From Pyrinomonadaceae bacterium (GTDB lineage: Bacteria > Acidobacteriota > Blastocatellia > Pyrinomonadales > Pyrinomonadaceae), in contig JANQRU010000004.1 in NCBI GenBank assembly GCA_028284415.1, positions 1-64,000 on the forward strand: a stretch of DNA of 64,000 nt, given 5' to 3'. The notes under the pieces are model-generated. The model worked only from the letters and a program-made list of their open reading frames with translations. It had not been told where the DNA came from and did no database searches. A program made the position numbers and the translations under genes. Shown piece after piece: positions 1 to 64,000 of this stretch (position 1 is the first letter of the stretch; every line of letters starts with the position of its first letter).

Positions 1-1239
1 ATCAAAACGGGCAATGTGCGTATTCTGAGAAATAGTTGTAGGAGCATTAAATCTGAAACCACCGGTATTGATTCCATCCCCAACCGATGTGTCATTTGAT
101 GGGTATCTATTTGCAGCATTTGAGAGTATTGTTAGTGCAGCGGGGCTAATTCCTACTTCTGAATAAATTTGATTCAACTCAGTTAATTGAATCGCACAGT
201 TACTGGCGGCATCACAGCTTGGTCCTGTTCCTTGGAATCTAATCTCACCTTGCCGTAAATGTGCGAGTGGAACAGTCCTAGTTACTGATTGTCCTAGTGT
301 CTGACGCTGACCTTCGTAGTTATAGAAAAAGAACAATTTGTCCTTAAAGATCGGTCCACCCAATCTTCCGCCAAATACATCTCTTGCCAAACTTGGTCTT
401 TCTACTCCAGACAAATTGTTAAAGAAATCATTGGCTGAAAATTCTGTTGGACGATAAAAGTAAAATCCCGCACCATGGAACTCATTTGTCCCACTTCTTG
501 TAACAAGCGATATCTGTGCTCCTGATGATCTTCCTTGATTCGCATTCGCATTTACTGTCGTTATACGAAATTCTTCGACTGATTCCGTTGTTGCACGGAG
601 TACTGAACCTTGTGTCGTTTGAAATTGAGACGTTCTACCACCATTTTCTTGGTCGTTGACATCAATTCCATCAAGTGTAATGTTTGATTGGTCACTTCTT
701 CCACCTGCTACATAACCCTGTCTGGTTACTCCTGGCTGCAAACTGAGAAGATCGTTAACCTGTCTTAGATTTGTAGGTAATTGCGTAATCTGCTGTGGAA
801 CAAAAGTATTCCCAATACTTGCGTCTTGGGTATTCACAACTGATTCAATTGTGTTTGATGTCACATCAACTACTGCTGTTACATCTCCCGGTTCTAATGA
901 AACATTGATCTCGGCAATTGAATCCACAGCCGCAACCACATTGTTGTTGACTGCTTTCTTAAAATTACCCGCTTCTACTTCTAATCTGTAAGTTGCCGGT
1001 GGGATGCCCGGAAACTTATAGTTCCCGTCATCATTTGTTACTACTGTTCTGGTAAATCCAGTGTTAGGATTTGTAATTTTAACAGTAGCTCCCGGCACGG
1101 CTGCTCCGGTTTGGTCGGTAACGGTACCTGTGATGGTTGATGTTCCCGACTGAGCATTTAAGTTTCCAACTAACATAACACTAAACAACAATGTCATCAT
1201 AGTTAGAAATGTCTTAAATCTTAGAATGCTAATTCTCAT
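1..1239 (-). CDS. TonB-dependent receptor, Oar-like, N-terminal part (runs off the window)
   Basis: Outer-membrane receptor of the carboxypeptidase-regulatory type common in Acidobacteria; such proteins import large substrates using TonB energy. The 413 codons read from an ATG preceded by AAGGAGGAGCT, an excellent ribosome binding site. A signal peptide ends near NLNAQ (residue ~30). An Ig-like CarboxypepD_reg domain follows (ITGTVTDQTGAAVPGATV, about residues 33-115), then the plug domain (QLPTNLRQVNDLLSLQPGV and GRSDQSNITLDGIDVNDQ, about 150-250) and the first beta-barrel strands (LFFFYNYEGQR). The barrel's C-terminal bulk lies beyond position 1. The substrate cannot be read from this part. 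Family call is confident. Confidence 0.93.
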   Translation of the reverse strand, partial: MRISILRFKTFLTMMTLLFSVMLVGNLNAQSGTSTITGTVTDQTGAAVPGATVKITNPNTGFTRTVVTNDDGNYKFPGIPPATYRLEVEAGNFKKAVNNNVVAAVDSIAEINVSLEPGDVTAVVDVTSNTIESVVNTQDASIGNTFVPQQITQLPTNLRQVNDLLSLQPGVTRQGYVAGGRSDQSNITLDGIDVNDQENGGRTSQFQTTQGSVLRATTESVEEFRITTVNANANQGRSSGAQISLVTRSGTNEFHGAGFYFYRPTEFSANDFFNNLSGVERPSLARDVFGGRLGGPIFKDKLFFFYNYEGQRQTLGQSVTRTVPLAHLRQGEIRFQGTGPSCDAASNCAIQLTELNQIYSEVGISPAALTILSNAANRYPSNDTSVGDGINTGGFRFNAPTTISQNTHIARFD

Positions 1240-1643
1240 AGCTCCTCCTTAAAAAGTCTGTATAAAAATTTTATTGTTAGAAAACAATAGCTACGATCTT
1301 TTCAGGCATTTAGCATTCCTTGTTTTGCACAAAATCGGGAGTTTTATTTGTAGATAATCTTAAGTTTAACTTGAAATCAAATTGATTTGATGCTGTTTAT
1401 TTGATTACCCCATATTTCTCTTTAGATTATTAAAGAACGGCTTGCAAAATCTTTTTCTTTAAAGTTTCTTGTATAAAGAAAATTTCAACTGGATTTGATT
1501 TGTTTAAGAATTTGTTAACCCTGAACTTGATGAATCATATTCAATATTTTGTAGGAGTTTTTATTCTGTCGAATATTAATAATCTAGTTTAAAGAGTTCG
1601 AGTTTTGAAGAAGCATTACTATGAATGTTTACATATTATTTTT
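1240..1643. other. gene-less upstream region of the TonB receptor
   Basis: About 400 bases of AT-rich sequence between the receptor start and the esterase stop. It should hold the receptor promoter on the minus strand, but no -35/-10 pair stands out. A small hairpin (TATTGTT...AACAATA) lies near 1270-1290. No open reading frame, tRNA or convincing repeat was seen. Confidence 0.5.
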
Positions 1644-3008
1644 TTAGTTTGGCATATATTCAACAGGCTTAGCTTTATCTATAAAAAAGAAAGCATCTAT
1701 AATATTTGACCAACTTGCTTTATTCTCAAGTTTTCCTAAGGCTACTGATATAAACTTTCCTCTTAACCAATGCTTATCATTAACACTTCTTAGGTTCACA
1801 AAAAGATATGGATTATTTAACTTATGAGCTATCGCCTCAAAGCTATTTTCTGGAGGAGACTTTAGCTTCTTAACTTGAGAACTTATTTTTGAGTCTTTTG
1901 GGAAGACTTCGCCACTCTCCCCTTCATAAGATGTAAAAGCTATCGTATAAAGGTCTTTGCCCAATTCAGGATATATCTTGTGTCCCATATGATGTGAAGT
2001 CTTATACCAACCCTCGTTTTTTATATTTTCTATCGAATCACCGTTTCGAATCAAATGAGCAGTGGCTGCCCAAATAATTATTTTTCTATTCGGATAAAGA
2101 TTTTTCATTGACCAAAGAAATGTATCTGCCATGAATTTATCTCTGGCAATGTTCCAGGCTTCACCACCTTTGGTTTTTAAAATGTGCCTTAATTCCTCTG
2201 AAACTAATGAATCGTAAATAAATCTATCCGCAAGTTTTAACTCTTTTTTTGAAAAAGTTTTGAGCAACTTATCATGATTTGTTTTTATAATTTTTGTAAG
2301 AGTTTCTAAAACTTGTCTTTCAGAAACTCTTACATCTTCTGCAACTTTTTTATTTGAAATGAATCCATACCCTCTGCTTTGTAGGCTTTTTATCCTCTTC
2401 CAGTCTTCTTCATTTATTGAGAGTAAAGAATTTCTCTTTCCTAAGTCTTCAAAAAACTTTTTAAAGAATCTCGCTGAAGCATGAGGTTTTCCGGCATCAA
2501 AACCTGACATCTCCAAAGGTCTGTCAGTTTTCCATGAAGCACGAATGTATTCAAACAAATTATTGGTTTGTTTCTCATTAGCCCATCCGCCCAGCATTAA
2601 ATTATACTTAGCTCGTTTCAGAGGAATATCTGCATCCCGCAAAGCAGAATTCATGGCTAATGTTTGGAATAAACCAGATTCCCAGGCTAAAACGTCAAAC
2701 CCCATTTCTTTATGTAAAAAACGAACCATTCGAGATTTAGCCGCACTGGTAGAACCTTCAGAATGCGTCGCCTCTCCAAGAACTACAACCTTTGCCTTAC
2801 CTATTTTTTTAACTAATGGCTTTAGATCTGAGAAATCATCATCAATTGGATTAATAGAACTTATGGGAATTGCATATTTCTCCAGCGACTTAGCATCTGA
2901 TAAACCTTTTTCTACATTCGTATCTGATTGAGCATAAATGAAACTAATGCATAAGGTAATTATTAATAATGCAAAATAACTTCTGATGAAAAAATAGTGT
3001 TTACTCAT
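1644..3008 (-). CDS. exported erythromycin-esterase-family protein
   Basis: 454 residues with a signal peptide (hydrophobic residues ~8-26, cleavage near IYAQS). The mature part has the Ere/succinoglycan-esterase signature: VVVLGEATHSEG near residue 75, then a helical body with LAWESG and MSGFDAG, and WAATAHLIRNG near 325, matching the conserved glutamate and histidines of the family's hydrolase-like active site. Characterised Ere enzymes open macrolide lactones, but most environmental members have unknown substrates, so resistance should not be assumed. It lies downstream of the PqqD-like gene on the same strand (gap 57 nt), possibly co-transcribed. No defect seen. Confidence 0.85.
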   Translation of the reverse strand: MSKHYFFIRSYFALLIITLCISFIYAQSDTNVEKGLSDAKSLEKYAIPISSINPIDDDFSDLKPLVKKIGKAKVVVLGEATHSEGSTSAAKSRMVRFLHKEMGFDVLAWESGLFQTLAMNSALRDADIPLKRAKYNLMLGGWANEKQTNNLFEYIRASWKTDRPLEMSGFDAGKPHASARFFKKFFEDLGKRNSLLSINEEDWKRIKSLQSRGYGFISNKKVAEDVRVSERQVLETLTKIIKTNHDKLLKTFSKKELKLADRFIYDSLVSEELRHILKTKGGEAWNIARDKFMADTFLWSMKNLYPNRKIIIWAATAHLIRNGDSIENIKNEGWYKTSHHMGHKIYPELGKDLYTIAFTSYEGESGEVFPKDSKISSQVKKLKSPPENSFEAIAHKLNNPYLFVNLRSVNDKHWLRGKFISVALGKLENKASWSNIIDAFFFIDKAKPVEYMPN

Positions 3009-3065
3009 TGATTTTTCCTTTTATAAATTAACTATGTATTAAAAGAAATTGCTTTAACTTTTAAT

Positions 3066-3644
3066 CTAACCATCACAAAACCCGCCATCACAAATTCCAC
3101 CTTCACAACAATCTAAAGTCGTCGTACAAGGAGAATTAACAGGTGGACAACAAGCAATATTTCCAAATTGGTCAAAGCCACATCGTCCGTTACAACACTG
3201 TGCAGGTGAAGAGCAAGCTCCGCTAAAATCAGCCACTTGCGAAATCTGCGGAGCAACTATAGATACAACCAAAGGCATAAGAATGGTAGGCAATTCATAC
3301 TTACATAAAATCTTTCTTCTTGAAATTTTTTCATGGTCAAAATTCAAACTTTTGGAAAATAGTTCTGCCTTTTCTAATTCACTAATAGCCAAGATAATAA
3401 AGTCTTCATTTATTTTCATTTTCAATTTGTCACTTAAAATATTCGATAAATCTATAACTGATGTCTCCCTATCACAATGTTTCCAAATAATTGTAAGAGT
3501 TTCGCTTAATTTATGTGCTTTATTACTAACCAAATCATAAACCAACGTTTCTTCATCTACTTCTTGCATTACTATCTCATTGGTTCTAAATTTAGGGGCT
3601 TTATATAATAAATCTTTATTTGATTGTCTTTCTTGAATCATCAT
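3066..3644 (-). CDS. PqqD-like (RRE) protein with Cys-rich C-terminal tail
   Basis: About 192 residues. Residues ~15-95 look like a PqqD/RiPP-recognition-element winged helix (VYDLVSNKAHKLSETLTIIW, then an SDKLK...ISELEKAELF helix). A linker SRRKIL plus a hydrophobic stretch (LPTILMPLVVSIVAP) resembles a twin-Arg or membrane-directing segment. The last ~50 residues hold eleven cysteines in CC doublets (AQCCNGRCG, IACCPP, LDCCEGGICDG), a cystine-knot-like spacing. The open frame extends upstream to a TTG at 3686, but AGGGAG sits just before tandem ATGs at 3644/3641, so I chose 3644. The function is unknown. It could be a RiPP precursor carrying its own recognition domain, or a redox or structural secreted protein. 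Confidence 0.7.
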   Translation of the reverse strand: MMIQERQSNKDLLYKAPKFRTNEIVMQEVDEETLVYDLVSNKAHKLSETLTIIWKHCDRETSVIDLSNILSDKLKMKINEDFIILAISELEKAELFSKSLNFDHEKISRRKILCKYELPTILMPLVVSIVAPQISQVADFSGACSSPAQCCNGRCGFDQFGNIACCPPVNSPCTTTLDCCEGGICDGGFCDG

Positions 3645-4011
3645 TCTGCTCCCTAATGTATCTTGAATAAACACAGTTATTTCCAAGCAAACAATATTCC
3701 TTTTATCACTTTATAAATAAGGAAATGTCTCAGAATAAAAATGAGATAAAGTTTTAATCAAATTTAGTAAATCGCTTATCAGAATTTCGTTTTGTATAAG
3801 TTTAGTGAACAACCGCAAATCAAATATTACAAAATTCCGTTATTGCTTTAGTCATAAAAAAAGATTTCATCTATATTTAATTTAGTTAATGAAAAATTCA
3901 TAAAGACTGAAAACTTTAAATCCAATCTTTCGTTAAATTCTTTATTCATTCGTAGGCTTTGAGTATAATGAGGAAAGTAGATTGTTTCTTTACCTTGAGT
4001 GATTTTCATCC
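3645..4011. other. gene-less AT-rich region
   Basis: Roughly 370 bases between the PqqD-like gene and the terminator at 4012. The part next to 3645 must contain the leader and promoter of the PqqD-like gene (minus strand). No other ORF, RNA or repeat could be supported. Confidence 0.5.
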
Positions 4012-4061
4012 AAAATAAAAAGTTTCTGAAGTATTAAAATTACTTAGAAACTTTTTATTTT
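4012..4061 (-). terminator. intrinsic terminator downstream of the split tRNA gene
   Basis: A perfect 16-bp inverted repeat, AAAATAAAAAGTTTCT (4012-4027) and AGAAACTTTTTATTTT (4046-4061), with an 18-nt loop and a T-run on either strand, so it can act in both directions. It lies 33 nt past the tRNA 3' end and fits as the tRNA transcript terminator. Confidence 0.8.
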
Positions 4062-4134
4062 AGGTTATATTTAATTATTACTTACTTTTGTTGATGCCCT
4101 CGGGAGGATTCGAACCTCCAACCAACAGATTATG

Positions 4135-4742
4135 CTTACCAACTACGCTTTTCAACGCCCTTTTCAAGTTTGTGGTCTGGACTTTCTCTTCTCTTTACGA
4201 GTCTGCTGTCAAGTCTCTACACATTCCGATAAAAATTATCGGCTTTGCTCGGGATTACCGTATTTTCTTAAAATAAAAACTTAGGCTTCCCCGAATTTAA
4301 CAGATTCTACTAAAATGCTTTTAATAGCAAATTAGCAACCCATTTCTTTCAAAAACCTTATGAATAAAAAATGTGTTATATGCAAAAAGCTTCTTAAAGG
4401 CAGACAAAGAAAATTTTGCTCTGCCAAATGTAAAAACGCGGATACAAATAACAAACATCAAAACTACGTTGCACAACAACGCAGGGGTTATAAACGCAAA
4501 GCCAAGTTGCTAGTATTGAAAGGTGGTAAATGTGAAATATGCAATTATAACAAGAACACAGCTGCTCTTTGTTTTCATCACATAAACCCCAAAACCAAAG
4601 CTTTTCAAATAGACATTAGGCATTGTTCTAATACTTCTTGGGACAATCTGCTGAAAGAAGTTAAAAAGTGTCAACTTCTTTGTCTTAATTGTCATGCCGA
4701 AGTTCATAACCCAAGTTTTTTCACTTAGATTTTCTGTTTTTG
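4135..4742 (-). mobile_element. group I intron inserted between U33 and C34 of tRNA(CAU)
   Basis: The 608-nt insert follows an exon U and ends in G (GGTAAG), as group I introns do. The core reads on the minus strand. P element at 4298-4280 (AAATTCGGGGAAGCC), Q at 4256-4241 (AATCCCGAGCAAAGCC), R at 4220-4205 (GTAGAGACTTGACAGC), S at 4190-4176 (AAGAGAAAGTCCAGA). P3 CUGUUAA/UUGACAG, P4 UUCGGG/CCCGAG, P6a CCGAUAA/UUAUCGG and P7 GACUU/AAGUC all pair. A guide sequence AUGGGUU (4343-4337) pairs GACU of the 5' exon, with a U.G at the splice site, and CAU of the 3' exon (P10); a P2 hairpin follows at 4336-4309. R and S resemble cyanobacterial tRNA-Leu introns (subgroup IC3 by resemblance). The P1 loop carries an ORF on the other strand. 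Confidence 0.92.
4360..4728 (+). CDS. HNH homing endonuclease, antisense to its host intron
   Basis: 122 residues. The N-terminal zinc finger is CVICKK...KFCSAKCK (residues ~4-25). A basic linker (QQRRGYKRKAK) follows, then the HNH nuclease core: CEIC near residue 66, FHHINP near 79-84 and CLNCHAEVHN near 108-117, giving the catalytic His and zinc-binding Cys/His set. It fills nearly all of the P1 loop of the tRNA group I intron but is encoded on the strand opposite to the tRNA, with 14 nt between its stop and the 5' splice site and 16 nt between its ATG and the guide sequence. No good ribosome binding site precedes ATG 4360. A weak TTGCTC-N18-TAAAAT at 4245-4274 could drive it. The ORF is intact. 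Its role is inferred as copying the intron into empty tRNA genes. Confidence 0.85.
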   Translation: MNKKCVICKKLLKGRQRKFCSAKCKNADTNNKHQNYVAQQRRGYKRKAKLLVLKGGKCEICNYNKNTAALCFHHINPKTKAFQIDIRHCSNTSWDNLLKEVKKCQLLCLNCHAEVHNPSFFT

Positions 4743-4787
4743 AGTCTGCTGCTCTAACCGTTGAGCTACAAGGGCAAAAACTATAAT

Positions 4788-4816
4788 AGTTTAGATGAAA
4801 CTTTTTTGCTTATCAA
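4788..4816 (-). promoter_or_regulatory. sigma-70-type promoter of the tRNA gene
   Basis: On the minus strand TTGATA (4816-4811) is followed after exactly 17 nt by TAAACT (4793-4788), placing the start site about 5-6 nt before the tRNA 5' end at 4775. Confidence 0.6.
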
Positions 4817-4837
4817 CTGAAAAAGTGTAGTTTCAAA

Positions 4838-5326
4838 TTAAATCATTTGTTTGGCTAAATTAAGAAAAGCTTCCTCAACCCGTTCGCCTGTCTTTGCACT
4901 TGTTTTGAAAGTCTTTTCACTACTAGCAATAGTTCGAATTTCGGTATTCTCTATCTCAAAATCTTCGATTAGGTCGTTTTTGTTAAAGAGGATCAGATGC
5001 GGAACTTCACCGACTTCTCTTTCAATCATTTTTTGAATAGAAAATCCTGTAACGAGAGTTTCATGGCGGGTTAAATCAACAACTAATAAGTAACCTGATG
5101 CTCCTTTCAAGAATGATGGTCGGATTTTGAAATCTTCATCTTCGCCTTGCAGATCCCAAAGCATCAGTATTACATCATTTTCCTCGACAGAGATCACTTT
5201 TTTATCAATTTTTACACCGATGGTTGAGTGGTATTTTTCTGAAAAAATGCTTTGGACAAATTGCCTTACAAGACTGGTTTTACCAACCCCGGTCGCTCCA
5301 AGCATACATATTTTTTTCTGAATCAT
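4838..5326 (-). CDS. Ras/Rab-like small GTPase (prokaryotic Rup-type)
   Basis: 162 residues with the full small-GTPase motif set: G1 GATGVGKTS (residues ~9-17), a switch I threonine in STIGV, G3 DLQGE (~59), G4 NKND (~115) and G5 TSAKTG (~142). Eukaryotic-like Ras-superfamily proteins occur widely in bacteria, where most are uncharacterised; MglA is the best known relative. The gene is the last of a four-gene unit, only 2 nt after the OmpA-like gene, so it probably works with that membrane protein as a switch. There is no C-terminal Cys box for lipidation, so any membrane recruitment would be through a partner. No MglB/roadblock partner was seen nearby. Confidence 0.88.
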   Translation of the reverse strand: MIQKKICMLGATGVGKTSLVRQFVQSIFSEKYHSTIGVKIDKKVISVEENDVILMLWDLQGEDEDFKIRPSFLKGASGYLLVVDLTRHETLVTGFSIQKMIEREVGEVPHLILFNKNDLIEDFEIENTEIRTIASSEKTFKTSAKTGERVEEAFLNLAKQMI

Positions 5327-5328
5327 TT

Positions 5329-7050
5329 TTATTTGAGATTAATTTTTAATTTTGCCTTACAATCTTTATTGCCCTGTTCTGCTCCCTCTGCAATAACTTT
5401 TAGACGACCTGAATTTGATGCATTCAAGGTTTTTATCTTTTCGGAGCTATTAATTAATTCTACCTTAATTTTCTCTGCCCTTTCTTTACTCAGTTCATCA
5501 TTTATTTCTTCTGAACCGCTTGTGCTTGCATAACCATGAATTTCAATTGACAGCTTATCAGAATTTGCTACTAAACTTTCAAGATTTTCCCTAATATTCT
5601 CAATTTTTTCTTTTTGATTTTCAAGCAAATCGGTCGTATTACAAACGAATAGAATATCTTCTGATTCGATACGATTTTTTAGAGATTGTAATCCCTCATC
5701 TGACAACCTAAATTCATCAACCCCGGCAATTGCTATTGCAAGATTTTTTGCATTTGAGAACCAATTATTTGAAACGTCTCCTGCAACGCTCAATACACCA
5801 TTTTCTAATTTTAGCTGAACATTTTTTGGTGTTTGGAGAATTTTTTTTGCCCGCATCAGGACGATTTCCGAACTCATATCTTGATAAGGTTTCCAAGTTT
5901 GTTCGACATCTCCTTCATCATAGCTGTATTCAGAAAGTATCTTATTCGGGTCGTTTGCCAAAGGGTCTTTCAAACCATTGATCGAATGCGTGAACCAACC
6001 TCTTTCTGCTTCTGTTACGACAATTCCATTTTCTTTTTCAAATCTCTCTAACAACCCAGACCAACGCCAATAGTCACGAATATAAAAGAATCCGCCAACC
6101 AATATCAGAAGCCCAAGAATTCCAACAAGAATATTTGAGGGTTTGAGAAAACCCTGTTTTTTTTCTGCTTCTTCGCTTGCCTGAAATTTCAAACACTCCT
6201 CTAAAATTGGATGTGCTTCATCAAAAACACTCGAATCACCTTTGAAATTTTCTAGATTTTCTTCGTACTTGAATTGAATTTCTTCAATTGCCTGCGAGAA
6301 GGTTTCTCTCAAACGCAAAGGAGGATTTCCGCGTATAACCCCTGCAATGATTGCATCGGGACTACTTTCTATCCAAACTGAAAGTTCCTTTATTTTAAGC
6401 GAATCAAGTGTTGCATCATCAGAAGATTTAAAGGAATCATGCACAAAATCTTCGATTGCTGTGAGCATTGCCGAAACCATGTCAGCATCCTGCACATCCT
6501 TCGGATTCGCAGCGACGTGTTGCAAAAGTAATCCTGCCTCTCGGTGAATTAAAAAAACCTGCTCAACCCGATAAAGTAACGTTTTCAACATCACAATCTC
6601 ACCAAAAGATTTTCCTGTCTGCAACGCTTCCAAGCGCCAACGTAAACCTTTCGGTGAAACGCTATACTCTAAAGTTTGGTTCAGAGATTGCACCATTGAA
6701 CCTAGAGCTTCCGATATTGCTTTACGAATTGCAGGACCAATCACAGGAAAAAGTGCTTCAGCTAAAACTTTGGGGTTTCGAAGAACGGACTGCCGTATAT
6801 TTTCTTCAACGATTGGCAGAGTTGCCTCAGAGAGTTGATCTGTTTTTTGAGAACTCTGTTTGACCGCGGTTGGTAAAACATCACCAACCTCTTCGGGCTG
6901 AACGAGAATCCGCCGAAGTTCTTGTATTTGATCGGGAGTATTTGAGTTTTTTGGATTTGAATCATCGACGTCAGGAGCATTTTCAGATGTAGTTGTCTCT
7001 ACATCTGAAACATTTCGGTTTTCTTCTTCTTTCAAAACGCTCGATGACAT
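5329..7050 (-). CDS. inner-membrane OmpA-like peptidoglycan-binding protein
   Basis: 573 residues, no signal peptide. A long acidic and helical N-terminal region (1-~305) is predicted cytoplasmic; one transmembrane helix (ILVGILGLLILVGGFFYI, ~308-325) leads to a periplasmic part with a BON-like segment (VQLKLENGVLSVAGDV, ~405-420) and a C-terminal OmpA domain (IEIHGYASTSGSEEINDELS, ~515-535) that should bind peptidoglycan. The topology is MotB-like rather than outer membrane. The N-terminal domain contains a conserved-looking LNQTLEYSVSPKGLRWRLEA patch whose role I do not recognise. Flanked in the same unit by a coiled-coil protein (77-nt gap) and a Ras-like GTPase (2-nt gap), it may link a cytoplasmic GTPase switch to the cell wall. 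Confidence 0.8.
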   Translation of the reverse strand: MSSSVLKEEENRNVSDVETTTSENAPDVDDSNPKNSNTPDQIQELRRILVQPEEVGDVLPTAVKQSSQKTDQLSEATLPIVEENIRQSVLRNPKVLAEALFPVIGPAIRKAISEALGSMVQSLNQTLEYSVSPKGLRWRLEALQTGKSFGEIVMLKTLLYRVEQVFLIHREAGLLLQHVAANPKDVQDADMVSAMLTAIEDFVHDSFKSSDDATLDSLKIKELSVWIESSPDAIIAGVIRGNPPLRLRETFSQAIEEIQFKYEENLENFKGDSSVFDEAHPILEECLKFQASEEAEKKQGFLKPSNILVGILGLLILVGGFFYIRDYWRWSGLLERFEKENGIVVTEAERGWFTHSINGLKDPLANDPNKILSEYSYDEGDVEQTWKPYQDMSSEIVLMRAKKILQTPKNVQLKLENGVLSVAGDVSNNWFSNAKNLAIAIAGVDEFRLSDEGLQSLKNRIESEDILFVCNTTDLLENQKEKIENIRENLESLVANSDKLSIEIHGYASTSGSEEINDELSKERAEKIKVELINSSEKIKTLNASNSGRLKVIAEGAEQGNKDCKAKLKINLK

Positions 7051-7126
7051 ATTTTTTCAGAACGGCAAAATAATGGATGTTAAACAGATAAAAATATATC
7101 TGTGTTTTCAGACCAATAAATTAATT

Positions 7127-7690
7127 CTATTTACCACTCGGAATCTTGAAATCATTGGTCAGACGCATAGCCATTTCGGTAAATAATTCTGCCATAGCTG
7201 TGCGGTCAGCTTTATCTTCGCGTAGTTCTGAAGATTCTCTTTCAAGTTTGCCTAAAATATCTTCTTGGCGTTTTTGTAGCTCGCCAGTAAGCTTTTTGGA
7301 TTGCTCTAGAATTTTTTGGCGCAGTTCCGATTCATTTTTTGCTGTCTGCTCACTCATCTGTGTAATCTTTTTATCAAAATCGTGAGAATTATCTTTTAGC
7401 TCACCTGACAATTTTTTGACATCATCTTGGCGTGAATGCTGTTCAACTGTAATTCTTTCAATTAGTGAACTAACTTCGCGGTTGATGAATTCTTCAAGTT
7501 CATCCAGCTTTTTGCGGGTTTCTTCTCTGGTATCGAGGATTTCACGCTCGAATCTCTCTTCTAACTTTGAAAATCGGCGTTCAAAATCACGAACCTGAAC
7601 GCCAAATAAAATATCCCGAATTTTATCTATGTTTCCATCTTCCGGAAGTTGTTCTGCTACCTTCTTCGCTTTCTTTTTTTCAACTTTCAT
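7127..7690 (-). CDS. coiled-coil cytoplasmic protein
   Basis: 187 residues, highly charged and almost wholly heptad-repeat coiled coil from about residue 30 to 165 (RFSKLEERFEREI, KKLDELEEFINREVSSL, SELRQKILEQSKKLTGEL). No signal peptide or membrane segment. The short C-terminal tail TAMAELFTEMAMRLTNDF may be a docking helix. It starts 12 nt after the stop of the histidine kinase gene, so the two are likely co-transcribed, and the OmpA-like and GTPase genes follow. Probably a scaffold or adaptor within that module; no enzymatic function is suggested. Confidence 0.7.
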   Translation of the reverse strand: MKVEKKKAKKVAEQLPEDGNIDKIRDILFGVQVRDFERRFSKLEERFEREILDTREETRKKLDELEEFINREVSSLIERITVEQHSRQDDVKKLSGELKDNSHDFDKKITQMSEQTAKNESELRQKILEQSKKLTGELQKRQEDILGKLERESSELREDKADRTAMAELFTEMAMRLTNDFKIPSGK

Positions 7691-7702
7691 TTTGGGGAAC
7701 CT

Positions 7703-9706
<2,004 letters not shown>

Positions 9707-9756
9707 ATCTTTTACTAACATAAAGATACAGATATTTGTTTTCCTTTGTCCATAAA

Positions 9757-9786
9757 AAAAACGAGGTTTTGACAACCTCGTTTTTC
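9757..9786 (-). terminator. intrinsic terminator just upstream of the hybrid kinase gene
   Basis: ACGAGGTT and AACCTCGT arms with a short loop, followed on the minus strand by eight T. It ends about 35-50 nt before the kinase start, so it either ends a separate small RNA or acts as an attenuator in the kinase leader. A-runs on the other side make it potentially bidirectional. Confidence 0.75.
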
Positions 9787-10074
9787 TTAAAAGTGTGAAG
9801 CTCAGTCTCGAAGGGTCCGTATCAAGACTGAGCCCGCAAGAAAGAGGGCTACCCCCGTCCCCACTTTCTCACATCTAATCTTTAGTTACGGACTATTTTT
9901 TAATTTAGTCCGTAAACTAAGGTCTTATAAGTAATCCCCCCAGATTTAATACTCACAAGACCTCAGTTTAAGATTAAGAAAGTTTTTCATATGCTTTGCA
10001 TAAAGACGTTTCCTGTTGTCAATTACCTTGCCCCCAATTTAAGGTTTTTGTCTGTCGGAAACGCCTTCCGCACT
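9757..10074 (-). ncRNA. candidate structured small RNA or leader RNA (~318 nt)
   Basis: This stretch has no credible ORF. Positions ~9795-9875 are markedly GC-richer than their surroundings, as structured RNAs in AT-rich genomes often are. On the minus strand I see a hairpin CGGAA/TTCCG near the predicted 5' end, arms at 9968-9956/9926-9914 (12 of 13 pairs), arms near 9919-9905/9897-9884 (TTAGTTTACGGACTA with TAGTCCGTAACTAA), a hairpin GCTCAGTCT/AGACTGAGC around 9802-9833, a closing helix AAAGTG/CACTTT and a terminator. The second and third helices share an arm and exclude each other. Three G-runs (GGGGG, GGGGGG, GGGGACGGGGG) lie in loops. It matches no riboswitch or RNA family I can recall. 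Confidence 0.6.
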
Positions 10075-10084
10075 TTTATTTAAT

Positions 10085-10100
10085 TACAACCTGCGTGCCA
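10085..10100 (-). promoter_or_regulatory. sigma-54 (-24/-12) promoter
   Basis: Minus strand TGGCACGCAGGTTGTA against the consensus TGGCACG-N4-TTGCW: every core base fits except T for C at -12. GG and GT are separated by 10 nt as required. It predicts transcription starting near 10074 and running into the structured RNA. Confidence 0.7.
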
Positions 10101-10196
10101 AAGTTTTTTAATTTTGAGAAATATCTGCAAACCTTGTATTTACAACACTTCATTAAAATATATACAGAATTTATCAAAGGTGAAAGATCAGGGTAC

Positions 10197-10241
10197 TGAC
10201 ATTTTGTCATACCATTTTTTTCATCTTGTGACATCTTGTCA
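10197..10241 (-). promoter_or_regulatory. tandem enhancer-like palindromes TGACA-N3-TGTCA
   Basis: TGACATTTTGTCA at 10197-10209 and TGACATCTTGTCA at 10229-10241, 32 nt apart centre to centre (about three helical turns) and roughly 100-145 nt upstream of the sigma-54 promoter. This is the position and symmetry expected of upstream sites for an NtrC-family activator, whose gene ends 5 nt away. Confidence 0.65.
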
Positions 10242-10245
10242 GATA

Positions 10246-11604
10246 TTATGATTTATATTCTTTAAGCTTTCGGTAGAGGGTGCGGGAAGTTATACCTAGA
10301 ATTGATGCAGCCTTTTCCCTGTTTCCATCAACAGTAGAAAGAACCTTGAGAATATGTTTTTTTTCTAGCTCAGCCAATGTGATTGGCTCAAACTTAGGAG
10401 AATCACCATTTTGGATAATATCTATATTTTGACTTGCCAGTCCATAAATCTCATCAATCAAATCATCTATGGATAGAGCAACACTCCTTTCAAGCGTATT
10501 TTTGAGCTCACGTATGTTTCCATGCCATTTGTGAGAAAGCAATTGTTTTATAGCTTGATCGGTTAATTGTAGGTTCGGACGATTATATTTTTGTGCCAAT
10601 TTCTCTAGGAAAAACTCTGACAAATTGGGAATATCTTCAGGTCTCTCACGCAAAGATGGAAGATGAAAACTTATGACATTCAAGCGATAAAACAAATCTG
10701 CACGAAAATTTTTGTTGGCGACTTCCTCAGGCAAAACTTTGTTGGTAGCGGCGATGACGCGAACATCTATTTTTATGTCACGGGTTGAACCGACCCTTCT
10801 GAAAGTTGAGTTTTCCAGAAAATGCAGAAGTTTAACCTGCATCGTCAGAGGCATTTCTCCAATTTCATCCAGAAAAAGAGTCGAACCATCTGCGGCTTCT
10901 ATTAAACCAACTTTCTGTTTGCTTGCTCCTGTAAATGCTCCTTTTTCATAACCAAAAAACTCTGACTCAAAAAGATTTTCGGGTAAAGCACCGCAGTTAA
11001 CGGAAATAAGTGGTAAATCAGCTCTGGGGCTTTGGGAATGAATCCAACGCGAAAGCACGTCTTTACCAGTTCCCGATTCACCTGTTATTAAAAGTGTCGT
11101 ATCTAATTGAGCGACTCTTTCAGCTTGAGCAAAAAGTTCATCCAAAGCTGGGCTTTTGTAAACGCCTTGACTTCCAGAAGCCTCATTTTGCTGTCGAACT
11201 GCAACTCTTAATCTCTCATTTTGTTTTACTAAATTATATTTTTCAGCGGCTTTGCGAATCAGAGTTTCGATATGCTCGGGATCAGCAGGTTTTGTAATGT
11301 AATCATATGCCCCGCGCCGCATAGACATAACGCCTGTTTCCAGAGATTTGTCAGCGGTAAGCATTATTACCTCAGGAGCGTTTTCCGTCTGCCTGATTTT
11401 TGCTAAAACATCTACACCGGAAATGTCCGGAAGATTTACATCAAGCAAGACCACATCATAATCATCTTTTTGCAAAGCGTTTATAACAGATTGTCCATTA
11501 TTAGTAGTAGAGATTTGCAAATCATCAGACGCAAGTTGCGTAGGTAAGAGCCTAAGCAAAACCGGGTCATCATCAGCTAACAAAATTTTTAACTTAGAAG
11601 TCAT
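10246..11604 (-). CDS. NtrC-family sigma-54-dependent response regulator
   Basis: 452 residues: receiver domain (LLADDDPVLLRLL; phospho-acceptor Asp in VVLLDVNLP near residue 55; K in YITKPAD), AAA+ domain with Walker A TGESGTGKD (~166) and the sigma-54 contact loop GAFTGA (~222), Walker B LFLDEIGEM, and a C-terminal Fis-type HTH (LSTVDGNREKAASILGITSR, ~425-445). It activates sigma-54 promoters when phosphorylated. The ATG overlaps the DinB gene stop by one base (TAATG), indicating translational coupling. Likely targets are the tandem palindromes and sigma-54 promoter lying directly downstream. The hybrid kinase at 7703-9706 is the probable phosphodonor. Confidence 0.93.
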   Translation of the reverse strand: MTSKLKILLADDDPVLLRLLPTQLASDDLQISTTNNGQSVINALQKDDYDVVLLDVNLPDISGVDVLAKIRQTENAPEVIMLTADKSLETGVMSMRRGAYDYITKPADPEHIETLIRKAAEKYNLVKQNERLRVAVRQQNEASGSQGVYKSPALDELFAQAERVAQLDTTLLITGESGTGKDVLSRWIHSQSPRADLPLISVNCGALPENLFESEFFGYEKGAFTGASKQKVGLIEAADGSTLFLDEIGEMPLTMQVKLLHFLENSTFRRVGSTRDIKIDVRVIAATNKVLPEEVANKNFRADLFYRLNVISFHLPSLRERPEDIPNLSEFFLEKLAQKYNRPNLQLTDQAIKQLLSHKWHGNIRELKNTLERSVALSIDDLIDEIYGLASQNIDIIQNGDSPKFEPITLAELEKKHILKVLSTVDGNREKAASILGITSRTLYRKLKEYKS

Positions 11605-12143
11605 TATTGGTTAGACAAGATTCTTTTAATTTGATTCGTGTGTCGTATTTCGTGAACTCCAATAAGTGCCAGCCAGTCCTGTGCGGTTAGGTTTCCGAAA
11701 GCAGGATGTGGAAAAGCATATTCTGTCCCATCTATTTCCTCAAACTTAGAACGCAGATTATTGAGATATTCTCTGTTTGTTTCCATTTTCTTGAGAGATT
11801 CAGCAACCGTCTGTTGCCCTTGTGGATGAACTCTCTCTGGAGCTACAAATTTTTGATCTTCTTCATCGGCTTTTTTGATACTTTCGACAAAATTTTCAGA
11901 AAGCCTTATAGTTCCATCCGATGTTTTTCCATCTGTCTCAGCTTTTGAAAGAAGCTTTGCAGAAATTTTGGTCATTCCCTCTTCAACCGTTGCAAGATGC
12001 TCCATAACAGAAGCAATATGCCACTTTTCTCCTTCCGGTAAAAAATTTGCCTGTTCTTCAGTTAATTCGCTTACGATTGTTTTTAACTTTTCCCGAATTC
12101 TGTCATTTGCCTCATAAACATCGGCAATAGTCTTATAATTCAT
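11604..12143 (-). CDS. DinB/YfiT-family putative metal-dependent protein
   Basis: 179 residues forming the four-helix DinB bundle. The family's metal-binding histidines are visible: H in SVMEHLATVEEG (~48) and the pair in GVHEIRHTNQ (~164-168). Members include thiol-S-transferases and many proteins of unknown function; the substrate is not predictable. The stop overlaps the regulator ATG by one base, and the propeller lipoprotein gene ends 12 nt upstream, so the three form an operon. The C-terminal phrase GNLTAQDWLALIGVHEIRH is typical of acidobacterial members. Confidence 0.8.
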   Translation of the reverse strand: MNYKTIADVYEANDRIREKLKTIVSELTEEQANFLPEGEKWHIASVMEHLATVEEGMTKISAKLLSKAETDGKTSDGTIRLSENFVESIKKADEEDQKFVAPERVHPQGQQTVAESLKKMETNREYLNNLRSKFEEIDGTEYAFPHPAFGNLTAQDWLALIGVHEIRHTNQIKRILSNQ

Positions 12144-12155
12144 ACCGTTTTTTAA

Positions 12156-13562
12156 TTAATTCTGATTTGTTTTATTTATCGTTTTAACCTGTGAACTTAA
12201 AATGAGACGATGCCAACGCAAATAACTTCTAACACTTTCGGCTTCAATCTGCATATCTCTAACAAAACCCGTCTGTAGATAAAGTAAATCAGCTTGCAAC
12301 CAGTCAAGATTGATAATCGGGTTAAAAGAAACCAAAGTGTTTGGATTAGGCAAAGCACTTTCCGGCTGATTTACTGGCAAATTTGCGTTCGCATTTTGAG
12401 AATTCGCATTGTTCTCTTTCGGAGTTTCCGTATTGCTATTCTCTGTATTGGTATTACTTGATTCTTCAGTCTTTAGCTTTTCATCATATTTTCTTGAAGC
12501 AAGTAATAAATCATTTCTCAAAGGGATTGCCGCTTGCGTTGGTCTTGCGGCAACCGCATCGTAAATCCTGACTTGTTTGTTATAAGCAACCGCGACCTTT
12601 GCTGAATCGGGCGACCAGACGGGATGAACGTAAGTTCCAAAATCATCAAGAAGACGCTCGCGTCCATTTTTTTCAACAAGTCTTGGTCTGCCCATCGGAA
12701 CAAATAAATATCCCGCATTCCCCATTCGTTGTTTTCTAATTCTCCATTCGGTAATAGGAGTTGCCAACGCCGCCAAAGCTGAACTATTCGGTGCCCATGT
12801 AAAATAGAAATAAATTAGTCCTTCATTTTGTGTAAGAGGCTTTACATCTCCTCCATCTGCATTACAGATATAAATTTGTTCTGTCCTAAAGGTTATTACA
12901 TCTTTTGGCGGTTCCAGTGAATCTCCTGTGTCGGAGTTAGTAGCTTCTGTATTCGTATTTGATTCGGTATTAGTTTCCGTATTTGTGTTTGTATTTCCGT
13001 CCGCTGTTTCGACAACTTCAGCTTTTGTATTTGTGTTGGAATTTTTGTTCTCACCTTCCTTCTTGGGGTCTTCAATTCCTGATAGCGGATCAGTTCTGCC
13101 ACGCACCATAGCAACAAACGCAACATTTTGAGAATCAGGTGCCCAAACGATTGTATCTGGAAAATGAACAGCCATTTCTTCATGAGTGATCTTACTCAAA
13201 AGCTTGCCTTCAGCAGAATACATATCTAAACGAAACTCTGTCTGAAGATCGCCGATTTTATGATAAACCGCTAAAACTCTTTTGCTATCAGGCGAAATCA
13301 AAGCTTTATCCAACATTTCCTGCGGACGATTGTTATCAAAATCCAACCGAACGGCTTCGTTTATCTGATCAGCATTCTGTTTCTTCTCATCAGACGGTGC
13401 GGGAACATCCGCTTCAAAACGATAGTTGAGAAGTTGTGCCGGAATTTCACTCAAAGGAGCTTTAGGCTTTTCTTCTTCTTTTTTGACTGCATTTTCGGGA
13501 CAAGCTGTCGCCAATAAAGCAAGTACAACCAAAATAAGTTTTGCAGAAGTTTTGTAGAACAT
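12156..13562 (-). CDS. lipoprotein with TolB/PD40-type beta-propeller
   Basis: 468 residues. A lipoprotein signal ends in LLATAC (Cys ~21). The body shows PD40/TolB-like blades (VVWAPDSQNVAFVAMVRG, FTWAPNSSALAALATP, HPVWSPDSAKVAVAYNKQ) interrupted by long Asn/Thr/Glu-rich low-complexity linkers (for example NTNTETNTESNTNTEATN near residue 190). Such linkers recur in proteins of this bacterial group. It probably sits on the outer or inner membrane facing the periplasm; its ligand is unknown. First gene of the unit with dinB and the NtrC-type regulator (12-nt gap). Confidence 0.75.
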   Translation of the reverse strand: MFYKTSAKLILVVLALLATACPENAVKKEEEKPKAPLSEIPAQLLNYRFEADVPAPSDEKKQNADQINEAVRLDFDNNRPQEMLDKALISPDSKRVLAVYHKIGDLQTEFRLDMYSAEGKLLSKITHEEMAVHFPDTIVWAPDSQNVAFVAMVRGRTDPLSGIEDPKKEGENKNSNTNTKAEVVETADGNTNTNTETNTESNTNTEATNSDTGDSLEPPKDVITFRTEQIYICNADGGDVKPLTQNEGLIYFYFTWAPNSSALAALATPITEWRIRKQRMGNAGYLFVPMGRPRLVEKNGRERLLDDFGTYVHPVWSPDSAKVAVAYNKQVRIYDAVAARPTQAAIPLRNDLLLASRKYDEKLKTEESSNTNTENSNTETPKENNANSQNANANLPVNQPESALPNPNTLVSFNPIINLDWLQADLLYLQTGFVRDMQIEAESVRSYLRWHRLILSSQVKTINKTNQN

Positions 13563-13655
13563 AGTTTCTCAAAATAAAATAAAACAGGATAAACAAGAAA
13601 GCAGAATAAATAATTCTCCTAATCTTGCAGACCCTGTTTATTTTATGTAAAGAGT

Positions 13656-15524
13656 TTAATTTAAGCTAGCCCCTAAATATGATTGATATAAACTCTTCTG
13701 TTGTTCGGAAGGATTTGCAACAGGAATGATCGCATACCCCGAAGCAGGAGTTTTTCCAAGCGTCACTTCCATCTCACGTAACTTATTGTGTCTGAATAGC
13801 GTCACTTTGATCTTATCTCCAGCTTTTTTCCTGTTTATGTGAAAATTCATTGCTTGCGGACTTGTCACTTGATAACCATCCAGAGCGACAATTAAATCAC
13901 CCGAATTTAACCCCCATTCTGAGGCAGGCGTTCCGGCTGGAATAGATGTAATGTTCATTCCTCCCTGCCCCGAACGAACATTTGCTCCAAAGTAAGGTCT
14001 GTCATTTTCAGGTCGGAGTTTAACCATCTGTAAGCCAATATCATTCAAAATAGAATTGTAATCAATTTCTTCTTTACCACTAACGTACTTTTTGAAGAAA
14101 CTATCTAAACTCGTTCCTGCCATCTGTTCACAAACTCTTTGAAAATCTTCGGATGTAAAAGTCTTATTTCGCTTCTTGTAAAAATCGTCATACATAGTCC
14201 GTATTACATTATCCAAAGATTTTGCTCCTTTGGATTCGGTACGAATTTTAATATCTAACAAGAAATTAACTAATTCGCCCTTGCTGTAATAAGAAATCTG
14301 ACGATTTACCGAATGCTCATCGGGACGATAACCTTTTATCCAAGCATCAAAACTAGCTTCTTCCAGACTTGTTTGAAATCTGCCCGGTTGCCTTTCCAGA
14401 CTTTGGGCGATTCTTGCGTAGTTTGCCAAAACAGATTTGGGGTTATGTATTCCCGCACGATTCATCAAAACCCATTCATAATATGAAGTCGTTCCTTCCG
14501 CTACCCAAAGCAATTTTGAATAGTTTTCATTTTCATAATCGAAAGGTCCAAGCGGATCAGGACGTAATCTTTTGACATTGTACAAATGGAAAAACTCATG
14601 CACCACGAGATTTAAGAAAGCCTTGTATCTGCCTTCAGGCTGAAAACCCCAACGATTCCATTGCAGAGCAGTTGAGTTAAGATGTTCTAACCCGCCGCCA
14701 CCGCGTAAATTCAATATGAAGGTATAATCCTCATACGGTAACTCACCAAACATCTTATAATGTTCTTCGACGATTTTTTTTGTATCTTCAACTATTCTGT
14801 CGAGGTCATAATTTCCTTCACCCGTTACAACATAACGATGAGACTTACCTCGAACCGTAAACTTTTTCTCTTTGAAATCACTTACTTCAATTGGTGAATC
14901 ATATAAAATATCGAAATTTGCTGCCCTGAATGTGTTCGCTTGTCCGACAACCGGTCTCAATCCCGTTGCAACTCTCCAATTCCCGTATGGATTAACTTTT
15001 ACTGTAGAAGGTGCTTTTATCTGCCCTTTCGGAAACATCAAAGTTGCCGGAGGTGTTATAAAAGCATGCTCATAATTCAATTCGTTTGTACGAACGGTTA
15101 AGTCATTGGAATAGACTCTATAACCGACCCGAACACCTTTTGCTCCTTTTGTATCAATCTGCCATGTATTTTTATTGATCTTACGCCAATCCAGAGCATT
15201 TCCATTTGCATCCAGAACTGTAAAATCCTGAACATGACGTGCATATTCCCTAACCAGATAACTTCCCGGCGTCCACACAGGCATTTTCACTTCCAGTTGT
15301 GCTGGCATCTGTGCCCAATTAACATCCATCTGAACTTCCAAAAGATGAGTCCAGGGTTTTGACATTGAGATCGTGAAATCTATGTCGGGTGTCGTTTGTG
15401 CTTTAGAAGCTTTTGCCACAGCATTTGAGCTCTCACTTTTAGCGTAAATTTCGCCACTTACACCAACAAAAGCCAAAGCAAAGATCAACAAAAATAAAAC
15501 TTTAGTTTTAAACACATTCCGCAT
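13656..15524 (-). CDS. M61-family (glycyl aminopeptidase-like) metallopeptidase with PDZ domain
   Basis: 622 residues with a signal peptide (LFLLIFALAFVGVSGEIYA). The N-terminal beta domain contains ISMSKPWTHLLEVQMDVNW. The catalytic zinc motif HEFFHLYNVKRLRP is near residue 315, with a downstream glutamate in WVAEGTTSYYEW. A C-terminal PDZ domain (NSGDLIVALDGYQV, ~545-560) fits the family layout and length. It should cleave peptides in the periplasm. Ninety-three nt separate it from the lipoprotein gene downstream; own promoter likely in the 15525-15712 gap shared with rarA. Confidence 0.9.
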   Translation of the reverse strand: MRNVFKTKVLFLLIFALAFVGVSGEIYAKSESSNAVAKASKAQTTPDIDFTISMSKPWTHLLEVQMDVNWAQMPAQLEVKMPVWTPGSYLVREYARHVQDFTVLDANGNALDWRKINKNTWQIDTKGAKGVRVGYRVYSNDLTVRTNELNYEHAFITPPATLMFPKGQIKAPSTVKVNPYGNWRVATGLRPVVGQANTFRAANFDILYDSPIEVSDFKEKKFTVRGKSHRYVVTGEGNYDLDRIVEDTKKIVEEHYKMFGELPYEDYTFILNLRGGGGLEHLNSTALQWNRWGFQPEGRYKAFLNLVVHEFFHLYNVKRLRPDPLGPFDYENENYSKLLWVAEGTTSYYEWVLMNRAGIHNPKSVLANYARIAQSLERQPGRFQTSLEEASFDAWIKGYRPDEHSVNRQISYYSKGELVNFLLDIKIRTESKGAKSLDNVIRTMYDDFYKKRNKTFTSEDFQRVCEQMAGTSLDSFFKKYVSGKEEIDYNSILNDIGLQMVKLRPENDRPYFGANVRSGQGGMNITSIPAGTPASEWGLNSGDLIVALDGYQVTSPQAMNFHINRKKAGDKIKVTLFRHNKLREMEVTLGKTPASGYAIIPVANPSEQQKSLYQSYLGASLN

Positions 15525-15712
15525 AAGTAATTTATGACATCTCCAAATTTTGTATTTTATTTGCCTGTTATCTTACAAAAGTTTCCGCCAAAAATCACTT
15601 GGCGATTGAGCGGGAAGAGAGCATTTGAGCAATTTTGAGTTTATTAGGTAACTTTGCAATTTCAGTTTCTTTGATTCGATTTTGAGCCAAAATGTTTTAT
15701 ATTTTTTTTCAA

Positions 15713-16837
15713 ATGAATCCGCTCGCAAATAAAATCCGCCCGAAAGATCTGTCTGAATTTGTCGGACAAAAACATCTCGTCGGCGAAGGAAAACCACTAC
15801 GTTTGGCAATTGAAAACGGTCATATATTTTCTTTCATCCTATGGGGCACACCCGGCGTCGGAAAAACGACTCTTGCAAGAATTTACGCCGATGCGATTAA
15901 TGCGGATTTTTACGAGCTATCCGCTGTTTCCGCAAGCAAAAACGACATACGAAAAATCGTCGAAAAGGGAAAAGACACTGCACGCCCGAAAGTTTTATTT
16001 CTCGATGAAATTCATCGTTTTAACAAAGCCCAACAGGATTTCTTGTTGCCGTTTGTCGAAAGCGGCGAGCTAACACTAATCGGTGCAACAACCGAAAATC
16101 CAAGTTTTGAAGTCATCTCCGCACTTTTATCACGTCTCAGAGTTTTTGTTTTGGAAGAACTGAAATCAGAAGAAATGAAAACAATAATTAATCGGACAGG
16201 CTTTGATCTTGACGGTGAAGCAAGAGATTGGCTTGTTACAATGGCGGATGGCGACGCACGTCAAGCATTAACAATGCTTGATAATACCGCCCAGCTTCAC
16301 AAAGACAAAATCACACCCGAAACGCTCAAAAACACACTCCAAGCAAAATTCTTACGCTACGACAAAAAAGGGGAAGAGCATTACAATACAATCAGTGCGT
16401 TCATAAAATCGATGCGTGCCAGCGATGCTGATGCGGCAATGTATTATCTCGCACGTATGATCGAAGCCGGCGAAGACCCGAAATTCATCGCCCGCCGAAT
16501 GGTAATTTTCGCCTCCGAAGACATCGGTCTCGCCGTTCCAACCGCACTCGTCGTCGCCAACGAAGTTTTCCGTGCAGTAGAAACTATCGGTTTGCCCGAA
16601 GCGGGAATAAATTTAGCCCACGGAGTCGCATATCTTTCAAACTGTAAAAAAGACCGCTCGGCTTATGATGCTTACAAATCCGCTCTCGAAGACGCAAAAA
16701 AATTCGGCAATCTGCCGATTCCTTTGAAACTCCGAAACGCTCCGACAAAATTGATGAAAGAATTAGGTTACGGCAAAGACGATGGTGAGAAAGGATTACT
16801 ACCCGATGAATTAAAGGGAAAGAAATATTTGAAATAG
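15713..16837 (+). CDS. rarA: replication-associated recombination protein A (AAA+ ATPase)
   Basis: 374 residues from ATG 15713 (MNPLANKIRP). The open frame runs seven codons further upstream but family members start near NPLAxxxRPxxL. Walker A is WGTPGVGKTT (~45), Walker B VLFLDEIHRFN (~96), sensor 1 GATTENPSF, followed by the C-terminal tetramerisation region (ARRMVIFASEDIGLAVPTAL, YLSNCKKDRSAYDAY). RarA/MgsA acts at stalled forks and is related to clamp-loader ATPases. It is slightly shorter than the E. coli protein. It faces the M61 gene divergently. Confidence 0.93.
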   Translation: MNPLANKIRPKDLSEFVGQKHLVGEGKPLRLAIENGHIFSFILWGTPGVGKTTLARIYADAINADFYELSAVSASKNDIRKIVEKGKDTARPKVLFLDEIHRFNKAQQDFLLPFVESGELTLIGATTENPSFEVISALLSRLRVFVLEELKSEEMKTIINRTGFDLDGEARDWLVTMADGDARQALTMLDNTAQLHKDKITPETLKNTLQAKFLRYDKKGEEHYNTISAFIKSMRASDADAAMYYLARMIEAGEDPKFIARRMVIFASEDIGLAVPTALVVANEVFRAVETIGLPEAGINLAHGVAYLSNCKKDRSAYDAYKSALEDAKKFGNLPIPLKLRNAPTKLMKELGYGKDDGEKGLLPDELKGKKYLK

Positions 16838-16871
16838 ACTTAGGAGACATGAAAAGACTTTTAGCAATTTC

Positions 16872-19499
16872 TTAATCTTCATCTGAACTTTCTACAAATT
16901 CAAAATCAGGAAATTCCCCTCCGATTATCTTTTTCCCATTTGTCCATATTGCAAAGCTAAGATTTACTCCGTTAAGATTTGTTCCGATAAGATTTGCAAA
17001 GCTAAGACGTGCTTCGTTAAGATTTGCTCCGCTAAGATTTGCTTCGCTAAGATTTGCTTCGCTAAGATTTGCTTCGCTAAGATTTATTTTTGAGAGAGGT
17101 AAATGTAAAAAAGAATCTCTGGAGATAGAAGTATGAACCCATCGTAACCAGTCATTTAACAAAGCAGAATTTTCGTTGTTAGAAGCTTTGAAAATATCTT
17201 CATCAGTAATTTTACCTATTTTCATTGAACAAGCATTTAACGTAACAAGAAGCGTTTCCTCTGCATTTTTCGCTAACTGAACATCCTCTTTAAAAGTTTT
17301 TCGCATTTCAGGGTCAATTCTTTCTATCGGCATCGAATGACGCAGAACTTGAGCAAATAGTTCGGCAATTCTGTTTTGCCAAATTGCAACTTCCTTTTCA
17401 GATTTCTTGTATTCCGAAGCCACTTCATTGTTGATAAAATTCCGCAAGTATCCGTCAATCTGTGTTTTCCCGCAAAGTTCTGTCCAGTATTTAAGTGCAT
17501 CTACTTTATCCCAACCCGATTCGTAAGATTCTTCACGGCGTTTTATCTCATCGCACATTCGCTTTATTCCTTTGACAATCTTTCGTGCAATAAGATATTC
17601 GCCGAAACTCTTATGCGTAAATTCAAAAGTTTTTTCCATTTCTTCCGAACGCATGCCTGATTCCTTAAAGTAAAAAGCCAGCAAAAGCGATGAAACTCCG
17701 TCTTCCGCCATTTTCTTAAATTTATCTAAAAGCGGTTTTAAGCCACTTCGCTCACAAACTTTCTCAATTTCTCTGACCGTAACTCTTCTTGCTTCTCCCG
17801 TGTACCAGGCGGCAATTGCAATATCTTCAAAAATTCTGAAAAAGTCCTCTTCTCTGACTCCCATTGTCATTGGATGATCGTTTTCATCCCAATCTCGGTC
17901 ATAAACCGACTTCATCAAATCGTAATAAATCTCATTAAGATTCGGCTCTTTTGTAAAATCAATCTTGCCATGGTCATAGCTTTGAGCTATCAGGAAATTG
18001 AGCAAGGGCAAAGAATTTATCTCGGTTAAATTATCCTGACTTAATTCATCGGGAAGTTTTTTGTAATTTTCCTTGGTTACCTTGCCGTATTTTTTCCACC
18101 AATCATTTCTCTGATCTTTTTCAAGTAAATTATCAGGATCACTAAATTCTTTTCTTTTATCCTCAGTAATGTAATAAGGCAAAAGGTGCAGGATTTTTGT
18201 TTTGTTGCTGAGGCTTTCTTCACCTGCTTGAACAGCGATGTCTCGACCGCAGATCAGAACCTTAAAGCGAGGTTCTTTTTCGCTCGAAGCATTTGCACTC
18301 TCAACAAAATTACGAACTTCCCTTGCAAACTTTTTAGCAACTTCATTGCCGACTTTGCCTTGCATTGTCAGTTCATCCAATCCGTCGAAAATCAACAAAA
18401 ACTTTTCATCATTTTCATATTCTAGTAAATCGTGTCTTGAGAAAAAGCCTTGATTTTTAATAAATTCTTTCAGTGCGTCCTGCAAATCTTCTTTTGGTTT
18501 AAAGAGATGAAGTGCAATAAATAAAACACGGCGACTTCCCGTTTCGCTCTGAGTTGCCGCAAACATTTTAGAAACCGAAGATTTCCCGTAACCCGGACCG
18601 CCCCGCAAAACTCTGATCGAGTCTCGTTTATTATTATTCTTTACCCATTTTTCCAGTTCACTTTGCAGATCAACGACTATCTTTTTCTTTTCTCGACCGT
18701 ATCGAAAATCTTGTCCCTGTATATCCACTTGTCTCGAATCTTTATCACTTTTTTCTTCGTGATAAGCACGCAATGGAACAAAAACTTGCCGAAGACCAAA
18801 AGTTTGTCCAAAAACAGGTTCATCAATCTTTTTGCGTAAATAAACGTAATAACGCCAAAAGTCGGATTCAGTTTCGGCAGCTTCTGTCGCGGGTGTAAAG
18901 AGTTGCTCGACAATCAAACGATAATCGTGATCATTTTTGTAACCGTCACGTAATTCGTCATCAAGAGCGGCAGGAAAATATGAAGGCAATCTTTCGGAAA
19001 TAGTTTTGGCTTGGACTTTATCCAAACCAAAATGCTCCAACCATTCTGCAAGCGGTTTCTTGAGGTCTTCAAGAACGGGAAAATTTCTTGGATTGTTGAA
19101 AAACTTACTGTCTAAAACAATTTTCTTTGCAGAAATGTTGTAATCAAGCTGCTCCGCAATTTTTTTAGTATTCGTCTTATTTATCTTGGTTTTGTTAGCA
19201 AGAAATGTAAATCCTTTTGTGGCACTTCTAATTCGATCTTCATTTTCTTTTACGAGCATAATTATCGCCCGACAGGTAGAGCGATAGACTAGCGTCCAAG
19301 CTAGCTGATTTACATCGTCTTTGATTTTGAAGGATTTAATCGAACTAAGAACATTTCCAAGTGCCGAACCATATCCGCCACCGCTTGCATCCAATACAGC
19401 TTTTCCTAAAGCAATAAATAATTCTTTAAAATCTACATTTATTTCCTTAAACAGGATCGAAACAGCTTTTTCAATCTTTATACCGTGAGAGCGTCTCAT
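16872..19499 (-). CDS. NACHT NTPase with C-terminal pentapeptide repeats (candidate antiviral STAND protein)
   Basis: 875 residues. An N-terminal helical domain (FIALGKAVLDASGGGYGSAL, ~27-46) resembles the NNH domains of bacterial NACHT proteins. The NTPase has Walker A RGGPGYGKSS (~298-307) and Walker B LLIFDGLDEL (~371), then a winged-helix and helical region (FEFTHKSFGEYLIARKIVKG, ~580-600). The end carries A(N/D)LSE-type pentapeptide repeats (~803-853) as the probable sensor. The start ATG follows GGAGATACTCCT. Bacterial NACHT proteins characterised so far act in phage defence by sensing infection; that function is inferred here. It stands alone, with no effector gene partner; no separate effector domain is obvious. 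Confidence 0.82.
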   Translation of the reverse strand: MRRSHGIKIEKAVSILFKEINVDFKELFIALGKAVLDASGGGYGSALGNVLSSIKSFKIKDDVNQLAWTLVYRSTCRAIIMLVKENEDRIRSATKGFTFLANKTKINKTNTKKIAEQLDYNISAKKIVLDSKFFNNPRNFPVLEDLKKPLAEWLEHFGLDKVQAKTISERLPSYFPAALDDELRDGYKNDHDYRLIVEQLFTPATEAAETESDFWRYYVYLRKKIDEPVFGQTFGLRQVFVPLRAYHEEKSDKDSRQVDIQGQDFRYGREKKKIVVDLQSELEKWVKNNNKRDSIRVLRGGPGYGKSSVSKMFAATQSETGSRRVLFIALHLFKPKEDLQDALKEFIKNQGFFSRHDLLEYENDEKFLLIFDGLDELTMQGKVGNEVAKKFAREVRNFVESANASSEKEPRFKVLICGRDIAVQAGEESLSNKTKILHLLPYYITEDKRKEFSDPDNLLEKDQRNDWWKKYGKVTKENYKKLPDELSQDNLTEINSLPLLNFLIAQSYDHGKIDFTKEPNLNEIYYDLMKSVYDRDWDENDHPMTMGVREEDFFRIFEDIAIAAWYTGEARRVTVREIEKVCERSGLKPLLDKFKKMAEDGVSSLLLAFYFKESGMRSEEMEKTFEFTHKSFGEYLIARKIVKGIKRMCDEIKRREESYESGWDKVDALKYWTELCGKTQIDGYLRNFINNEVASEYKKSEKEVAIWQNRIAELFAQVLRHSMPIERIDPEMRKTFKEDVQLAKNAEETLLVTLNACSMKIGKITDEDIFKASNNENSALLNDWLRWVHTSISRDSFLHLPLSKINLSEANLSEANLSEANLSGANLNEARLSFANLIGTNLNGVNLSFAIWTNGKKIIGGEFPDFEFVESSDED
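16968..17088 (-). repeat. 15-bp tandem repeats encoding pentapeptide repeats
   Basis: Near-identical 15-bp units (gctaagatttgcttc on the plus strand) repeat about eight times with few changes, most perfectly at ~17030-17080. They encode the LSEAN units of the NACHT protein. Near-identity at DNA level suggests recent expansion. Confidence 0.8.
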
Positions 19500-19620
19500 A
19501 GGAGTATCTCCATTTAATTTATTCTAAGATGGCGAAATAATATGTTAGTTAAAAAAGTATTTCAAATATGACTCTTCTCAAATTGCAATTCAAACCTCAA
19601 AGTTCTAACTTTAAATTCAG

Positions 19621-20883
19621 ATGAACAAAGGGAATTTCAACCAACCAAAAGAAGACAAATTCTTCACCAAACCGATTGCGATAATTTTTATAACAGTCTT
19701 TATAGACCTGATCGGTTTCGGCATCGTCATTCCCGCACTTCCCTTTTACGTTGAAGGTGAATTGTTTCAAGCGACGCCATTTGAAATTGGGATGCTTTTT
19801 GCTTCATATTCTGCAATGCAGTTTGTTTTTGCTCCAATTTTAGGCGGACTTTCAGATAAATATGGTCGTCGTCCGATTCTTTTCTTTTCGCTTTTAGGTT
19901 CAGCCGTCGGGTATCTTTTCATAGGTTTTGCGACGGCACTTTGGATGGTGTTTTTTGGGCGAATTGTCGCAGGGATAACAGGCGGAAATATCTCGACTGC
20001 ACAAGCCTATATCGCCGATGTAACAACCCGCGAAAATCGTGCAAAAGGAATGGGTTTGTTCGGTGCGGCGTTCGGTTTAGGATTTATTTTCGGTCCCGCA
20101 ATCGGCGGAATTTTAAGCCGTTGGGGAATTCATGTTCCGTTTCTTTTTGCCGCAATTTTGACAACCGTAAATGCCATCGCACTCTATTTCATATTGCCTG
20201 AATCTCTTAAGGAAGAAGACCGCGAATCAGCCAAGGGAAATAAACAAAATCGCTTTGCTGAACTTTTTGAATCACTTAGGGACTCGCGTTTTTCGATTCT
20301 CACGGGACTTTATTTCCTGCTCATCACGGCATTTTCGATAATGACTGCCACCTTCGCACTCTATACGCTTTTTCGCTTCGGTTATGATGCCGAAGCAAAT
20401 GGTTATCTTTTCGCATACATAGGAATTTTAGCTGTAATTATGCAGGGATTTTTATTCGGCAGACTCGCCGAAAGATTTGGCGAATCGTGGCTTGTTGTCG
20501 TCGGAAGTCTTATCTTGGTTGGAGCATTTTTTATTGTGCCATATGTCGGTCCCAATTATGGCGGATTGCCCGCATTGCTTGTCGGAATCGCATTTTTCTC
20601 GCTCGGAAATTCGCTCTCTTCACCTGCTTTAACAAGTCTTGCATCAAAAATTGCCAGTGAACGAGAACAAGGGAAAGCTCTCGGCGTAATGCAATCAGGA
20701 GCATCACTCGCACGTGCTATCGGTCCCGCAATCGCAGGAGTTTTACTCAATAACGCTTTTGGTGAAATTGATGATTACACAATTTTCCGCACATTCTGGA
20801 CAGCTTCTGCATTAATGCTCGTAACATTTTTAGTCGCACTATATTTCGCCAAAATTGTGCGTCGAAGATTGGCTTTGAGTTGA
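19621..20883 (+). CDS. MFS drug-efflux-type transporter (TetA-like)
   Basis: 420 residues with 12 predicted transmembrane helices. Motif A between TM2 and TM3 is GGLSDKYGRRPI (~78-89); the N-terminal FIDLIGFGIVIPALPFY is typical of the TetA/drug:H+ antiporter subgroup, and motif C-like GAAFGLGFIFGPAIGG is in TM5. It probably exports small hydrophobic compounds in exchange for protons; the substrate is not predictable and tetracycline resistance should not be assumed. No regulator gene is adjacent. A possible MITE containing a strong hairpin lies just downstream. Confidence 0.88.
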   Translation: MNKGNFNQPKEDKFFTKPIAIIFITVFIDLIGFGIVIPALPFYVEGELFQATPFEIGMLFASYSAMQFVFAPILGGLSDKYGRRPILFFSLLGSAVGYLFIGFATALWMVFFGRIVAGITGGNISTAQAYIADVTTRENRAKGMGLFGAAFGLGFIFGPAIGGILSRWGIHVPFLFAAILTTVNAIALYFILPESLKEEDRESAKGNKQNRFAELFESLRDSRFSILTGLYFLLITAFSIMTATFALYTLFRFGYDAEANGYLFAYIGILAVIMQGFLFGRLAERFGESWLVVVGSLILVGAFFIVPYVGPNYGGLPALLVGIAFFSLGNSLSSPALTSLASKIASEREQGKALGVMQSGASLARAIGPAIAGVLLNNAFGEIDDYTIFRTFWTASALMLVTFLVALYFAKIVRRRLALS

Positions 20884-20902
20884 CTTAGATTTTCTTGGGT
20901 TT

Positions 20903-21041
20903 GATAGTGTCCTAAAAACAACGCTTAAAAATTTATCCCGTAGGGATTATCCGAAAATAGCCTCGCAATAAATTGCGAGGCTATTTTCAGTTGGAGACTA
21001 ACAGAGCAAAAGAAGACGACATTACTTTTAGGAAACTACTC
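20903..21041. mobile_element. candidate MITE with 9-bp target duplication
   Basis: A 139-bp element whose ends are imperfect inverted repeats: GATAGTGTCCTAAAA at the left, and at the right GAGTAGTTTCCTAAAA read inward on the other strand. It is flanked on both sides by the same 9 bp CTTGGGTTT (20894-20902 and 21042-21050), as expected for a target-site duplication. It carries no ORF and contains small hairpins (ATCCCGTAGGGAT near 20935, and the 16-bp hairpin at 20953-20988). The transposase family is unknown. Confidence 0.65.
20953..20988. terminator. perfect 16-bp hairpin, terminator-like, inside the candidate MITE
   Basis: GAAAATAGCCTCGCAA (20953-20968), loop TAAA, TTGCGAGGCTATTTTC (20973-20988). 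GC-rich upper stem with flanking A and T runs allows termination on either strand; it could end the MFS transcript. Confidence 0.6.
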
Positions 21042-21195
21042 CTTGGGTTTAAAGGTTTAATCCACATCTTGGAAAATCCCAAAATATAAAAATCAAGTCA
21101 AAAAAGTTTTAGCTAGACTTGCAACGCTGACAATTAGAATGATACCGTTGTTTCATTGATGCAACACAATATCTTAAATAGGAGTAACTAATAAT

Positions 21196-21576
21196 ATGAA
21201 AAGAGTAACAGGAATCGGCGGAGCATTTTTCAAAGCAAAAGACCCAAAAAGTCTGGCAGCTTGGTACGAAAAACATCTTGGAATCCCTTTTAACGGACAA
21301 GTCTATGCGAGTTTTACAAGCGAAGGATCGGGTGAAACGGCTGTGTTCTCAATGTTCCCTGAAGACACAGATTATTACGAGCCTTCGAAAAAAGATTTTA
21401 TGTTCAACTTACGGGTTGATGACCTTCATGCACTTCTGAAAGTTTTGAAAGAAGAAGGCGTTGAAGTTATGGAAAAGACCGAAGAATACGAATACGGTAA
21501 ATTTGGCTGGATAGTTGACCCCGAAGGAAACAAAATCGAACTTTGGGAACCGATTGACAGCGGTTTTGAAGAGTAA
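21196..21576 (+). CDS. VOC-family (glyoxalase/bleomycin-resistance fold) protein
   Basis: 126 residues with the two beta-alpha-beta-beta-beta modules of the VOC fold: VTGIGGAFFKAKDPKSLAAW near the start and GKFGWIVDPEGNKIELWEP at the end, the latter holding the usual metal-ligand Glu of the family. Length is normal for a single-domain VOC protein. AGGAGTAACTAATAAT precedes the ATG. Twelve nt before the esterase gene, so likely co-transcribed with it. Substrate unknown. Confidence 0.85.
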   Translation: MKRVTGIGGAFFKAKDPKSLAAWYEKHLGIPFNGQVYASFTSEGSGETAVFSMFPEDTDYYEPSKKDFMFNLRVDDLHALLKVLKEEGVEVMEKTEEYEYGKFGWIVDPEGNKIELWEPIDSGFEE

Positions 21577-21588
21577 GAAAATTAACAA

Positions 21589-22500
21589 ATGGCATCCTGG
21601 CAATCAAAAGTCGTTGATTTTATTTCACGAAAAACCATTCGGACGCGAAAATGGGGCGATAACGAATTTGAAACAGCCAAACGTGCGAGGAAAAAGTTTG
21701 GCTCTCCCAAACCGCTTAACTGGTTACACACGAGAAGTTTAGATCTAGATGTAGTTGATGAAAACGGCGTTCGCGGCGAATGGCTTGAGAATGGAAAACC
21801 TTCAGACAGAGTAATTTTTTACATACACGGCGGTGGATTTGTCGCTTGCTCCGCCGAAACTCATCGTCCAATCACTGCCACGCTTGCTAAAAAAACAAAC
21901 TTTCGCGTTTTCAGCACAGATTACAGACTCGCTCCGGAACACAGATTCCCAGCCGCCTTGGATGATTGCGAAAAGGCTTATAAGTGGCTTTTGGAACAAG
22001 GAGTTTCTGCAAGTAAAATCGCCATCGCAGGAGATTCGGCAGGCGGCGGTTTAGTTTTATCTACGCTTTTAAGGCTTCGTGAAAACGGAATTGAGATGCC
22101 ATCTTGCGGAGTTTGTCTTTCGCCTTTGACAGACTTAAAAGGTACGGGTAAATCCAGGTTTGAAAACGAGGGAAAAGATATGATGTTTTTCCCCGAAAAC
22201 ATAGATGAATTTGCTCCGATATATCTTGAAGATGAATCCCCCGAAAACCCTTTCTGTTCACCAATTTATGCAGAATTAAACAATCTTCCGCCAATGCTTT
22301 TTCAAGTCAGTTCATCCGAACTATTGCTCGACGATTCAAAAAGAACACACGAAAATATTTTAGAAAACAAAGGCAAATCCAAACTCACAATTTACGAAAA
22401 TTTAACTCACGATTGGCATATGATGAAAGGCTTTATGCCCGAGGCTAACGAGGCATTGAATGAAATTGCAAACTTTATGAAAAAGCATATTCCAAACTAA
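21589..22500 (+). CDS. alpha/beta hydrolase of the hormone-sensitive-lipase family
   Basis: 303 residues. The oxyanion-hole motif HGGGF (~83), DYRLAPEHRFPAALDD (~110) and the nucleophile elbow GDSAGGG (~153) are classical HSL-family esterase motifs. The catalytic Asp is probably in SSELLLDDSKR and the His in THDWHMMKGF (~283). No signal peptide, so cytoplasmic carboxylesterase or lipase-like. Lies 12 nt after the VOC gene and converges with the propeller gene only 2 nt away. Confidence 0.9.
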   Translation: MASWQSKVVDFISRKTIRTRKWGDNEFETAKRARKKFGSPKPLNWLHTRSLDLDVVDENGVRGEWLENGKPSDRVIFYIHGGGFVACSAETHRPITATLAKKTNFRVFSTDYRLAPEHRFPAALDDCEKAYKWLLEQGVSASKIAIAGDSAGGGLVLSTLLRLRENGIEMPSCGVCLSPLTDLKGTGKSRFENEGKDMMFFPENIDEFAPIYLEDESPENPFCSPIYAELNNLPPMLFQVSSSELLLDDSKRTHENILENKGKSKLTIYENLTHDWHMMKGFMPEANEALNEIANFMKKHIPN

Positions 22501-22502
22501 AA

Positions 22503-23861
22503 TCACTTAATATCTTCAACATAAATCTCATTGTTGCGGTCTTTACCGCTACCAACATAAACTATTTTCTTGCTATCAGGCGAAAAACTCGGCTCCGTAA
22601 CTCTCCCAAAACCCAAACCTCTGCGAGCAATTATTTTGCCGTTCAAATCTATGATGTTTATGCTTCGTCCCAATTTTTCATCAACTGCCGATACAGCTAA
22701 ATATTTTCCGTCATTGGAAAAACTCGGACAAAAGTCGTGTCCTTTTCGATTTGTAATTCTCTTAACTTTACCATTTGGAAAATCCATCACATAAATTTCA
22801 TCATCTTTATCTTCCGTATCTCTCCTTGAAAAAAACGTCGCCATCTTTCCATCCAAAGACCAACGCATCCAAACATCTCGAAAGTCCGTAGAAGCAAATT
22901 TCTTTATTTCGGAATTGGAAGTATCAAGCAAAAACAAATCTAGCTTTGACGTAAACGAAATATGTTTCCCATCAGGCGACCAAGCCGGAAAATTTTCTGC
23001 ACCTTCTTTGTTTGTCCAACGTTTCAAATCAGAACCATCCAATTTCATTGAATAGATTTCTGAATCGCCGCTTCTATCGCTTGTAAAAACAATGTGAGTT
23101 CCCGTTTTGTTAAACATAGGAAAGCGTTCATTGGAAGGATTGCTTGTAATTGGTCGAACATTTATACCATCGGAATTCATCACAAAAATATCCCAATTCC
23201 CGTTTCGGTTAGATTCAAACAAAATCTTCTTTCCATCAGGTGAAAAACTTGGATAACGGTCTAGTGCTTTATGATTTGTTAGTTTCAGAGGAATGATATC
23301 GCTCCATCCCCAAGGTGCTTCCGGCGTTTCGATTTCCTTTGTTAAATCAAATTTAATACTAAAAAATCTGTCTGTTCCGACACGTCTTAGATTATAAGTA
23401 AAACTCGTTTTATCAACATCAATCCACCAAACATTTGAAGCAGCGGCAGGAATTAATTTTGCGGTTTCTTCATCTGCAGGAAAGGCTTGTCGAGTTGTCG
23501 AACCACTATTCGCCGTTGTTCCTCCATACATCGTAACTTCGTCAGGTTTTCCATCTTTGTGCCGATGGTCATGCTTTAGCTGAATCCTGTTTTCTCGTTT
23601 TGTTAAAACCCAAGTTCTCGACTTATCTTCACCAACAAAAAACGGAATCCGTATGCGATTTTTCTCACAAGCACGAACGTGCATTACCAGCTTTTTGCCA
23701 CGAAATGAATCATTTTCAGGTGCGTGAATGATTTCTCCCGCAAAAGCTTTTCTACACAATTTCTCTAAAGATTTCCAAAACTTCTCGCTGTTACTTTCTT
23801 GAGCAGAAAAATTGACGGTCAATAACAAAATTCCAAAAACTAAATAAATAAGATTTTTCAT
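22503..23861 (-). CDS. exported PD40/TolB-like beta-propeller protein
   Basis: 452 residues with a signal peptide (YLVFGILLLTVNFSAQ). From about residue 205 it has repeated PD40 blades: YPSFSPDGKKILFESNRNGN, FPMFNKTGTHIVFTSDRSGD, FPAWSPDGKHISFTS and FCPSFSNDGKYLAVSA. The N-terminal ~190 residues (IIHAPENDSF, IRIPFFVGEDKSRTW) form an additional domain I do not recognise. Periplasmic or surface location is likely. Convergent with the esterase gene, divergent from the monooxygenase gene. Confidence 0.82.
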   Translation of the reverse strand: MKNLIYLVFGILLLTVNFSAQESNSEKFWKSLEKLCRKAFAGEIIHAPENDSFRGKKLVMHVRACEKNRIRIPFFVGEDKSRTWVLTKRENRIQLKHDHRHKDGKPDEVTMYGGTTANSGSTTRQAFPADEETAKLIPAAASNVWWIDVDKTSFTYNLRRVGTDRFFSIKFDLTKEIETPEAPWGWSDIIPLKLTNHKALDRYPSFSPDGKKILFESNRNGNWDIFVMNSDGINVRPITSNPSNERFPMFNKTGTHIVFTSDRSGDSEIYSMKLDGSDLKRWTNKEGAENFPAWSPDGKHISFTSKLDLFLLDTSNSEIKKFASTDFRDVWMRWSLDGKMATFFSRRDTEDKDDEIYVMDFPNGKVKRITNRKGHDFCPSFSNDGKYLAVSAVDEKLGRSINIIDLNGKIIARRGLGFGRVTEPSFSPDSKKIVYVGSGKDRNNEIYVEDIK

Positions 23862-23928
23862 AAATGTTTGAACGTGTAAAATGATTGCTACATTTTATTT
23901 TTAGATTTAAAAAAGTAGTTTAGCAGAT

Positions 23929-25422
23929 ATGGAACATTTTGATGTATTAATTGTTGGTGCAGGACTTTCTGGAATCGGTGCGGGAGCACATCTTAGAATG
24001 GAATGCCCGAATAAGAGTTTTGCAATTTTGGAAGGACGCGAAGCGATGGGCGGAACTTGGGATTTATTTCGCTATCCGGGAATTCGCTCTGATTCAGACA
24101 TGTACACGCTCGGTTATAGATTCAAACCTTGGGACGATCCGAAAGCCATTGCTGACGGTCCGGCAATCCTAAAATACATCAACGAAACAGCGAAAGAATT
24201 TGAACTGGACAATAAAATTCGCTACAACCACAAAGTTTCCAAAGCCGAATGGTCAACCGACGATGCCCATTGGAAAGTAACGGCAAAAGTCGGTGACGAA
24301 GAAAAGCATTTAAGCTGCAATTTCTTATATCTCTGCACAGGTTATTACGATTATGACGAAGGCTATACACCTGATTTTTCAGGAATGAATGACTTCAAGG
24401 GGCAAATCGTTCATCCACAAAAATGGACTGAAGATATTGATTACGAAAACAAAAAAGTAATCGTAATTGGAAGCGGTGCAACTGCTGTAACGCTTGTCCC
24501 TGCATTATCAGAAAAAGCCAAACATGTAACGATGCTTCAACGTTCGCCAAGTTATATTTTGTCCGTCCCCGCAAAAGATTTTATTGCCAACACACTTCGC
24601 AAAATTTTGCCAAATCGTGCGGCTTATACAATTTCTCGTTGGAAAAACGTCTTGATGGGATTGGGAATTTTCACTCTTTCCCGCAAAACCCCGTCTTTTA
24701 TGAAAAGTCTTTTGAAAAAAGGAGTTAAAAAAGAAATCGGCGAAGAACTAGCAGAAGAACATTTCACACCACATTACAATCCCTGGGATCAGAGACTTTG
24801 CCTTGTTCCCGATTCCGACCTTTTCAAATCAATCAATGAAGGAAAAGCAGATGTCGTAACCGACCACATCGAAACGTTTACTGAAAAAGGCTTAAAACTT
24901 AAATCGGGCAAAGAATTGGAAGCCGACATAATCGTTACGGCAACGGGCTTAAAGATGAAAATTATGGCAGGTTTGCAATTAGTCGTTGATGAAAAACCCG
25001 TCGAATTATCTGAAACAATTACATACAAAGGAATGATGTACAGCGATGTTCCAAATGCAGTTTCCGCCTTCGGTTATACAAACGCATCTTGGACGCTAAA
25101 GGCTGACCTAACCGCCCAATATATCTGCCGTATGCTGAATTTTATGGACGAAAAAAGCTACGCCATCGCCACGCCACGTCTAAAAGACTCAAACGTAAAA
25201 GCCGAACCACCCGTAGATTTTTCGTCAGGCTACATCCAAAGAGCTTTAAAAGAAATGCCCAAACAAGGCTCAGAATTCCCTTGGCGTGTAAACCAAAATT
25301 ACATCAAAGACATAAAAATGTTTCGCTACGGACAAATAGATGATGGAACGATGGAATTCAAGGCAAAACCTGCGAAGAAAAAGGTAAAGGAAAAAGCAAG
25401 CATTGCGAAACAATCAAGCTAA
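23929..25422 (+). CDS. flavin-containing (Baeyer-Villiger-type) monooxygenase
   Basis: 497 residues. An N-terminal FAD Rossmann motif (VGAGLSGIGAG, ~9-19), GGTWDLFRYPGIRSDSDMYT typical of BVMOs, the fingerprint FKGQIVHPQKW (F-x-G-x3-H-x3-W, ~156) and a second NADPH Rossmann motif GSGATAVTLVPAL (~184-196) are all present. The reaction would be NADPH- and O2-dependent oxygenation of a ketone or similar. The lysine-rich tail (KAKPAKKKVKEKAS) is unusual. The SDR gene follows on the same strand after a repeat element; the two could act on the same substrate. Confidence 0.9.
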   Translation: MEHFDVLIVGAGLSGIGAGAHLRMECPNKSFAILEGREAMGGTWDLFRYPGIRSDSDMYTLGYRFKPWDDPKAIADGPAILKYINETAKEFELDNKIRYNHKVSKAEWSTDDAHWKVTAKVGDEEKHLSCNFLYLCTGYYDYDEGYTPDFSGMNDFKGQIVHPQKWTEDIDYENKKVIVIGSGATAVTLVPALSEKAKHVTMLQRSPSYILSVPAKDFIANTLRKILPNRAAYTISRWKNVLMGLGIFTLSRKTPSFMKSLLKKGVKKEIGEELAEEHFTPHYNPWDQRLCLVPDSDLFKSINEGKADVVTDHIETFTEKGLKLKSGKELEADIIVTATGLKMKIMAGLQLVVDEKPVELSETITYKGMMYSDVPNAVSAFGYTNASWTLKADLTAQYICRMLNFMDEKSYAIATPRLKDSNVKAEPPVDFSSGYIQRALKEMPKQGSEFPWRVNQNYIKDIKMFRYGQIDDGTMEFKAKPAKKKVKEKASIAKQSS

Positions 25423-25488
25423 TTTTGATACTTCCCAGAAAAAAAGCAATTTGCAAAAATAATTTTAGAATTATTCATTTTATCTTTC

Positions 25489-25656
25489 TATAACTTGCCA
25501 CTAGCTTCAGCTAGTGGACTGCAAATGCAAAAACTATGGGCTTTAGCCCAACTTATCAAACTAATCAATCATCCTTATTGCTTCAGCACAAATTAGGCTA
25601 AAGCCAAAAACTTTTGATAAATCTGTCCCACTAGCTGAAGCTAGTGGCAAGTTATA
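25489..25656. repeat. 168-bp palindromic element (MITE/REP-like) with 29-bp terminal inverted repeats
   Basis: Perfect 29-bp terminal inverted repeats at 25489-25517 and 25628-25656, each itself containing the palindrome CCACTAGCTTCAGCTAGTGG. Two internal hairpins GGGCTTTAGCCC and GGCTAAAGCC. No ORF. The structure is like non-autonomous REP/MITE elements mobilised in trans. Confidence 0.75.
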
Positions 25657-25679
25657 AAAGAGATCCAAGATTAAAAATT

Positions 25680-26519
25680 ATGAGCCTAACAAAAGAAAGC
25701 GTCGTGGTTATAACAGGTGCAGCATCGGGAATCGGTCGTGCGTTAGCTGTTCATCTTGCCCAAGAATCAATTGCAGGAATTGCCATTGCCGATGTCAATG
25801 AAAAAGAATTAAAAGAAACTGAAAAACTCGTCAACGACCAAAACCTAAAACTAACAACTCACATCGTAAATGTCGGTAACGAAGATGAAATGCGTAAGTT
25901 TGCCGAAGATGTCATTAACCAACACGAACGAGCCACACACATTATCAACAACGCAGGTGTAGCACTCGGCGGTTCGGTAGCAGAAGTTTCCATCGAAGAC
26001 ATACGCTGGTTGATGGACGTAAACTTCTGGGGCGTAGTTTACGGCTCAAAATTCTTTTTGCCCCATCTCGAAAAAGAAAAATCCGCCCACATCGTCAATA
26101 TCTCAAGCCTTTTCGGCTTCATCGCACCGCCCGGACAAGCGACCTATTGTGCCAGCAAATTTGCCGTCCGCGGCTTCACTGAATCCCTACGCCACGAACT
26201 AGAAGGCACAAAAATCTCAGTCTCCGTAGTCCACCCAGGCGGAGTCAGTACAAACATCGCCAACACCGCCCGCATCGGCAAAAACGTTCTGCTCTCAAAA
26301 GAACAAATTGCCCAAAGACGTGCCCTTGAAAACGAAAACCTCGCCCGCACCTCGCCCGCCCAAGCCGCCGAAATAATCCTCAAAGGCATAAAAACCAAAA
26401 ACCCACGCATAATAGTCGGCTTCGATTCCCGCTTATTAAGTTTCATCAACAGAAACTTCCCGAAACGCTATTTTTCTATCATTGATTTTATTAGTGGCGG
26501 AAGACTTAGAAGTGATTAG
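25680..26519 (+). CDS. short-chain dehydrogenase/reductase
   Basis: About 279 residues from ATG 25680 (MSLTKESV). An upstream ATG at 25644 lies inside the palindromic repeat and is rejected. The cofactor motif TGAASGIGRA (TGxxxGxG), NNAGV, catalytic Ser in NISSLFGF and YCASKFA (YxxxK) are all visible, so an active NAD(P)-dependent oxidoreductase is expected. The subtype resembles acetoin/3-oxoacyl-like SDRs; the substrate is unknown. Possibly functionally linked with the monooxygenase upstream. Confidence 0.9.
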   Translation: MSLTKESVVVITGAASGIGRALAVHLAQESIAGIAIADVNEKELKETEKLVNDQNLKLTTHIVNVGNEDEMRKFAEDVINQHERATHIINNAGVALGGSVAEVSIEDIRWLMDVNFWGVVYGSKFFLPHLEKEKSAHIVNISSLFGFIAPPGQATYCASKFAVRGFTESLRHELEGTKISVSVVHPGGVSTNIANTARIGKNVLLSKEQIAQRRALENENLARTSPAQAAEIILKGIKTKNPRIIVGFDSRLLSFINRNFPKRYFSIIDFISGGRLRSD

Positions 26520-26546
26520 TTCTATTTACAATAGTTAAAGCCTTCC

Positions 26547-26764
26547 TGTCGCTGAAAGCGACAAATATAATAGCGTAGGGTTGAGTGAAGTATGAACGAA
26601 ACCCTACGTTATATAAAAATTAAAATCCGACGCTGAAAGTGTCGAACAATCTGCGTTTATTGTTGCTCACTTACAGCGAGCAAATCCCTTAACTTCAAAG
26701 ACGTAGGGTTTCGGCAGAAAACGCCTTCACCCTACGCTATTATGTTAGTCGCCTTTGGCGACAA
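26547..26764. repeat. 218-bp nested inverted-repeat element with four REP-like hairpins
   Basis: Outer hairpins TGTCGCTGAAAGCGACA (26547-26563) and GTCGCCTTTGGCGAC (from 26748), inner hairpins CGACGCTGAAAGTGTCG (26628-26644) and GCTCACTTACAGCGAGC (26665-26681), with four copies of a GTAGGGTT motif in alternating orientation between them. The whole is roughly symmetrical. No ORF. Confidence 0.7.
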
Positions 26765-26770
26765 AATTGT

Positions 26771-28000
26771 CTAATTCTCTAAATCTGGATATTCTCTAGT
26801 AAATTTATCTCCTGAAAACTTTGTCTTTCTTGGACTAGCGAAATAACCTAGTTCTTTTTGTATCAAATCCATTTTCTGTTGCCACTCCTCATTCCATTCA
26901 TCTATTTCTAGAAAACAAAGCGATGTAGCACTTCCTTTCTCGAGTTCTGAAAACTCTGTCATTATGCCAATTATTTTCGTCTTATCAGTATTTAATCCTT
27001 TGGCGACAATACATCTCATTTGAAGTTCATCAAAACTCATCTGTCTATTTCCATCGTATTTTGATGCTTGGAATACATATAACACCTCATTTTTGCAACT
27101 TGAATTAGGACTTATCCTTGCTTTTATATTTTGATTTTCAAAATTTTGTAAAAAATCTACTAAACTCATAGATATTCGCCTTCGTGCAAATCTATCTTCT
27201 CTAGCCATTACCCTTAACGCTTTTTCTAAATCTGTGAGTTCATTGGTAAAAGAGTCCCCTGTTATAAAATTAGAACTTAAATAAGTTTGGTAAATTTCCT
27301 CTATAACTTGATCCCAAATGTAACTAATTTTATCTGCTTCTTTTTTATCCAAAACAGTTGAATCATTTATATAATTGTTCCAAAGGTTTCCATCTAAAAC
27401 AATCATAGAAGGCTCATCAGGAAAAGTTCGGTTATTTGATAAATAAAATGCCAGTAAATCTTCTTCTCCGCCATTAACAATGGTAGGAATACCTTTATTT
27501 AAGAATTCTTCTTTATCTGTCAAATATTTGATGAAGTCAGATATTGTATCTAGTTCACCAAGAATAGTTCCTAAAGAAATTTCGTCTAGAACATGAACAA
27601 ATCCTTTACCAAAATCCGCTGAACTCATCGGAACTTTGCCTTTACTACCTAATGAAACTGAAACTCTGTGAACCTGCCGATCAGATTTTGTTGGAAAAGA
27701 AATATTGTTTTCTCCATCTTTGGTAAGAATGCTGGTATTTGAATTTATCCACCTTTCGGCTCCATAAATCTGTTTACAAGATTTTTCAATAGCATTCTTT
27801 CTCCATCTATTTACACCTATTTCATCTCCTGTATCTTTATACTCAATTTCTTTAACCGAAATAATAATAATGTCAGGCTCACAAACTACGAGAATGTCAC
27901 AGAGTTCTTTATTTTTCTTACCTTTAGGATTTGGAAAACTCCATAAGGATAAAAAGGATTTTTTACACAATTTATAAGTTAGCTCTTCTGATGGGGTCAT
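26771..28000 (-). CDS. unknown protein with possible PD-(D/E)XK nuclease-like N-terminus
   Basis: 409 residues, no signal peptide or membrane helix. I do not recognise the family. The N-terminal ~60 residues have a spacing like a restriction-endonuclease fold: an early Glu (PSEELTYKLC), then ELCDILVVCEPDIIIISVKE, where D...(I/V)KE could be the catalytic Asp and Lys-Glu pair. The remainder (FVHVLDEISLGTILGELDTI, ARRRISMSLVDFLQNF) is unassigned. It is wedged between a REP-like element and glcD, 12 nt from the latter's stop, and looks like an accessory insertion. A role in DNA defence is only a guess. Confidence 0.5.
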   Translation of the reverse strand: MTPSEELTYKLCKKSFLSLWSFPNPKGKKNKELCDILVVCEPDIIIISVKEIEYKDTGDEIGVNRWRKNAIEKSCKQIYGAERWINSNTSILTKDGENNISFPTKSDRQVHRVSVSLGSKGKVPMSSADFGKGFVHVLDEISLGTILGELDTISDFIKYLTDKEEFLNKGIPTIVNGGEEDLLAFYLSNNRTFPDEPSMIVLDGNLWNNYINDSTVLDKKEADKISYIWDQVIEEIYQTYLSSNFITGDSFTNELTDLEKALRVMAREDRFARRRISMSLVDFLQNFENQNIKARISPNSSCKNEVLYVFQASKYDGNRQMSFDELQMRCIVAKGLNTDKTKIIGIMTEFSELEKGSATSLCFLEIDEWNEEWQQKMDLIQKELGYFASPRKTKFSGDKFTREYPDLEN

Positions 28001-28012
28001 AAATAATTCTAT

Positions 28013-29437
28013 CTAAACAAACATTTTCCCTGGATTCAAAATGCCGTTTGGGTCGAAGACTTTTTTGATGGACTTCATTATTTCGAGAGTTGAGCGATCT
28101 ATGGCGATGTCTAGGTATTGGGATTTGACGTAACCGATTCCGTGTTCGCCTGAGATTGTTCCGCCCAGTTTTACTGATAGTTCGAAGGTTTCTTTGACGG
28201 CTTTGCGGGCGTTGTTTAGGGATTCGGGATCGTGGCGATCGCACATGAAGTTGACGTGGATGTTGCCGTCGCCGGCGTGTCCGAAGTTGGCGACGAATGT
28301 TGAGTGCTTTTTGCCGATCTCTTCGACGCGGCGGATGAGTTCGGGGACTTTTGAGCGTGGGACGACGACGTCTTCGTTGATTTTTAGGTTGTTGTATTTC
28401 ATCAAAGATGGCGAGATTGCACGGCGTGCGTCCCAGAGTTTGTTTTCGTCTTCTTTGCTTCGGGAACGCAAAATATCGAAACCGCCGTTGTCTTGCAGAA
28501 TCTTTTCGATGAGTTTTGATTCACATTCGACCTGCGATTTTTCGCCGTCAACTGAAACGAGCAGAAGTGCTTCGGTTTCAGGTGAAAATCCGAAGGCATA
28601 GTTTTTTTCAATCGCACCGATCGAGTTGCGGTCAATGACTTCCATCGCCATTGGAAGCAAGCCTTCGGGTGTGAATTTTGTCAGGACTTCGCAAGCCTCT
28701 TCCATTGATTTGAAAGACGCACGAACAGTCGCCGTCGCTTCGGGCATTGGAAGCAATTTCAAAGTCGCTTCGGTGATAATCCCGAGCATACCTTCCGAAC
28801 CGCACATCAATCCTGTCAGATCAAAACCGACGACATTTTTAACGGTCTTCCCGCCCGTGCGGATAATCTCGCCCGTTGCCGTGACGACTTCCAACCCCAA
28901 AACAGACATCTTCGTATTCCCATATTTCGGAGTCCGCATCCCGCCCGCATTTTCGGCAATGTTGCCACCAATAAACGAATCTTTATAACTCGCCGGATCA
29001 GGCGGAAAAATCAATCCAAACTTTTCAACTTCCTGTTGCAATTCAAAGGTCGTAATCCCAGGCTGACAGATCGCATAAAGATTTTCCTCTGAAATCTCAA
29101 TGATTTTATTCATCCTATCCGTGCCGATAACAATTCCGCCATCAACAGGCACAGCACCGCCCGTGTAACCAACGCCACCACCACGTGCCGTAACGGGAAA
29201 AATCTCTTCATTGGCAAGTTTCAAAATCTCGGAAACTTCTTCCGCCGTTTCAGGAAACAAAACCGCTTCCGGCGGAAACTTTTCCTTCACAGCATCTGCA
29301 CCATAAGGCTCAACCTTTTCGGGTTCAATTAAGATATTTTCGCCACCGACAATTTTAGATAATTTCTCTAAAACTTCGGGCTTGGAAGCGTTCGTCGTCG
29401 CACGACCTTTTGACTCAAAATGAATTGATTTGAACAT
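28013..29437 (-). CDS. glcD: glycolate/D-lactate oxidase FAD subunit (GlcD-like)
   Basis: 474 residues of the FAD-linked oxidase (VAO) family. The FAD-binding part shows PVTARGGGVGYTGGAVP (~95-111) and SFIGGNIAENAGGMRTPKYG (~150-170); the C-terminal cap has FGHAGDGNIHVNFMC (~400) and SGEHGIGYVKSQYL (~440), which are metal/substrate-binding signatures in GlcD-like enzymes. It oxidises a 2-hydroxyacid such as glycolate or D-lactate. No glcE/glcF partner is in the window. An N-terminal remnant of a second copy lies at 31386-31512. Confidence 0.92.
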   Translation of the reverse strand: MFKSIHFESKGRATTNASKPEVLEKLSKIVGGENILIEPEKVEPYGADAVKEKFPPEAVLFPETAEEVSEILKLANEEIFPVTARGGGVGYTGGAVPVDGGIVIGTDRMNKIIEISEENLYAICQPGITTFELQQEVEKFGLIFPPDPASYKDSFIGGNIAENAGGMRTPKYGNTKMSVLGLEVVTATGEIIRTGGKTVKNVVGFDLTGLMCGSEGMLGIITEATLKLLPMPEATATVRASFKSMEEACEVLTKFTPEGLLPMAMEVIDRNSIGAIEKNYAFGFSPETEALLLVSVDGEKSQVECESKLIEKILQDNGGFDILRSRSKEDENKLWDARRAISPSLMKYNNLKINEDVVVPRSKVPELIRRVEEIGKKHSTFVANFGHAGDGNIHVNFMCDRHDPESLNNARKAVKETFELSVKLGGTISGEHGIGYVKSQYLDIAIDRSTLEIMKSIKKVFDPNGILNPGKMFV

Positions 29438-29491
29438 GTGGATATTTCATCACAGAGACACAGAGAACACAAAGAGAGAGTTTCCCTAAAC

Positions 29492-29526
29492 AAAAAAAAC
29501 TGCCGAAATCCATCAGCAGTTTTTTT
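29492..29526 (-). terminator. intrinsic terminator after the lipocalin-like gene
   Basis: ACTGC (29499-29503) and GCAGT (29516-29520) flanked by A8 and T7, giving an extended stem. It lies just past the stop of the gene at 29548 in its direction of transcription. Confidence 0.65.
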
Positions 29527-29547
29527 ACAGAATTTATATTCGAAAGA

Positions 29548-30129
29548 TTATTTCTTTGTATCTTTAATTCTTTTCATTTTAATCTCTTCCATCCAATTTT
29601 CTTTTCCGTTTTGATACCAAGTCCATTGTGATGTGAAATTACTTTCGTCGGTAAATTTTAAGATTAATTTATCCATGTGTCCTTTATTGCGTGACAGGAT
29701 GTTGGTTGCGTCTTTGAATGTGAAGGTGATTGTATTTCCGTCTTCGCTGAAAGATGTGGCGACGAGGCGAGGTTGATTTTTGGCGACGCAGTAATGTGTA
29801 AGCATTAATTTATCGCCATCCATATGATACATCGTCATCATCGTTTCATTTGGATGTGCGTCGAATGAATTTGAGACGACTACAGAACCTGCGGCGATTA
29901 CTCTGTAACTAACTTCTTCTTCCCAGCCTTTCGTACTTTTTCCCTTCCATTTTCCTTCGAGTTTTTTTAATCTCTCAAAAGTTTTCATTGCCATTTTTGC
30001 ATTATGGTTTGAAACATTTTTGGAATTGTTTTTTGTTAAACTTTTATGATGCTCGTGTTGAGCCTGCACATTTGTAAACATTATGCCGAAGCAAAAAATC
30101 AAAAATAAAAGTGTTTTTAAGTTACGCAT
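29548..30129 (-). CDS. exported lipocalin-like protein of unknown function
   Basis: About 193 residues from ATG 30129, chosen because AAGGAG lies 10 nt upstream; the open frame's earlier ATG at 30153 precedes that site. A signal peptide (TLLFLIFCFGIMFTNVQAQ) is followed by a His/Asn-rich segment (HEHHKSLTKNNSKN) and a beta-rich domain (LKKLEGKWKGKSTKGWEEEV, TSQWTWYQNGKENWMEEI) reminiscent of DUF1579-like lipocalin folds. It follows the ECF sigma and anti-sigma genes (31-nt gap) and may be their target. Periplasmic; ligand unknown. Confidence 0.7.
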   Translation of the reverse strand: MRNLKTLLFLIFCFGIMFTNVQAQHEHHKSLTKNNSKNVSNHNAKMAMKTFERLKKLEGKWKGKSTKGWEEEVSYRVIAAGSVVVSNSFDAHPNETMMTMYHMDGDKLMLTHYCVAKNQPRLVATSFSEDGNTITFTFKDATNILSRNKGHMDKLILKFTDESNFTSQWTWYQNGKENWMEEIKMKRIKDTKK

Positions 30130-30160
30130 TTTTCTTTTTCTCCTTATTTGCATTTAGAAT

Positions 30161-30766
30161 TTATTGCCCTTTGTCTATTTCCCGAACTTCGACTCTGCCG
30201 CCATATTTTAAGTGCGGAGAATCTTTTGCGACAGACTTTGCCTTTTCATAATTTTCAGCTTTGATGACGAAAAAACCGACAACTGCATCATCGTTAGCAC
30301 TCAAACTTGTCTCCGCATTTTTATCTAAAATTTCTGTTTTTGACTTGAGTTTTTCGGCACTTATGAGCGTTCCTTTTTCACTTAATTCATTTGCCCAAGA
30401 CGTGTATTCTTTTACTCTTCTTGTAATTTCGTCGTTTGATAATTTTGTTGCCTGCGGAGAAGAATCAGAACGCAAGAGCAAAATATATTGAGGATTTTTG
30501 TTCTCCGCCAAAGTATTTGTATCAGTGTTTAACCAAAAACCAATCGCAATGCCAAACGCCAAAATCAGAAAAGCAGTTGCAAATGCTGTCGCTAACTTGA
30601 AAAAGCTCCAAGTACCTTGTTGTTCATTTGTGTGTATAAGATTTTCTTTTTTTAAATTCTTCATAATAGCTTCCTCCAGAAAATTCGGCGGACTTTTCTC
30701 CCGTGGCAAATTCGCAAATTGACTTTTTTCTTGTTCGCTCAAAAAATCTTCAAATTCTTCTTTCAT
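30161..30766 (-). CDS. membrane anti-sigma-like factor fused to a periplasmic YCII (DGPF) domain
   Basis: 201 residues. A short cytoplasmic N-terminal part (FLSEQEKSQFANLPREKSPP) lacks a classical zinc-finger Cys/His set. One transmembrane helix (FATAFLILAFGIAIGFWL, ~60-77) leads to a C-terminal YCII-related domain (YILLLRSDSS; YTSWANELSEKGTLISAEKL; VGFFVIKAENYEKAKSVA; GGRVEVREI). The ATG overlaps the sigma gene stop by four bases (ATGA), the usual sigma/anti-sigma coupling. A YCII domain on an anti-sigma factor is unusual; it might sense a ligand. Anti-sigma role is inferred from position and topology. Confidence 0.7.
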   Translation of the reverse strand: MKEEFEDFLSEQEKSQFANLPREKSPPNFLEEAIMKNLKKENLIHTNEQQGTWSFFKLATAFATAFLILAFGIAIGFWLNTDTNTLAENKNPQYILLLRSDSSPQATKLSNDEITRRVKEYTSWANELSEKGTLISAEKLKSKTEILDKNAETSLSANDDAVVGFFVIKAENYEKAKSVAKDSPHLKYGGRVEVREIDKGQ

Positions 30767-31293
30767 CTTTCTATCTCTTGCCCTTTTGATAATGAATTTC
30801 TGACTGATTTACGTGCATGATAGAGTTGGCTTTTAGAAGTACCTATGCTGATTTCTAAAAAATTACTTGTCTCTTCATGCGTGTATCCTTCTATGTCATG
30901 CAACACCAAAACTTTTCGATAACCTGATGGCAAATTCTGAATTATCTTTTCCAAATCAAAGTCTTTGTTTGTTTGATAACCGTTCCTTGAAAAGACAGAA
31001 TCTACCAGTTCTGTTTCATTTTTCTTTCTATCTTTTTTATAAATTTCACGAACACAATTAATCAAAATTCCCGATAGCCAAGTCCTTAATTTTGAGTTCC
31101 AATTAAAGTCTGCAAACTTACGACACGCCCGAATCCATGTTTCTTGGAGTGCATCTTGTGCATCGCTTTCCGCTCCGCCATTTAAGCGTAAAGCAAGTAG
31201 ATAAAGTGCCGATGTATGCCGACGATAAATTTGTTTAAAGGTATTCTCATCTCTTGTTTCCAAGAAATGTTCAACCAATTCTCTATCCGTCAT
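30763..31293 (-). CDS. ECF RNA polymerase sigma factor
   Basis: 176 residues: region 2 with YLLALRLNGGAESDAQDALQ and ETWIRACRKF, and region 4 with SGYRKVLVLHDIEGYTHEET and the HTH EISIGTSKSQLYHARKSV. Length is normal for a minimal ECF factor. It overlaps the downstream membrane anti-sigma gene by four bases, so its activity is probably held by that protein. No autoregulatory promoter was recognised upstream. Confidence 0.92.
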   Translation of the reverse strand: MTDRELVEHFLETRDENTFKQIYRRHTSALYLLALRLNGGAESDAQDALQETWIRACRKFADFNWNSKLRTWLSGILINCVREIYKKDRKKNETELVDSVFSRNGYQTNKDFDLEKIIQNLPSGYRKVLVLHDIEGYTHEETSNFLEISIGTSKSQLYHARKSVRNSLSKGQEIER

Positions 31294-31385
31294 TAAATAA
31301 AGTTTTGATTTATAAATCAGTATTTCGCTTATGAGTGGTGATTAATTGGCGGATGGTTGTATTGAGGCAAAATTAATCTTAAAAG

Positions 31386-31512
31386 CTTCACTGCACCGAT
31401 ATCATTCGACTCAACCTTTTTCGATGCAATTAAGATATTTTCATCGCCGACAGTTTTAGACAATTTTTCTAAGACTTAGGGCTTAGAAGCATTCATTGTT
31501 GCACGACCTTAA
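31386..31512 (-). pseudogene. remnant of the N-terminus of a second glcD-like gene
   Basis: This stretch aligns base by base with glcD positions about 29285-29405. Translated on the minus strand it gives ATMNASKP, a TAA stop, then VLEKLSKTVGDENILI, against ATTNASKPEVLEKLSKIVGG in the intact gene. Only about 40 codons remain and no downstream part was found. It is a decayed duplicate or the trace of a rearrangement. Confidence 0.8.
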
Positions 31513-31574
31513 TATGAAGAGAACAAAGAAAAGTGCTCAGCTTACTATTTCATTACTTTGTGAGACATTTATAT

Positions 31575-32039
31575 TTACTTTAATAATATTCTGCTTTTGA
31601 AATTTTTAATAAAAGCTTTGCTTCCGACAAAAACACAAGTGAAAAGTGCAAGCAAGATTGGTAGGTTTATTATTGATTCTTTTCTTGAAACCAATACATC
31701 CCCAAAATTTATTTCTATCGAATGATGAAGATAAACAACGAAGACTTGTATAAAAATAGATAGAATCGAAGACAGAACAATAATAAATGACCATTTTAAC
31801 GCAATTGTTTTTTTACTTTTTTGAAAAAATAATAATCCCAAAAATGTTGCAATCCCAATTCCCAAAAGTAAAGGTCCAAGCCCAAAACCATGCCTAGCTG
31901 TGTAAAAAATAAGTCCTGATTCTTTAATGCTTTTATATCTGAAGTATTCCTGTAATTCTGTCGCAACAACTACAAAACTAGCTGCTAGTAAAGTATAAAT
32001 AATTACTTCCAAAATCAGATATTTCTTTTCTTTTTCCAT
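31575..32039 (-). CDS. small integral membrane protein of unknown function
   Basis: About 154 residues from ATG 32039 (MEKEKKYL); the longer open frame would overlap the gene upstream. Four hydrophobic segments are visible (LEVIIYTLLAASFVVVATE, LGPLLLGIGIATFLGLLFF, WSFIIVLSSILSIFIQVFVV and LPILLALFTCVFVG). I do not recognise a family. It starts 19 nt after the alkyltransferase-like gene. Confidence 0.55.
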   Translation of the reverse strand: MEKEKKYLILEVIIYTLLAASFVVVATELQEYFRYKSIKESGLIFYTARHGFGLGPLLLGIGIATFLGLLFFQKSKKTIALKWSFIIVLSSILSIFIQVFVVYLHHSIEINFGDVLVSRKESIINLPILLALFTCVFVGSKAFIKNFKSRILLK

Positions 32040-32058
32040 TTTTGTTGAAATTTGAAAT

Positions 32059-32430
32059 TTACTCAAACAAACTCGGCTGTTTATTGTCTTCAGGAATTTT
32101 GCTCTCAAAATCTTCAGGATACCAGCGATATTCGTCTAGCTTGCACCGTCCTTTTTCGTTGAATTCGATACCTTCTTCTTCGAGGATTTTTTGTTGGATG
32201 TTGTAGGGGAGTAAGATTTTTCCGGTCGAGCAACCGCCTTGTGAATTGATGACTCTTTGCCAAGGGACGATTTCAGTGTTGGCGGCGTGCATGACATAGC
32301 CGATTGTGCGTGCGGTGTAGCCTTCACCGAGAATTTCAGCGATTTGCCCGTATGTCATAACGCGACCTACGGGGATTTGGCGGACTATTTCGTAAACTCT
32401 TTCGCGGTAGATTTTTTCATCGGTTTTCAT
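32059..32430 (-). CDS. alkyltransferase-like protein (ATL), MGMT family without the active-site Cys
   Basis: About 123 residues from ATG 32430, preceded by GGAGG at 8-nt spacing; the frame's earlier start is not supported. The HTH core (RQIPVGRVMTYGQIAEILG, ARTIGYVMHAA) is MGMT-like, but the PCHR active site is replaced by PWQRVINSQGG, the hallmark of ATL proteins, which bind O6-alkylguanine in DNA and hand it to nucleotide excision repair instead of removing the alkyl group. It follows a nonsense-interrupted small gene. Confidence 0.88.
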   Translation of the reverse strand: MKTDEKIYRERVYEIVRQIPVGRVMTYGQIAEILGEGYTARTIGYVMHAANTEIVPWQRVINSQGGCSTGKILLPYNIQQKILEEEGIEFNEKGRCKLDEYRWYPEDFESKIPEDNKQPSLFE

Positions 32431-32449
32431 AGGAGATACCTCCAATTTC

Positions 32450-32734
32450 TTATTTTGGGGGTTTGTGTTTTTCACCAACTTCAAAACTTCCTAAACGCTT
32501 TTTGAACTTATTTTTTCGTTCCTGCCACCAATTATACCACGATTCTATTGCCTTTTCTCTTTCCTCCTCCGAACTCGCAGGTTGAAAGTCCAGTCAAGTC
32601 CCACTCAAATCTCGCAAAGCCATTTCGGCAAAAAATCTTGTTTGAAGCTTTTCACTTGAAAGAAGTTTGAGTAATTCCTCAACACTTTTCTGGCGAAATT
32701 CGTTTCTTTTTTGCGAAAACTCATTTTTTTGCAT
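32450..32734 (-). pseudogene. small HEAT-like gene interrupted by one in-frame TGA
   Basis: Ninety-five codons read in one frame with a single TGA at codon 47. The first half is MQKNEFSQKRNEFRQKSVEE...FFAEMALRDLSGT and the second LDFQPASSEEEREKAIESWY...WWQERKNKF. Both halves fit a HEAT-like repeat that ends in the W-x2-WW pattern seen in acidobacterial proteins. No frameshift is needed, only the stop. Either a recent nonsense mutation or a base error; it lies directly before the ATL gene. Confidence 0.6.
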
Positions 32735-32783
32735 GGGTTTTAAATGTACATATTTTTTAAGAATTTTATAACATACAAAAAAT

Positions 32784-32817
32784 GCCCGCCAACCTATGAA
32801 TTGGGTTGACGGGTATT
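32784..32817 (-). terminator. intrinsic terminator of the VWA lipoprotein gene
   Basis: GCCCGCCAACC and GGTTGACGGGT arms around an 8-nt loop, followed on the minus strand by a T-run. It begins 19 nt after the VWA gene stop. Confidence 0.8.
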
Positions 32818-32835
32818 GCTTTATAAATGAATTCC

Positions 32836-34563
32836 CTATTTGGCTCTTAAAAAAACCTGTTTTCTCTCGCCTTCTTTGACTGAAAAAGTGACATCTTCAT
32901 AGTTTCCTTTTTGTCTCCAACCTTTTACAAAGTATTTTCCAGACGTAAGCGGAATTGGTTTTCCTGAAACTTTGAATGTAGTTCGTCTTCCTTCTGAGCG
33001 TCCAACAAATACGCGAGCATCTTTATCGCGTGAGCCATCTGACTTTTGGTAAATAAAAGTTACAAACCCAACAGGAACTTCGTATTCAAAAGTCTGTTTT
33101 GCCTGATTTGTGATGACGACATTTTTCTTTTCAAATGGCGTAAGAGAATTTGGATAAACAAGTGTGTAAGTTCCGGGATAAACCGATCTGCTTGTATTTA
33201 CGGTGTATTTTTTCTCACCATTTTGCCAAAGTTCAAGCAGTCCGGGCATACGCTCATTTGTTCCTTTAGCTTTCAGCCTTAAAGTTACACGAACGGCTCT
33301 CGCAAATTTGAAAACTATCTTTTTGCGATCACCTATTGAAAAACTTTCTTTGACGGATACCTGACTTGATTTCGGAGGATTCACACCAAAACCAGTTGGA
33401 AATGCACGGAACTCAAAAGTTCCTTCATCAATGAAAACCTCATCGATCTGGCGAAATCTAGCGATATTTTTACCATTTTTCCAAACTGTAACAACGCCCC
33501 CAGTTTTTTTATCGCCTTCGGAATCTACATATTCTGCCTTAACTCTTGGGGGAACAGGGACAGTAACCTTAACAGAGGTTTCGCCAGTGGCTTTAACATT
33601 TACTTTTTTCGTAACAGGTTTATAAATGTTGCCGTTTATTGTTGGAACTCCCGCTTGCAATTCGTATTCGCCTTCTTCAATCTGAAATCGTCCGTTGCTG
33701 GAAACTTTGTAACGAATTTTCCCATTTTGAGAAAGCGTACCTTGTACGCGAATCGGATTTCCGGCAGGGTCAAATCCCTTTAAACCAAATCCGCTTGAAG
33801 TAGCTTTGTCTTTAATTTTCTTTAAGGCATCAGCTAAAGATTCCGCCGATTGAGCATCGTAATATTCAGTTCCCGCCGCATCGGAAATACATTTTAAGGT
33901 GCTTTTTGATTTTTCATCCAAGCCAAACCCAACGACGTGAACTTTAATTTTCACATTGCTCTTTCTCCATTCACGAATCAAAGCACAAGGGTCGGCATTG
34001 CAGGATTCTATGCCATCACTTATCAAAATTATTTCACCCGAACGATCACCAAAGTCTTTTAAAGCCTGCCGTAAACTATATGTGATCGGCGTGCGTCCAA
34101 GCGGATTTACTTTCCCGACAAAATTCTTCATCGGTGAGATCGCCTCGTCGGGTTTTCCAAAAGGAACTATTAATTCCGTGTCTTCGCAATCATCTTTGTG
34201 TCTGTGACCATACGCTCTAAAAGCCAATTCATATCCCGAAAAATCTCCGCCGACAAAATCAATCAAAACGTTTTTTGCTACATCAATCTTGCGGGATTTA
34301 TTTTTCAAAAGCCCCCACATCGAACCCGATGCGTCAAAAATTATGTAGATGGCATCTGATTTTACTTCTGATGTTTCGTCTGTCGAAGTATCTGTTAAAT
34401 CGTCTTCGGGTAAATCACTTTCAGCAGATAAATCTATCGTATTTTTATTTTCCGAAGCGAATTGATTACCATCCGTTTGTGTCTGAAAATAAGAACAACT
34501 ACACAATGTTAAAACTACCAACAGCGATAAAACGATTTTTAGTCTAATTTGTATCTGGTTCAT
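32836..34563 (-). CDS. VWA-domain lipoprotein
   Basis: 575 residues. Lipoprotein signal with lipobox LCSC near residue 23, Asp/Thr/Ser-rich spacer, then a von Willebrand A domain with an intact MIDAS start (IYIIFDASGSMWG, ~73-85), TPITYSLRQALKDFGDRSGE and LISDGIESCNADPC. The C-terminal half is a series of beta-rich repeats (VRVTLRLKAKGTNERMPG, FTVKGEYEL-like segments). It is probably anchored in the periplasm or outer membrane and binds a partner through Mg. Its first six codons overlap the end of the chimeric gene upstream (34544-34921). Confidence 0.85.
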   Translation of the reverse strand: MNQIQIRLKIVLSLLVVLTLCSCSYFQTQTDGNQFASENKNTIDLSAESDLPEDDLTDTSTDETSEVKSDAIYIIFDASGSMWGLLKNKSRKIDVAKNVLIDFVGGDFSGYELAFRAYGHRHKDDCEDTELIVPFGKPDEAISPMKNFVGKVNPLGRTPITYSLRQALKDFGDRSGEIILISDGIESCNADPCALIREWRKSNVKIKVHVVGFGLDEKSKSTLKCISDAAGTEYYDAQSAESLADALKKIKDKATSSGFGLKGFDPAGNPIRVQGTLSQNGKIRYKVSSNGRFQIEEGEYELQAGVPTINGNIYKPVTKKVNVKATGETSVKVTVPVPPRVKAEYVDSEGDKKTGGVVTVWKNGKNIARFRQIDEVFIDEGTFEFRAFPTGFGVNPPKSSQVSVKESFSIGDRKKIVFKFARAVRVTLRLKAKGTNERMPGLLELWQNGEKKYTVNTSRSVYPGTYTLVYPNSLTPFEKKNVVITNQAKQTFEYEVPVGFVTFIYQKSDGSRDKDARVFVGRSEGRRTTFKVSGKPIPLTSGKYFVKGWRQKGNYEDVTFSVKEGERKQVFLRAK

Positions 34564-34921
34564 CTAAAATTATAATCCTTGGATCAATTAATATTGCACA
34601 GGCAATTGAAACTCTCTGTGACATTCCGCCCGAAAGTCTGATCATTCTTCTTCTGAGAGCCTCCTCAGGATTACAGCGAAACCGAAGTTCATGTTCTCCC
34701 TCAACGACTTTTTTTCTGAACGGATCAAATACATTATTTGCTTGAAAAAAGATTTTCTTGCCCTTTTCCGAAATTTTGTAACCATTTTTACGAGCATCTT
34801 TCTCAAGCTCAATTTTATCTTTATTCATTACAGATCTATCTGCCTGAGCGTTAGATTCCGATGTGCTAAAGGTTACGATTAAAAGTAACGCGAAAATCGA
34901 AAATATTAGTTTATTCATCAT
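34544..34921 (-). CDS. chimeric gene: exported-protein N-terminus joined to an ABC-ATPase fragment
   Basis: 125 residues. The first ~85 are a signal peptide plus a small domain clearly paralogous to the protein at 36691-37077 (IELEKDARKNGYKISEKGKK against IELALNARSNGYKVIEERQK; both end in VEGE..LR..C). From about residue 90 the sequence switches to the ABC signature and Walker B of an ABC transporter ATPase (IRLSGGMSQRVSIAC, IIILDEPDT), then stops. An ATPase fragment without Walker A on a secreted protein cannot act as an ATPase. The last bases also serve as the start of the VWA gene. Probably a recombination product, perhaps not functional. Confidence 0.7.
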   Translation of the reverse strand: MMNKLIFSIFALLLIVTFSTSESNAQADRSVMNKDKIELEKDARKNGYKISEKGKKIFFQANNVFDPFRKKVVEGEHELRFRCNPEEALRRRMIRLSGGMSQRVSIACAILIDPRIIILDEPDTN

Positions 34922-34972
34922 AATTATTTATCCTTAGAAGCTGTTTGAAAACTCTTGAGTTACAGAATTACC

Positions 34973-35078
34973 AAAAATAGAACGCGAATTTCACGGATCA
35001 GGCGGATGTTCGCAGATTTATTCTGAAAAAATTATCTGCGAGAATCCGTGTAATCTTCGTTATCCGTGTTCTATTCAT
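34973..35078. repeat. small dispersed inverted repeats (ATCCGTG/CACGGAT)
   Basis: Contains AGAACGCGAATTTCACGGAT, an inner palindrome GCAGAT...ATCTGC and two ATCCGTG copies ending in TATCCGTGTTCT, forming an imperfect inverted repeat across about 106 bp. Similar filler repeats occur between genes in many genomes. No ORF. Confidence 0.5.
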
Positions 35079-35159
35079 TTCTGATTTATTCTAATTCTCT
35101 AGTTTTCAGACACTTTCTTAGACAAAACTCCTTAAATTCATTAGTGTTTCTTTCCAAAA

Positions 35160-36623
35160 TTACTGCATTTTAGCAACAAAAATATTTGTATAACCTACTT
35201 GAGCCAGTTTTATGTTTTCAAACCCGATTTGATTACCGAGATACGTACCGATAACAACTGTCTCTTTACCATTTGTTGCAATTCCATTTCCCTGATTTAC
35301 GCCAGTATAACCACTTTTTGTTCCGATTGCCCAAAGCGGGTTTCCATTTGTATCATATTCGGCTGTGAACATCCCCGTGATCCCCGAACCTGACATAGCA
35401 AGTTTCCCGAATTTGGCTTTACCTCTAACCTTTCCGGTTATCATCACACCTTTGTTCGTTAAAGCAATCGCATTGGAATTATCGTCTTCCGTTCCGCCGA
35501 TTTTTTGTTGCCAGAGCGGGCTTCCGTCTTGGTGAAATTTAGCTAGAAACACATCGTAATTGTATGTATTTTTATTTCTTGAAGGCGTGGCTCTAAATTT
35601 AGTTTCGCCAAAATGCAAAATGCTTGGGAAATGCCCTGTTACAAAACTACTCCCCTGATGGTCCACTACTATATCTTTGATGACAGCTGGACTGCTACGA
35701 TTGACCTGAGTTACACCAATGCTTGTCGTCCAAACCTCTCTGGCGTCATCGGCATGAAACTTTGAAACAAATAAATTTCTTTGTCCGCCGAATACTTTCG
35801 GATCTCTGAAATTATTGCTAGTGATAGTGCTTGCTTCGCCGAATTTCACATAACCGCGAAACCAACCTGCCACGTATATAAAACGTGAATCCTTTGTAGC
35901 AAAAATTGCTTCCCCACTTTGTTGACTTCGCTGTCCCCCACCACTTTTGCCGTGAATATGGTGAACCCATTGCAAATAACCATTGAGCTTATATTTGGCG
36001 ATAAAAGCCGTCGGGATATTTTTCTTTTTTGGTCCTTTTTCCTGATCCGTAAATTTTGTACGGAAATTTGATGTTCCCGTAATAAAAAATTCTCCGTCAG
36101 ATCCTGTTGTAACAGCTTTAACATTGGCACTTCCGGTTTCATTTTTAACCCAATTTATTTTGCCAATGTTATTTACACGCAAAATAAAGGTTGATCGTGA
36201 ATTTTCCCTCGGGTTGGTAATTTCTTTTGTGCCGAAAGTTGCTTTTTTGCCTTTGAAAGAGCCAACCACAATGATGTGCCCTGTTGTATCGCAAGCAATA
36301 TCGACTGCTCTTTCTTCACCTAAACCTTTGGATTGAATTGCCCAAGCGACCTTTCCTGTTTTATCGAGTTTGGCAACAAACATATCCATTGTCGGTTTGT
36401 ATGAAGGCTTTGAGGTATTTGTAAATGAAAAACCACCGAGCTTAAACGGACGGCTTGAAAAAGAACCCGTAATATAGCTATTTCCAACCGAATCCATACA
36501 GACGGATGTGCCTTCATCGACACTTTTTCCACCTGCTGAAATCGCCCAATCATACTTTTGTGCGTAGGTTGAGGTTGATAATAAAAGTATTTTTATTGCT
36601 AAAATAATTATTAAATTTCGCAT
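35160..36623 (-). CDS. exported SBBP-type beta-propeller protein
   Basis: About 487 residues from ATG 36623 (MRNLIIIL), which follows AAAGGAG; the open frame extends further upstream without a ribosome site. Signal peptide, then repeats of the form W(A/V)xxxGG...D..GN.Y(I/V)TG.F..(P/K)(F/A).FG..... (VCMDSVGNSYITGSFSS, IACDTTGHIIVVGSFKG, IVVDHQGSSFVTGHFPS, IALTNKGVMITGKVRGKAKF). These SBBP blades make a beta-propeller, often at the cell surface. Function unknown. Confidence 0.8.
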   Translation of the reverse strand: MRNLIIILAIKILLLSTSTYAQKYDWAISAGGKSVDEGTSVCMDSVGNSYITGSFSSRPFKLGGFSFTNTSKPSYKPTMDMFVAKLDKTGKVAWAIQSKGLGEERAVDIACDTTGHIIVVGSFKGKKATFGTKEITNPRENSRSTFILRVNNIGKINWVKNETGSANVKAVTTGSDGEFFITGTSNFRTKFTDQEKGPKKKNIPTAFIAKYKLNGYLQWVHHIHGKSGGGQRSQQSGEAIFATKDSRFIYVAGWFRGYVKFGEASTITSNNFRDPKVFGGQRNLFVSKFHADDAREVWTTSIGVTQVNRSSPAVIKDIVVDHQGSSFVTGHFPSILHFGETKFRATPSRNKNTYNYDVFLAKFHQDGSPLWQQKIGGTEDDNSNAIALTNKGVMITGKVRGKAKFGKLAMSGSGITGMFTAEYDTNGNPLWAIGTKSGYTGVNQGNGIATNGKETVVIGTYLGNQIGFENIKLAQVGYTNIFVAKMQ

Positions 36624-36690
36624 CCTTTCAGTTCTCCTTTGGCTTTGAAAAGCTTTGTTTTTTTTCAAAGTAATCCGCATTTTACAAGTG

Positions 36691-37077
36691 CTATTGATTT
36701 ATATTTTCTTGTGTTACTATCGCTAAAATTTTTTGTATTTCTCTACTCCGACAAGGAGTTAAAATTCTCCCTGCTCCGCCATTATCAAATAAGGCATCTA
36801 CCGATGCTTGCAATTGTCTTTTTTCATCACAAATGATTCTCAATTTCCCTTCGCCTTCCACGCGCTTTTTCTCTATCGGGTCTAGAACATTTATTGCTTG
36901 AACATAAATTTTCTGCCTTTCTTCGATAACTTTGTAACCATTACTACGAGCATTTAGAGCAAGCTCTATTTTGGTGTTTTCAAATTTCTTTATGTGCGAG
37001 GAAACATCATTTGAGGAAGAGCCCATAATTAAAGAACTAAAAAATACAGTAAATAAAATAAGTGCAGTTTTTTTCAT
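36691..37077 (-). CDS. small exported protein, paralogue of the N-terminus at 34544-34921
   Basis: About 128 residues from ATG 37077, selected because AAAGGAG precedes it at proper spacing. Signal peptide (KKTALILFTVFFSSLIMG) followed by a compact domain with IELALNARSNGYKVIEERQK and KKRVEGEGKLRIICD. The intact C-terminus (LQASVDALFDNGGAGRILTP...IVTQENINQ) shows what the chimeric relative has lost. Family not recognised. Confidence 0.65.
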   Translation of the reverse strand: MKKTALILFTVFFSSLIMGSSSNDVSSHIKKFENTKIELALNARSNGYKVIEERQKIYVQAINVLDPIEKKRVEGEGKLRIICDEKRQLQASVDALFDNGGAGRILTPCRSREIQKILAIVTQENINQ

Positions 37078-37164
37078 ATGTATTCTCCTTTCCCAAAACA
37101 AAAATCAGCCTGCAAATTCAATTCGAATAAAAATACTCATTATGAATTCGCAGACTTTTCCTAA

Positions 37165-37539
37165 TTAATAAAGATGTAAATCTAGTATTCCGTGACTACC
37201 GCTTGCTTGTGTTTCAAGTTCAAGCGATACATGTTCACCTTTTTTGGGTTTGTCTTCGCCTGTAAATTTTATCGTTGGTCTTGAAGTTCCCTTTCCACCG
37301 ACATATTTCCACTCAACCTCTCTTTCCCGACCAAATTTATCTGTAACAATCGCTTTTTTGACGTAAACTTTGCCAAGGCGTGTTTTGCTTTTGCCGACTC
37401 TTGCAAAAATTTGACTATCTCTTTTTAATGTTCCCGTTGCTGAAGCATCTCCGGTTGGAACGTATGCTAAAACCGCCGTTGTGCTCAAAATCAACATTCC
37501 TATAAGACTAAATATCAAAGACGTTTTTCTCTTCCTCAT
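37165..37539 (-). CDS. small exported protein of unknown function
   Basis: 124 residues: signal peptide (SLIFSLIGMLILSTTAVLA) and a Lys/Gly-rich beta-type mature domain (GTLKRDSQIFARVGKSKTRL, HVSLELETQASGSHGILDLH). It lies downstream of the CHAT protein gene on the same strand (about 100 nt). No family recognised; length and lack of cysteines give no clue. Confidence 0.55.
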   Translation of the reverse strand: MRKRKTSLIFSLIGMLILSTTAVLAYVPTGDASATGTLKRDSQIFARVGKSKTRLGKVYVKKAIVTDKFGREREVEWKYVGGKGTSRPTIKFTGEDKPKKGEHVSLELETQASGSHGILDLHLY

Positions 37540-37642
37540 AAACTTTTCTCAAACTCCTTCAGTAAAATATGAACCTGCTATAAAAGCCGTTCATATCTAT
37601 TCAACAGACAATTTATCTTGGATGGAGAAATTGAGTATTTAT

Positions 37643-40468
37643 TTATTGATCAGTTCCGATGAGGACAAAGTTCGCCCAGTATTTTGGGTGTGTGAATTTT
37701 GAATCTATTCCGCCATTGAGCATTTCGCGTTGGGCATTGGCGAGTGAGGTTGCTTTATCTTTTTCAAGGAGATTTGTGTAGAAACTTGTCATTAAATCTT
37801 TAGTTGCCTTATCGCTGGCAGGCGAAAGGCTTGCGAGGACACTTTTTGAACCACCATGGAGAAAGGCTTCGGTTAGACCGATGCGGTCAATTTCGATTAA
37901 ACCCTCTTGATCTGCTGAGAAACTTTTTGCCCCTTCGCAGGCGGCAATCGTTACAAGCTCAGCATCAATTCCGAGTTCAAAAATTTCCCGAACAGTTAAA
38001 TTTCCATCGTCATCTTGCGTGGATTTCAAAAGCATACGGGAAAACAGAGGCATCTCTGGTTCAGCAATGGCGTGGGTTGAAATGTGTAGATGATTTGCTT
38101 TTGGAGCAATTTTTTTAAACTCAGTTTCGTTTGCTTTGTCTTCAATTTTTGATTCACCTGCGAAAATTTCTGTGACAGACTTGGATTCCTCTACGGCGAA
38201 TTTTAGATCAGGTAAATTTTCAGTCTTATTAATTCCAAAACTGTAAAACTTTTCAGCAGTTTTGTTTTTGAATTCTTTCTGTAAAAAGGTTGCTGAAGGC
38301 GGATAAAACAAAACATAATCTTCGACTAAAAAACGCCCCTGTTTATTGGGTAAAACCGCAAAAGGCAGATCATGTAAAAATGCAAAAGGTACGATTGCTA
38401 AACGGGTTTTATCCTCTAAAACCTTTGCATCTTCGATTGGTTTAATCAGACCTTCACGCAAACTTTCAGCAATCGGCTGCCAATCCTCTGTTTCTTTTTT
38501 TGCAACAAGCGAAGACTGCAAAATTTTTACTTTATTCTTAACATTTGAGCGTGTAACTGGCAGAAGAAAACTACGCAAACTTTCTTTTGTTAGAACAAGA
38601 GCGAATGTCTTTTCCTCAACAAAAATGTATTCGATCAAAGCAGTTTCTTCATCCAAGTTTTCTTGTGCAGTTTTTATTTTTACGGGGCGTGCAGTTTTGA
38701 TCGCATTTTGAATATTGTTTGAAAACTGCTCTTTCATAACAATGTTTTCATATCGGCTATAAGCATCCCGCAAATTCTTTACCAGTGTAAGATTATTGTT
38801 TGTTTTTAATTGCTCATTAAGTCTTTCAATTCCTGCCAAAGATGCTTTCTCGTTTTCGCTGCCTTGAGTTGTTGAAATATTTTTACTGCTCGAACGGACA
38901 ATAAAATTTCTCAAAGAGCGATAACGCCTCTGCTCCAAAAAGCGAAAAGCTAATTCTTCCGCAGCATTATTTTCACCACTTTTTGCCGGAATTTCTTTAT
39001 TTAATTTTTCAAGCAAAAGCGAAAAAATCCATGCATAATCCTCGGGAAATGGACTATTCACAAGATTTGTTCCGCTCGAAGCAAAAAGAGTTAGTTCATC
39101 ATCAGCGGCTTCTTTTAAAAACTTTAGGGATTTCTGAAAATTGCCTTTTCGAAAATTTAATTCAGCTTGAGCGATATTGTAAGAAGGAAGTCCCCGAATC
39201 GCTGCATCCTTATTTTTTTCACGCATTTTCGTAGCATTATTTAATGATTCTTCCGCTTTTTCGAGGTTGCCTAACTTCACATAAGTCATTCCCAGATAGG
39301 TGTAAGTTGCAATCCAAGAGCGAACATCCGTTACATCCTCTTTGCGATGCATTTCTAAAATTTCCTTATGATATTCGAGTGCTTTTTCCAAATCTCCTTT
39401 GAGATAATAACAGTTGGCAATTCCCCCCAAACGGCTAAGCGCCAAGATCGGGTTGTCTTTTTCACGTTCGTATAACTTTTTGAAAATAGCAACCGCTTCA
39501 TCATATTCTCCAAGATTGGTAAGAACTGCTCCAAGATAAGTTTCCGATTCATTTTGACTTAAGCGAAACCCAATCTTTTTTGCTAATTCAATGGATCTGA
39601 GTAAATAATCACGTCCTTTGCGAAGATTTCTGGCAGCAAGATATATATTCCCCAAAACTCTATAGGATTCACTCATTCCAGCCTTGTCGCCAATTTTTTC
39701 TCTAATCGCTAAGCTTTCATTTTGAAATTTACGCTGTCCAAAACCATCGCCTTTGAAAGAATGAATAAAACTTATATTGCTGAGCATCATCGCTTCGCTT
39801 CTGCGATCATTATTTTTTCTGTAAAGCTTAAGTGCAGGTTTGTAAAACTCTTCAAGCGGACGATCTAATTCACCCTTTCCCCACCATAAAATAACGCCTA
39901 TGTGCCGCAAAGAATGGGCAATTATCAATTCATCATTTATTTCACGACCGATCTTCAGAGATTTTTCAAGATTAGTTTTTGCTTCATCAAATTTTCCCTT
40001 TGTGTGATAGAGAACACGACTTAAACCGATTAAATTTTCGGCTTCGAGTTTTTTGTTATTAATTAAACGGGAAACTTTTATACCTTCCTGATGGCTTTCC
40101 AAAGCCTTATCAGATTTGTTTTGATTAAACAGGTTTTGACCATTTATATTGAGGATTTTTGCTTTTAGCTCTTGGTTGATAATTGAACTAGCGAGAAGTT
40201 TTTCGAGTTGTGCTTGAGATTTTATAAATTCACCTTGAAGTTGGTAACAAACTGCTTTTTCAAAATTTGCCTCATCGGTCTTATTTCCAACTCTTGCTGA
40301 CCAAGCAAAATAATTAACAGCCTCTTCAAGCTTCCATTCTGCTTTGGCTTCCAATCCTTTTTCAAAAAGCCAATTGCCAAATGGAACTCGCACGTAAAAA
40401 GCTGTAATTGCCAAAAGACAAATGGCAATAATAAAGAAGATAAAAACTTTTTGTATTCGGGGGGACAT
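37643..40468 (-). CDS. membrane-anchored TPR-CHAT caspase-like protease
   Basis: 941 residues. One N-terminal transmembrane helix (FIFFIIAICLLAITAFYV, ~10-27), then about ten tetratricopeptide-like helical pairs (~50-480; for example WIATYTYLGMTYVKLGNLEK), a linker and a C-terminal CHAT domain with the catalytic His in NHLHISTHA (~795) and Cys in VTIAACEGA (~850). CHAT proteins are caspase-related cysteine proteases; some act in phage defence or regulated cell death, others are uncharacterised. The preceding genes are a zinc-finger anti-sigma factor and a sigma factor, suggesting stress-dependent expression. Confidence 0.88.
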   Translation of the reverse strand: MSPRIQKVFIFFIIAICLLAITAFYVRVPFGNWLFEKGLEAKAEWKLEEAVNYFAWSARVGNKTDEANFEKAVCYQLQGEFIKSQAQLEKLLASSIINQELKAKILNINGQNLFNQNKSDKALESHQEGIKVSRLINNKKLEAENLIGLSRVLYHTKGKFDEAKTNLEKSLKIGREINDELIIAHSLRHIGVILWWGKGELDRPLEEFYKPALKLYRKNNDRRSEAMMLSNISFIHSFKGDGFGQRKFQNESLAIREKIGDKAGMSESYRVLGNIYLAARNLRKGRDYLLRSIELAKKIGFRLSQNESETYLGAVLTNLGEYDEAVAIFKKLYEREKDNPILALSRLGGIANCYYLKGDLEKALEYHKEILEMHRKEDVTDVRSWIATYTYLGMTYVKLGNLEKAEESLNNATKMREKNKDAAIRGLPSYNIAQAELNFRKGNFQKSLKFLKEAADDELTLFASSGTNLVNSPFPEDYAWIFSLLLEKLNKEIPAKSGENNAAEELAFRFLEQRRYRSLRNFIVRSSSKNISTTQGSENEKASLAGIERLNEQLKTNNNLTLVKNLRDAYSRYENIVMKEQFSNNIQNAIKTARPVKIKTAQENLDEETALIEYIFVEEKTFALVLTKESLRSFLLPVTRSNVKNKVKILQSSLVAKKETEDWQPIAESLREGLIKPIEDAKVLEDKTRLAIVPFAFLHDLPFAVLPNKQGRFLVEDYVLFYPPSATFLQKEFKNKTAEKFYSFGINKTENLPDLKFAVEESKSVTEIFAGESKIEDKANETEFKKIAPKANHLHISTHAIAEPEMPLFSRMLLKSTQDDDGNLTVREIFELGIDAELVTIAACEGAKSFSADQEGLIEIDRIGLTEAFLHGGSKSVLASLSPASDKATKDLMTSFYTNLLEKDKATSLANAQREMLNGGIDSKFTHPKYWANFVLIGTDQ

Positions 40469-40492
40469 ACAAACTTTTTTTACATTTTTAGC

Positions 40493-41200
40493 TTATTTTT
40501 CTGTAGTCGAAAACTTTCTGGTTTCGCTTTCCGAACTCAAACCATCTTTTAATTTAGCCTTTACCTGCCAGAAATAATTTCTTCCTTGTGATATTCCAAT
40601 TTCAGAAAATGATTTCTCGATGCTCGGAGCATCTGTTTTGATCTCTTTGATAATGTCGCCCTTTTCATCTGACAAAACTAACGTATAATTTTTGGCTTCA
40701 TCTATTTCTGACCAAGTAAATTTAATCTCTTCAGCTGAAATTTCCGCGTTATTTTCGGGTATTAAGAGTTGGATAATGGATTTATTTGTTGAGCCGTTTC
40801 TTAAAACGTCATCCGATGGCGAATTATTTTGAAACTGCAAGACATAAACTCCGATTATTCCTGCAAATATGAGCAAACTCGCGGCAAAAGCAATCTGCAA
40901 AAGGTTTCTCCGATACCAAGGCACGGAATTGTTTTTATTTGACTCGGTTTTTCCGTTTTGACTCAAATTTAGGTTTTTATTTGGAAGCTCTTTTACCTGT
41001 TCAACCAATTTTTTCGGAGCTTTAACATCCTGCAACTCCGAAAAGCTTTCGGAAAAGGTAAATGAAAGATTCTGCCGACAATTCGCACATTTCGCTAAAT
41101 GCAGCTCTATTTCGTCTCTTTGCTCTGTGGAAGTTTCTTCCTTGAGAAAAAGATATAATTCATCTTTACTTGGACAATTTTGTTCTGACATATCCCCCAT
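40493..41200 (-). CDS. zf-HC2 transmembrane anti-sigma factor
   Basis: 235 residues. N-terminal zinc-binding anti-sigma domain with H-x3-C-x2-C (LHLAKCANCRQNL, ~29-41), one transmembrane helix (LLQIAFAASLLIFAGIIGVY, ~100-120) and a periplasmic fibronectin-like domain (IKFTWSEIDEAKNYTLVLSD, RNYFWQVKAKLKDG). It should hold the adjacent sigma factor at the membrane. Downstream of the sigma gene by 36 nt and upstream of the TPR-CHAT gene by 24 nt. Confidence 0.85.
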   Translation of the reverse strand: MGDMSEQNCPSKDELYLFLKEETSTEQRDEIELHLAKCANCRQNLSFTFSESFSELQDVKAPKKLVEQVKELPNKNLNLSQNGKTESNKNNSVPWYRRNLLQIAFAASLLIFAGIIGVYVLQFQNNSPSDDVLRNGSTNKSIIQLLIPENNAEISAEEIKFTWSEIDEAKNYTLVLSDEKGDIIKEIKTDAPSIEKSFSEIGISQGRNYFWQVKAKLKDGLSSESETRKFSTTEK

Positions 41201-41236
41201 TTATATATAACAGATAAATCCTCTCATTTGGCGAAA

Positions 41237-42061
41237 CTATTTTAATATTTTTCTTAATTTGTAAATTGCTGACTTGTGCAGATTTACTGCTTCACGCTTT
41301 TCCCAACCGAGCATTTGAGCAATTTCGCTTAAGGTCATCGCCTCTTCATAACGAAATTGCACAACCAATTTTTCCCGTACAGAAAGATGTTCGAGTGCTT
41401 CATTTATCTGCCCTGAAGCTTGTTTTTTCTGCAATGTAATCTCGGGATTATCATTTTTTATATCTACAGGTTCGATTTTCAAACCCATTTCTTCATCCTC
41501 ATAATCAAGAGAAAAATTTTGCTGAGCCTTACTTAAACCGCTGATCAAACGCCAAAGTTTCTTTTGACTTAAATGCTCTGTAATTTTCTCCAAAGCATCA
41601 AAAACATCTCCGATCTCTACGTCAGAATGATGCTCAAGTTTCAAAATTTCATAGATTTCAAAAGGTGTTTTTCCCTGCCAAAAATGAATCTGAAAAATAC
41701 GTTGTTCGCGTTCGGGCATTTCTTTGACAAAACCCAGAAGTCTCTTCCGACCATTTTCCGACCAAGCCCAGTTTACGCATAAATTTTTAACGACCTGCCT
41801 TAGCCAAGGAGCTAAATCTCCACTATCACCCGCATATTTTACTGATTTCAAACGACGAAAATCATCTTCACACAGTTTTTCAAAAACATACACGAAACGT
41901 TCCATCGCTTCATCATAATCAAATCCCATCCGCCGCAAGACCATAAAGATAAAATCCGAATGTTTTTCGCAGAACAAATTCCAGGCATACTTCGGCTCTT
42001 GTTGAAATAGCTTCAACAAATCCACGTCTGCTATTTTTTGGCTTTCGGGGGGGTTATTCAT
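41237..42061 (-). CDS. sigma-70 family (ECF-like) RNA polymerase sigma factor
   Basis: About 274 residues from ATG 42061 (the frame opens two codons earlier at a TTG). Region 2 contains LFCEKHSDFIFMVLRRMGFD; region 4 contains HLSVREKLVVQFRYEEAMTL and the HTH SEIAQMLGWEKREAVNLHKS. The ~100-residue segment between the regions (WRLISGLSKAQQNF...) is longer than in minimal ECF factors. It heads a unit with a zinc-finger anti-sigma factor and a CHAT protease. Confidence 0.85.
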   Translation of the reverse strand: MNNPPESQKIADVDLLKLFQQEPKYAWNLFCEKHSDFIFMVLRRMGFDYDEAMERFVYVFEKLCEDDFRRLKSVKYAGDSGDLAPWLRQVVKNLCVNWAWSENGRKRLLGFVKEMPEREQRIFQIHFWQGKTPFEIYEILKLEHHSDVEIGDVFDALEKITEHLSQKKLWRLISGLSKAQQNFSLDYEDEEMGLKIEPVDIKNDNPEITLQKKQASGQINEALEHLSVREKLVVQFRYEEAMTLSEIAQMLGWEKREAVNLHKSAIYKLRKILK

Positions 42062-42130
42062 TATCAAAAGAGTTTGTCAGATAATTAACTACAAATACTC
42101 TTTTCTAAACTACAAAGTTTCCAATCTAAA

Positions 42131-42679
42131 CTACAAAGTTTCCAAAAATTTTGGCGGAACTTCATCCACCAACCAAACTCCATTTGCCGAAACAAAAAAT
42201 TTAAATCCTTCGGCAATCATTTTCTCTGTATCAATCTTAAAAATTACAGGCTTTCCATATCTTGTTCCCACATTTCGGGCAGTTTCGATATCAGCCGAAA
42301 GATGGACGTGATGTCGCTTCATTTTTTGCAAACCGCTCTTTAAAATCAAATTGAGATTCCGTTCTGCTGTTCCATGATAGAGGAATTTCGGCGGAATTTG
42401 CTCCTCTAATCCAAGCTCAATATCAAGCGAGTGTCCCTGATTCGCACGAATTTGGGTTTTATCTTCATTGAAAGAAAAACGCTTCTTATCATTTGTCTCG
42501 ACGACCTCTTCTAATTCTGCTTTTGTAAAAATCCTTCCATTTGCTTTACTTCCTTTAATCAGTTTATCGACATCTATCCAACCGTTTTCATTTAAAAAAA
42601 CACCAGCCGCCTCGGGTTTGTGACGTAAAACGAGGCTTAAAAACTTACTTATCTTCTTTTTGCGTTTTTCGTTTATCAT
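42131..42679 (-). CDS. kptA: RNA 2'-phosphotransferase (Tpt1/KptA)
   Basis: 182 residues with the family signature through its length: SKFLSLVLRHKPEAAG, ENGWIDVDKLI, LYHGTAERNL (H-G-T), RHHVHLSADIETARNVG and ANGVWLVDEVPPKFL. The enzyme removes an internal 2'-phosphate from RNA with NAD+, giving ADP-ribose cyclic phosphate. In eukaryotes it finishes tRNA splicing; its bacterial substrate is unsettled. Seven nt from the gene upstream on the same strand. Confidence 0.93.
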   Translation of the reverse strand: MINEKRKKKISKFLSLVLRHKPEAAGVFLNENGWIDVDKLIKGSKANGRIFTKAELEEVVETNDKKRFSFNEDKTQIRANQGHSLDIELGLEEQIPPKFLYHGTAERNLNLILKSGLQKMKRHHVHLSADIETARNVGTRYGKPVIFKIDTEKMIAEGFKFFVSANGVWLVDEVPPKFLETL

Positions 42680-42686
42680 TTACTAT

Positions 42687-43733
42687 CTAACGAATTTCCA
42701 AAGTGTCATCACTTAGATTTTTCTTAAAGTAGTCGAGTATTTCACTATTTGTCTTCGTTTTGTCTATGTATGTATTTAATTGCTCAACATATGCATTCCA
42801 ATTTTTATCTAATCTGATTACAAATAAATTTCCTTCTTGTAATTCATATTTTTGCTGTTTAATTTTCAAAGTCCTTTCTATCGCATTATGCTCTACAATA
42901 AATTCTTTCTTTGATTTTGATTTGTCATTTAAAAAGTTCCATTTTATTCCATAACGAGAAATTGGATCATCGCCTCTGCTACAGCATCCCGCACCACCAA
43001 CAATGAATCCCTCTTCATATAAAATCAAAGCATAGAAAATCGGGGCTTTTACACGTTCTTTCTCTATAATTGGTGAATGAAAACCATTCAAGAACATCAA
43101 TATTCCATTGCTATTTTTTAACCTAGTCCATCCATTTCCTGTTGGAATCAGTATGTTTGGAAGTTCTTGCCATTTACCATATTTTGCCAGCAAGCGTCTT
43201 CCTTCTGCTTCAGATTGTTCTATATATTCTTTCTCTGCTTTCTTAAAGGCTATGTTTAATCTATCTAGTACCTCTCGTATTTCTTGAGGAAGATCACCTA
43301 AAAAGTTTAAGCGGATGAATCTATCTTTATTTTGAAAGACAAAAGCAGAATAAGATTCACCTTCCTTCGGTTCAATCTCTATAGCAGCCCGAGATAAACT
43401 GAAGTCAGCAAGTTTTTGTTTGATTTTTTTTAATTCTTCTTTATCTAGGGCTGCCCCTCTACTTGCCTGAGTAGCAAATTGCACACGTCGAAATGTAACA
43501 GCAACTCCATCTTTGTTAATTTCCGTATATCGATACCCTCCACGATATTTTCCACGAAATTGAAAAAGTCTGAATAAGTATTTTTCAGAACGGTGGTTTA
43601 TTGTTTTATTAAGATCAGAAAAAGTCTGGACGAAAGGATCATTTTGCGGCTCTGATTGTGCAAAAGTGTTTAGGGGAAAAACAAATACAGTCAGAAAAAT
43701 AAAAGAGACAAATTTTGAGATAATTTTTAGCAT
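42687..43733 (-). CDS. exported protein of unknown function
   Basis: 348 residues with a signal peptide (FVSFIFLTVFVFPLNTFAQ). The mature part is mixed alpha/beta with LFQFRGKYRGGYRYTEINKD and GGAGCCSRGDDPISRYG, the latter a possible metal or disulfide site. I do not recognise a domain. Gap of 7 nt to kptA downstream suggests co-transcription, and 15 nt separates it from the cyclase gene upstream. Confidence 0.6.
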   Translation of the reverse strand: MLKIISKFVSFIFLTVFVFPLNTFAQSEPQNDPFVQTFSDLNKTINHRSEKYLFRLFQFRGKYRGGYRYTEINKDGVAVTFRRVQFATQASRGAALDKEELKKIKQKLADFSLSRAAIEIEPKEGESYSAFVFQNKDRFIRLNFLGDLPQEIREVLDRLNIAFKKAEKEYIEQSEAEGRRLLAKYGKWQELPNILIPTGNGWTRLKNSNGILMFLNGFHSPIIEKERVKAPIFYALILYEEGFIVGGAGCCSRGDDPISRYGIKWNFLNDKSKSKKEFIVEHNAIERTLKIKQQKYELQEGNLFVIRLDKNWNAYVEQLNTYIDKTKTNSEILDYFKKNLSDDTLEIR

Positions 43734-43748
43734 ATTGATTTTTCTAAT

Positions 43749-44387
43749 TTATTCTATTTCACGCAAAACTGTTCTGGAAGGTGAACCATCACCCGCACCA
43801 TCGGCAATTTTTATCGGCAGACAGATTAGTTCATAATCGCCCACTGTAACTTCTCTTAAATCTAACCCCTCCAAAATTATCACTTCATCCTGCAATAAAA
43901 TTATATGAGTTTCCGGCGATTTGGCATCAAATGCCTCGACGGATAAATAATCAATTCCGACAAGTTTGATTTTTTTCTCCACTAAAACCTTCGCGGCTTC
44001 TGGTGTGATGTACGTAAAATCTTTGCGAAAACCTTGGTCAAAATCCGTCCAAAATTCAGAGTTTCTTGTTTTGAATAAAACTCTTTCGACATTTTCTAAA
44101 TCCTCAACGTGCTTCGGCTCGATCGCCATCACATCATCTGCCAGTTCGACAACGCGACACTTGCCGATGAGCGTATGCAGATCAAGATCAATGATCTTTT
44201 TTGTACCTTCGATAAAATGATTCGGCGAATCAACGTGAGTTCCTGTATGAACACCCATGCAAATTTGAGAAACATTTGCGTTATCTCCCTTTTCCAACGA
44301 AAGTTTCAAATCAATCTGCACATTTGGGTCTCCTTCATAAACCGGAGTTTTCTCTGAAATTGGAACAGTTACATCATAAATTTTCAT
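43749..44387 (-). CDS. cyclase-family metal-dependent hydrolase (kynurenine-formamidase-like)
   Basis: 212 residues. The family zinc motif H-x-G-T-H-x-D-x-P-x-H is intact (VHTGTHVDSPNHF, ~46-58), with conserved later segments (FKTRNSEFW, VGIDYLSVEAFD and ICLPIKIADGAGDGSPSR). KynB-like members hydrolyse N-formylkynurenine, but many act on other amides or lactones, and no tryptophan-catabolic genes are nearby. First gene of a minus-strand run; the octamer repeat lies in its leader. Confidence 0.85.
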   Translation of the reverse strand: MKIYDVTVPISEKTPVYEGDPNVQIDLKLSLEKGDNANVSQICMGVHTGTHVDSPNHFIEGTKKIIDLDLHTLIGKCRVVELADDVMAIEPKHVEDLENVERVLFKTRNSEFWTDFDQGFRKDFTYITPEAAKVLVEKKIKLVGIDYLSVEAFDAKSPETHIILLQDEVIILEGLDLREVTVGDYELICLPIKIADGAGDGSPSRTVLREIE

Positions 44388-44395
44388 AATTTGTA

Positions 44396-44421
44396 GATTG
44401 TAAATCGTAAATCGTAAATTG
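44396..44421. repeat. short tandem repeat of the TTACGATT family
   Basis: Period-8 repeat gtaaatcg repeated about three times in the divergent spacer between the cyclase and GNAT genes. Related copies occur inside mqnA (~45196-45231) and just before mqnC (~49036-49070). Confidence 0.7.
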
Positions 44422-44454
44422 TCAGTATTTTGTTGAATTTGTTAAAAATGATTT

Positions 44455-44736
44455 ATGGAAATAAAACACGAAGAAAATGAAAGAAAAGGAGCATTTTTTG
44501 TCGAACGCGATGGCGAGCGTTTGGCAGAAATGACTTATTCAAAGGCAGGAAAAAGCCGTATAATCATTGACCACACGGAAGTTGACGATTCTTTGCGTGG
44601 CGAAGGAATCGGTAAACAGCTTGTCGAAAAAGGTGTAAATTTTGCACGGGAAAATGAACTGACAGTCTTACCACTTTGTCCTTTTGCAAAAGCTATAATT
44701 GATAAAACTCCCGAATATCAAGATGTTTTGAAGTAA
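44455..44736 (+). CDS. small GNAT-like N-acetyltransferase (YjdJ type)
   Basis: 93 residues. The compact form of the GNAT fold has the acetyl-CoA loop DDSLRGEGIGKQLVEKG (~45-62) and the conserved C-terminal LPLCPFAKAIIDKTPEYQD (~76-94). These small proteins are widespread and poorly characterised. Six nt before mqnA, so probably co-transcribed. Confidence 0.9.
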   Translation: MEIKHEENERKGAFFVERDGERLAEMTYSKAGKSRIIIDHTEVDDSLRGEGIGKQLVEKGVNFARENELTVLPLCPFAKAIIDKTPEYQDVLK

Positions 44737-44742
44737 AACATT

Positions 44743-45561
44743 ATGTCCGAACAGAGAATCTCAGCATCAAGTTATTCAAATACTGCACCGCTTATTTGGT
44801 CATTTCTCTACGGATCAAAGCGTGGAAAATATGAGGTAATTTTGGATACCGCCCCCGCACGTTCGGCTGAATTGTTAGCTCAAAATCGTGTTGATGCTGC
44901 ACTCGTTCCCGTTATTGCTTATCAACTAATTGAGGATGTTCGATTGATTCCCGATGTCTGCGTCGGTGCAAAAAAACAGGTCAGAAGTGTTTGTCTCGTA
45001 ACAAAAGGAAAAGACTTAGAAAACGTTAAATCGGTTTCGCTCGATATTTCATCAAAAACATCCGTCGCTCTCACAAAAATAATCTTCCGCGAATTTTTAG
45101 GTTTTGAACCAAAATGGATTGATGCAAAACCCGACATAGACAAAATGCTCGAAGAATCTGATTGTGCCCTTTTAATCGGTGATCCGGCACTGCTTATTAA
45201 TTACAAGTTACGAATTACGAATTACGAATTGCATGTTTTTGATTTAGTCGAGCTTTGGCGAAAATTTACGGGCTTTGGATTTGTCTTTGCAATGTGGATG
45301 ACGCGAAATGAAACTTGCGAAATTGATTTTGCTGAAGCACGCGATGAAGGTTTGCAACATTTGGATGAAATTATTGCGAATTATGAAGATGAAATAAAAT
45401 TATCATATGAAGATTTTACAAAATATTTAATGGAAAACATTTCATTTTCAGTTGATGAATCAATGCAGAAAGGTTTGGAGCTTTACTTTAAACTTGCCCA
45501 TAAACATAAACTTATAGAATCTCAAAAACCTCTGCAATTTATTGCAAGTACAAAAAGCTGA
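44743..45561 (+). CDS. mqnA: chorismate dehydratase of the futalosine pathway
   Basis: 272 residues. MqnA converts chorismate to 3-[(1-carboxyvinyl)oxy]benzoate, the first step of futalosine-dependent menaquinone synthesis. The periplasmic-binding-like fold shows ISASSYSNTAPLIW, APARSAELLAQNRVDAALVP and CALLIGDPALL. An in-frame insert NYKLRITNYELH (~147-160), encoded by a short tandem repeat, sits between GDPALL and the conserved DLVELW segment. Its last 23 nt overlap the convergent gene at 45539. mqnC lies 3.5 kb downstream. Confidence 0.92.
   Translation: MSEQRISASSYSNTAPLIWSFLYGSKRGKYEVILDTAPARSAELLAQNRVDAALVPVIAYQLIEDVRLIPDVCVGAKKQVRSVCLVTKGKDLENVKSVSLDISSKTSVALTKIIFREFLGFEPKWIDAKPDIDKMLEESDCALLIGDPALLINYKLRITNYELHVFDLVELWRKFTGFGFVFAMWMTRNETCEIDFAEARDEGLQHLDEIIANYEDEIKLSYEDFTKYLMENISFSVDESMQKGLELYFKLAHKHKLIESQKPLQFIASTKS
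45196..45231. repeat. octamer repeat ATTACGAA inside mqnA
   Basis: About three and a half copies of attacgaa inserted in frame in the mqnA coding sequence, giving the peptide RITNYEL. Same family as the repeats at 44396-44421 and 49036-49070. Confidence 0.8.
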
Positions 45562-45820
45562 TAACGATTGCGGCAATTCCTGTAAACCAAAGTGGGAATA
45601 CTATGAACTGTCCGCCTCCATCGGCATAAACCCAACGTTCGACAGGTGTTACATCTTTTTGAATCGCACGAAAAATTACGTCAAAACCCAATATAAAACC
45701 GCCAAACATACTCCAAAAAATCAAGTCACTTTCCGTTCCTAAAACCCAATCGGTAATACAAGCGGTTAATGCCCCGCTCAGTAAATACATAATTATTCCG
45801 ACAATATTGAATCTAAACAT
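45539..45820 (-). CDS. small integral membrane protein
   Basis: 93 residues with three hydrophobic helices (FNIVGIIMYLLSGALTACI, LIFWSMFGGFILGFDVIF, FPLWFTGIAAIVISFLYL). GAGGTG precedes the ATG. The 3' end overlaps mqnA by 23 nt on the other strand. No family recognised. Confidence 0.65.
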   Translation of the reverse strand: MFRFNIVGIIMYLLSGALTACITDWVLGTESDLIFWSMFGGFILGFDVIFRAIQKDVTPVERWVYADGGGQFIVFPLWFTGIAAIVISFLYLQ

Positions 45821-45887
45821 TTTACATTCACCTCAAAATTAAATTCTGTTGAAGTGAACGCAAATGTTTTGAATAACTTGCAGGAAA

Positions 45888-48158
45888 TTATTTTTCGCCC
45901 TTTTTAACGAGAACGACTGTTTTGAGAGATTCTTTGGCGATGACTTCAGGGATGCTTCCGAAGAGGATTTGTTTGAAGCGGTGTTCTGTTGCACCAAGCA
46001 TAATTGCGTCGTGATTTTTGGATTCTTCGAGGATTCCTTGAGCGACGGATTTATTGCGGATTATTTCAGTCTTTATCTCTAAGCCGTTTTCGCTTGAAAC
46101 TCTTTCGACGGCTTTATTGAGAATTTTGCTTGTTCCCTCAACAATTGATTCACCCGAATTTGGCGGCACAATACTGCAAAATGTCATCGAGCCTTCTCTT
46201 GAGCGAATGATCGAAGCGGCGTATTGTTCGGCTTGAATAGCGTGTTTTCCGCCCGCTGTTGGTAAAAGCCAATTTTTCAAATCACTTCCGGCAACGACTT
46301 TGGCGAGCAGTATGTCTGTTCTAGCACTGCTGACGACCGTATCAGCAACCTCACCCAAAATTCGCTCTGATGTTGTTGTAAATCCTTTCCATCCCATAAT
46401 TATTAAATCGCATTCGAGTTGCTGTGCGGATTCGATGATCGAACGGGCGGCATCGTGAGCAACATCAATTTGTGACTTGAAAGGAATGTTATTTTCGTCC
46501 GCGTATTTATTCGCCATCTCCAGAATCGGACGCTCTTTCGTTACATAAAAATCATTGCTGAAATTTTCGCGGTTTGGTGATAACTGTTCGGGAACGACAG
46601 CGATTCGCAAGCCGATAATTTCACCGTCGCGTTCTTTGGCAATGGCGTGAGCGATTTCAAGAAGTTGCGGAACATTCGCGGGATTTGAGAGCGTAACGAG
46701 AATCCTGTATTTAACTTTTTCGGGCAGTTGCGATGAATGAATCGAAACAGGTTCGTAAAAAGCATCTTCCAGAGTCTCGACTTCTTCGGGTTCTTTTCCT
46801 TTGATAAGTAAAAACGCAACCAGACCGATTGCCAAAGAGCCTGCTGCTAAAATTACAGGTAAAATCCCGTAAAAACCTTGCGTATCCCAAAGTTGTAAGG
46901 AACTCTGAATAAGCAAATAGAGATTGGATAAAATCCCTAAAATCGGCAGAAGCGGAACAAGCGGAACGCGAAAAGGTCTTTCGATATGCGGATATTTTCG
47001 GCGGTGAACAATCAAAGCCGCGTTGACCATAATCAATGCGAGCAGTAAAACAGCGTTTGCAAAATCCGCCAAACCTTTTAAAGATAAGCCGATTATGAAA
47101 GCAAAAATTGTCGCACCAACAAGAACAGTTGCGGGAATTGGCGTTTTTGTTTTTTGATTGACACGGCTAAAAAATTCGGGAAAATGTCCGAGTTGGCTCA
47201 TTGCAAAAGACACGCGCGAGCCAGCCATTATTGAAGCATTTGTTGCTGAAACCATCGAAAATAATCCACCCGCTACGATAACCATTCCGCCGATGCTTCC
47301 CAAAAATAATTTTGCCGCTTCCCCCATCGCAGCTTCATCGTATTCGGTTAGATTCGCCGCGATTATTACGAGTACAACGAGCGTATAAAGCACCGTGACG
47401 ATTCCCATCGAAAGAAATATCGAACGCGGAATTGTTTTGACGGGATTGATGATTTCTCCGGCAGAAGCAGCGATTGCCGAAAAACCGAAAAAGGTTATAA
47501 AAACAAGGGTCGCCGTGCTTCCGATTTTTACAATGTCGGTGCTGAATTTATTGTAAACGTCATTGAGATCAACACTTCCAAGTCCACCAACAACAAACCA
47601 CATCAACAAAACGACCTTTGCAATTGTTACGACAATTTGGAAACTTCCCGATTCCTTTGTTCCCTTTACATTAAGAAGTGTGAGCAAAACGAGAGCGATA
47701 ATTCCCGTGATCGACTCGATCGGTGCGTGCCAGATAAATTCGGCAAAATAGCTTGAAAATGTTGCTAGATAAAAACCGCAGGAAGATGTGTAACCGAGAA
47801 AAAGTGCGAATCCGACGAGAAATGCCATCGGTGCTGAGAAAGTTTTGCGTGCGTATAGATAACCTTCGCCCGAGTTCGGATAGATCGAAACAAACTCACA
47901 ATAAGTTAAAGCTGTAAAAAGTGCGACGACCGCCGCTAAAAGGAATGAAACTATCGCCGCCGAACCGACATTTTGGATTGCCAATCCCGAGAGAGAGAAA
48001 ATCCCCGCTGCGATCATTGTCCCCACGCCGATCGCCATTGCCGAAATCAAACCCAAATCGCGGCTTAATTCGGTTTCGATATTTATATGCTTGTTTTCCG
48101 CCACACTAAAAACTTCTGGTGATACTACTTGCCGAAAAATATCTTGAGAAATTAACAC
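45888..48158 (-). CDS. APC-family amino-acid permease fused to two universal-stress (Usp) domains
   Basis: 756 residues. The first ~450 are an APC permease with about 12 transmembrane helices (GLISAMAIGVGTMIAAGIFS near residue 36 is the family's TM1). Then come two UspA-like cytoplasmic domains: the first with DLIIMGWKGFTTTSERILGE (~585), the second ending DAIMLGATEHRFKQILFGSI (~725), both matching the ATP-binding G-x2-G-x9-G pattern. Such fusions are known and are thought to regulate transport by nucleotide binding. The frame opens at GTG 48158 with no clear ribosome site; a GTG at 48104 is an alternative. Confidence 0.9.
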   Translation of the reverse strand: MLISQDIFRQVVSPEVFSVAENKHINIETELSRDLGLISAMAIGVGTMIAAGIFSLSGLAIQNVGSAAIVSFLLAAVVALFTALTYCEFVSIYPNSGEGYLYARKTFSAPMAFLVGFALFLGYTSSCGFYLATFSSYFAEFIWHAPIESITGIIALVLLTLLNVKGTKESGSFQIVVTIAKVVLLMWFVVGGLGSVDLNDVYNKFSTDIVKIGSTATLVFITFFGFSAIAASAGEIINPVKTIPRSIFLSMGIVTVLYTLVVLVIIAANLTEYDEAAMGEAAKLFLGSIGGMVIVAGGLFSMVSATNASIMAGSRVSFAMSQLGHFPEFFSRVNQKTKTPIPATVLVGATIFAFIIGLSLKGLADFANAVLLLALIMVNAALIVHRRKYPHIERPFRVPLVPLLPILGILSNLYLLIQSSLQLWDTQGFYGILPVILAAGSLAIGLVAFLLIKGKEPEEVETLEDAFYEPVSIHSSQLPEKVKYRILVTLSNPANVPQLLEIAHAIAKERDGEIIGLRIAVVPEQLSPNRENFSNDFYVTKERPILEMANKYADENNIPFKSQIDVAHDAARSIIESAQQLECDLIIMGWKGFTTTSERILGEVADTVVSSARTDILLAKVVAGSDLKNWLLPTAGGKHAIQAEQYAASIIRSREGSMTFCSIVPPNSGESIVEGTSKILNKAVERVSSENGLEIKTEIIRNKSVAQGILEESKNHDAIMLGATEHRFKQILFGSIPEVIAKESLKTVVLVKKGEK

Positions 48159-48264
48159 AAAATAAAAACGGCTTCAAAAAGGGGCATTTTTTGAAAGATA
48201 TAATTATAGTCCTCTAAATATTTTCGTCAATGGAAGGTCAGCAAATATCTTACTTCAAAAAAAT

Positions 48265-48291
48265 AGCCTTCCGTTTTTTCAACGAAAGGCT
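48265..48291 (-). terminator. intrinsic terminator after the first mini-gene
   Basis: AGCCTTTCGTT and AACGGAAGGCT arms (one mismatch) around a short loop, followed on the minus strand by a run of T. It lies about 58 nt past the stop of the mini-gene at 48349-48450. Confidence 0.7.
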
Positions 48292-48348
48292 TTCAAGTTT
48301 TGATTTTTCAAAAGAAAAATGGGGAGAGCTTGCTGGGGGAATCGGGGG

Positions 48349-48450
48349 TTAAAACAATCCTGACACAAACATCAGAAACCATCCTGCTATCACTATAAAT
48401 GCCAACAATGCTATATCATCAATAATTGCGTTTTGTTCTGATTTTTCCAT
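48349..48450 (-). CDS. 33-residue single-span membrane protein
   Basis: An ATG preceded by purine-rich GAGAGATAGAGA opens a 33-codon frame: a polar start (MEKSEQNAIIDD) and one hydrophobic helix (IALLAFIVIAGWFLMFVSG). It resembles the mini-protein at 48740-48844 in size, topology and the D-I-x-L-x2-F...W-x-L pattern. A terminator follows. Such tiny proteins often stabilise a larger membrane complex. No partner can be named. Confidence 0.55.
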   Translation of the reverse strand: MEKSEQNAIIDDIALLAFIVIAGWFLMFVSGLF

Positions 48451-48739
48451 TTTTCTCTATCTCTCTTTTATAAAAATATGTATTTGAAATTAAATTTTTC
48501 ACCCTTGAAATCAAGGACTCAAATAATAGACGCGAGAAAATATTTTTTTGGCGTAATTTTTTTGAAAATTTTTAGCTTTTAATAATTTGTGGGCTTTTTT
48601 GACACGGAAAAATCAATCAATCTGAACGAAATTTGAACAGATTTATGCCAATATGACTTAGCATTTTAGCTATGTCATAGGTGTTTTTTAGTTTTTACAA
48701 TCTAACTTTTGTGCTCAGAGGTTCAGAGTGAGTTTCTTT

Positions 48740-48844
48740 CTACCGGAAGATATTTGAATGGAATAAAAGTAGCCAAATCGCCGTAAATACAAAGACGATC
48801 AAGCCAATGTCACTTCCTCGAAATTGTTGTTCTTGTTCTCTCAT
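48740..48844 (-). CDS. 34-residue single-span membrane protein, paralogue of the previous
   Basis: Starts at ATG 48844, an internal ATG of a longer open frame that has no ribosome site. MREQEQQFRGSD is followed by one helix (IGLIVFVFTAIWLLLFHS). The alignment with the neighbour (DIGLIVFVFTAIWLLLF against DIALLAFIVIAGWFLMF) supports a real duplicated gene. Function unknown. Confidence 0.5.
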   Translation of the reverse strand: MREQEQQFRGSDIGLIVFVFTAIWLLLFHSNIFR

Positions 48845-49072
48845 TTTATGAAATTTTCCGTTTGTTTTTATCTTTTTTCGACCAATTTGGGAGATGAGTG
48901 TAAAAACACTAAACTCTTTGGTATAAGATTTGTAATACAATCATTGTGCCATGATAGAAATTCGCCAATGCCATAAAAACGGATTCATATGAAGATTGGC
49001 TTTTGCAAACTGCAATTCGGCTTGGCAAAATGGGAAATTAATTACGATTTATCAATTACGAATTACGAAAAA

Positions 49073-50215
49073 ATGAGCAACATTCAACCAATTTTAGATA
49101 AAGTTTTAGACGGCGAACGTATGACCGCCGAGGAATGCACAACGCTTTTGGAATCAAACGATTTTGTACGCATCGGTTTAGCGGCGGACGAAATTCGCAT
49201 GCGAAAGAATCCGAAAGACATCGTTACATATATCATTGACCGCAACATCAATTACACAAATGTCTGCAATGTCGTCTGCACATTCTGTGCATTTTACCGA
49301 CGACAAGGAAAACCCGACACATACGTTCATTCAATCGGAGAAATTTGTAAACGAATTGACGAAACAATCGCCCTCGGCGGAACAGGCGTTTTGATGCAAG
49401 GCGGTTTGCATCCCGATTTTAATATCGAATGGTATGAAGATTTGCTCTCGACCTTGCACGAAAAATATCCCAACTTTCAATTGCATTGTTTCTCACCGCC
49501 TGAAATTCATAACATACATTTAATTTCAGGTTTGGATTACGAGACAATTATGCAACGTCTCAAAGATGCTGGATTAAACTCTATGCCCGGCGGCGGTGGC
49601 GAAATCCTCGACGATGAAGTTCGCAAAAGAGTTTCGACAAAATGTACAACGCAAGAATGGCTCGACGTAATGCGTGCCACACACAAAGTCGGATTGCGTT
49701 CGACAGGAACAATGATGTTTGGCATCGGTGATAAAATCGAACATCGTGTCCGACACCTTCAAAGAATTCGTGACGTTCAAGACGAAACGGGTGGTTTCAC
49801 AGCGTTTATTCCTTGGACTTTCCAAAGAGAAAACACCGCGTTGGGACGCAAAATTACCGAAGAACCAACAGGAATTGATTATCTAAAAATGCTCTCAGTT
49901 TCGCGTCTGTTTTTAGACAACATACAACACATCCAATCTTCTTGGCTAACGCAAGGCTTACGTTTGGGACAAACCGCACTTCGCTTCGGTGCTGACGATA
50001 TGGGCTCGATCATGATCGAAGAAAACGTTGTTTCCGCCGCCGGTGCAAACACCCACGCCAACGAAAAAGAACTCCGCTACCAAATCCGCGAAGCAAGCTT
50101 CAAACCGCAACAGAGAGATATTTTATTCAATTATGTTGACCGCGAAGATATTCAAAAAGTTGATAAAAGCGATTCAATGAAATTAAAAGAATTGAGTGTG
50201 GCATTTGCTGATTAA
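49073..50215 (+). CDS. mqnC: cyclic dehypoxanthinyl futalosine synthase (radical SAM)
   Basis: About 380 residues from ATG 49073 (MSNIQPILDK); the frame extends upstream through the octamer repeat, which I exclude. Radical-SAM cluster motif C-x3-C-x2-C is in NVCNVVCTFCAFYRR (~63), with QGGLHPDF (~108) and MPGGGGEIL (~170), the pattern of MqnC rather than MqnE. It closes the second ring in futalosine-pathway menaquinone synthesis. Together with mqnA it shows this organism uses that route. Confidence 0.92.
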   Translation: MSNIQPILDKVLDGERMTAEECTTLLESNDFVRIGLAADEIRMRKNPKDIVTYIIDRNINYTNVCNVVCTFCAFYRRQGKPDTYVHSIGEICKRIDETIALGGTGVLMQGGLHPDFNIEWYEDLLSTLHEKYPNFQLHCFSPPEIHNIHLISGLDYETIMQRLKDAGLNSMPGGGGEILDDEVRKRVSTKCTTQEWLDVMRATHKVGLRSTGTMMFGIGDKIEHRVRHLQRIRDVQDETGGFTAFIPWTFQRENTALGRKITEEPTGIDYLKMLSVSRLFLDNIQHIQSSWLTQGLRLGQTALRFGADDMGSIMIEENVVSAAGANTHANEKELRYQIREASFKPQQRDILFNYVDREDIQKVDKSDSMKLKELSVAFAD

Positions 50216-50219
50216 TTTA

Positions 50220-50292
50220 AGCCACGAATAAACACGAAAATGCACGAATGAGATTGATTTCTTGTTCGTGTTTTTTTGTGTCTGTTCGTGGC
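50220..50292. repeat. imperfect inverted repeat after mqnC
   Basis: AGCCACGAATAAACACGAAA on the left and the near-complement TTTTTGTGTCTGTTCGTGGCT on the right, here given in part. It could fold into a long hairpin and end mqnC transcription; it also resembles dispersed CACGAA filler repeats. Confidence 0.55.
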
Positions 50293-50416
50293 TAATTCCA
50301 TCTATTACAAAACTCTTACAATTCTCTACCCGAAAACCTGTTAGGATTGAAATTGACGCACAATCCCCTTTTTTCCTTGCGTTGAAATTTATAGCAATTA
50401 TAAGAGGTTTTATTTA

Positions 50417-51286
50417 ATGGATAATGTTTTAGAATTTCGACAGTCACAGTCGAAGAAGATTCAGTTGCATACGATTATTGCAGTTTCGATTTTTCATATT
50501 TTGGCGGTTGTCGCTTTGTTTTTCTTTAGTTGGCAGAATGTATTGGCGGCAGCGATAACTTGGTGGATTTCGGGAAGTTTGGGAATCGGTTTAGGTTATC
50601 ACAGGCTTTTGACACATCGTGGGTTTAAGACTCCGAAGTGGATGGAGTATTTTTTAACGGTTTGCGGAACGCTTGCTTTGCAAGGTGGTCCACTTTCTTG
50701 GGTTACAACTCATCGCATTCATCACGCTTTTACCGAAACTGATAAAGACCCCCATTCTCCAAGACACGGAACGTATTGGGCACACATAGGTTGGATTTTT
50801 AAAGGTGGTGCTCAGACGCATCCGATGTCAACACACGAACGCTATTCGCCGAATCTGTCGAAGGACAAAGTTCAGCTTTTCTTAAATGATTGGTATTGGC
50901 TCTCGAATGTCTTTGTCGGATTAGTTTTGCTGGCAATCGGCGGTTGGACGATGGTTCTTTGGGGAGTTGCTTTCCGAACGGTTTGGGGATGGCACTCGAC
51001 TTGGCTTGTAAATTCAGCGACTCATCTCTGGGGAACAAAGCGTTTTGAAACACGCGACGATTCCCGTAACAATCCGCTTATCGCCCTTTTGACTTGGGGC
51101 GAAGGGTGGCACAACAATCACCACGCTTATCCGCGTTCGGCTCGCCATGGTTTGAAATGGTATGAATTCGATGTCAACTGGATTCAAATTTCCCTACTCG
51201 AAAAACTTGGCTTAGCAAAAGACGTTTATGCAATTGATCTAAACGAAACAAAGCACAGTGCAAAAACTCTGAAAAAGGCAGCGTAA
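50417..51286 (+). CDS. acyl-CoA/acyl-lipid delta-9 desaturase
   Basis: 289 residues of the membrane di-iron desaturase family. The three histidine boxes are intact: HRLLTHRG (H-x4-H, ~63), HRIHHAFTE (H-x2-HH, ~100) and HNNHHAYP (H-x2-HH, ~235). Hydrophobic helices at ~20-60 and ~155-195 give the usual topology. It introduces a cis double bond into fatty acyl chains to adjust membrane fluidity. A two-helix histidine kinase gene follows 84 nt downstream. Confidence 0.92.
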   Translation: MDNVLEFRQSQSKKIQLHTIIAVSIFHILAVVALFFFSWQNVLAAAITWWISGSLGIGLGYHRLLTHRGFKTPKWMEYFLTVCGTLALQGGPLSWVTTHRIHHAFTETDKDPHSPRHGTYWAHIGWIFKGGAQTHPMSTHERYSPNLSKDKVQLFLNDWYWLSNVFVGLVLLAIGGWTMVLWGVAFRTVWGWHSTWLVNSATHLWGTKRFETRDDSRNNPLIALLTWGEGWHNNHHAYPRSARHGLKWYEFDVNWIQISLLEKLGLAKDVYAIDLNETKHSAKTLKKAA

Positions 51287-51298
51287 TATTTAGTGTAA

Positions 51299-51356
51299 AA
51301 CGGAAAGTGGTAAGTGGTAAGTGACTTTTTTCATTTACCACTTACCACTTTCCGTT
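51299..51356. repeat. 22-bp perfect inverted repeat between the desaturase and kinase genes
   Basis: AACGGAAAGTGGTAAGTGGTAA (first 20 shown as AACGGAAAGTGGTAAGTGGT) at 51299-51320 and its complement at 51335-51356, loop 14 nt with a T6 run. Contains the 7-bp tandem repeat GTGGTAA. May act as a terminator or an RNA-stabilising hairpin. Confidence 0.7.
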
Positions 51357-51369
51357 TACCATTGAAACC

Positions 51370-52260
51370 GTGCGTCGCAGAAAATCTACAATTTTTTTCG
51401 TTGTGCTTGGCGTGAGCCTTATCGCTCTGGCGATTGCTCTGAACGTCGGCTGGATTTTGTTGAATTTGCAACAGATCGCTCTGCTTGTATTCGGGATAAT
51501 TTTCTTCGCTTTGATAATTACGGGATTAGTTCTAAATACGACGTTTCTTGTCCGTGAAATCAAGAAAAACGAACAGCAGGATGCTTTCTTAAATGCTGTA
51601 ACTCACGAACTCAAAACGCCGATCGCTTCGATCAAACTTTATCTTGAAACCTTGAAAACGAGAGATGTAGAAGAAGCAAAACGAAAAGAATTTTATGACG
51701 TTATGCTTGCCGATAGTGACAGGCTTTTATCAACCGTTGAACAAGTTCTGCTTGCAAGCAAGAGTCGGGAAAAATCCCGTGAACTCAATGTTTCAAAGAT
51801 TGATGTCGGCAAAATGCTCAAGGAATGTGCTGGACTGATTCGCACCCGTTACAAATTGGAAGACGAAGCAATAAAGGTCAGCGAAGTTCAGGAAGAAACG
51901 TACATTTCGGGTGACATTAACGAACTCCGAACGGTTTTTGAAAACCTGCTTGATAACGCCGTCAAATACTCAAAAGACAAAATAGACATCGCTATCAAAA
52001 CCCGCGTCCGCCAAGCAAAACTTGTCGAAATTCACATCAAAGACAAAGGCATAGGCATTGCTGAAAACGAACTAAAAAGAATTTTTAAGAGATTTTACCG
52101 CGTTCCGAATGATTCCGCTCAAACTAAAAAAGGGACAGGCTTAGGTTTATACATCGTCCGCGAACTCCTCAAGAAATATAATGGAAAGATTTTTGTCCGA
52201 AGCCGAGGTGAAGGTTTCGGAAGCACGTTTATCGTTCGCTTACCAAAGTTTTCAGATTAA
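51370..52260 (+). CDS. membrane sensor histidine kinase
   Basis: 296 residues from a GTG. Two closely spaced transmembrane helices (IFFVVLGVSLIALAIALNVG and LLVFGIIFFALIITGLVL) with almost no periplasmic loop, then HisKA with THELKTPIASIK (phospho-His ~79) and HATPase_c (ENLLDNAVKYS, IKDKGIGIAENE, GTGLGLYIVRELL). The intramembrane-sensing layout is like that of DesK-type membrane-fluidity sensors, and the gene follows a desaturase, but a HAMP-less kinase of this size could sense other things. No regulator gene is adjacent; the OmpR-type regulator at 58623 is 6 kb away. Confidence 0.9.
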   Translation: MRRRKSTIFFVVLGVSLIALAIALNVGWILLNLQQIALLVFGIIFFALIITGLVLNTTFLVREIKKNEQQDAFLNAVTHELKTPIASIKLYLETLKTRDVEEAKRKEFYDVMLADSDRLLSTVEQVLLASKSREKSRELNVSKIDVGKMLKECAGLIRTRYKLEDEAIKVSEVQEETYISGDINELRTVFENLLDNAVKYSKDKIDIAIKTRVRQAKLVEIHIKDKGIGIAENELKRIFKRFYRVPNDSAQTKKGTGLGLYIVRELLKKYNGKIFVRSRGEGFGSTFIVRLPKFSD

Positions 52261-52360
52261 AAGAGACAGAACTTACAAAAATCACTGCCGGAGGCTGGAA
52301 CAATTTAGGGGTCGTGATATTCTGCAAATTCTGTCTTAGCTTAAAAAAAGTAATTTTCTC

Positions 52361-53422
52361 TTACGGTTTTGCTTCTAAAATAATGTTGAAAGGTGTTTCG
52401 GTCGCACGTCTAAGAGAACTGAAACCGCCTTCCGTAACAACTTTTCTGAGTTGTTCTTCACCAGCTTGTGCTCCGAGTGCAAGACCGACTTCCTGATCGA
52501 GTGAAGCGGGTGTGCAAATCAAGGTAGAAGCTGAATAAAAAATGCGTCCGATCGGATTATGATTACTTTCAGGCTTGTCCCCCGCAAATGGCTCAACGAT
52601 CAACCAACTTCCATCTTCATTCATAGACTTTCTGATGTATTCAGAAGCCCCAACGGGATCGCCCATGTCATGTAAACAATCAAAAGTTGCAACTAGATCG
52701 TAATCTTCACCCGGATAATTTTTAGAATTCGCAACTGCAAACGTAACTCTGTCAGCAACTCCTGCTTCGACTGCTTTTCTTCGTGCCGTTTCGATTGATT
52801 TATCATGATAATCAAAGCCATAAAACTCGGAATTTGGGAAGGCTTTTGCCATCAAAATTGTTGAAGCCCCATGTCCGCAACCGACATCTGCGACTTTTCC
52901 ACCTGCCTTAAGTTTTTCTTCGATGCCTGTCAGAGCCGGAATCCAATCACTGACAAGATGTGCTCCGTAACCCGGACGGAAAAATAATTCCGTTCCGCAG
53001 AAAAGTCCCGCATCGTGTTCATGCCAGCCCAATCCTTCGCCCGTTTTGAATCTTTCGGTAACTTTCGGTGTCGCTTGTAAAGCCGATGTCGCTAAAATAA
53101 AAGCTCCCGGAAGATATGCCGCACTCGATTCATCAGTCATAACGAAAGTTTGCTCATCGGTCATATAATAGCTTTTGCTTTCTGCATCATACTCAACATA
53201 ACCGCTCGCTGCCTGTGTGTTTAACCACTCACGTATATAGCGTTCGTTAGTGTCCGTTTTCTCTGCAAGTTCGGCGGATGTAACTGCTCTGCCCGCATCT
53301 CTCATCGCCTTATAAAGCCCAAGTTTTTCACCGATAACGATCGTACCTGCCGACATCGTTGCTCCGAGATCGCCTACGAATTTGCCCAATAAATTGTGTA
53401 ATTTTTCTTCATTAATATTCAT
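52361..53422 (-). CDS. SAM-dependent methyltransferase with N-terminal winged-helix domain
   Basis: 353 residues. An N-terminal winged helix (VTSAELAEKTDTNERYIREW, ~48-67) resembles the dimerisation domain of O-methyltransferases; the class I SAM fold starts at GKVADVGCGHGASTI (motif I, ~175-188) with SEFYGFDYHDKSIE (motif II) and ATFDCLHDMGDPV. The substrate is unknown. It is preceded by the conserved promoter at 53486-53515, shared with the next two minus-strand genes. Confidence 0.87.
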   Translation of the reverse strand: MNINEEKLHNLLGKFVGDLGATMSAGTIVIGEKLGLYKAMRDAGRAVTSAELAEKTDTNERYIREWLNTQAASGYVEYDAESKSYYMTDEQTFVMTDESSAAYLPGAFILATSALQATPKVTERFKTGEGLGWHEHDAGLFCGTELFFRPGYGAHLVSDWIPALTGIEEKLKAGGKVADVGCGHGASTILMAKAFPNSEFYGFDYHDKSIETARRKAVEAGVADRVTFAVANSKNYPGEDYDLVATFDCLHDMGDPVGASEYIRKSMNEDGSWLIVEPFAGDKPESNHNPIGRIFYSASTLICTPASLDQEVGLALGAQAGEEQLRKVVTEGGFSSLRRATETPFNIILEAKP

Positions 53423-53485
53423 GATAATTTCTCCTGCTATAAATCTTTTATAAGTTTTATGAAAGTTATTTTTGCTCTCATTTAT

Positions 53486-53515
53486 TAAGACGGATTAACT
53501 TTGAAAAAGCGGTCA
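53486..53515 (-). promoter_or_regulatory. ECF-type promoter, copy 1 (methyltransferase gene)
   Basis: TGACC (53515-53511), exactly 17 nt, CCGTCTTA (53493-53486), followed by AATAAATGAGAG. Matches copies 2 and 3. Confidence 0.72.
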
Positions 53516-53549
53516 TAAGAAAATATTTATTTTTATAAGACACAAAAAA

Positions 53550-53580
53550 ACCGCGAAGTTTTAAGTAAAAACTCCACGGT
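53550..53580 (-). terminator. intrinsic terminator after the gene at 53616
   Basis: ACCGTGGAGTTTT and AAAACTTCGCGGT arms (two wobble/mismatch positions) followed by T7 on the minus strand. Confidence 0.75.
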
Positions 53581-53615
53581 ATAAAGCTTCGTTAAAGAAA
53601 AATAAATTTAACAAA

Positions 53616-54086
53616 TTATTCCAAAGCCAAATTTAGTGTTCCAACTGCTGTTCCATTTAGGATTGCATTAACCTGCGGAAACATATTTCGAATTCCTTGA
53701 ATGTAATCTCCACTTCCGCCCTTATTGAAAAGCAGACTCATTTCCAAAGCATCACCATTTAATTGGATAATTGTCCAGAAAAGCTTTCTTCTGTCTTTTA
53801 CATACAAACCTTTTGATGGGTCTATGCGACCATCGACGGAAACTTTTACGTCCCGCTTTAATCTCAGATATCTCTGGTATTTTTCAATTAGTCTCAAGGT
53901 ATTAGCGTCCATCATTCCGGTCGGCAAAGGAAAAACATCTCCCTTAAAATAATCTCTTCCTTCCAAAGCAAATTTCAACATTGCCTGAATTACTAATACA
54001 TCTTGTTTATTATTTACTCCGCCCCTTCCGACGGAAGCGTCTATATTTATCTCGTTCCAATCCATTACTTTTACTATCTTAGGCAT
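53616..54086 (-). CDS. peptidoglycan-binding-domain-like small protein
   Basis: 156 residues, no signal peptide. The N-terminal half resembles a PG_binding_1-like helical domain (SVGRGGVNNKQDVLVIQAML, GMMDANTLRLIEKYQRYL), and the C-terminal half is unassigned (FNKGGSGDYIQGIRNMFP). Without an export signal, direct cell-wall binding is uncertain; related domains occur in phage and secretion-linked proteins. Driven by copy 2 of the conserved promoter, 149 nt upstream. Confidence 0.6.
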   Translation of the reverse strand: MPKIVKVMDWNEINIDASVGRGGVNNKQDVLVIQAMLKFALEGRDYFKGDVFPLPTGMMDANTLRLIEKYQRYLRLKRDVKVSVDGRIDPSKGLYVKDRRKLFWTIIQLNGDALEMSLLFNKGGSGDYIQGIRNMFPQVNAILNGTAVGTLNLALE

Positions 54087-54234
54087 ATTATTACTCCTTT
54101 ATTATTTTGGTATAAATTTTCAAATCCCTTTTGAAAAAATAATTTTGGGATTCGCTTGACGAACGCAGATTTTCTTCACTTCTTGCAAATGATATTTGTA
54201 TGATTAGTTTTGAAATTTCCCGTCCTTCATTTAC

Positions 54235-54264
54235 TAAGACGGAAATCGAGAAAAAAAGAGGACA
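54235..54264 (-). promoter_or_regulatory. ECF-type promoter, copy 2
   Basis: TGTCC (54264-54260), 17 nt, CCGTCTTA (54242-54235), followed by AGTAAATGAAGG. Confidence 0.72.
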
Positions 54265-54298
54265 TGCAATTTAAAAAAATCTTAGTCTTTTATAAAAA

Positions 54299-54328
54299 AG
54301 GAGTGTAAGCATCCCTGCTTATACTCCT
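54299..54328 (-). terminator. intrinsic terminator after the OsmC gene
   Basis: AGGAGTATAAGCA and TGCTTACACTCCT arms around a short loop, followed by T6 on the minus strand. Confidence 0.8.
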
Positions 54329-54354
54329 GAATACAAGTTAATTTGTTTTCATAA

Positions 54355-54894
54355 TTAATTTACATTTGTTTGAATTGAAACGTCGGAAATTAAAGTCTGC
54401 AAATTAACACAACTGTGCTCAGCAGCCGCCAGTATTTTTTGTAAAACTTTCTCAGCCGTTCCTTCCTCAGCTCGAATGTTTATCTGGCTTTTTATAGATT
54501 GAAATCCAACGGGAACATTTCTATCTACAAGTAAAGTTCCCCGCACATCCACTTCGCCTTTTACTTCAACTTCCAAATGCATAAGCTTTACGTTAAACCT
54601 GTCGGAAATAATTCTGATGGTTGAATCAATACAAGCGGCAATAGCGGCACAGAGCAAATCTCCGGGATTCGGTGCATCGCTATATCCACCTACTGCTTTA
54701 TGAATTCCAAATGGTAAAACAACACCAAATTCGTTTTTTCCGATGGCAACATTTCCATGAAACGGATCAGTATAAACTCCGCCCTTGGTTCTTGCCCGAT
54801 CAGTAATTAAAGCTTTTTCGGGATTTTCTTTGTAATCTTTACGTAAATGATCTTGTCTCTGTCGGGTACCTGCTCGAACTATTTCATCTAACAT
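54355..54894 (-). CDS. OsmC/Ohr-family peroxiredoxin-like protein
   Basis: 179 residues of the OsmC fold. The two redox cysteines are in LLCAAIAACIDSTIRI (~92-98 region) and AAEHSCVNLQ (~166), the family spacing. Members reduce organic hydroperoxides with thiol help. GGAGG precedes the ATG. Copy 3 of the conserved ECF-type promoter lies 66 nt upstream, so it is probably part of a stress regulon. Confidence 0.88.
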   Translation of the reverse strand: MLDEIVRAGTRQRQDHLRKDYKENPEKALITDRARTKGGVYTDPFHGNVAIGKNEFGVVLPFGIHKAVGGYSDAPNPGDLLCAAIAACIDSTIRIISDRFNVKLMHLEVEVKGEVDVRGTLLVDRNVPVGFQSIKSQINIRAEEGTAEKVLQKILAAAEHSCVNLQTLISDVSIQTNVN

Positions 54895-54959
54895 ATTTAT
54901 TATTCCTCCGTACTTTTTATAAATGTTTGAAACGAATAATTTCTATCAGCCTCATTACC

Positions 54960-54989
54960 TAAGACGGAATTTTCCCTGCAAATAGGACA
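54960..54989 (-). promoter_or_regulatory. ECF-type promoter, copy 3 (osmC-like gene)
   Basis: TGTCC (54989-54985), 17 nt, CCGTCTTA (54967-54960), followed by GGTAATGAGGC. Confidence 0.72.
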
Positions 54990-55081
54990 ACAAATTATTT
55001 ATTTGATTTCTAAAGTTTGTGATAGAATCCTTACCAATATAAATTCCCGTAAATAAGGCTTTTCTCTGCGGAGATACCAAA

Positions 55082-55651
55082 ATGAGCCAAAATACAACAC
55101 AAGAAATTACACAGCTTCTACTTGCTTGGGGTGATGGAGACAAACAAGCTCTTGATAGATTAATGCCTTTTGTCTATGAGGAATTGCGTCGGCTTGCCAA
55201 GAACTATATGCGAAATCAACGCTCTGACCACACATTGCAAACGACAGCATTGGTAAATGAAGCATATTTGAGGTTAATTGATTCCAGCCAAGTCCGCTGG
55301 CAAAATCGCACGCATTTTTTTGCAATTTCAGCACAGCTTATGCGAAGAGTTTTGGTTGATTTTGCCAGGAAGAAAAAAGCCATAAAAAGAGGCGGCGAAG
55401 AACAAAAAATAACATTTGATGAAGCACTTCCCGTTTCTTCACAAAAAGAATCAGAACTAATCGCCCTTGATGAAGCGTTAAATGAATTAGCGAAGATGAA
55501 TGAGAGACAAAGCCAGATCGTCGAAATGCGTTATTTTGGTGGTATGAACGAAAAAGAAATAGCTGAAGCTTTAAATATTTCTGCGAGAACCGTGCGACGC
55601 GATTGGTCAGTCGCACGAGCCTGGCTATACCGCGAGTTGAATAAGAATTAG
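55082..55651 (+). CDS. ECF sigma factor of the TIGR02999 (acidobacterial) type
   Basis: 189 residues. Region 2: MPFVYEELRRLAKNYMRNQR and QTTALVNEAYLRLI; region 4: MNERQSQIVEMRYFGGMNEK and the HTH EIAEALNISARTVRRDWSVA. The phrases HTLQTTALVNEAYLRLID and WQNRTHFFAISAQLMRR are hallmarks of this subgroup, typically next to Ser/Thr kinases as here (71 nt to the kinase gene). The kinase may control it by phosphorylation in place of an anti-sigma factor. Confidence 0.92.
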   Translation: MSQNTTQEITQLLLAWGDGDKQALDRLMPFVYEELRRLAKNYMRNQRSDHTLQTTALVNEAYLRLIDSSQVRWQNRTHFFAISAQLMRRVLVDFARKKKAIKRGGEEQKITFDEALPVSSQKESELIALDEALNELAKMNERQSQIVEMRYFGGMNEKEIAEALNISARTVRRDWSVARAWLYRELNKN

Positions 55652-55722
55652 GTTGTTAGGTTTTATACGGTTAAAGTTTGTAAGATTTTTTAATCAAAAA
55701 ACCTTACAACAGAGTAAAAATC

Positions 55723-58560
55723 ATGTCCCCCGAACGTTGGCAAAAAGTTAATGAGGTTTTTCAATCTGTTATAGAACTTGATCCAGATGAACAGAAAGCT
55801 TATTTGGATAAGGCTTGTGCAGAAGATAAATCCCTGCGTCAGCAGGTTGAATCGCTTATTGTCGCTGATAATGAAGCGGAAAACTTCATCTCAGGCAATG
55901 CAGCAGAAGATATAGCTCACCTCTTGACACATAAAGATTTACCGACCTTAACGGGCGAAAAGCTTGGGCATTATGAAATAATTTCCGAGCTCGGGGCGGG
56001 CGGAATGGGTAAAGTTTACCTTGCCAAAGATTCTAAATTAAATCGTCCAATCGCAGTAAAAACTCTTCCCATTTCTTATTCAAGTCATTCTGACTATGTA
56101 AAAAGATTTCAGACCGAAGCTAAAGCCGCCGCTAATCTTAATCATCCAAATGTCGCTACCGTCTATTCCGTCGAAGAAACAGATGACAAACGCTTTTTCA
56201 TCACGATGGAATATGTCGAGGGAAAATCTTTAGGAAAATCAATCCCTGAAAATGGTTTAGATTTGCGAACTTTTCTCGAATGGTTTTCTGCTCTCGCAGA
56301 TGCCCTCGCACATGCTCATGAAAAGGGCATCATTCACAGAGATATAAAACCGAACAATATTTTAATTACGCCTTCCGGCAATCCAAAAATTCTTGATTTT
56401 GGTTTAGCAAGAATTAATAGAACCAATCTAACTGACAAAGAAGAATCAACTTTGAGCTTAACGAAACCGGGACAGGTTTTGGGAACACCTACATATATGT
56501 CTCCCGAACAAGCCGAAGGAAAATCAACAGATCACCGCACAGACATTTTCAGTTTCGGTATTGTGATGTATGAAGCCATCTCAGGCGAGAAACCATTTAA
56601 GGGTGATAGTTATGCCTCAATAGTCAGTAAATTAATTACCGAAGAACCAAAACATATAGAAAGCTTAAAATCCAATATTCCACAAATTCTCTCTCGTCTC
56701 ATAATGAAATGCCTGAATAAAGACCCTCGCTACCGTTATCAATCAATGACGGAAGTGCGTGTGCTTCTAAATGAAATGAAGTCTGCTCTAAATTCAGGAG
56801 CTTCCCTTTCTAAAGCAAGTTTAATTTCATCTACAGAAAAAGAATCAAATTATTTTCGCCCTTTGGCATATATTGCGTTCGGGCTTTTGGGAGTATTGGG
56901 AATCTTCACTTTATGGACTTGGTTTTACCCAAACACTAATAACTCCAAAGAGATTCTAAAATTCTCCATTACAAGTGAAAAAGGCAACAATGTCAGTATT
57001 GTTAACACAAAAATTTCCCCTGACGGGAAAAAATTGCTTTTCCGAAGTACCCAAAAGAAAGATGCAAGGCTCTTCTTGCGTTCATTAGATAATTTTGAAG
57101 TAAAACCAATTTCCGAAACCAAAGAAGCAGAATCCGCATTCTTTTCAGCCGATGGAGAATGGATCGGATTCGCTACAGATACAGACAAAATTCAGAAAGT
57201 GCCGATCAAAGGTGGTGACCCGATAACTGTTTGTGATTCTTGTCCATCAAACAGGGTAAGCTTTTGGGGAACCGATGGGTACATATATTTTAGTTCTGAT
57301 GATGGACTTTATCGCGTTTCGGCAAATGTCGGAAAACCTGAGAAACTAACCTCCGTAGATAAAGATAAAAATGAAGTGCGTCATTACCAACCATTCTTAC
57401 TACCTAGCGAAAAGCACGTTATTTTTACTGTTTCAAAAATTGACGGTTTAGAACTTGGGGTTTTATCTCTGGATGAGGAAAAATGGGATTACATAAAAGA
57501 AGCAGGTGAAGGTTGGTATCCTCAATATGTCTCGACAGGTCACTTAATATTTGTCAGAGACAAACAATTAATGGCGATGCCCTTTGATTTATCAACTGCA
57601 AAACCTACAGATAAACCAAAGCTTATTATTCCCGGATTATTTTCATTTGCCCCAAATCTCAGAATTTCTCAAAACGGTACGTTAATCTACATCCCGACTA
57701 TTTTGCGTACCCAAAATCAACTTGTTTGGGTTGATAGAACAGGTAAAACAACACCTGCTTTTGAGCAAAAAGGTGACTTCTTCGCCCCGAGAATTTCACC
57801 CGATGGAAATCGTGTAGCAGTTGTCTATAACAAAGATATATGGGTTTACAATATAGAAGATGGTGGTAGAGCCCGTTTAACTGACAGTGGCAATAATGAA
57901 ATTCCTATTTGGTCTGTTGATGGAAAATCGGTTTTATATATAACCAAAAATGATAATGGCTATGGTCTTTACAAAAAAAATGCTGATGGAACGGGAAAAG
58001 CAGAAGAAATTCATAAAGAAAAGTATAGATTCGCTGCGTTTTCAATTCATCCGACAGAAGATGAGATATTGATAGCTACCCGTCAAAACACATCCGATAT
58101 TTTGTTAAAGCCTCCACAAGGAAATTCTTTGAAAGAGCTTTTTGTAAGCAAATTCAATGAGGATACGCCACGCTTTTCACCAGATGGAAAATGGATTGCT
58201 TATTTCTCAACAGACACAGGAAAACCTAATATATATGTACATCCTTGGGATGATTTGAGTAGAAAAATTCCCATCACAAAGGAGGCAGGGATGTTTCCGG
58301 TTTGGTCACGCGATGGAAAAGAATTATTTTATCGTTCGGGGAGGAAATTTTATTCTGTCGATATTAATGCTTCACAAGGATTTTCAGCCTCTCCGAAGAA
58401 GTTTCTTTTTGAAGGCAAGTTTTTGACGAGTTTTGATGTTTCCTCTGATGGAAAAAAATTCTTGTTGGTTCGGGATGAACACGGAACTCTACCGACAAAA
58501 TTAAATATCATCCTCAATTGGACGGAAGAGCTAAAAAGAAAAATGAGCGATTCCGACTAA
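55723..58560 (+). CDS. membrane Ser/Thr protein kinase with TolB-like beta-propeller
   Basis: 945 residues. A short N-terminal helical segment, then a Hanks-type kinase (~85-345): GAGGMGKVYLAKD, PIAVKTLP (ATP Lys), HRDIKPNNIL (catalytic Asp), LDFGLARI (DFG), TPTYMSPEQAEG. One transmembrane helix (YIAFGLLGVLGIFTLWTWF, ~382-400) connects to PD40/TolB blades outside (FFAPRISPDGNRVAVVYN, DTPRFSPDGKWIAYFS). The propeller probably senses an extracytoplasmic signal. Paired with the TIGR02999 sigma factor upstream. Confidence 0.93.
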   Translation: MSPERWQKVNEVFQSVIELDPDEQKAYLDKACAEDKSLRQQVESLIVADNEAENFISGNAAEDIAHLLTHKDLPTLTGEKLGHYEIISELGAGGMGKVYLAKDSKLNRPIAVKTLPISYSSHSDYVKRFQTEAKAAANLNHPNVATVYSVEETDDKRFFITMEYVEGKSLGKSIPENGLDLRTFLEWFSALADALAHAHEKGIIHRDIKPNNILITPSGNPKILDFGLARINRTNLTDKEESTLSLTKPGQVLGTPTYMSPEQAEGKSTDHRTDIFSFGIVMYEAISGEKPFKGDSYASIVSKLITEEPKHIESLKSNIPQILSRLIMKCLNKDPRYRYQSMTEVRVLLNEMKSALNSGASLSKASLISSTEKESNYFRPLAYIAFGLLGVLGIFTLWTWFYPNTNNSKEILKFSITSEKGNNVSIVNTKISPDGKKLLFRSTQKKDARLFLRSLDNFEVKPISETKEAESAFFSADGEWIGFATDTDKIQKVPIKGGDPITVCDSCPSNRVSFWGTDGYIYFSSDDGLYRVSANVGKPEKLTSVDKDKNEVRHYQPFLLPSEKHVIFTVSKIDGLELGVLSLDEEKWDYIKEAGEGWYPQYVSTGHLIFVRDKQLMAMPFDLSTAKPTDKPKLIIPGLFSFAPNLRISQNGTLIYIPTILRTQNQLVWVDRTGKTTPAFEQKGDFFAPRISPDGNRVAVVYNKDIWVYNIEDGGRARLTDSGNNEIPIWSVDGKSVLYITKNDNGYGLYKKNADGTGKAEEIHKEKYRFAAFSIHPTEDEILIATRQNTSDILLKPPQGNSLKELFVSKFNEDTPRFSPDGKWIAYFSTDTGKPNIYVHPWDDLSRKIPITKEAGMFPVWSRDGKELFYRSGRKFYSVDINASQGFSASPKKFLFEGKFLTSFDVSSDGKKFLLVRDEHGTLPTKLNIILNWTEELKRKMSDSD

Positions 58561-58622
58561 TACAAAAATAATACAATCCTAAGCTTCCCTTTCTTGAACT
58601 CAATTCGATAAAATTAATTGTA

Positions 58623-59324
58623 ATGCAAAAGATTTTAATCGTTGAAGATGAAGAACATATCGCTGAAGGCTTGCGTTTTAATTTAGAGGCTGAGGGGTTT
58701 GAAGCTGAGATTGCTCCTGACGGCGAAATTGCTTTGAATCTTTTAACTACTGAAGGAAAAACTTTTGACCTGATTGTTTTGGATGTGATGTTGCCGAAAG
58801 TTGGTGGATTCGAGGTTGCCAGAACTTTGCGTAAGTCGAAAAATTTTGTTCCGATCTTAATGCTAACTGCTCGTTCCCGTCCCGAAGATGTTTTGATGGG
58901 TTTTGAAGCAGGGACGGATGATTATCTGCCTAAACCTTTTGATCTTTCCATTTTTCTTGCCCGCTTAAAAAGTCTCCTGAGACGACAAAAATGGACAAAT
59001 AATAATTCATTTATTGAAAGCGATATTTTTGAAATAAATGGAAAAACTATAGATTTTACAAACCTCGAATTAAAAACACAGAACGAAACAATTCAGCTAA
59101 CCTTAATGGAAGTTAAACTTCTCAAATACCTAATTGAAAAAGTTGGAACTCCCGTTGCAAGAAAAGAAATACTCGAAAATGTCTGGGATTTAAGCGAAGA
59201 CACAGACACACGTGCGATTGATAATTTTATTGTCCGTTTGAGAAAATATCTAGAAGAAGACCCTTCAAAACCACAGATTTTACAGACAGTTCGAGGAATC
59301 GGATATAAATTTGTGAAGGGATGA
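58623..59324 (+). CDS. OmpR/PhoB-family response regulator
   Basis: 233 residues: receiver domain (ILIVEDEEHIAEGLRF; acceptor Asp in LIVLDVMLPKVGG ~55; K in YLPKPFDLS) and a winged-helix trans_reg_C domain (LTLMEVKLLKYLIEKVGTPV, TRAIDNFIVRLRKYLEEDP, ILQTVRGIGYKFV). No kinase gene is adjacent. The orphan kinase at 51370-52260 is a candidate partner, by proximity only. Confidence 0.93.
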   Translation: MQKILIVEDEEHIAEGLRFNLEAEGFEAEIAPDGEIALNLLTTEGKTFDLIVLDVMLPKVGGFEVARTLRKSKNFVPILMLTARSRPEDVLMGFEAGTDDYLPKPFDLSIFLARLKSLLRRQKWTNNNSFIESDIFEINGKTIDFTNLELKTQNETIQLTLMEVKLLKYLIEKVGTPVARKEILENVWDLSEDTDTRAIDNFIVRLRKYLEEDPSKPQILQTVRGIGYKFVKG

Positions 59325-59342
59325 GTTAGCCGAGTAATTTAT

Positions 59343-60830
59343 CTAAATATTTTTCCTTCCCAAAACTTTCAAATCCTCTCGCCATTTTTCATTTAAATCA
59401 AAACGGTAAATTTCTATTTCTTCTGAAATTGTCTTTGCCAGAAAATTAAAGCTTGGGTGAAAACTTAAAGTTGGAGCGACTAGGTAAATAATCGTTGGTT
59501 TATCGGCAATTTCTTTATCACCAAAGATTTTAGCTTTGTTTAAGATTCCTTTTTGGCGTTGTAATTCAATTTTTCGCCAGTAATCAACAGCTTGAAAGAT
59601 CATTTCGCGGTCTTGTGAAACTTTTAACTCAATGATGACAAGTCGCCCGTCTTTGCGAAGTGCAAGTAAATCTATCTTATCTCTTGAAGTACGAAATTGA
59701 TTGTAAATCGGTGATAAAATCAGGTTTGAATCTAGAGCTTTTATGTTTTCCTGCAGAATGCTTTCGAGCCACGCTTCGGGGGAGTCCCGATAAAATATAT
59801 GCTGTTTGTTTGGTGAATCGAAGCGTCTGTATTTTTTAATGTTTTCAAAAAACTCATAAAAACCCTCGTAAGAATCTTCATTTAAAATCCGCCGAGTTTT
59901 ATCGACTCCAAACCAAGCTTTTTCTTCGTCAAAAACTTTTCGCACACGCAAAAAAGGTAATCCGAGGTAACGTAAGGTTTCACCGTTTTTTGTAAAAAGA
60001 TAATCAATTTCTTTCGGAGCGAGTTTGATTATTTCTTTTGAAATTCCGCCCAATTCTAATTTTTCGGCAAGTTTTAATTTCGTTGGCTTCTGTTTCCACA
60101 AATCTTTTATTTGCAGTGACTTTGCATCAATTATTTTGACATCTTTTTCTCCCTTTGCAGCTTTTTGAGAAATTTCTTTGAGTTTTATTTTCTGCTTCCA
60201 GACATCTCGAAAACAAGCGTGAAGTTTTCGTAAATTTCCAAATACTCTCTTCTCGCTAAGAATACAAACTTCATTGATCGGATTTCGTTTTCTTTGTTGT
60301 AGATTTCTCAGCCAAATGATGGCAGATGAAAGTAGAATTTCGGGAGTGAGCGAATCGGAAACATCTGACAAAACAGCAGTTTGCTTACCCAGTTTATTTT
60401 CTAAAATTATTTGTGCAAAACGTCCGTTTTCTTTATTTAGCTCAACTCTTTTTAATTTTGTATTTTTAGTTTCCAAAACGAGAAACTGCGCGATCTTATT
60501 AGCTTTCTCCAATCTGGCAAGCTCGACCGCTTCACCAAGCATTTCAGCTTTTGTTCGAGGAATTAATTCAATGAAAGTTTCTTCTTTGCCAAAGTTGCGG
60601 GTTAGTTTAAGAGATACTTTTTCGGCTTTGAATTCTGCTTCGACGATTCGCCAGGTCTGAAATCCTTTTTCGTCCAAAAAGCTAAAGAGAATTTTGTCCC
60701 GATTCTGCTCAACTTCTATTTCATTTTTTTGCAACGAAAAAGTTTTTCCCGTTTGATGAATCAAAAGCCATTCATTGTGTGCGTTGAGTAAATCTGTGAG
60801 TTTGTCGAGAATTTCTATCTCATCAATCAT
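59343..60830 (-). CDS. putative nuclease with C-terminal PD-(D/E)XK (NucS/DUF91-like) domain
   Basis: 495 residues. The last ~150 show an endonuclease fold: SPEAWLESILQENIKALD (Glu, ~345-362), SRDKIDLLALRKDGRLVIIELK (written in part: IDLLALRKDGRLVIIELK) with the catalytic Asp and E-x-K, and QAVDYWRKIELQRQK. The N-terminal ~300 residues are helical and charged and unassigned. Starts 3 nt after the GDSL esterase stop, so co-transcribed. Substrate unknown; repair or defence roles are both possible. Confidence 0.65.
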   Translation of the reverse strand: MIDEIEILDKLTDLLNAHNEWLLIHQTGKTFSLQKNEIEVEQNRDKILFSFLDEKGFQTWRIVEAEFKAEKVSLKLTRNFGKEETFIELIPRTKAEMLGEAVELARLEKANKIAQFLVLETKNTKLKRVELNKENGRFAQIILENKLGKQTAVLSDVSDSLTPEILLSSAIIWLRNLQQRKRNPINEVCILSEKRVFGNLRKLHACFRDVWKQKIKLKEISQKAAKGEKDVKIIDAKSLQIKDLWKQKPTKLKLAEKLELGGISKEIIKLAPKEIDYLFTKNGETLRYLGLPFLRVRKVFDEEKAWFGVDKTRRILNEDSYEGFYEFFENIKKYRRFDSPNKQHIFYRDSPEAWLESILQENIKALDSNLILSPIYNQFRTSRDKIDLLALRKDGRLVIIELKVSQDREMIFQAVDYWRKIELQRQKGILNKAKIFGDKEIADKPTIIYLVAPTLSFHPSFNFLAKTISEEIEIYRFDLNEKWREDLKVLGRKNI

Positions 60831-60833
60831 TGT

Positions 60834-61589
60834 TTAATTTGAGAAGTTTGCAGATTTTCGCAAGAAAGAATTGACCATTTCCTCTGACCATAGATCATAA
60901 CCAACTGCCGAAGGATGTATCCCATCGCTGAAAAATTCTTCATTTACTTTTTTAACATCATCAAAATAATAGACATTTTCTAAATCCGAAACGAGGTCTA
61001 TCGCATTGAAATGATGGAGTTTCGCGAGCTGTGCTAAGACATACTTAAGCGGATGCGGCAGAGCTATAAAATCTCTGACCATCGGAACATTTGCTAAAAA
61101 TATCTCGGCATTTTTATTTTTCTCTCGCAAAATACTTATCAGATCGCTCATATCACGACGAAAATTCTGCGGACTGTTAAGCGTAAAAACGTCATTGCCG
61201 CCGAGTGCGATGACGATTATGTCAAAATCCTCTTTTGGAACATTCGGAACAAGTTCGGCAAGTGTTCTCTTTATGGTTATTCCGCTTTCGCCAAGTGCAT
61301 GCCAATGAACCGTTTTACCTGTCTGCTTGTTAAAATGTTTGGCAAATTGTCCCGTCAGAGCTTCTCTGTGATTTTCCGCACCGATACCTGCCACAGTTGA
61401 TTCACCGATGGCTAAGAACTTCACAATCTCACCATTACCTTCAAAAATTCCTGAGGTTTTACCGCTCGCATCAGGAAGTCGCCCGACCTTCCAGCGTGTG
61501 TATTGTCCTTGCAAATACAAAAATGGTGCAAATGGTAAAAAAGCCGCTGCATTGAGTAAATATTTTTTTTGGAATTCATTTACGCTCAT
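60834..61589 (-). CDS. SGNH/GDSL-family hydrolase
   Basis: 251 residues. SGNH blocks: FLAIGESTVAGIG (block I, Ser ~59), a Gly region, VIALGGNDVF (block III, Asn) and FSDGIHPSAVGYDLW (block V, Asp and His). A hydrophobic N-terminal stretch (YLLNAAAFLPFAPFLYLQG) may be a membrane anchor. Esterase or lipase-like, substrate unknown. Leads the nuclease-like gene in a two-gene unit and is divergent from the lipoprotein gene. Confidence 0.88.
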   Translation of the reverse strand: MSVNEFQKKYLLNAAAFLPFAPFLYLQGQYTRWKVGRLPDASGKTSGIFEGNGEIVKFLAIGESTVAGIGAENHREALTGQFAKHFNKQTGKTVHWHALGESGITIKRTLAELVPNVPKEDFDIIVIALGGNDVFTLNSPQNFRRDMSDLISILREKNKNAEIFLANVPMVRDFIALPHPLKYVLAQLAKLHHFNAIDLVSDLENVYYFDDVKKVNEEFFSDGIHPSAVGYDLWSEEMVNSFLRKSANFSN

Positions 61590-61681
61590 TTGTTTTGATT
61601 TTAAGGCTTATAAAAGCAATAAATCAACAAGCCTCTAAAACGTGCGAGGAGTTTTTAGATTTGATGTGTTAAAATTTCGCC

Positions 61682-62377
61682 TTGCGTTTGAGAAATTCAA
61701 AACCAATAATACTTTTCGTGTTGTCAATCTTTATTTTGGCAAACGTCTCTTCCTGTAGTTTGTGGAATAGAATTAGCAATTCTGATTCCGATAAAAACCC
61801 GAAAAATAATTCCAAAGCGTCAGCAAATATTCCATTCTCAACCAAAGAACCTGAATCTTTTCAAGCTGAAATAATTGTCAACACTTTTATCAATGGTGAA
61901 AAGAATGAACAGAAATACTTTATTGCCCGAAAGAATGGAAATTCATTACAAAAATTTTACGCGGGAAGCCAAAATGAGCGTTCGATCTTGAGAACCGCCG
62001 AGAACAAAACTTTCTTAATTAATTATCAAGCTAAAAACTACAGAGAAATTGATTCTGCAAAAGCTCCAACTTTTTCCGAAGAGAAATTTATTAAAAACTT
62101 AACTTCCAAATGGCTCAATGAAAAAGCCTCAACGACATTTGAAAAGTTTGGAGCTGAGAACAATCTGACGAAATACCTTGTAAAATTTGAGGATGCGAAA
62201 AAATCTGAAGTATTTATTTTTGTTGACGAAAAATTAAAGCTTCCCGTCAAACAAGAATTTTACAGCATAACAGAAAATAAAAAGACTCTGACTTTTTTGT
62301 TAGAAATGAAAAACTTCAAAACTGAGGTTGATGAAAACCTTTTTGAATTACCGAAAGATTTTGAAGCGGTAAAATAG
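61682..62377 (+). CDS. lipoprotein with LolA-like fold
   Basis: 231 residues from a TTG at 61682. Signal peptide with lipobox NVSSC (~27), Ser/Asn/Lys spacer (SDSDKNPKNNSKASA), then a LolA/LppX-like half-barrel (FQAEIIVNTFINGEKNEQKY, TFLINYQAKNYREID, YLVKFEDAKKSEVFIFVDEK). Probably binds a lipid or lipoprotein in the periplasm. Six nt before the thioesterase gene. Confidence 0.65.
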   Translation: MRLRNSKPIILFVLSIFILANVSSCSLWNRISNSDSDKNPKNNSKASANIPFSTKEPESFQAEIIVNTFINGEKNEQKYFIARKNGNSLQKFYAGSQNERSILRTAENKTFLINYQAKNYREIDSAKAPTFSEEKFIKNLTSKWLNEKASTTFEKFGAENNLTKYLVKFEDAKKSEVFIFVDEKLKLPVKQEFYSITENKKTLTFLLEMKNFKTEVDENLFELPKDFEAVK

Positions 62378-62383
62378 AAATTC

Positions 62384-62791
62384 ATGCTCGATCCATCCCG
62401 TGAAAAATTTATTCGTGAAGTATTTGATTCCGTTCCTTTTATTAAACATATTGGAATGAAATTGGTTGAATTAAAAGAGGGCGAGGCGACAGTTTGTTTA
62501 GAGATACGGGATGAACTTCGTCAACCGCAAGGACTTTTGCATGGTGGAGCAACGGCTTCTCTGATTGATACGGCGACAGCTTTTGCAAACGTGACTGTCC
62601 TGAAAGAAGGTGAAACGGCTGTAACAATAGACCTGAATATCCATTATCTTCGCCCGGTTTTTGAAGGCAAAGTTAAATGCACCGCCAAAATAATAAAAGC
62701 AGGTAAACGAATTTCTACTATCTCAGCCGAAGTAACCGACGAAAAAGGTAAATTAGTGGCAACGGCTCTCTCAACTTACACAAAGGTCTGA
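62384..62791 (+). CDS. PaaI-type hotdog-fold thioesterase
   Basis: 135 residues of the single-domain hotdog fold: PFIKHIGMKLVELKEGEATV, the active-site segment PQGLLHGGATASLIDTATAF (~44-63) and AVTIDLNIHYLRPVFEGKVK. Hydrolyses acyl-CoA or aryl-CoA thioesters in the cytoplasm. Co-transcribed with the lipoprotein upstream (6-nt gap). Confidence 0.9.
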   Translation: MLDPSREKFIREVFDSVPFIKHIGMKLVELKEGEATVCLEIRDELRQPQGLLHGGATASLIDTATAFANVTVLKEGETAVTIDLNIHYLRPVFEGKVKCTAKIIKAGKRISTISAEVTDEKGKLVATALSTYTKV

Positions 62792-62894
62792 AAATACATT
62801 AAATTCTTACTTTGCCAAAATGTTTATTGGCGTGATGTAATGTAATAAAATCTTGAAAAAGTAAGCAGGTAAATTGATAAATTAAGGTGATGGC

Positions 62895-63167
62895 TTAATT
62901 TTCTGACCAACCTAATGCACTTCTCAATTTTTCTTGATTTCTAAAATCACCGATGATTTTCTTTTTTGGATAAGAATTATCAACAACAAGGGTCGGAGAC
63001 GCAAGGATATTTTCCTCTTCCGCTAATTCGGGATTTTGAAGAACGTCTATTACTTTTATCTCATACTCGTCCTTGATTCTTGAATCAAATACTTGTCTCA
63101 AATTTTGAATGGCTCTCTGATAATGGGAGGGAAAACCTGTTACATACAAACTAAATTCATGTTTCAT
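62895..63167 (-). CDS. KaiB-family (thioredoxin-like) protein
   Basis: 90 residues. Matches the KaiB pattern LYVTGFPSHYQRAIQNLRQV...YEIKVIDVLQNPELAEEENI (shown in parts) with ILASPTLVV and KKKIIGDF. KaiB binds KaiC in the cyanobacterial clock after fold switching, but many non-cyanobacterial KaiB-like proteins work with other partners. No KaiC or kinase gene is adjacent. Confidence 0.88.
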   Translation of the reverse strand: MKHEFSLYVTGFPSHYQRAIQNLRQVFDSRIKDEYEIKVIDVLQNPELAEEENILASPTLVVDNSYPKKKIIGDFRNQEKLRSALGWSEN

Positions 63168-63400
63168 AATTGTAATTGGTTTTAACCCGAATAGGTTTTA
63201 TTTATTTTTTCTCTTCCTTGGGGGAAAGGAAGTAATATACTACATCATAACTTTATAATTTGCAATTACTTACGTAATAATTGTTAATGCATTAGATTAA
63301 GTGCTTTTTTATCATTATTTAGAAGCCATTTTTGAATAATTCTCAACTAAGATTTACTCTATAAATTCTGCAAAAAGCTATGTTCGATTCTAGATATTAA

Positions 63401-64000
63401 ATGGAAGAGCTAAAAAAATTCGCAAGGTATTTTAATCCTTATAAAACTCAAATCATTCTCGGAGTTTTGTTCATTCTCTTTGGGATGATTTTCAATCTGC
63501 TCGTACCTTATCTGATAGGTATGGCTATTGATGATTTGAGTAAAGAAATCACTTGGGACACTGTAGTCTATTATCCATTGGTGATTTTGGGTGTAAGTCT
63601 GTGCGGAGGAATCTTTCTATTTTGGCAAAGGAGGCTTTTGATAGATACCTCAAGGCATATCGAATTTGATATGCGGCAGAGTTTTTATAACGCACTTATT
63701 GACCAACCTCTTGAGTATTTTCAGAACAATCGCGTCGGCGACCTAATGGCACGTGCGACCAATGATCTTGCAGCGATCAGGCAGATCGTCGGTCCGATGA
63801 TTCTCTATTCATTCCAAGCCGTTTTTGCACTCGCTGTGGTCTTGCCGATTATGCTTAGCATCTCTGTAAAACTCACGCTTTTTTTGCTAATTCCGCTTCC
63901 ACTCGTTTCTTTAACGGTTAAATTCTTGGGTCAACAAATTCATGTACGATTTGAGAAAATTCAGGAATTCTTTTCAGGTATCACGGCAAGAGCACAAGAA
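63401..64000 (+). CDS. ABC transporter, exporter type, N-terminal membrane domain (runs off the window)
   Basis: 200 codons from ATG 63401 without a stop. Type I exporter membrane domain: IILGVLFILFGMIFNLLVPY and PLVILGVSLCGGIFLF helices, then the conserved ABC_membrane stretch LEYFQNNRVGDLMARATNDL (~105-124). The ATPase half lies beyond 64000. Likely an MdlB/YheI-type half transporter; substrate unknown. Confidence 0.9.
   Translation, partial: MEELKKFARYFNPYKTQIILGVLFILFGMIFNLLVPYLIGMAIDDLSKEITWDTVVYYPLVILGVSLCGGIFLFWQRRLLIDTSRHIEFDMRQSFYNALIDQPLEYFQNNRVGDLMARATNDLAAIRQIVGPMILYSFQAVFALAVVLPIMLSISVKLTLFLLIPLPLVSLTVKFLGQQIHVRFEKIQEFFSGITARAQE

What the first reader, a model, noticed from the sequence alone, without database searches (positions are those of the whole stretch)
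4095..4775. tRNA(CAU) gene interrupted by a group I intron with a fully readable core
Both exons pair into a complete cloverleaf only if a 608-nt insert between U33 and C34 is removed. The insert ends in G after an exon U, has P, Q, R and S elements, pairing P3, P4, P6a and P7, a P2 hairpin and a guide sequence AUGGGUU that pairs GACU (P1) and CAU (P10) with the expected U.G. Known bacterial tRNA group I introns lie in tRNA-Leu, tRNA-Arg, tRNA-Ile and tRNA-fMet; I do not recall one in an acidobacterial elongator Met or Ile2 tRNA at this site. Splicing is needed for any functional tRNA from this locus.
Basis: partly seen in the sequence, partly recalled or inferred. Interest (0 to 1): 0.88.

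Follow-up and report, generated by a model that had tools for sequence, protein, structure and literature searches.

The report
Homing intron inside tRNA-Ile2 anticodon loop
The only copy found in this genome of a tRNA gene predicted to read AUA codons is split by a 608-base group I intron that is predicted to splice itself out and that holds, on its opposite strand, a gene for a likely DNA-cutting enzyme of the kind that spreads introns; relatives of this intron sit at the same place in tRNA genes of contigs classed as phage, so phages would be likely carriers.

Summary
In detail: on the minus strand a tRNA(CAU) gene (exons 4775-4743, 4134-4095) is interrupted between U33 and C34 by a 608-nt group I intron. 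Rfam's model hits it below its cut-off (41.5 bits, cut-off 50), but 22 relatives show strong covariation (95% of cells paired, 29 of 55 pairs with double changes). The tRNA is most likely Ile2, not Met. Among 145 related genomes 25 have this gene split and 71 intact, none both; no intact copy was found in the window's genome. Related introns have intact, broken or lost HNH genes, beside empty sites, as in a homing cycle. Introns of the same lineage lie at U33|C34 in tRNA-fMet and in tRNA(CAU) genes of viral contigs, five with the antisense HNH; stand-alone viral HNHs favour intact tRNA(CAU) neighbours. Splicing and cleavage are untested. New variant of a known kind: a tRNA group I intron with an antisense homing gene, shared by Acidobacteriota and predicted phages.

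The parts
4743..4775 (-). tRNA-Ile2(CAU) 5' exon, nucleotides 1-33
   Evidence: cloverleaf only after joining; U33 at 4743
4135..4742 (-). 608-nt group I intron, ends in G at 4135
4095..4134 (-). tRNA-Ile2(CAU) 3' exon, starts with anticodon C34 A35 U36
4360..4728 (+). HNH endonuclease gene, 122 aa, antisense to the intron, inside the P1 loop
   Evidence: (phrog_2255 HNH endonuclease 5.2e-22)
4736..4742 (-). P1 extension, 5' strand CAAAAAC
   Evidence: read; not covered by the covariation test
4350..4356 (-). P1 extension, 3' strand GUUUUUG
   Evidence: read; not covered by the covariation test
4337..4343 (-). internal guide sequence AUGGGUU: GGUU pairs GACU of the 5' exon (P1), AUG pairs CAU of the 3' exon (P10)
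4309..4336 (-). P2 hairpin
   Evidence: helix 1, 7 of 9 pairs with double changes
4299..4304 (-). P3, 5' strand
   Evidence: helix 2, 5 of 6 pairs with double changes
4202..4207 (-). P3, 3' strand
   Evidence: helix 2
4249..4294 (-). P4-P5 (P4 UCGGG 4294-4290 with CCCGA 4253-4249)
   Evidence: helices 3-5; P4 itself never varies
4221..4248 (-). P6-P6a
   Evidence: helices 6-7
4211..4215 (-). P7, 5' strand GACUU
   Evidence: helix 8; last pair U-A, A-U or G-C, the other four never vary
4180..4184 (-). P7, 3' strand AAGUC
   Evidence: helix 8
4838..5326 (-). Ras-like small GTPase gene upstream of the tRNA; same neighbour at the empty site in G005

Best explanation
A group I intron lies between U33 and C34 of a tRNA predicted to be Ile2(CAU), is predicted to splice itself out of the precursor, and likely spreads by means of the predicted HNH endonuclease gene that it carries on its opposite strand. 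Splicing (inferred from structure): exon GACU pairs with the guide sequence GGUU, an external guanosine cuts after U33, and U33 then attacks after the last G of the intron, which joins U33 to C34 and makes the CAU loop that TilS would turn into the AUA-reading form. Because no intact copy was found in the genome, splicing would be needed to read AUA. Mobility (inferred): the HNH, made from an antisense transcript, would cut intron-free CAU tRNA genes in the anticodon region, and repair from the split copy would insert the intron. The HNH gene is broken or gone in several relatives, as expected once no targets are left. The target is likely the CUCAUAA loop common to CAU tRNAs, since the same intron lineage also sits in tRNA-fMet and in tRNA(CAU) genes of viral contigs; phages would carry it between bacteria.
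For: Structure: 95.4% of cells paired and 29 of 55 pairs with double changes over 22 introns; 0 of 500 shuffles reach either; slides 33-41% paired. Need for splicing: 25 of 145 genomes split, 71 intact, overlap 0 where 12.2 are expected by chance, p 4.5e-9, relatedness not corrected for. Empty site at the same locus in the same genus, behind the same GTPase gene. HNH: 80 proteins found, the window's own included; PHROGs HNH 5.2e-22; 122 codons in 14 of 14 copies measured, median dN/dS 0.12 (15 of 91 pairs usable), third positions most variable. States of the 25 split genes: 13 intact HNH, 1 broken, 9 without, 2 with a sense ORF instead (LAGLIDADG by Pfam in G033; G041 by eye). Core tree: the 36 CAU-site introns in it fall in one starred clade of 38 rows, and the window's intron groups with 8 other bacterial Ile2 introns and 5 viral ones (96/83). 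Viral tRNA(CAU) genes with the same insertion in 18 contigs, several near-copies, 5 with the antisense HNH inside. Stand-alone viral HNHs: nearest tRNA is CAU in 17 of 35 against 16 of 248.
Against: No RNA or cleavage data. RF00028 is below its cut-off. P10 is weak outside C34-G. No promoter-like site lies upstream of the HNH on its strand, and the promoter scan is at chance. The HNH's target is inferred from position alone; no solved structure is close by sequence or fold. The window's HNH gave no Pfam match at 0.001. Viral contigs are predictions of IMG/VR, only six were checked for phage genes and L317 gave no clear one; neither GenBank phages nor plasmids hold a DNA match to the core. The core tree has long branches and open forks. 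The genome is 94% complete, so an unseen intact Ile2 gene is possible.
Confidence: 0.8

Rival explanations
1. Splicing intron without present mobility: the ribozyme works, but the HNH is only a passenger or a remnant, and the intron is inherited vertically.
For: 9 of 25 split genes have no HNH and one has a broken one.
Against: HNH with 122 codons in 14 of 14 copies measured and median dN/dS 0.12; patchy presence inside one genus (G000, G001, G004 split; G002, G003, G005, G006 intact); core tree mixes bacterial and viral introns.
Confidence: 0.13
2. Decayed locus: the tRNA is a pseudogene split by a dead intron, and AUA is read by another tRNA.
For: RF00028 score under the cut-off; genome not complete; a tRNA array on contig C4 holds other CAU tRNAs.
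Against: Core, P1 and exons conserved with compensatory changes; no intact Ile2 gene found by family scan or by patterns; tilS kept.
Confidence: 0.04
3. The HNH serves an unrelated role (for example in competition between phages) and its place in the intron is a safe harbour.
For: 48 of 52 distinct viral HNHs are not in a resolved intron, and 35 of 65 distinct viral loci have a tRNA within 60 nt; a phage tRNA-array endonuclease, SegB, helps phages escape defence (PMC13096335, passages).
Against: Nearest tRNA within 60 nt is CAU in 17 of 35 against 16 of 248 other tRNAs of those loci (p 2e-9), in all 17 on the opposite strand, which points to the CAU gene as target.
Confidence: 0.08

Closest known systems
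Cyanobacterial tRNA-fMet group I intron with I-Ssp6803I (PDB 2OST; that 2OST is I-Ssp6803I is recalled)
   Same: Group I intron in a CAU tRNA with a homing endonuclease gene; a relative of the 2OST protein is encoded in an acidobacterial tRNA-fMet intron at U33|C34 (L346).
   Different: Ile2 instead of fMet; HNH instead of PD-(D/E)XK; antisense instead of sense. The cyanobacterial insertion point was not checked.
Azoarcus sp. BH72 pre-tRNA-Ile group I intron (IC3)
   Same: Group I intron in a bacterial tRNA-Ile gene (PMC3984707, passages); its CAU anticodon is recalled.
   Different: Recalled, not checked: no endonuclease gene, and insertion after rather than before the anticodon.
Didymium squamulosum L2066 rDNA intron with I-DsqI (PMC9548176, passages)
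   Same: Homing endonuclease gene antisense to a group I intron, reported there as expressed and active.
   Different: Eukaryotic rDNA, His-Cys enzyme, gene in P9.2; here bacterial tRNA, HNH, gene in the P1 loop.
SegB of T-even phages (PMC13096335, passages)
   Same: Free-standing homing endonuclease in phage tRNA arrays with cuts inside tRNA genes, like the place of the stand-alone viral relatives here.
   Different: GIY-YIG family (recalled), not HNH; not in introns.

Membership tests
Group I intron | Conserved core P3-P4-P6-P7 with pseudoknot | tested here: met
   P3, P4, P6, P7 97-100% paired; P3 and the last P7 pair with double changes; P4 never varies
Group I intron | Covariance-model match to RF00028 | tested here: inconclusive
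   41.5 bits, E 5.5e-9, gathering score 50
Group I intron | U.G at the 5' splice site from a guide sequence; terminal G | tested here: met
   guide GGGUUGC in 23 of 24 distinct introns, not found in L256; the terminal G was required by the search pattern, so its constancy is no test outside the window
Group I intron | GTP-dependent self-splicing | not testable with these tools
   needs RNA work
Subgroup IC3 | Subgroup-specific core and peripheral elements | not tested
   likeness to cyanobacterial tRNA-Leu introns is recalled
tRNA-Ile2(CAU) | Cloverleaf with CAU and Ile2-like body | tested here: met
   the five best E. coli records listed match at tRNA-Ile; two fetched have CAU
tRNA-Ile2(CAU) | Lysidine at C34 by TilS | not testable with these tools
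   tilS gene present, 181.6 bits
HNH endonuclease | HNH domain | tested here: met
   phrog_2255 5.2e-22; Pfam gave no hit for the window's protein at 0.001; at 0.1, 14 of 35 relatives match AI2M-like_HNH and 11 match HNH
Homing endonuclease | Cuts the intron-free site near the insertion point | not testable with these tools
   only position and distribution
Homing endonuclease | Mobile distribution: empty sites among close relatives, decay states | tested here: met

The most novel reading that the evidence does not exclude
One intron lineage specialised on the CUCAUAA anticodon loop of all CAU tRNAs moves between phage tRNA arrays and bacterial chromosomes; a free-standing antisense HNH gene beside a phage tRNA(CAU) is the form from which the intron repeatedly took up its homing gene, and phages are the vectors that brought it to Acidobacteriota.
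Probability: 0.45. Interest if true: 0.82.

Novelty: new variant of a known kind. Interest (0 to 1): 0.7.

Why it matters
It gives a bacterial tRNA gene in which the stages of a homing cycle (empty site, full intron, broken gene, lost gene) can be compared among close relatives, an antisense homing gene in a bacterial intron, and group I introns in tRNA genes of viral contigs, where a 2014 review stated that all phage introns known lay in protein genes (PMC3984707, section 11 read). The same review saw little evidence for horizontal movement of bacterial introns; the lineage shared by bacteria and predicted phages makes that testable. It would also place a likely essential step, making the AUA-reading tRNA, under a ribozyme. 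A tRNA finder run without an intron option misses this gene.

Tried and rejected
Elongator Met: set aside in favour of Ile2. HNH swap in G004: the large tree put its HNH outside the starred clade of the other Blastocatellia HNHs, but a test on 26 chosen rows did not reject one clade (p-AU 0.384), so no swap is claimed. A botulinum-complex chain at E 0.047 in the PDB profile search is taken as chance and was not followed. The fold search gave no match at E 0.001 or better; the best are Cap5, Endonuclease VII and other HNH folds at E 0.17 or worse. Core against GenBank phages and plasmids: no DNA match. Promoter and terminator scan: at chance.

Capped or partial: the HNH loci L091-L170 are the best 80 of 404 and L171-L249 the best 80 (79 distinct) of 286; 35 of 80 proteins were aligned; 40 of the 159 loci L091-L249 were scanned with Rfam; 65 of 79 viral loci, near-copies left out, went to the model search; 20 proteins of six viral contigs were tested against PHROGs, 13 with a match. 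Rows dropped: L254 and L271 (chance pattern hits), L257 (5' exon not found); L250 and L256 left out of the structure alignment (long insertions); L306, L318, L222 and L171 unresolved among viral loci; identical HNH rows and those under 85 residues, then those under 100 bits (108 of 128 kept); 76 of 91 HNH pairs with dS of 2.5 or more or not usable. Among nine HNH-free introns L336 shows no HNH scar, against the deletion reading.

Full report
What is there. On the minus strand of the window, 4775-4743 holds nucleotides 1-33 of a tRNA and 4134-4095 the rest; between them lie 608 nt (4742-4135). ARAGORN finds no tRNA in the window but a full cloverleaf with CAU in the joined exons. Rfam's group I model matches 4346-4162(-) with 41.5 bits and E 5.5e-9, under its gathering score of 50.

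Which tRNA. The intron-free ortholog in the same genus (G005) matches the spliced window tRNA at 71 of 73 positions. The five best E. coli records listed for it match at a gene annotated tRNA-Ile, and the two fetched have anticodon CAU. The genome has tilS (181.6 bits). So it is most likely tRNA-Ile2, whose C34 is changed to lysidine to read AUA (general knowledge). Another CAU tRNA (C2:288689, L028) is the likely elongator Met; two further CAU tRNAs lie in a tRNA array on contig C4.

No intact copy. An intact-gene pattern (TCATAATCYGTYGGYT) matches 71 of 145 related genomes, the window's not among them; the split-gene pattern (GCATAATCYGTYGGYT) matches 25 of 145. Of those 25, 22 resolve into full split genes, two (L254 in G029, L271 in G069) are chance matches outside tRNAs, and in one (L257, G041) the 5' exon was not found. 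The model search added G031 and G129, so 25 genomes carry the split gene. None of the 25 is among the 71 (12.2 expected if independent, p 4.5e-9; relatedness not corrected for); the other 49 match neither pattern or only by chance. In the window's genus G000, G001 and G004 are split and G002, G003, G005 and G006 intact. In G005 the intact gene follows the same Ras-like GTPase gene as in the window.

The ribozyme. 22 introns were aligned from the guide sequence to the 3' exon. RNAalifold found P2, P3, P4, P5, P6, P6a, P8 and a P9 hairpin unaided, with 26 of 50 pairs showing double changes; it cannot draw the P7 pseudoknot. The named structure with P7 and P9.0 has 95.4% of cells paired, 29 of 55 pairs with double changes, and no shuffle of 500 as high; slid versions pair 33-41%. 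In P7 four of five pairs never vary and the fifth is U-A, A-U or G-C. The rows were cut out by the guide motif GGGUUGC, which is in 23 of 24 distinct introns; P10 beyond C34-G is not conserved. The core resembles IC3 introns (recalled, not tested).

The missed gene. On the + strand, 4360-4728 encodes 122 aa, HNH endonuclease by PHROGs (5.2e-22); AlphaFold2 gives mean pLDDT 90.5. It lies in the P1 loop, between the 7-nt strands CAAAAAC and GUUUUUG, antisense to the ribozyme. In the 15 introns that keep all or part of it, the end of the gene is 13-17 nt from the 5' splice site and the guide 398-402 nt in. Across 14 intact copies the frame has 122 codons, median dN/dS is 0.12 (15 usable of 91 pairs) and third positions differ most (0.56 against 0.28 and 0.21).

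A homing cycle. Of the 25 split genes, 13 have an intact HNH, 1 a broken one (G122), 9 none (G001, G007, G012, G021, G030, G031, G073, G097, G129) and 2 a sense ORF instead, a LAGLIDADG_2 in G033 (1.1e-19) and by eye a like one in G041. Eight of the nine HNH-free introns keep a CTA(A/C)(G/A)TG stretch that in the full form is the end of the HNH gene, and six keep the CAT of its start, which suggests loss by deletion; L336 (G129) keeps neither, and these stretches flank the P1 stem, so conservation for the RNA is not excluded.

The phage link. In viral contigs, 8 of 65 loci given match the intron model, and a pattern scan gave 15 contigs. One search resolved 13 of those 15 and six of the eight (one contig shared by both sets): 18 contigs in all, several of them near-copies, with a CAU tRNA split at U33|C34, one of them like tRNA-fMet (L317). 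Five (L173/L310, L197, L198, L204, L219) carry the antisense HNH in the intron. Of 20 proteins from six of these contigs 13 match phage families, among them clamp loader (L310), RNA ligase (L305, L307) and a weak tail fibre (L198); L317 gave no clear one. Other viral relatives of the HNH stand alone; of 65 distinct loci 35 have a tRNA within 60 nt, and the nearest is CAU in 17 of 35 against 16 of 248 other tRNAs of those loci (p 2e-9; near-copies may remain), in 17 of 17 on the opposite strand. Where it lies beyond the HNH stop, 5-13 nt separate them.

Trees. The 36 CAU-site introns in the core tree fall in one starred clade (99/99) of 38 rows; the other two, L088 and L089, are in tRNAs not resolved as CAU. 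tRNA-Asn, Gln and Arg introns lie outside. The window's intron falls with 8 other bacterial Ile2 introns and 5 viral ones (96/83) rather than with the other 13 bacterial ones; six viral introns lie elsewhere in the clade (long branches warned of). HNHs of 14 intron loci of Acidobacteriota and one contig-end copy fall with 13 viral HNHs in a 96/96 clade (28 rows; few columns). Whether the acidobacterial HNHs have one origin is open (p-AU 0.384). The labels of viral intron HNHs need at least three changes on that tree.

Other hosts of the HNH, among the best 80 of 404 genome loci: in Gammaproteobacteria it stands divergently beside split tRNA-Gln(CUG) or Arg(CCG) genes, in Bacteroidota sense inside tRNA-Gln(CUG) introns, in candidate-phyla and a few other bacteria sense inside tRNA-Asn and Thr introns, in one Peregrinibacterium antisense in a tRNA-Ile2-like gene (isotypes by ARAGORN, whose intron option mislabels some, the window's own as Leu). 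tRNA-fMet is split at the same U33|C34 in G093, G108, G129 and G131; in G131 (L346) the intron encodes a relative of the PD-(D/E)XK protein of PDB 2ost (2.8e-62).

Literature. No paper of the held library has both Blastocatell* and group I intron; the seven with acidobacteri* and group I intron are, by title and abstract start, on other matters. Searches for antisense homing genes and for phage tRNA introns showed no bacterial or phage tRNA case by title and abstract start. Most subscription papers are not held, so absence from print is not shown.

Host name. Introns identical to those of members of its family occur in records named Acidobacteria and Pyrinomonadaceae, and one HNH relative is from a record named Blastocatellia; that Pyrinomonadaceae belong to Blastocatellia is recalled. 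So 'Blastocatellia' here is an inference.

Noticed in passing
L032 (G000 contig C4:139000-154500): About 24 tRNAs in some 13 kb, several of odd sequence, phage-like; no HNH relative found in this stretch.
   Followed up: partly
G000, whole genome: No host-type tRNA-fMet was found by one pattern, only an fMet-like tRNA in the C4 array; missing from the assembly or divergent.
   Followed up: partly
[quoted passage not shown] by ARAGORN's labels many lie in tRNA-Asn, others in Thr, Tyr, Lys and fMet genes.
   Followed up: partly
L346:1300-1827: tRNA-fMet intron with a sense PD-(D/E)XK endonuclease related to PDB 2ost.
   Followed up: yes
L256:711-1421: Ile2 intron with a sense LAGLIDADG_2 gene that runs into the ribozyme core.
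   Followed up: yes
Gammaproteobacterial loci among L102-L157: HNH relatives stand divergently, mostly 66-120 nt from split tRNA-Gln(CUG) or Arg(CCG) genes.
   Followed up: partly
window 4005-4067: A+T-rich hairpin downstream of the tRNA, possibly its terminator (seen as weak miRNA-model hits).
   Followed up: no
window 1644-3008: Erythromycin esterase-like protein (PF05139, 4e-28).
   Followed up: no
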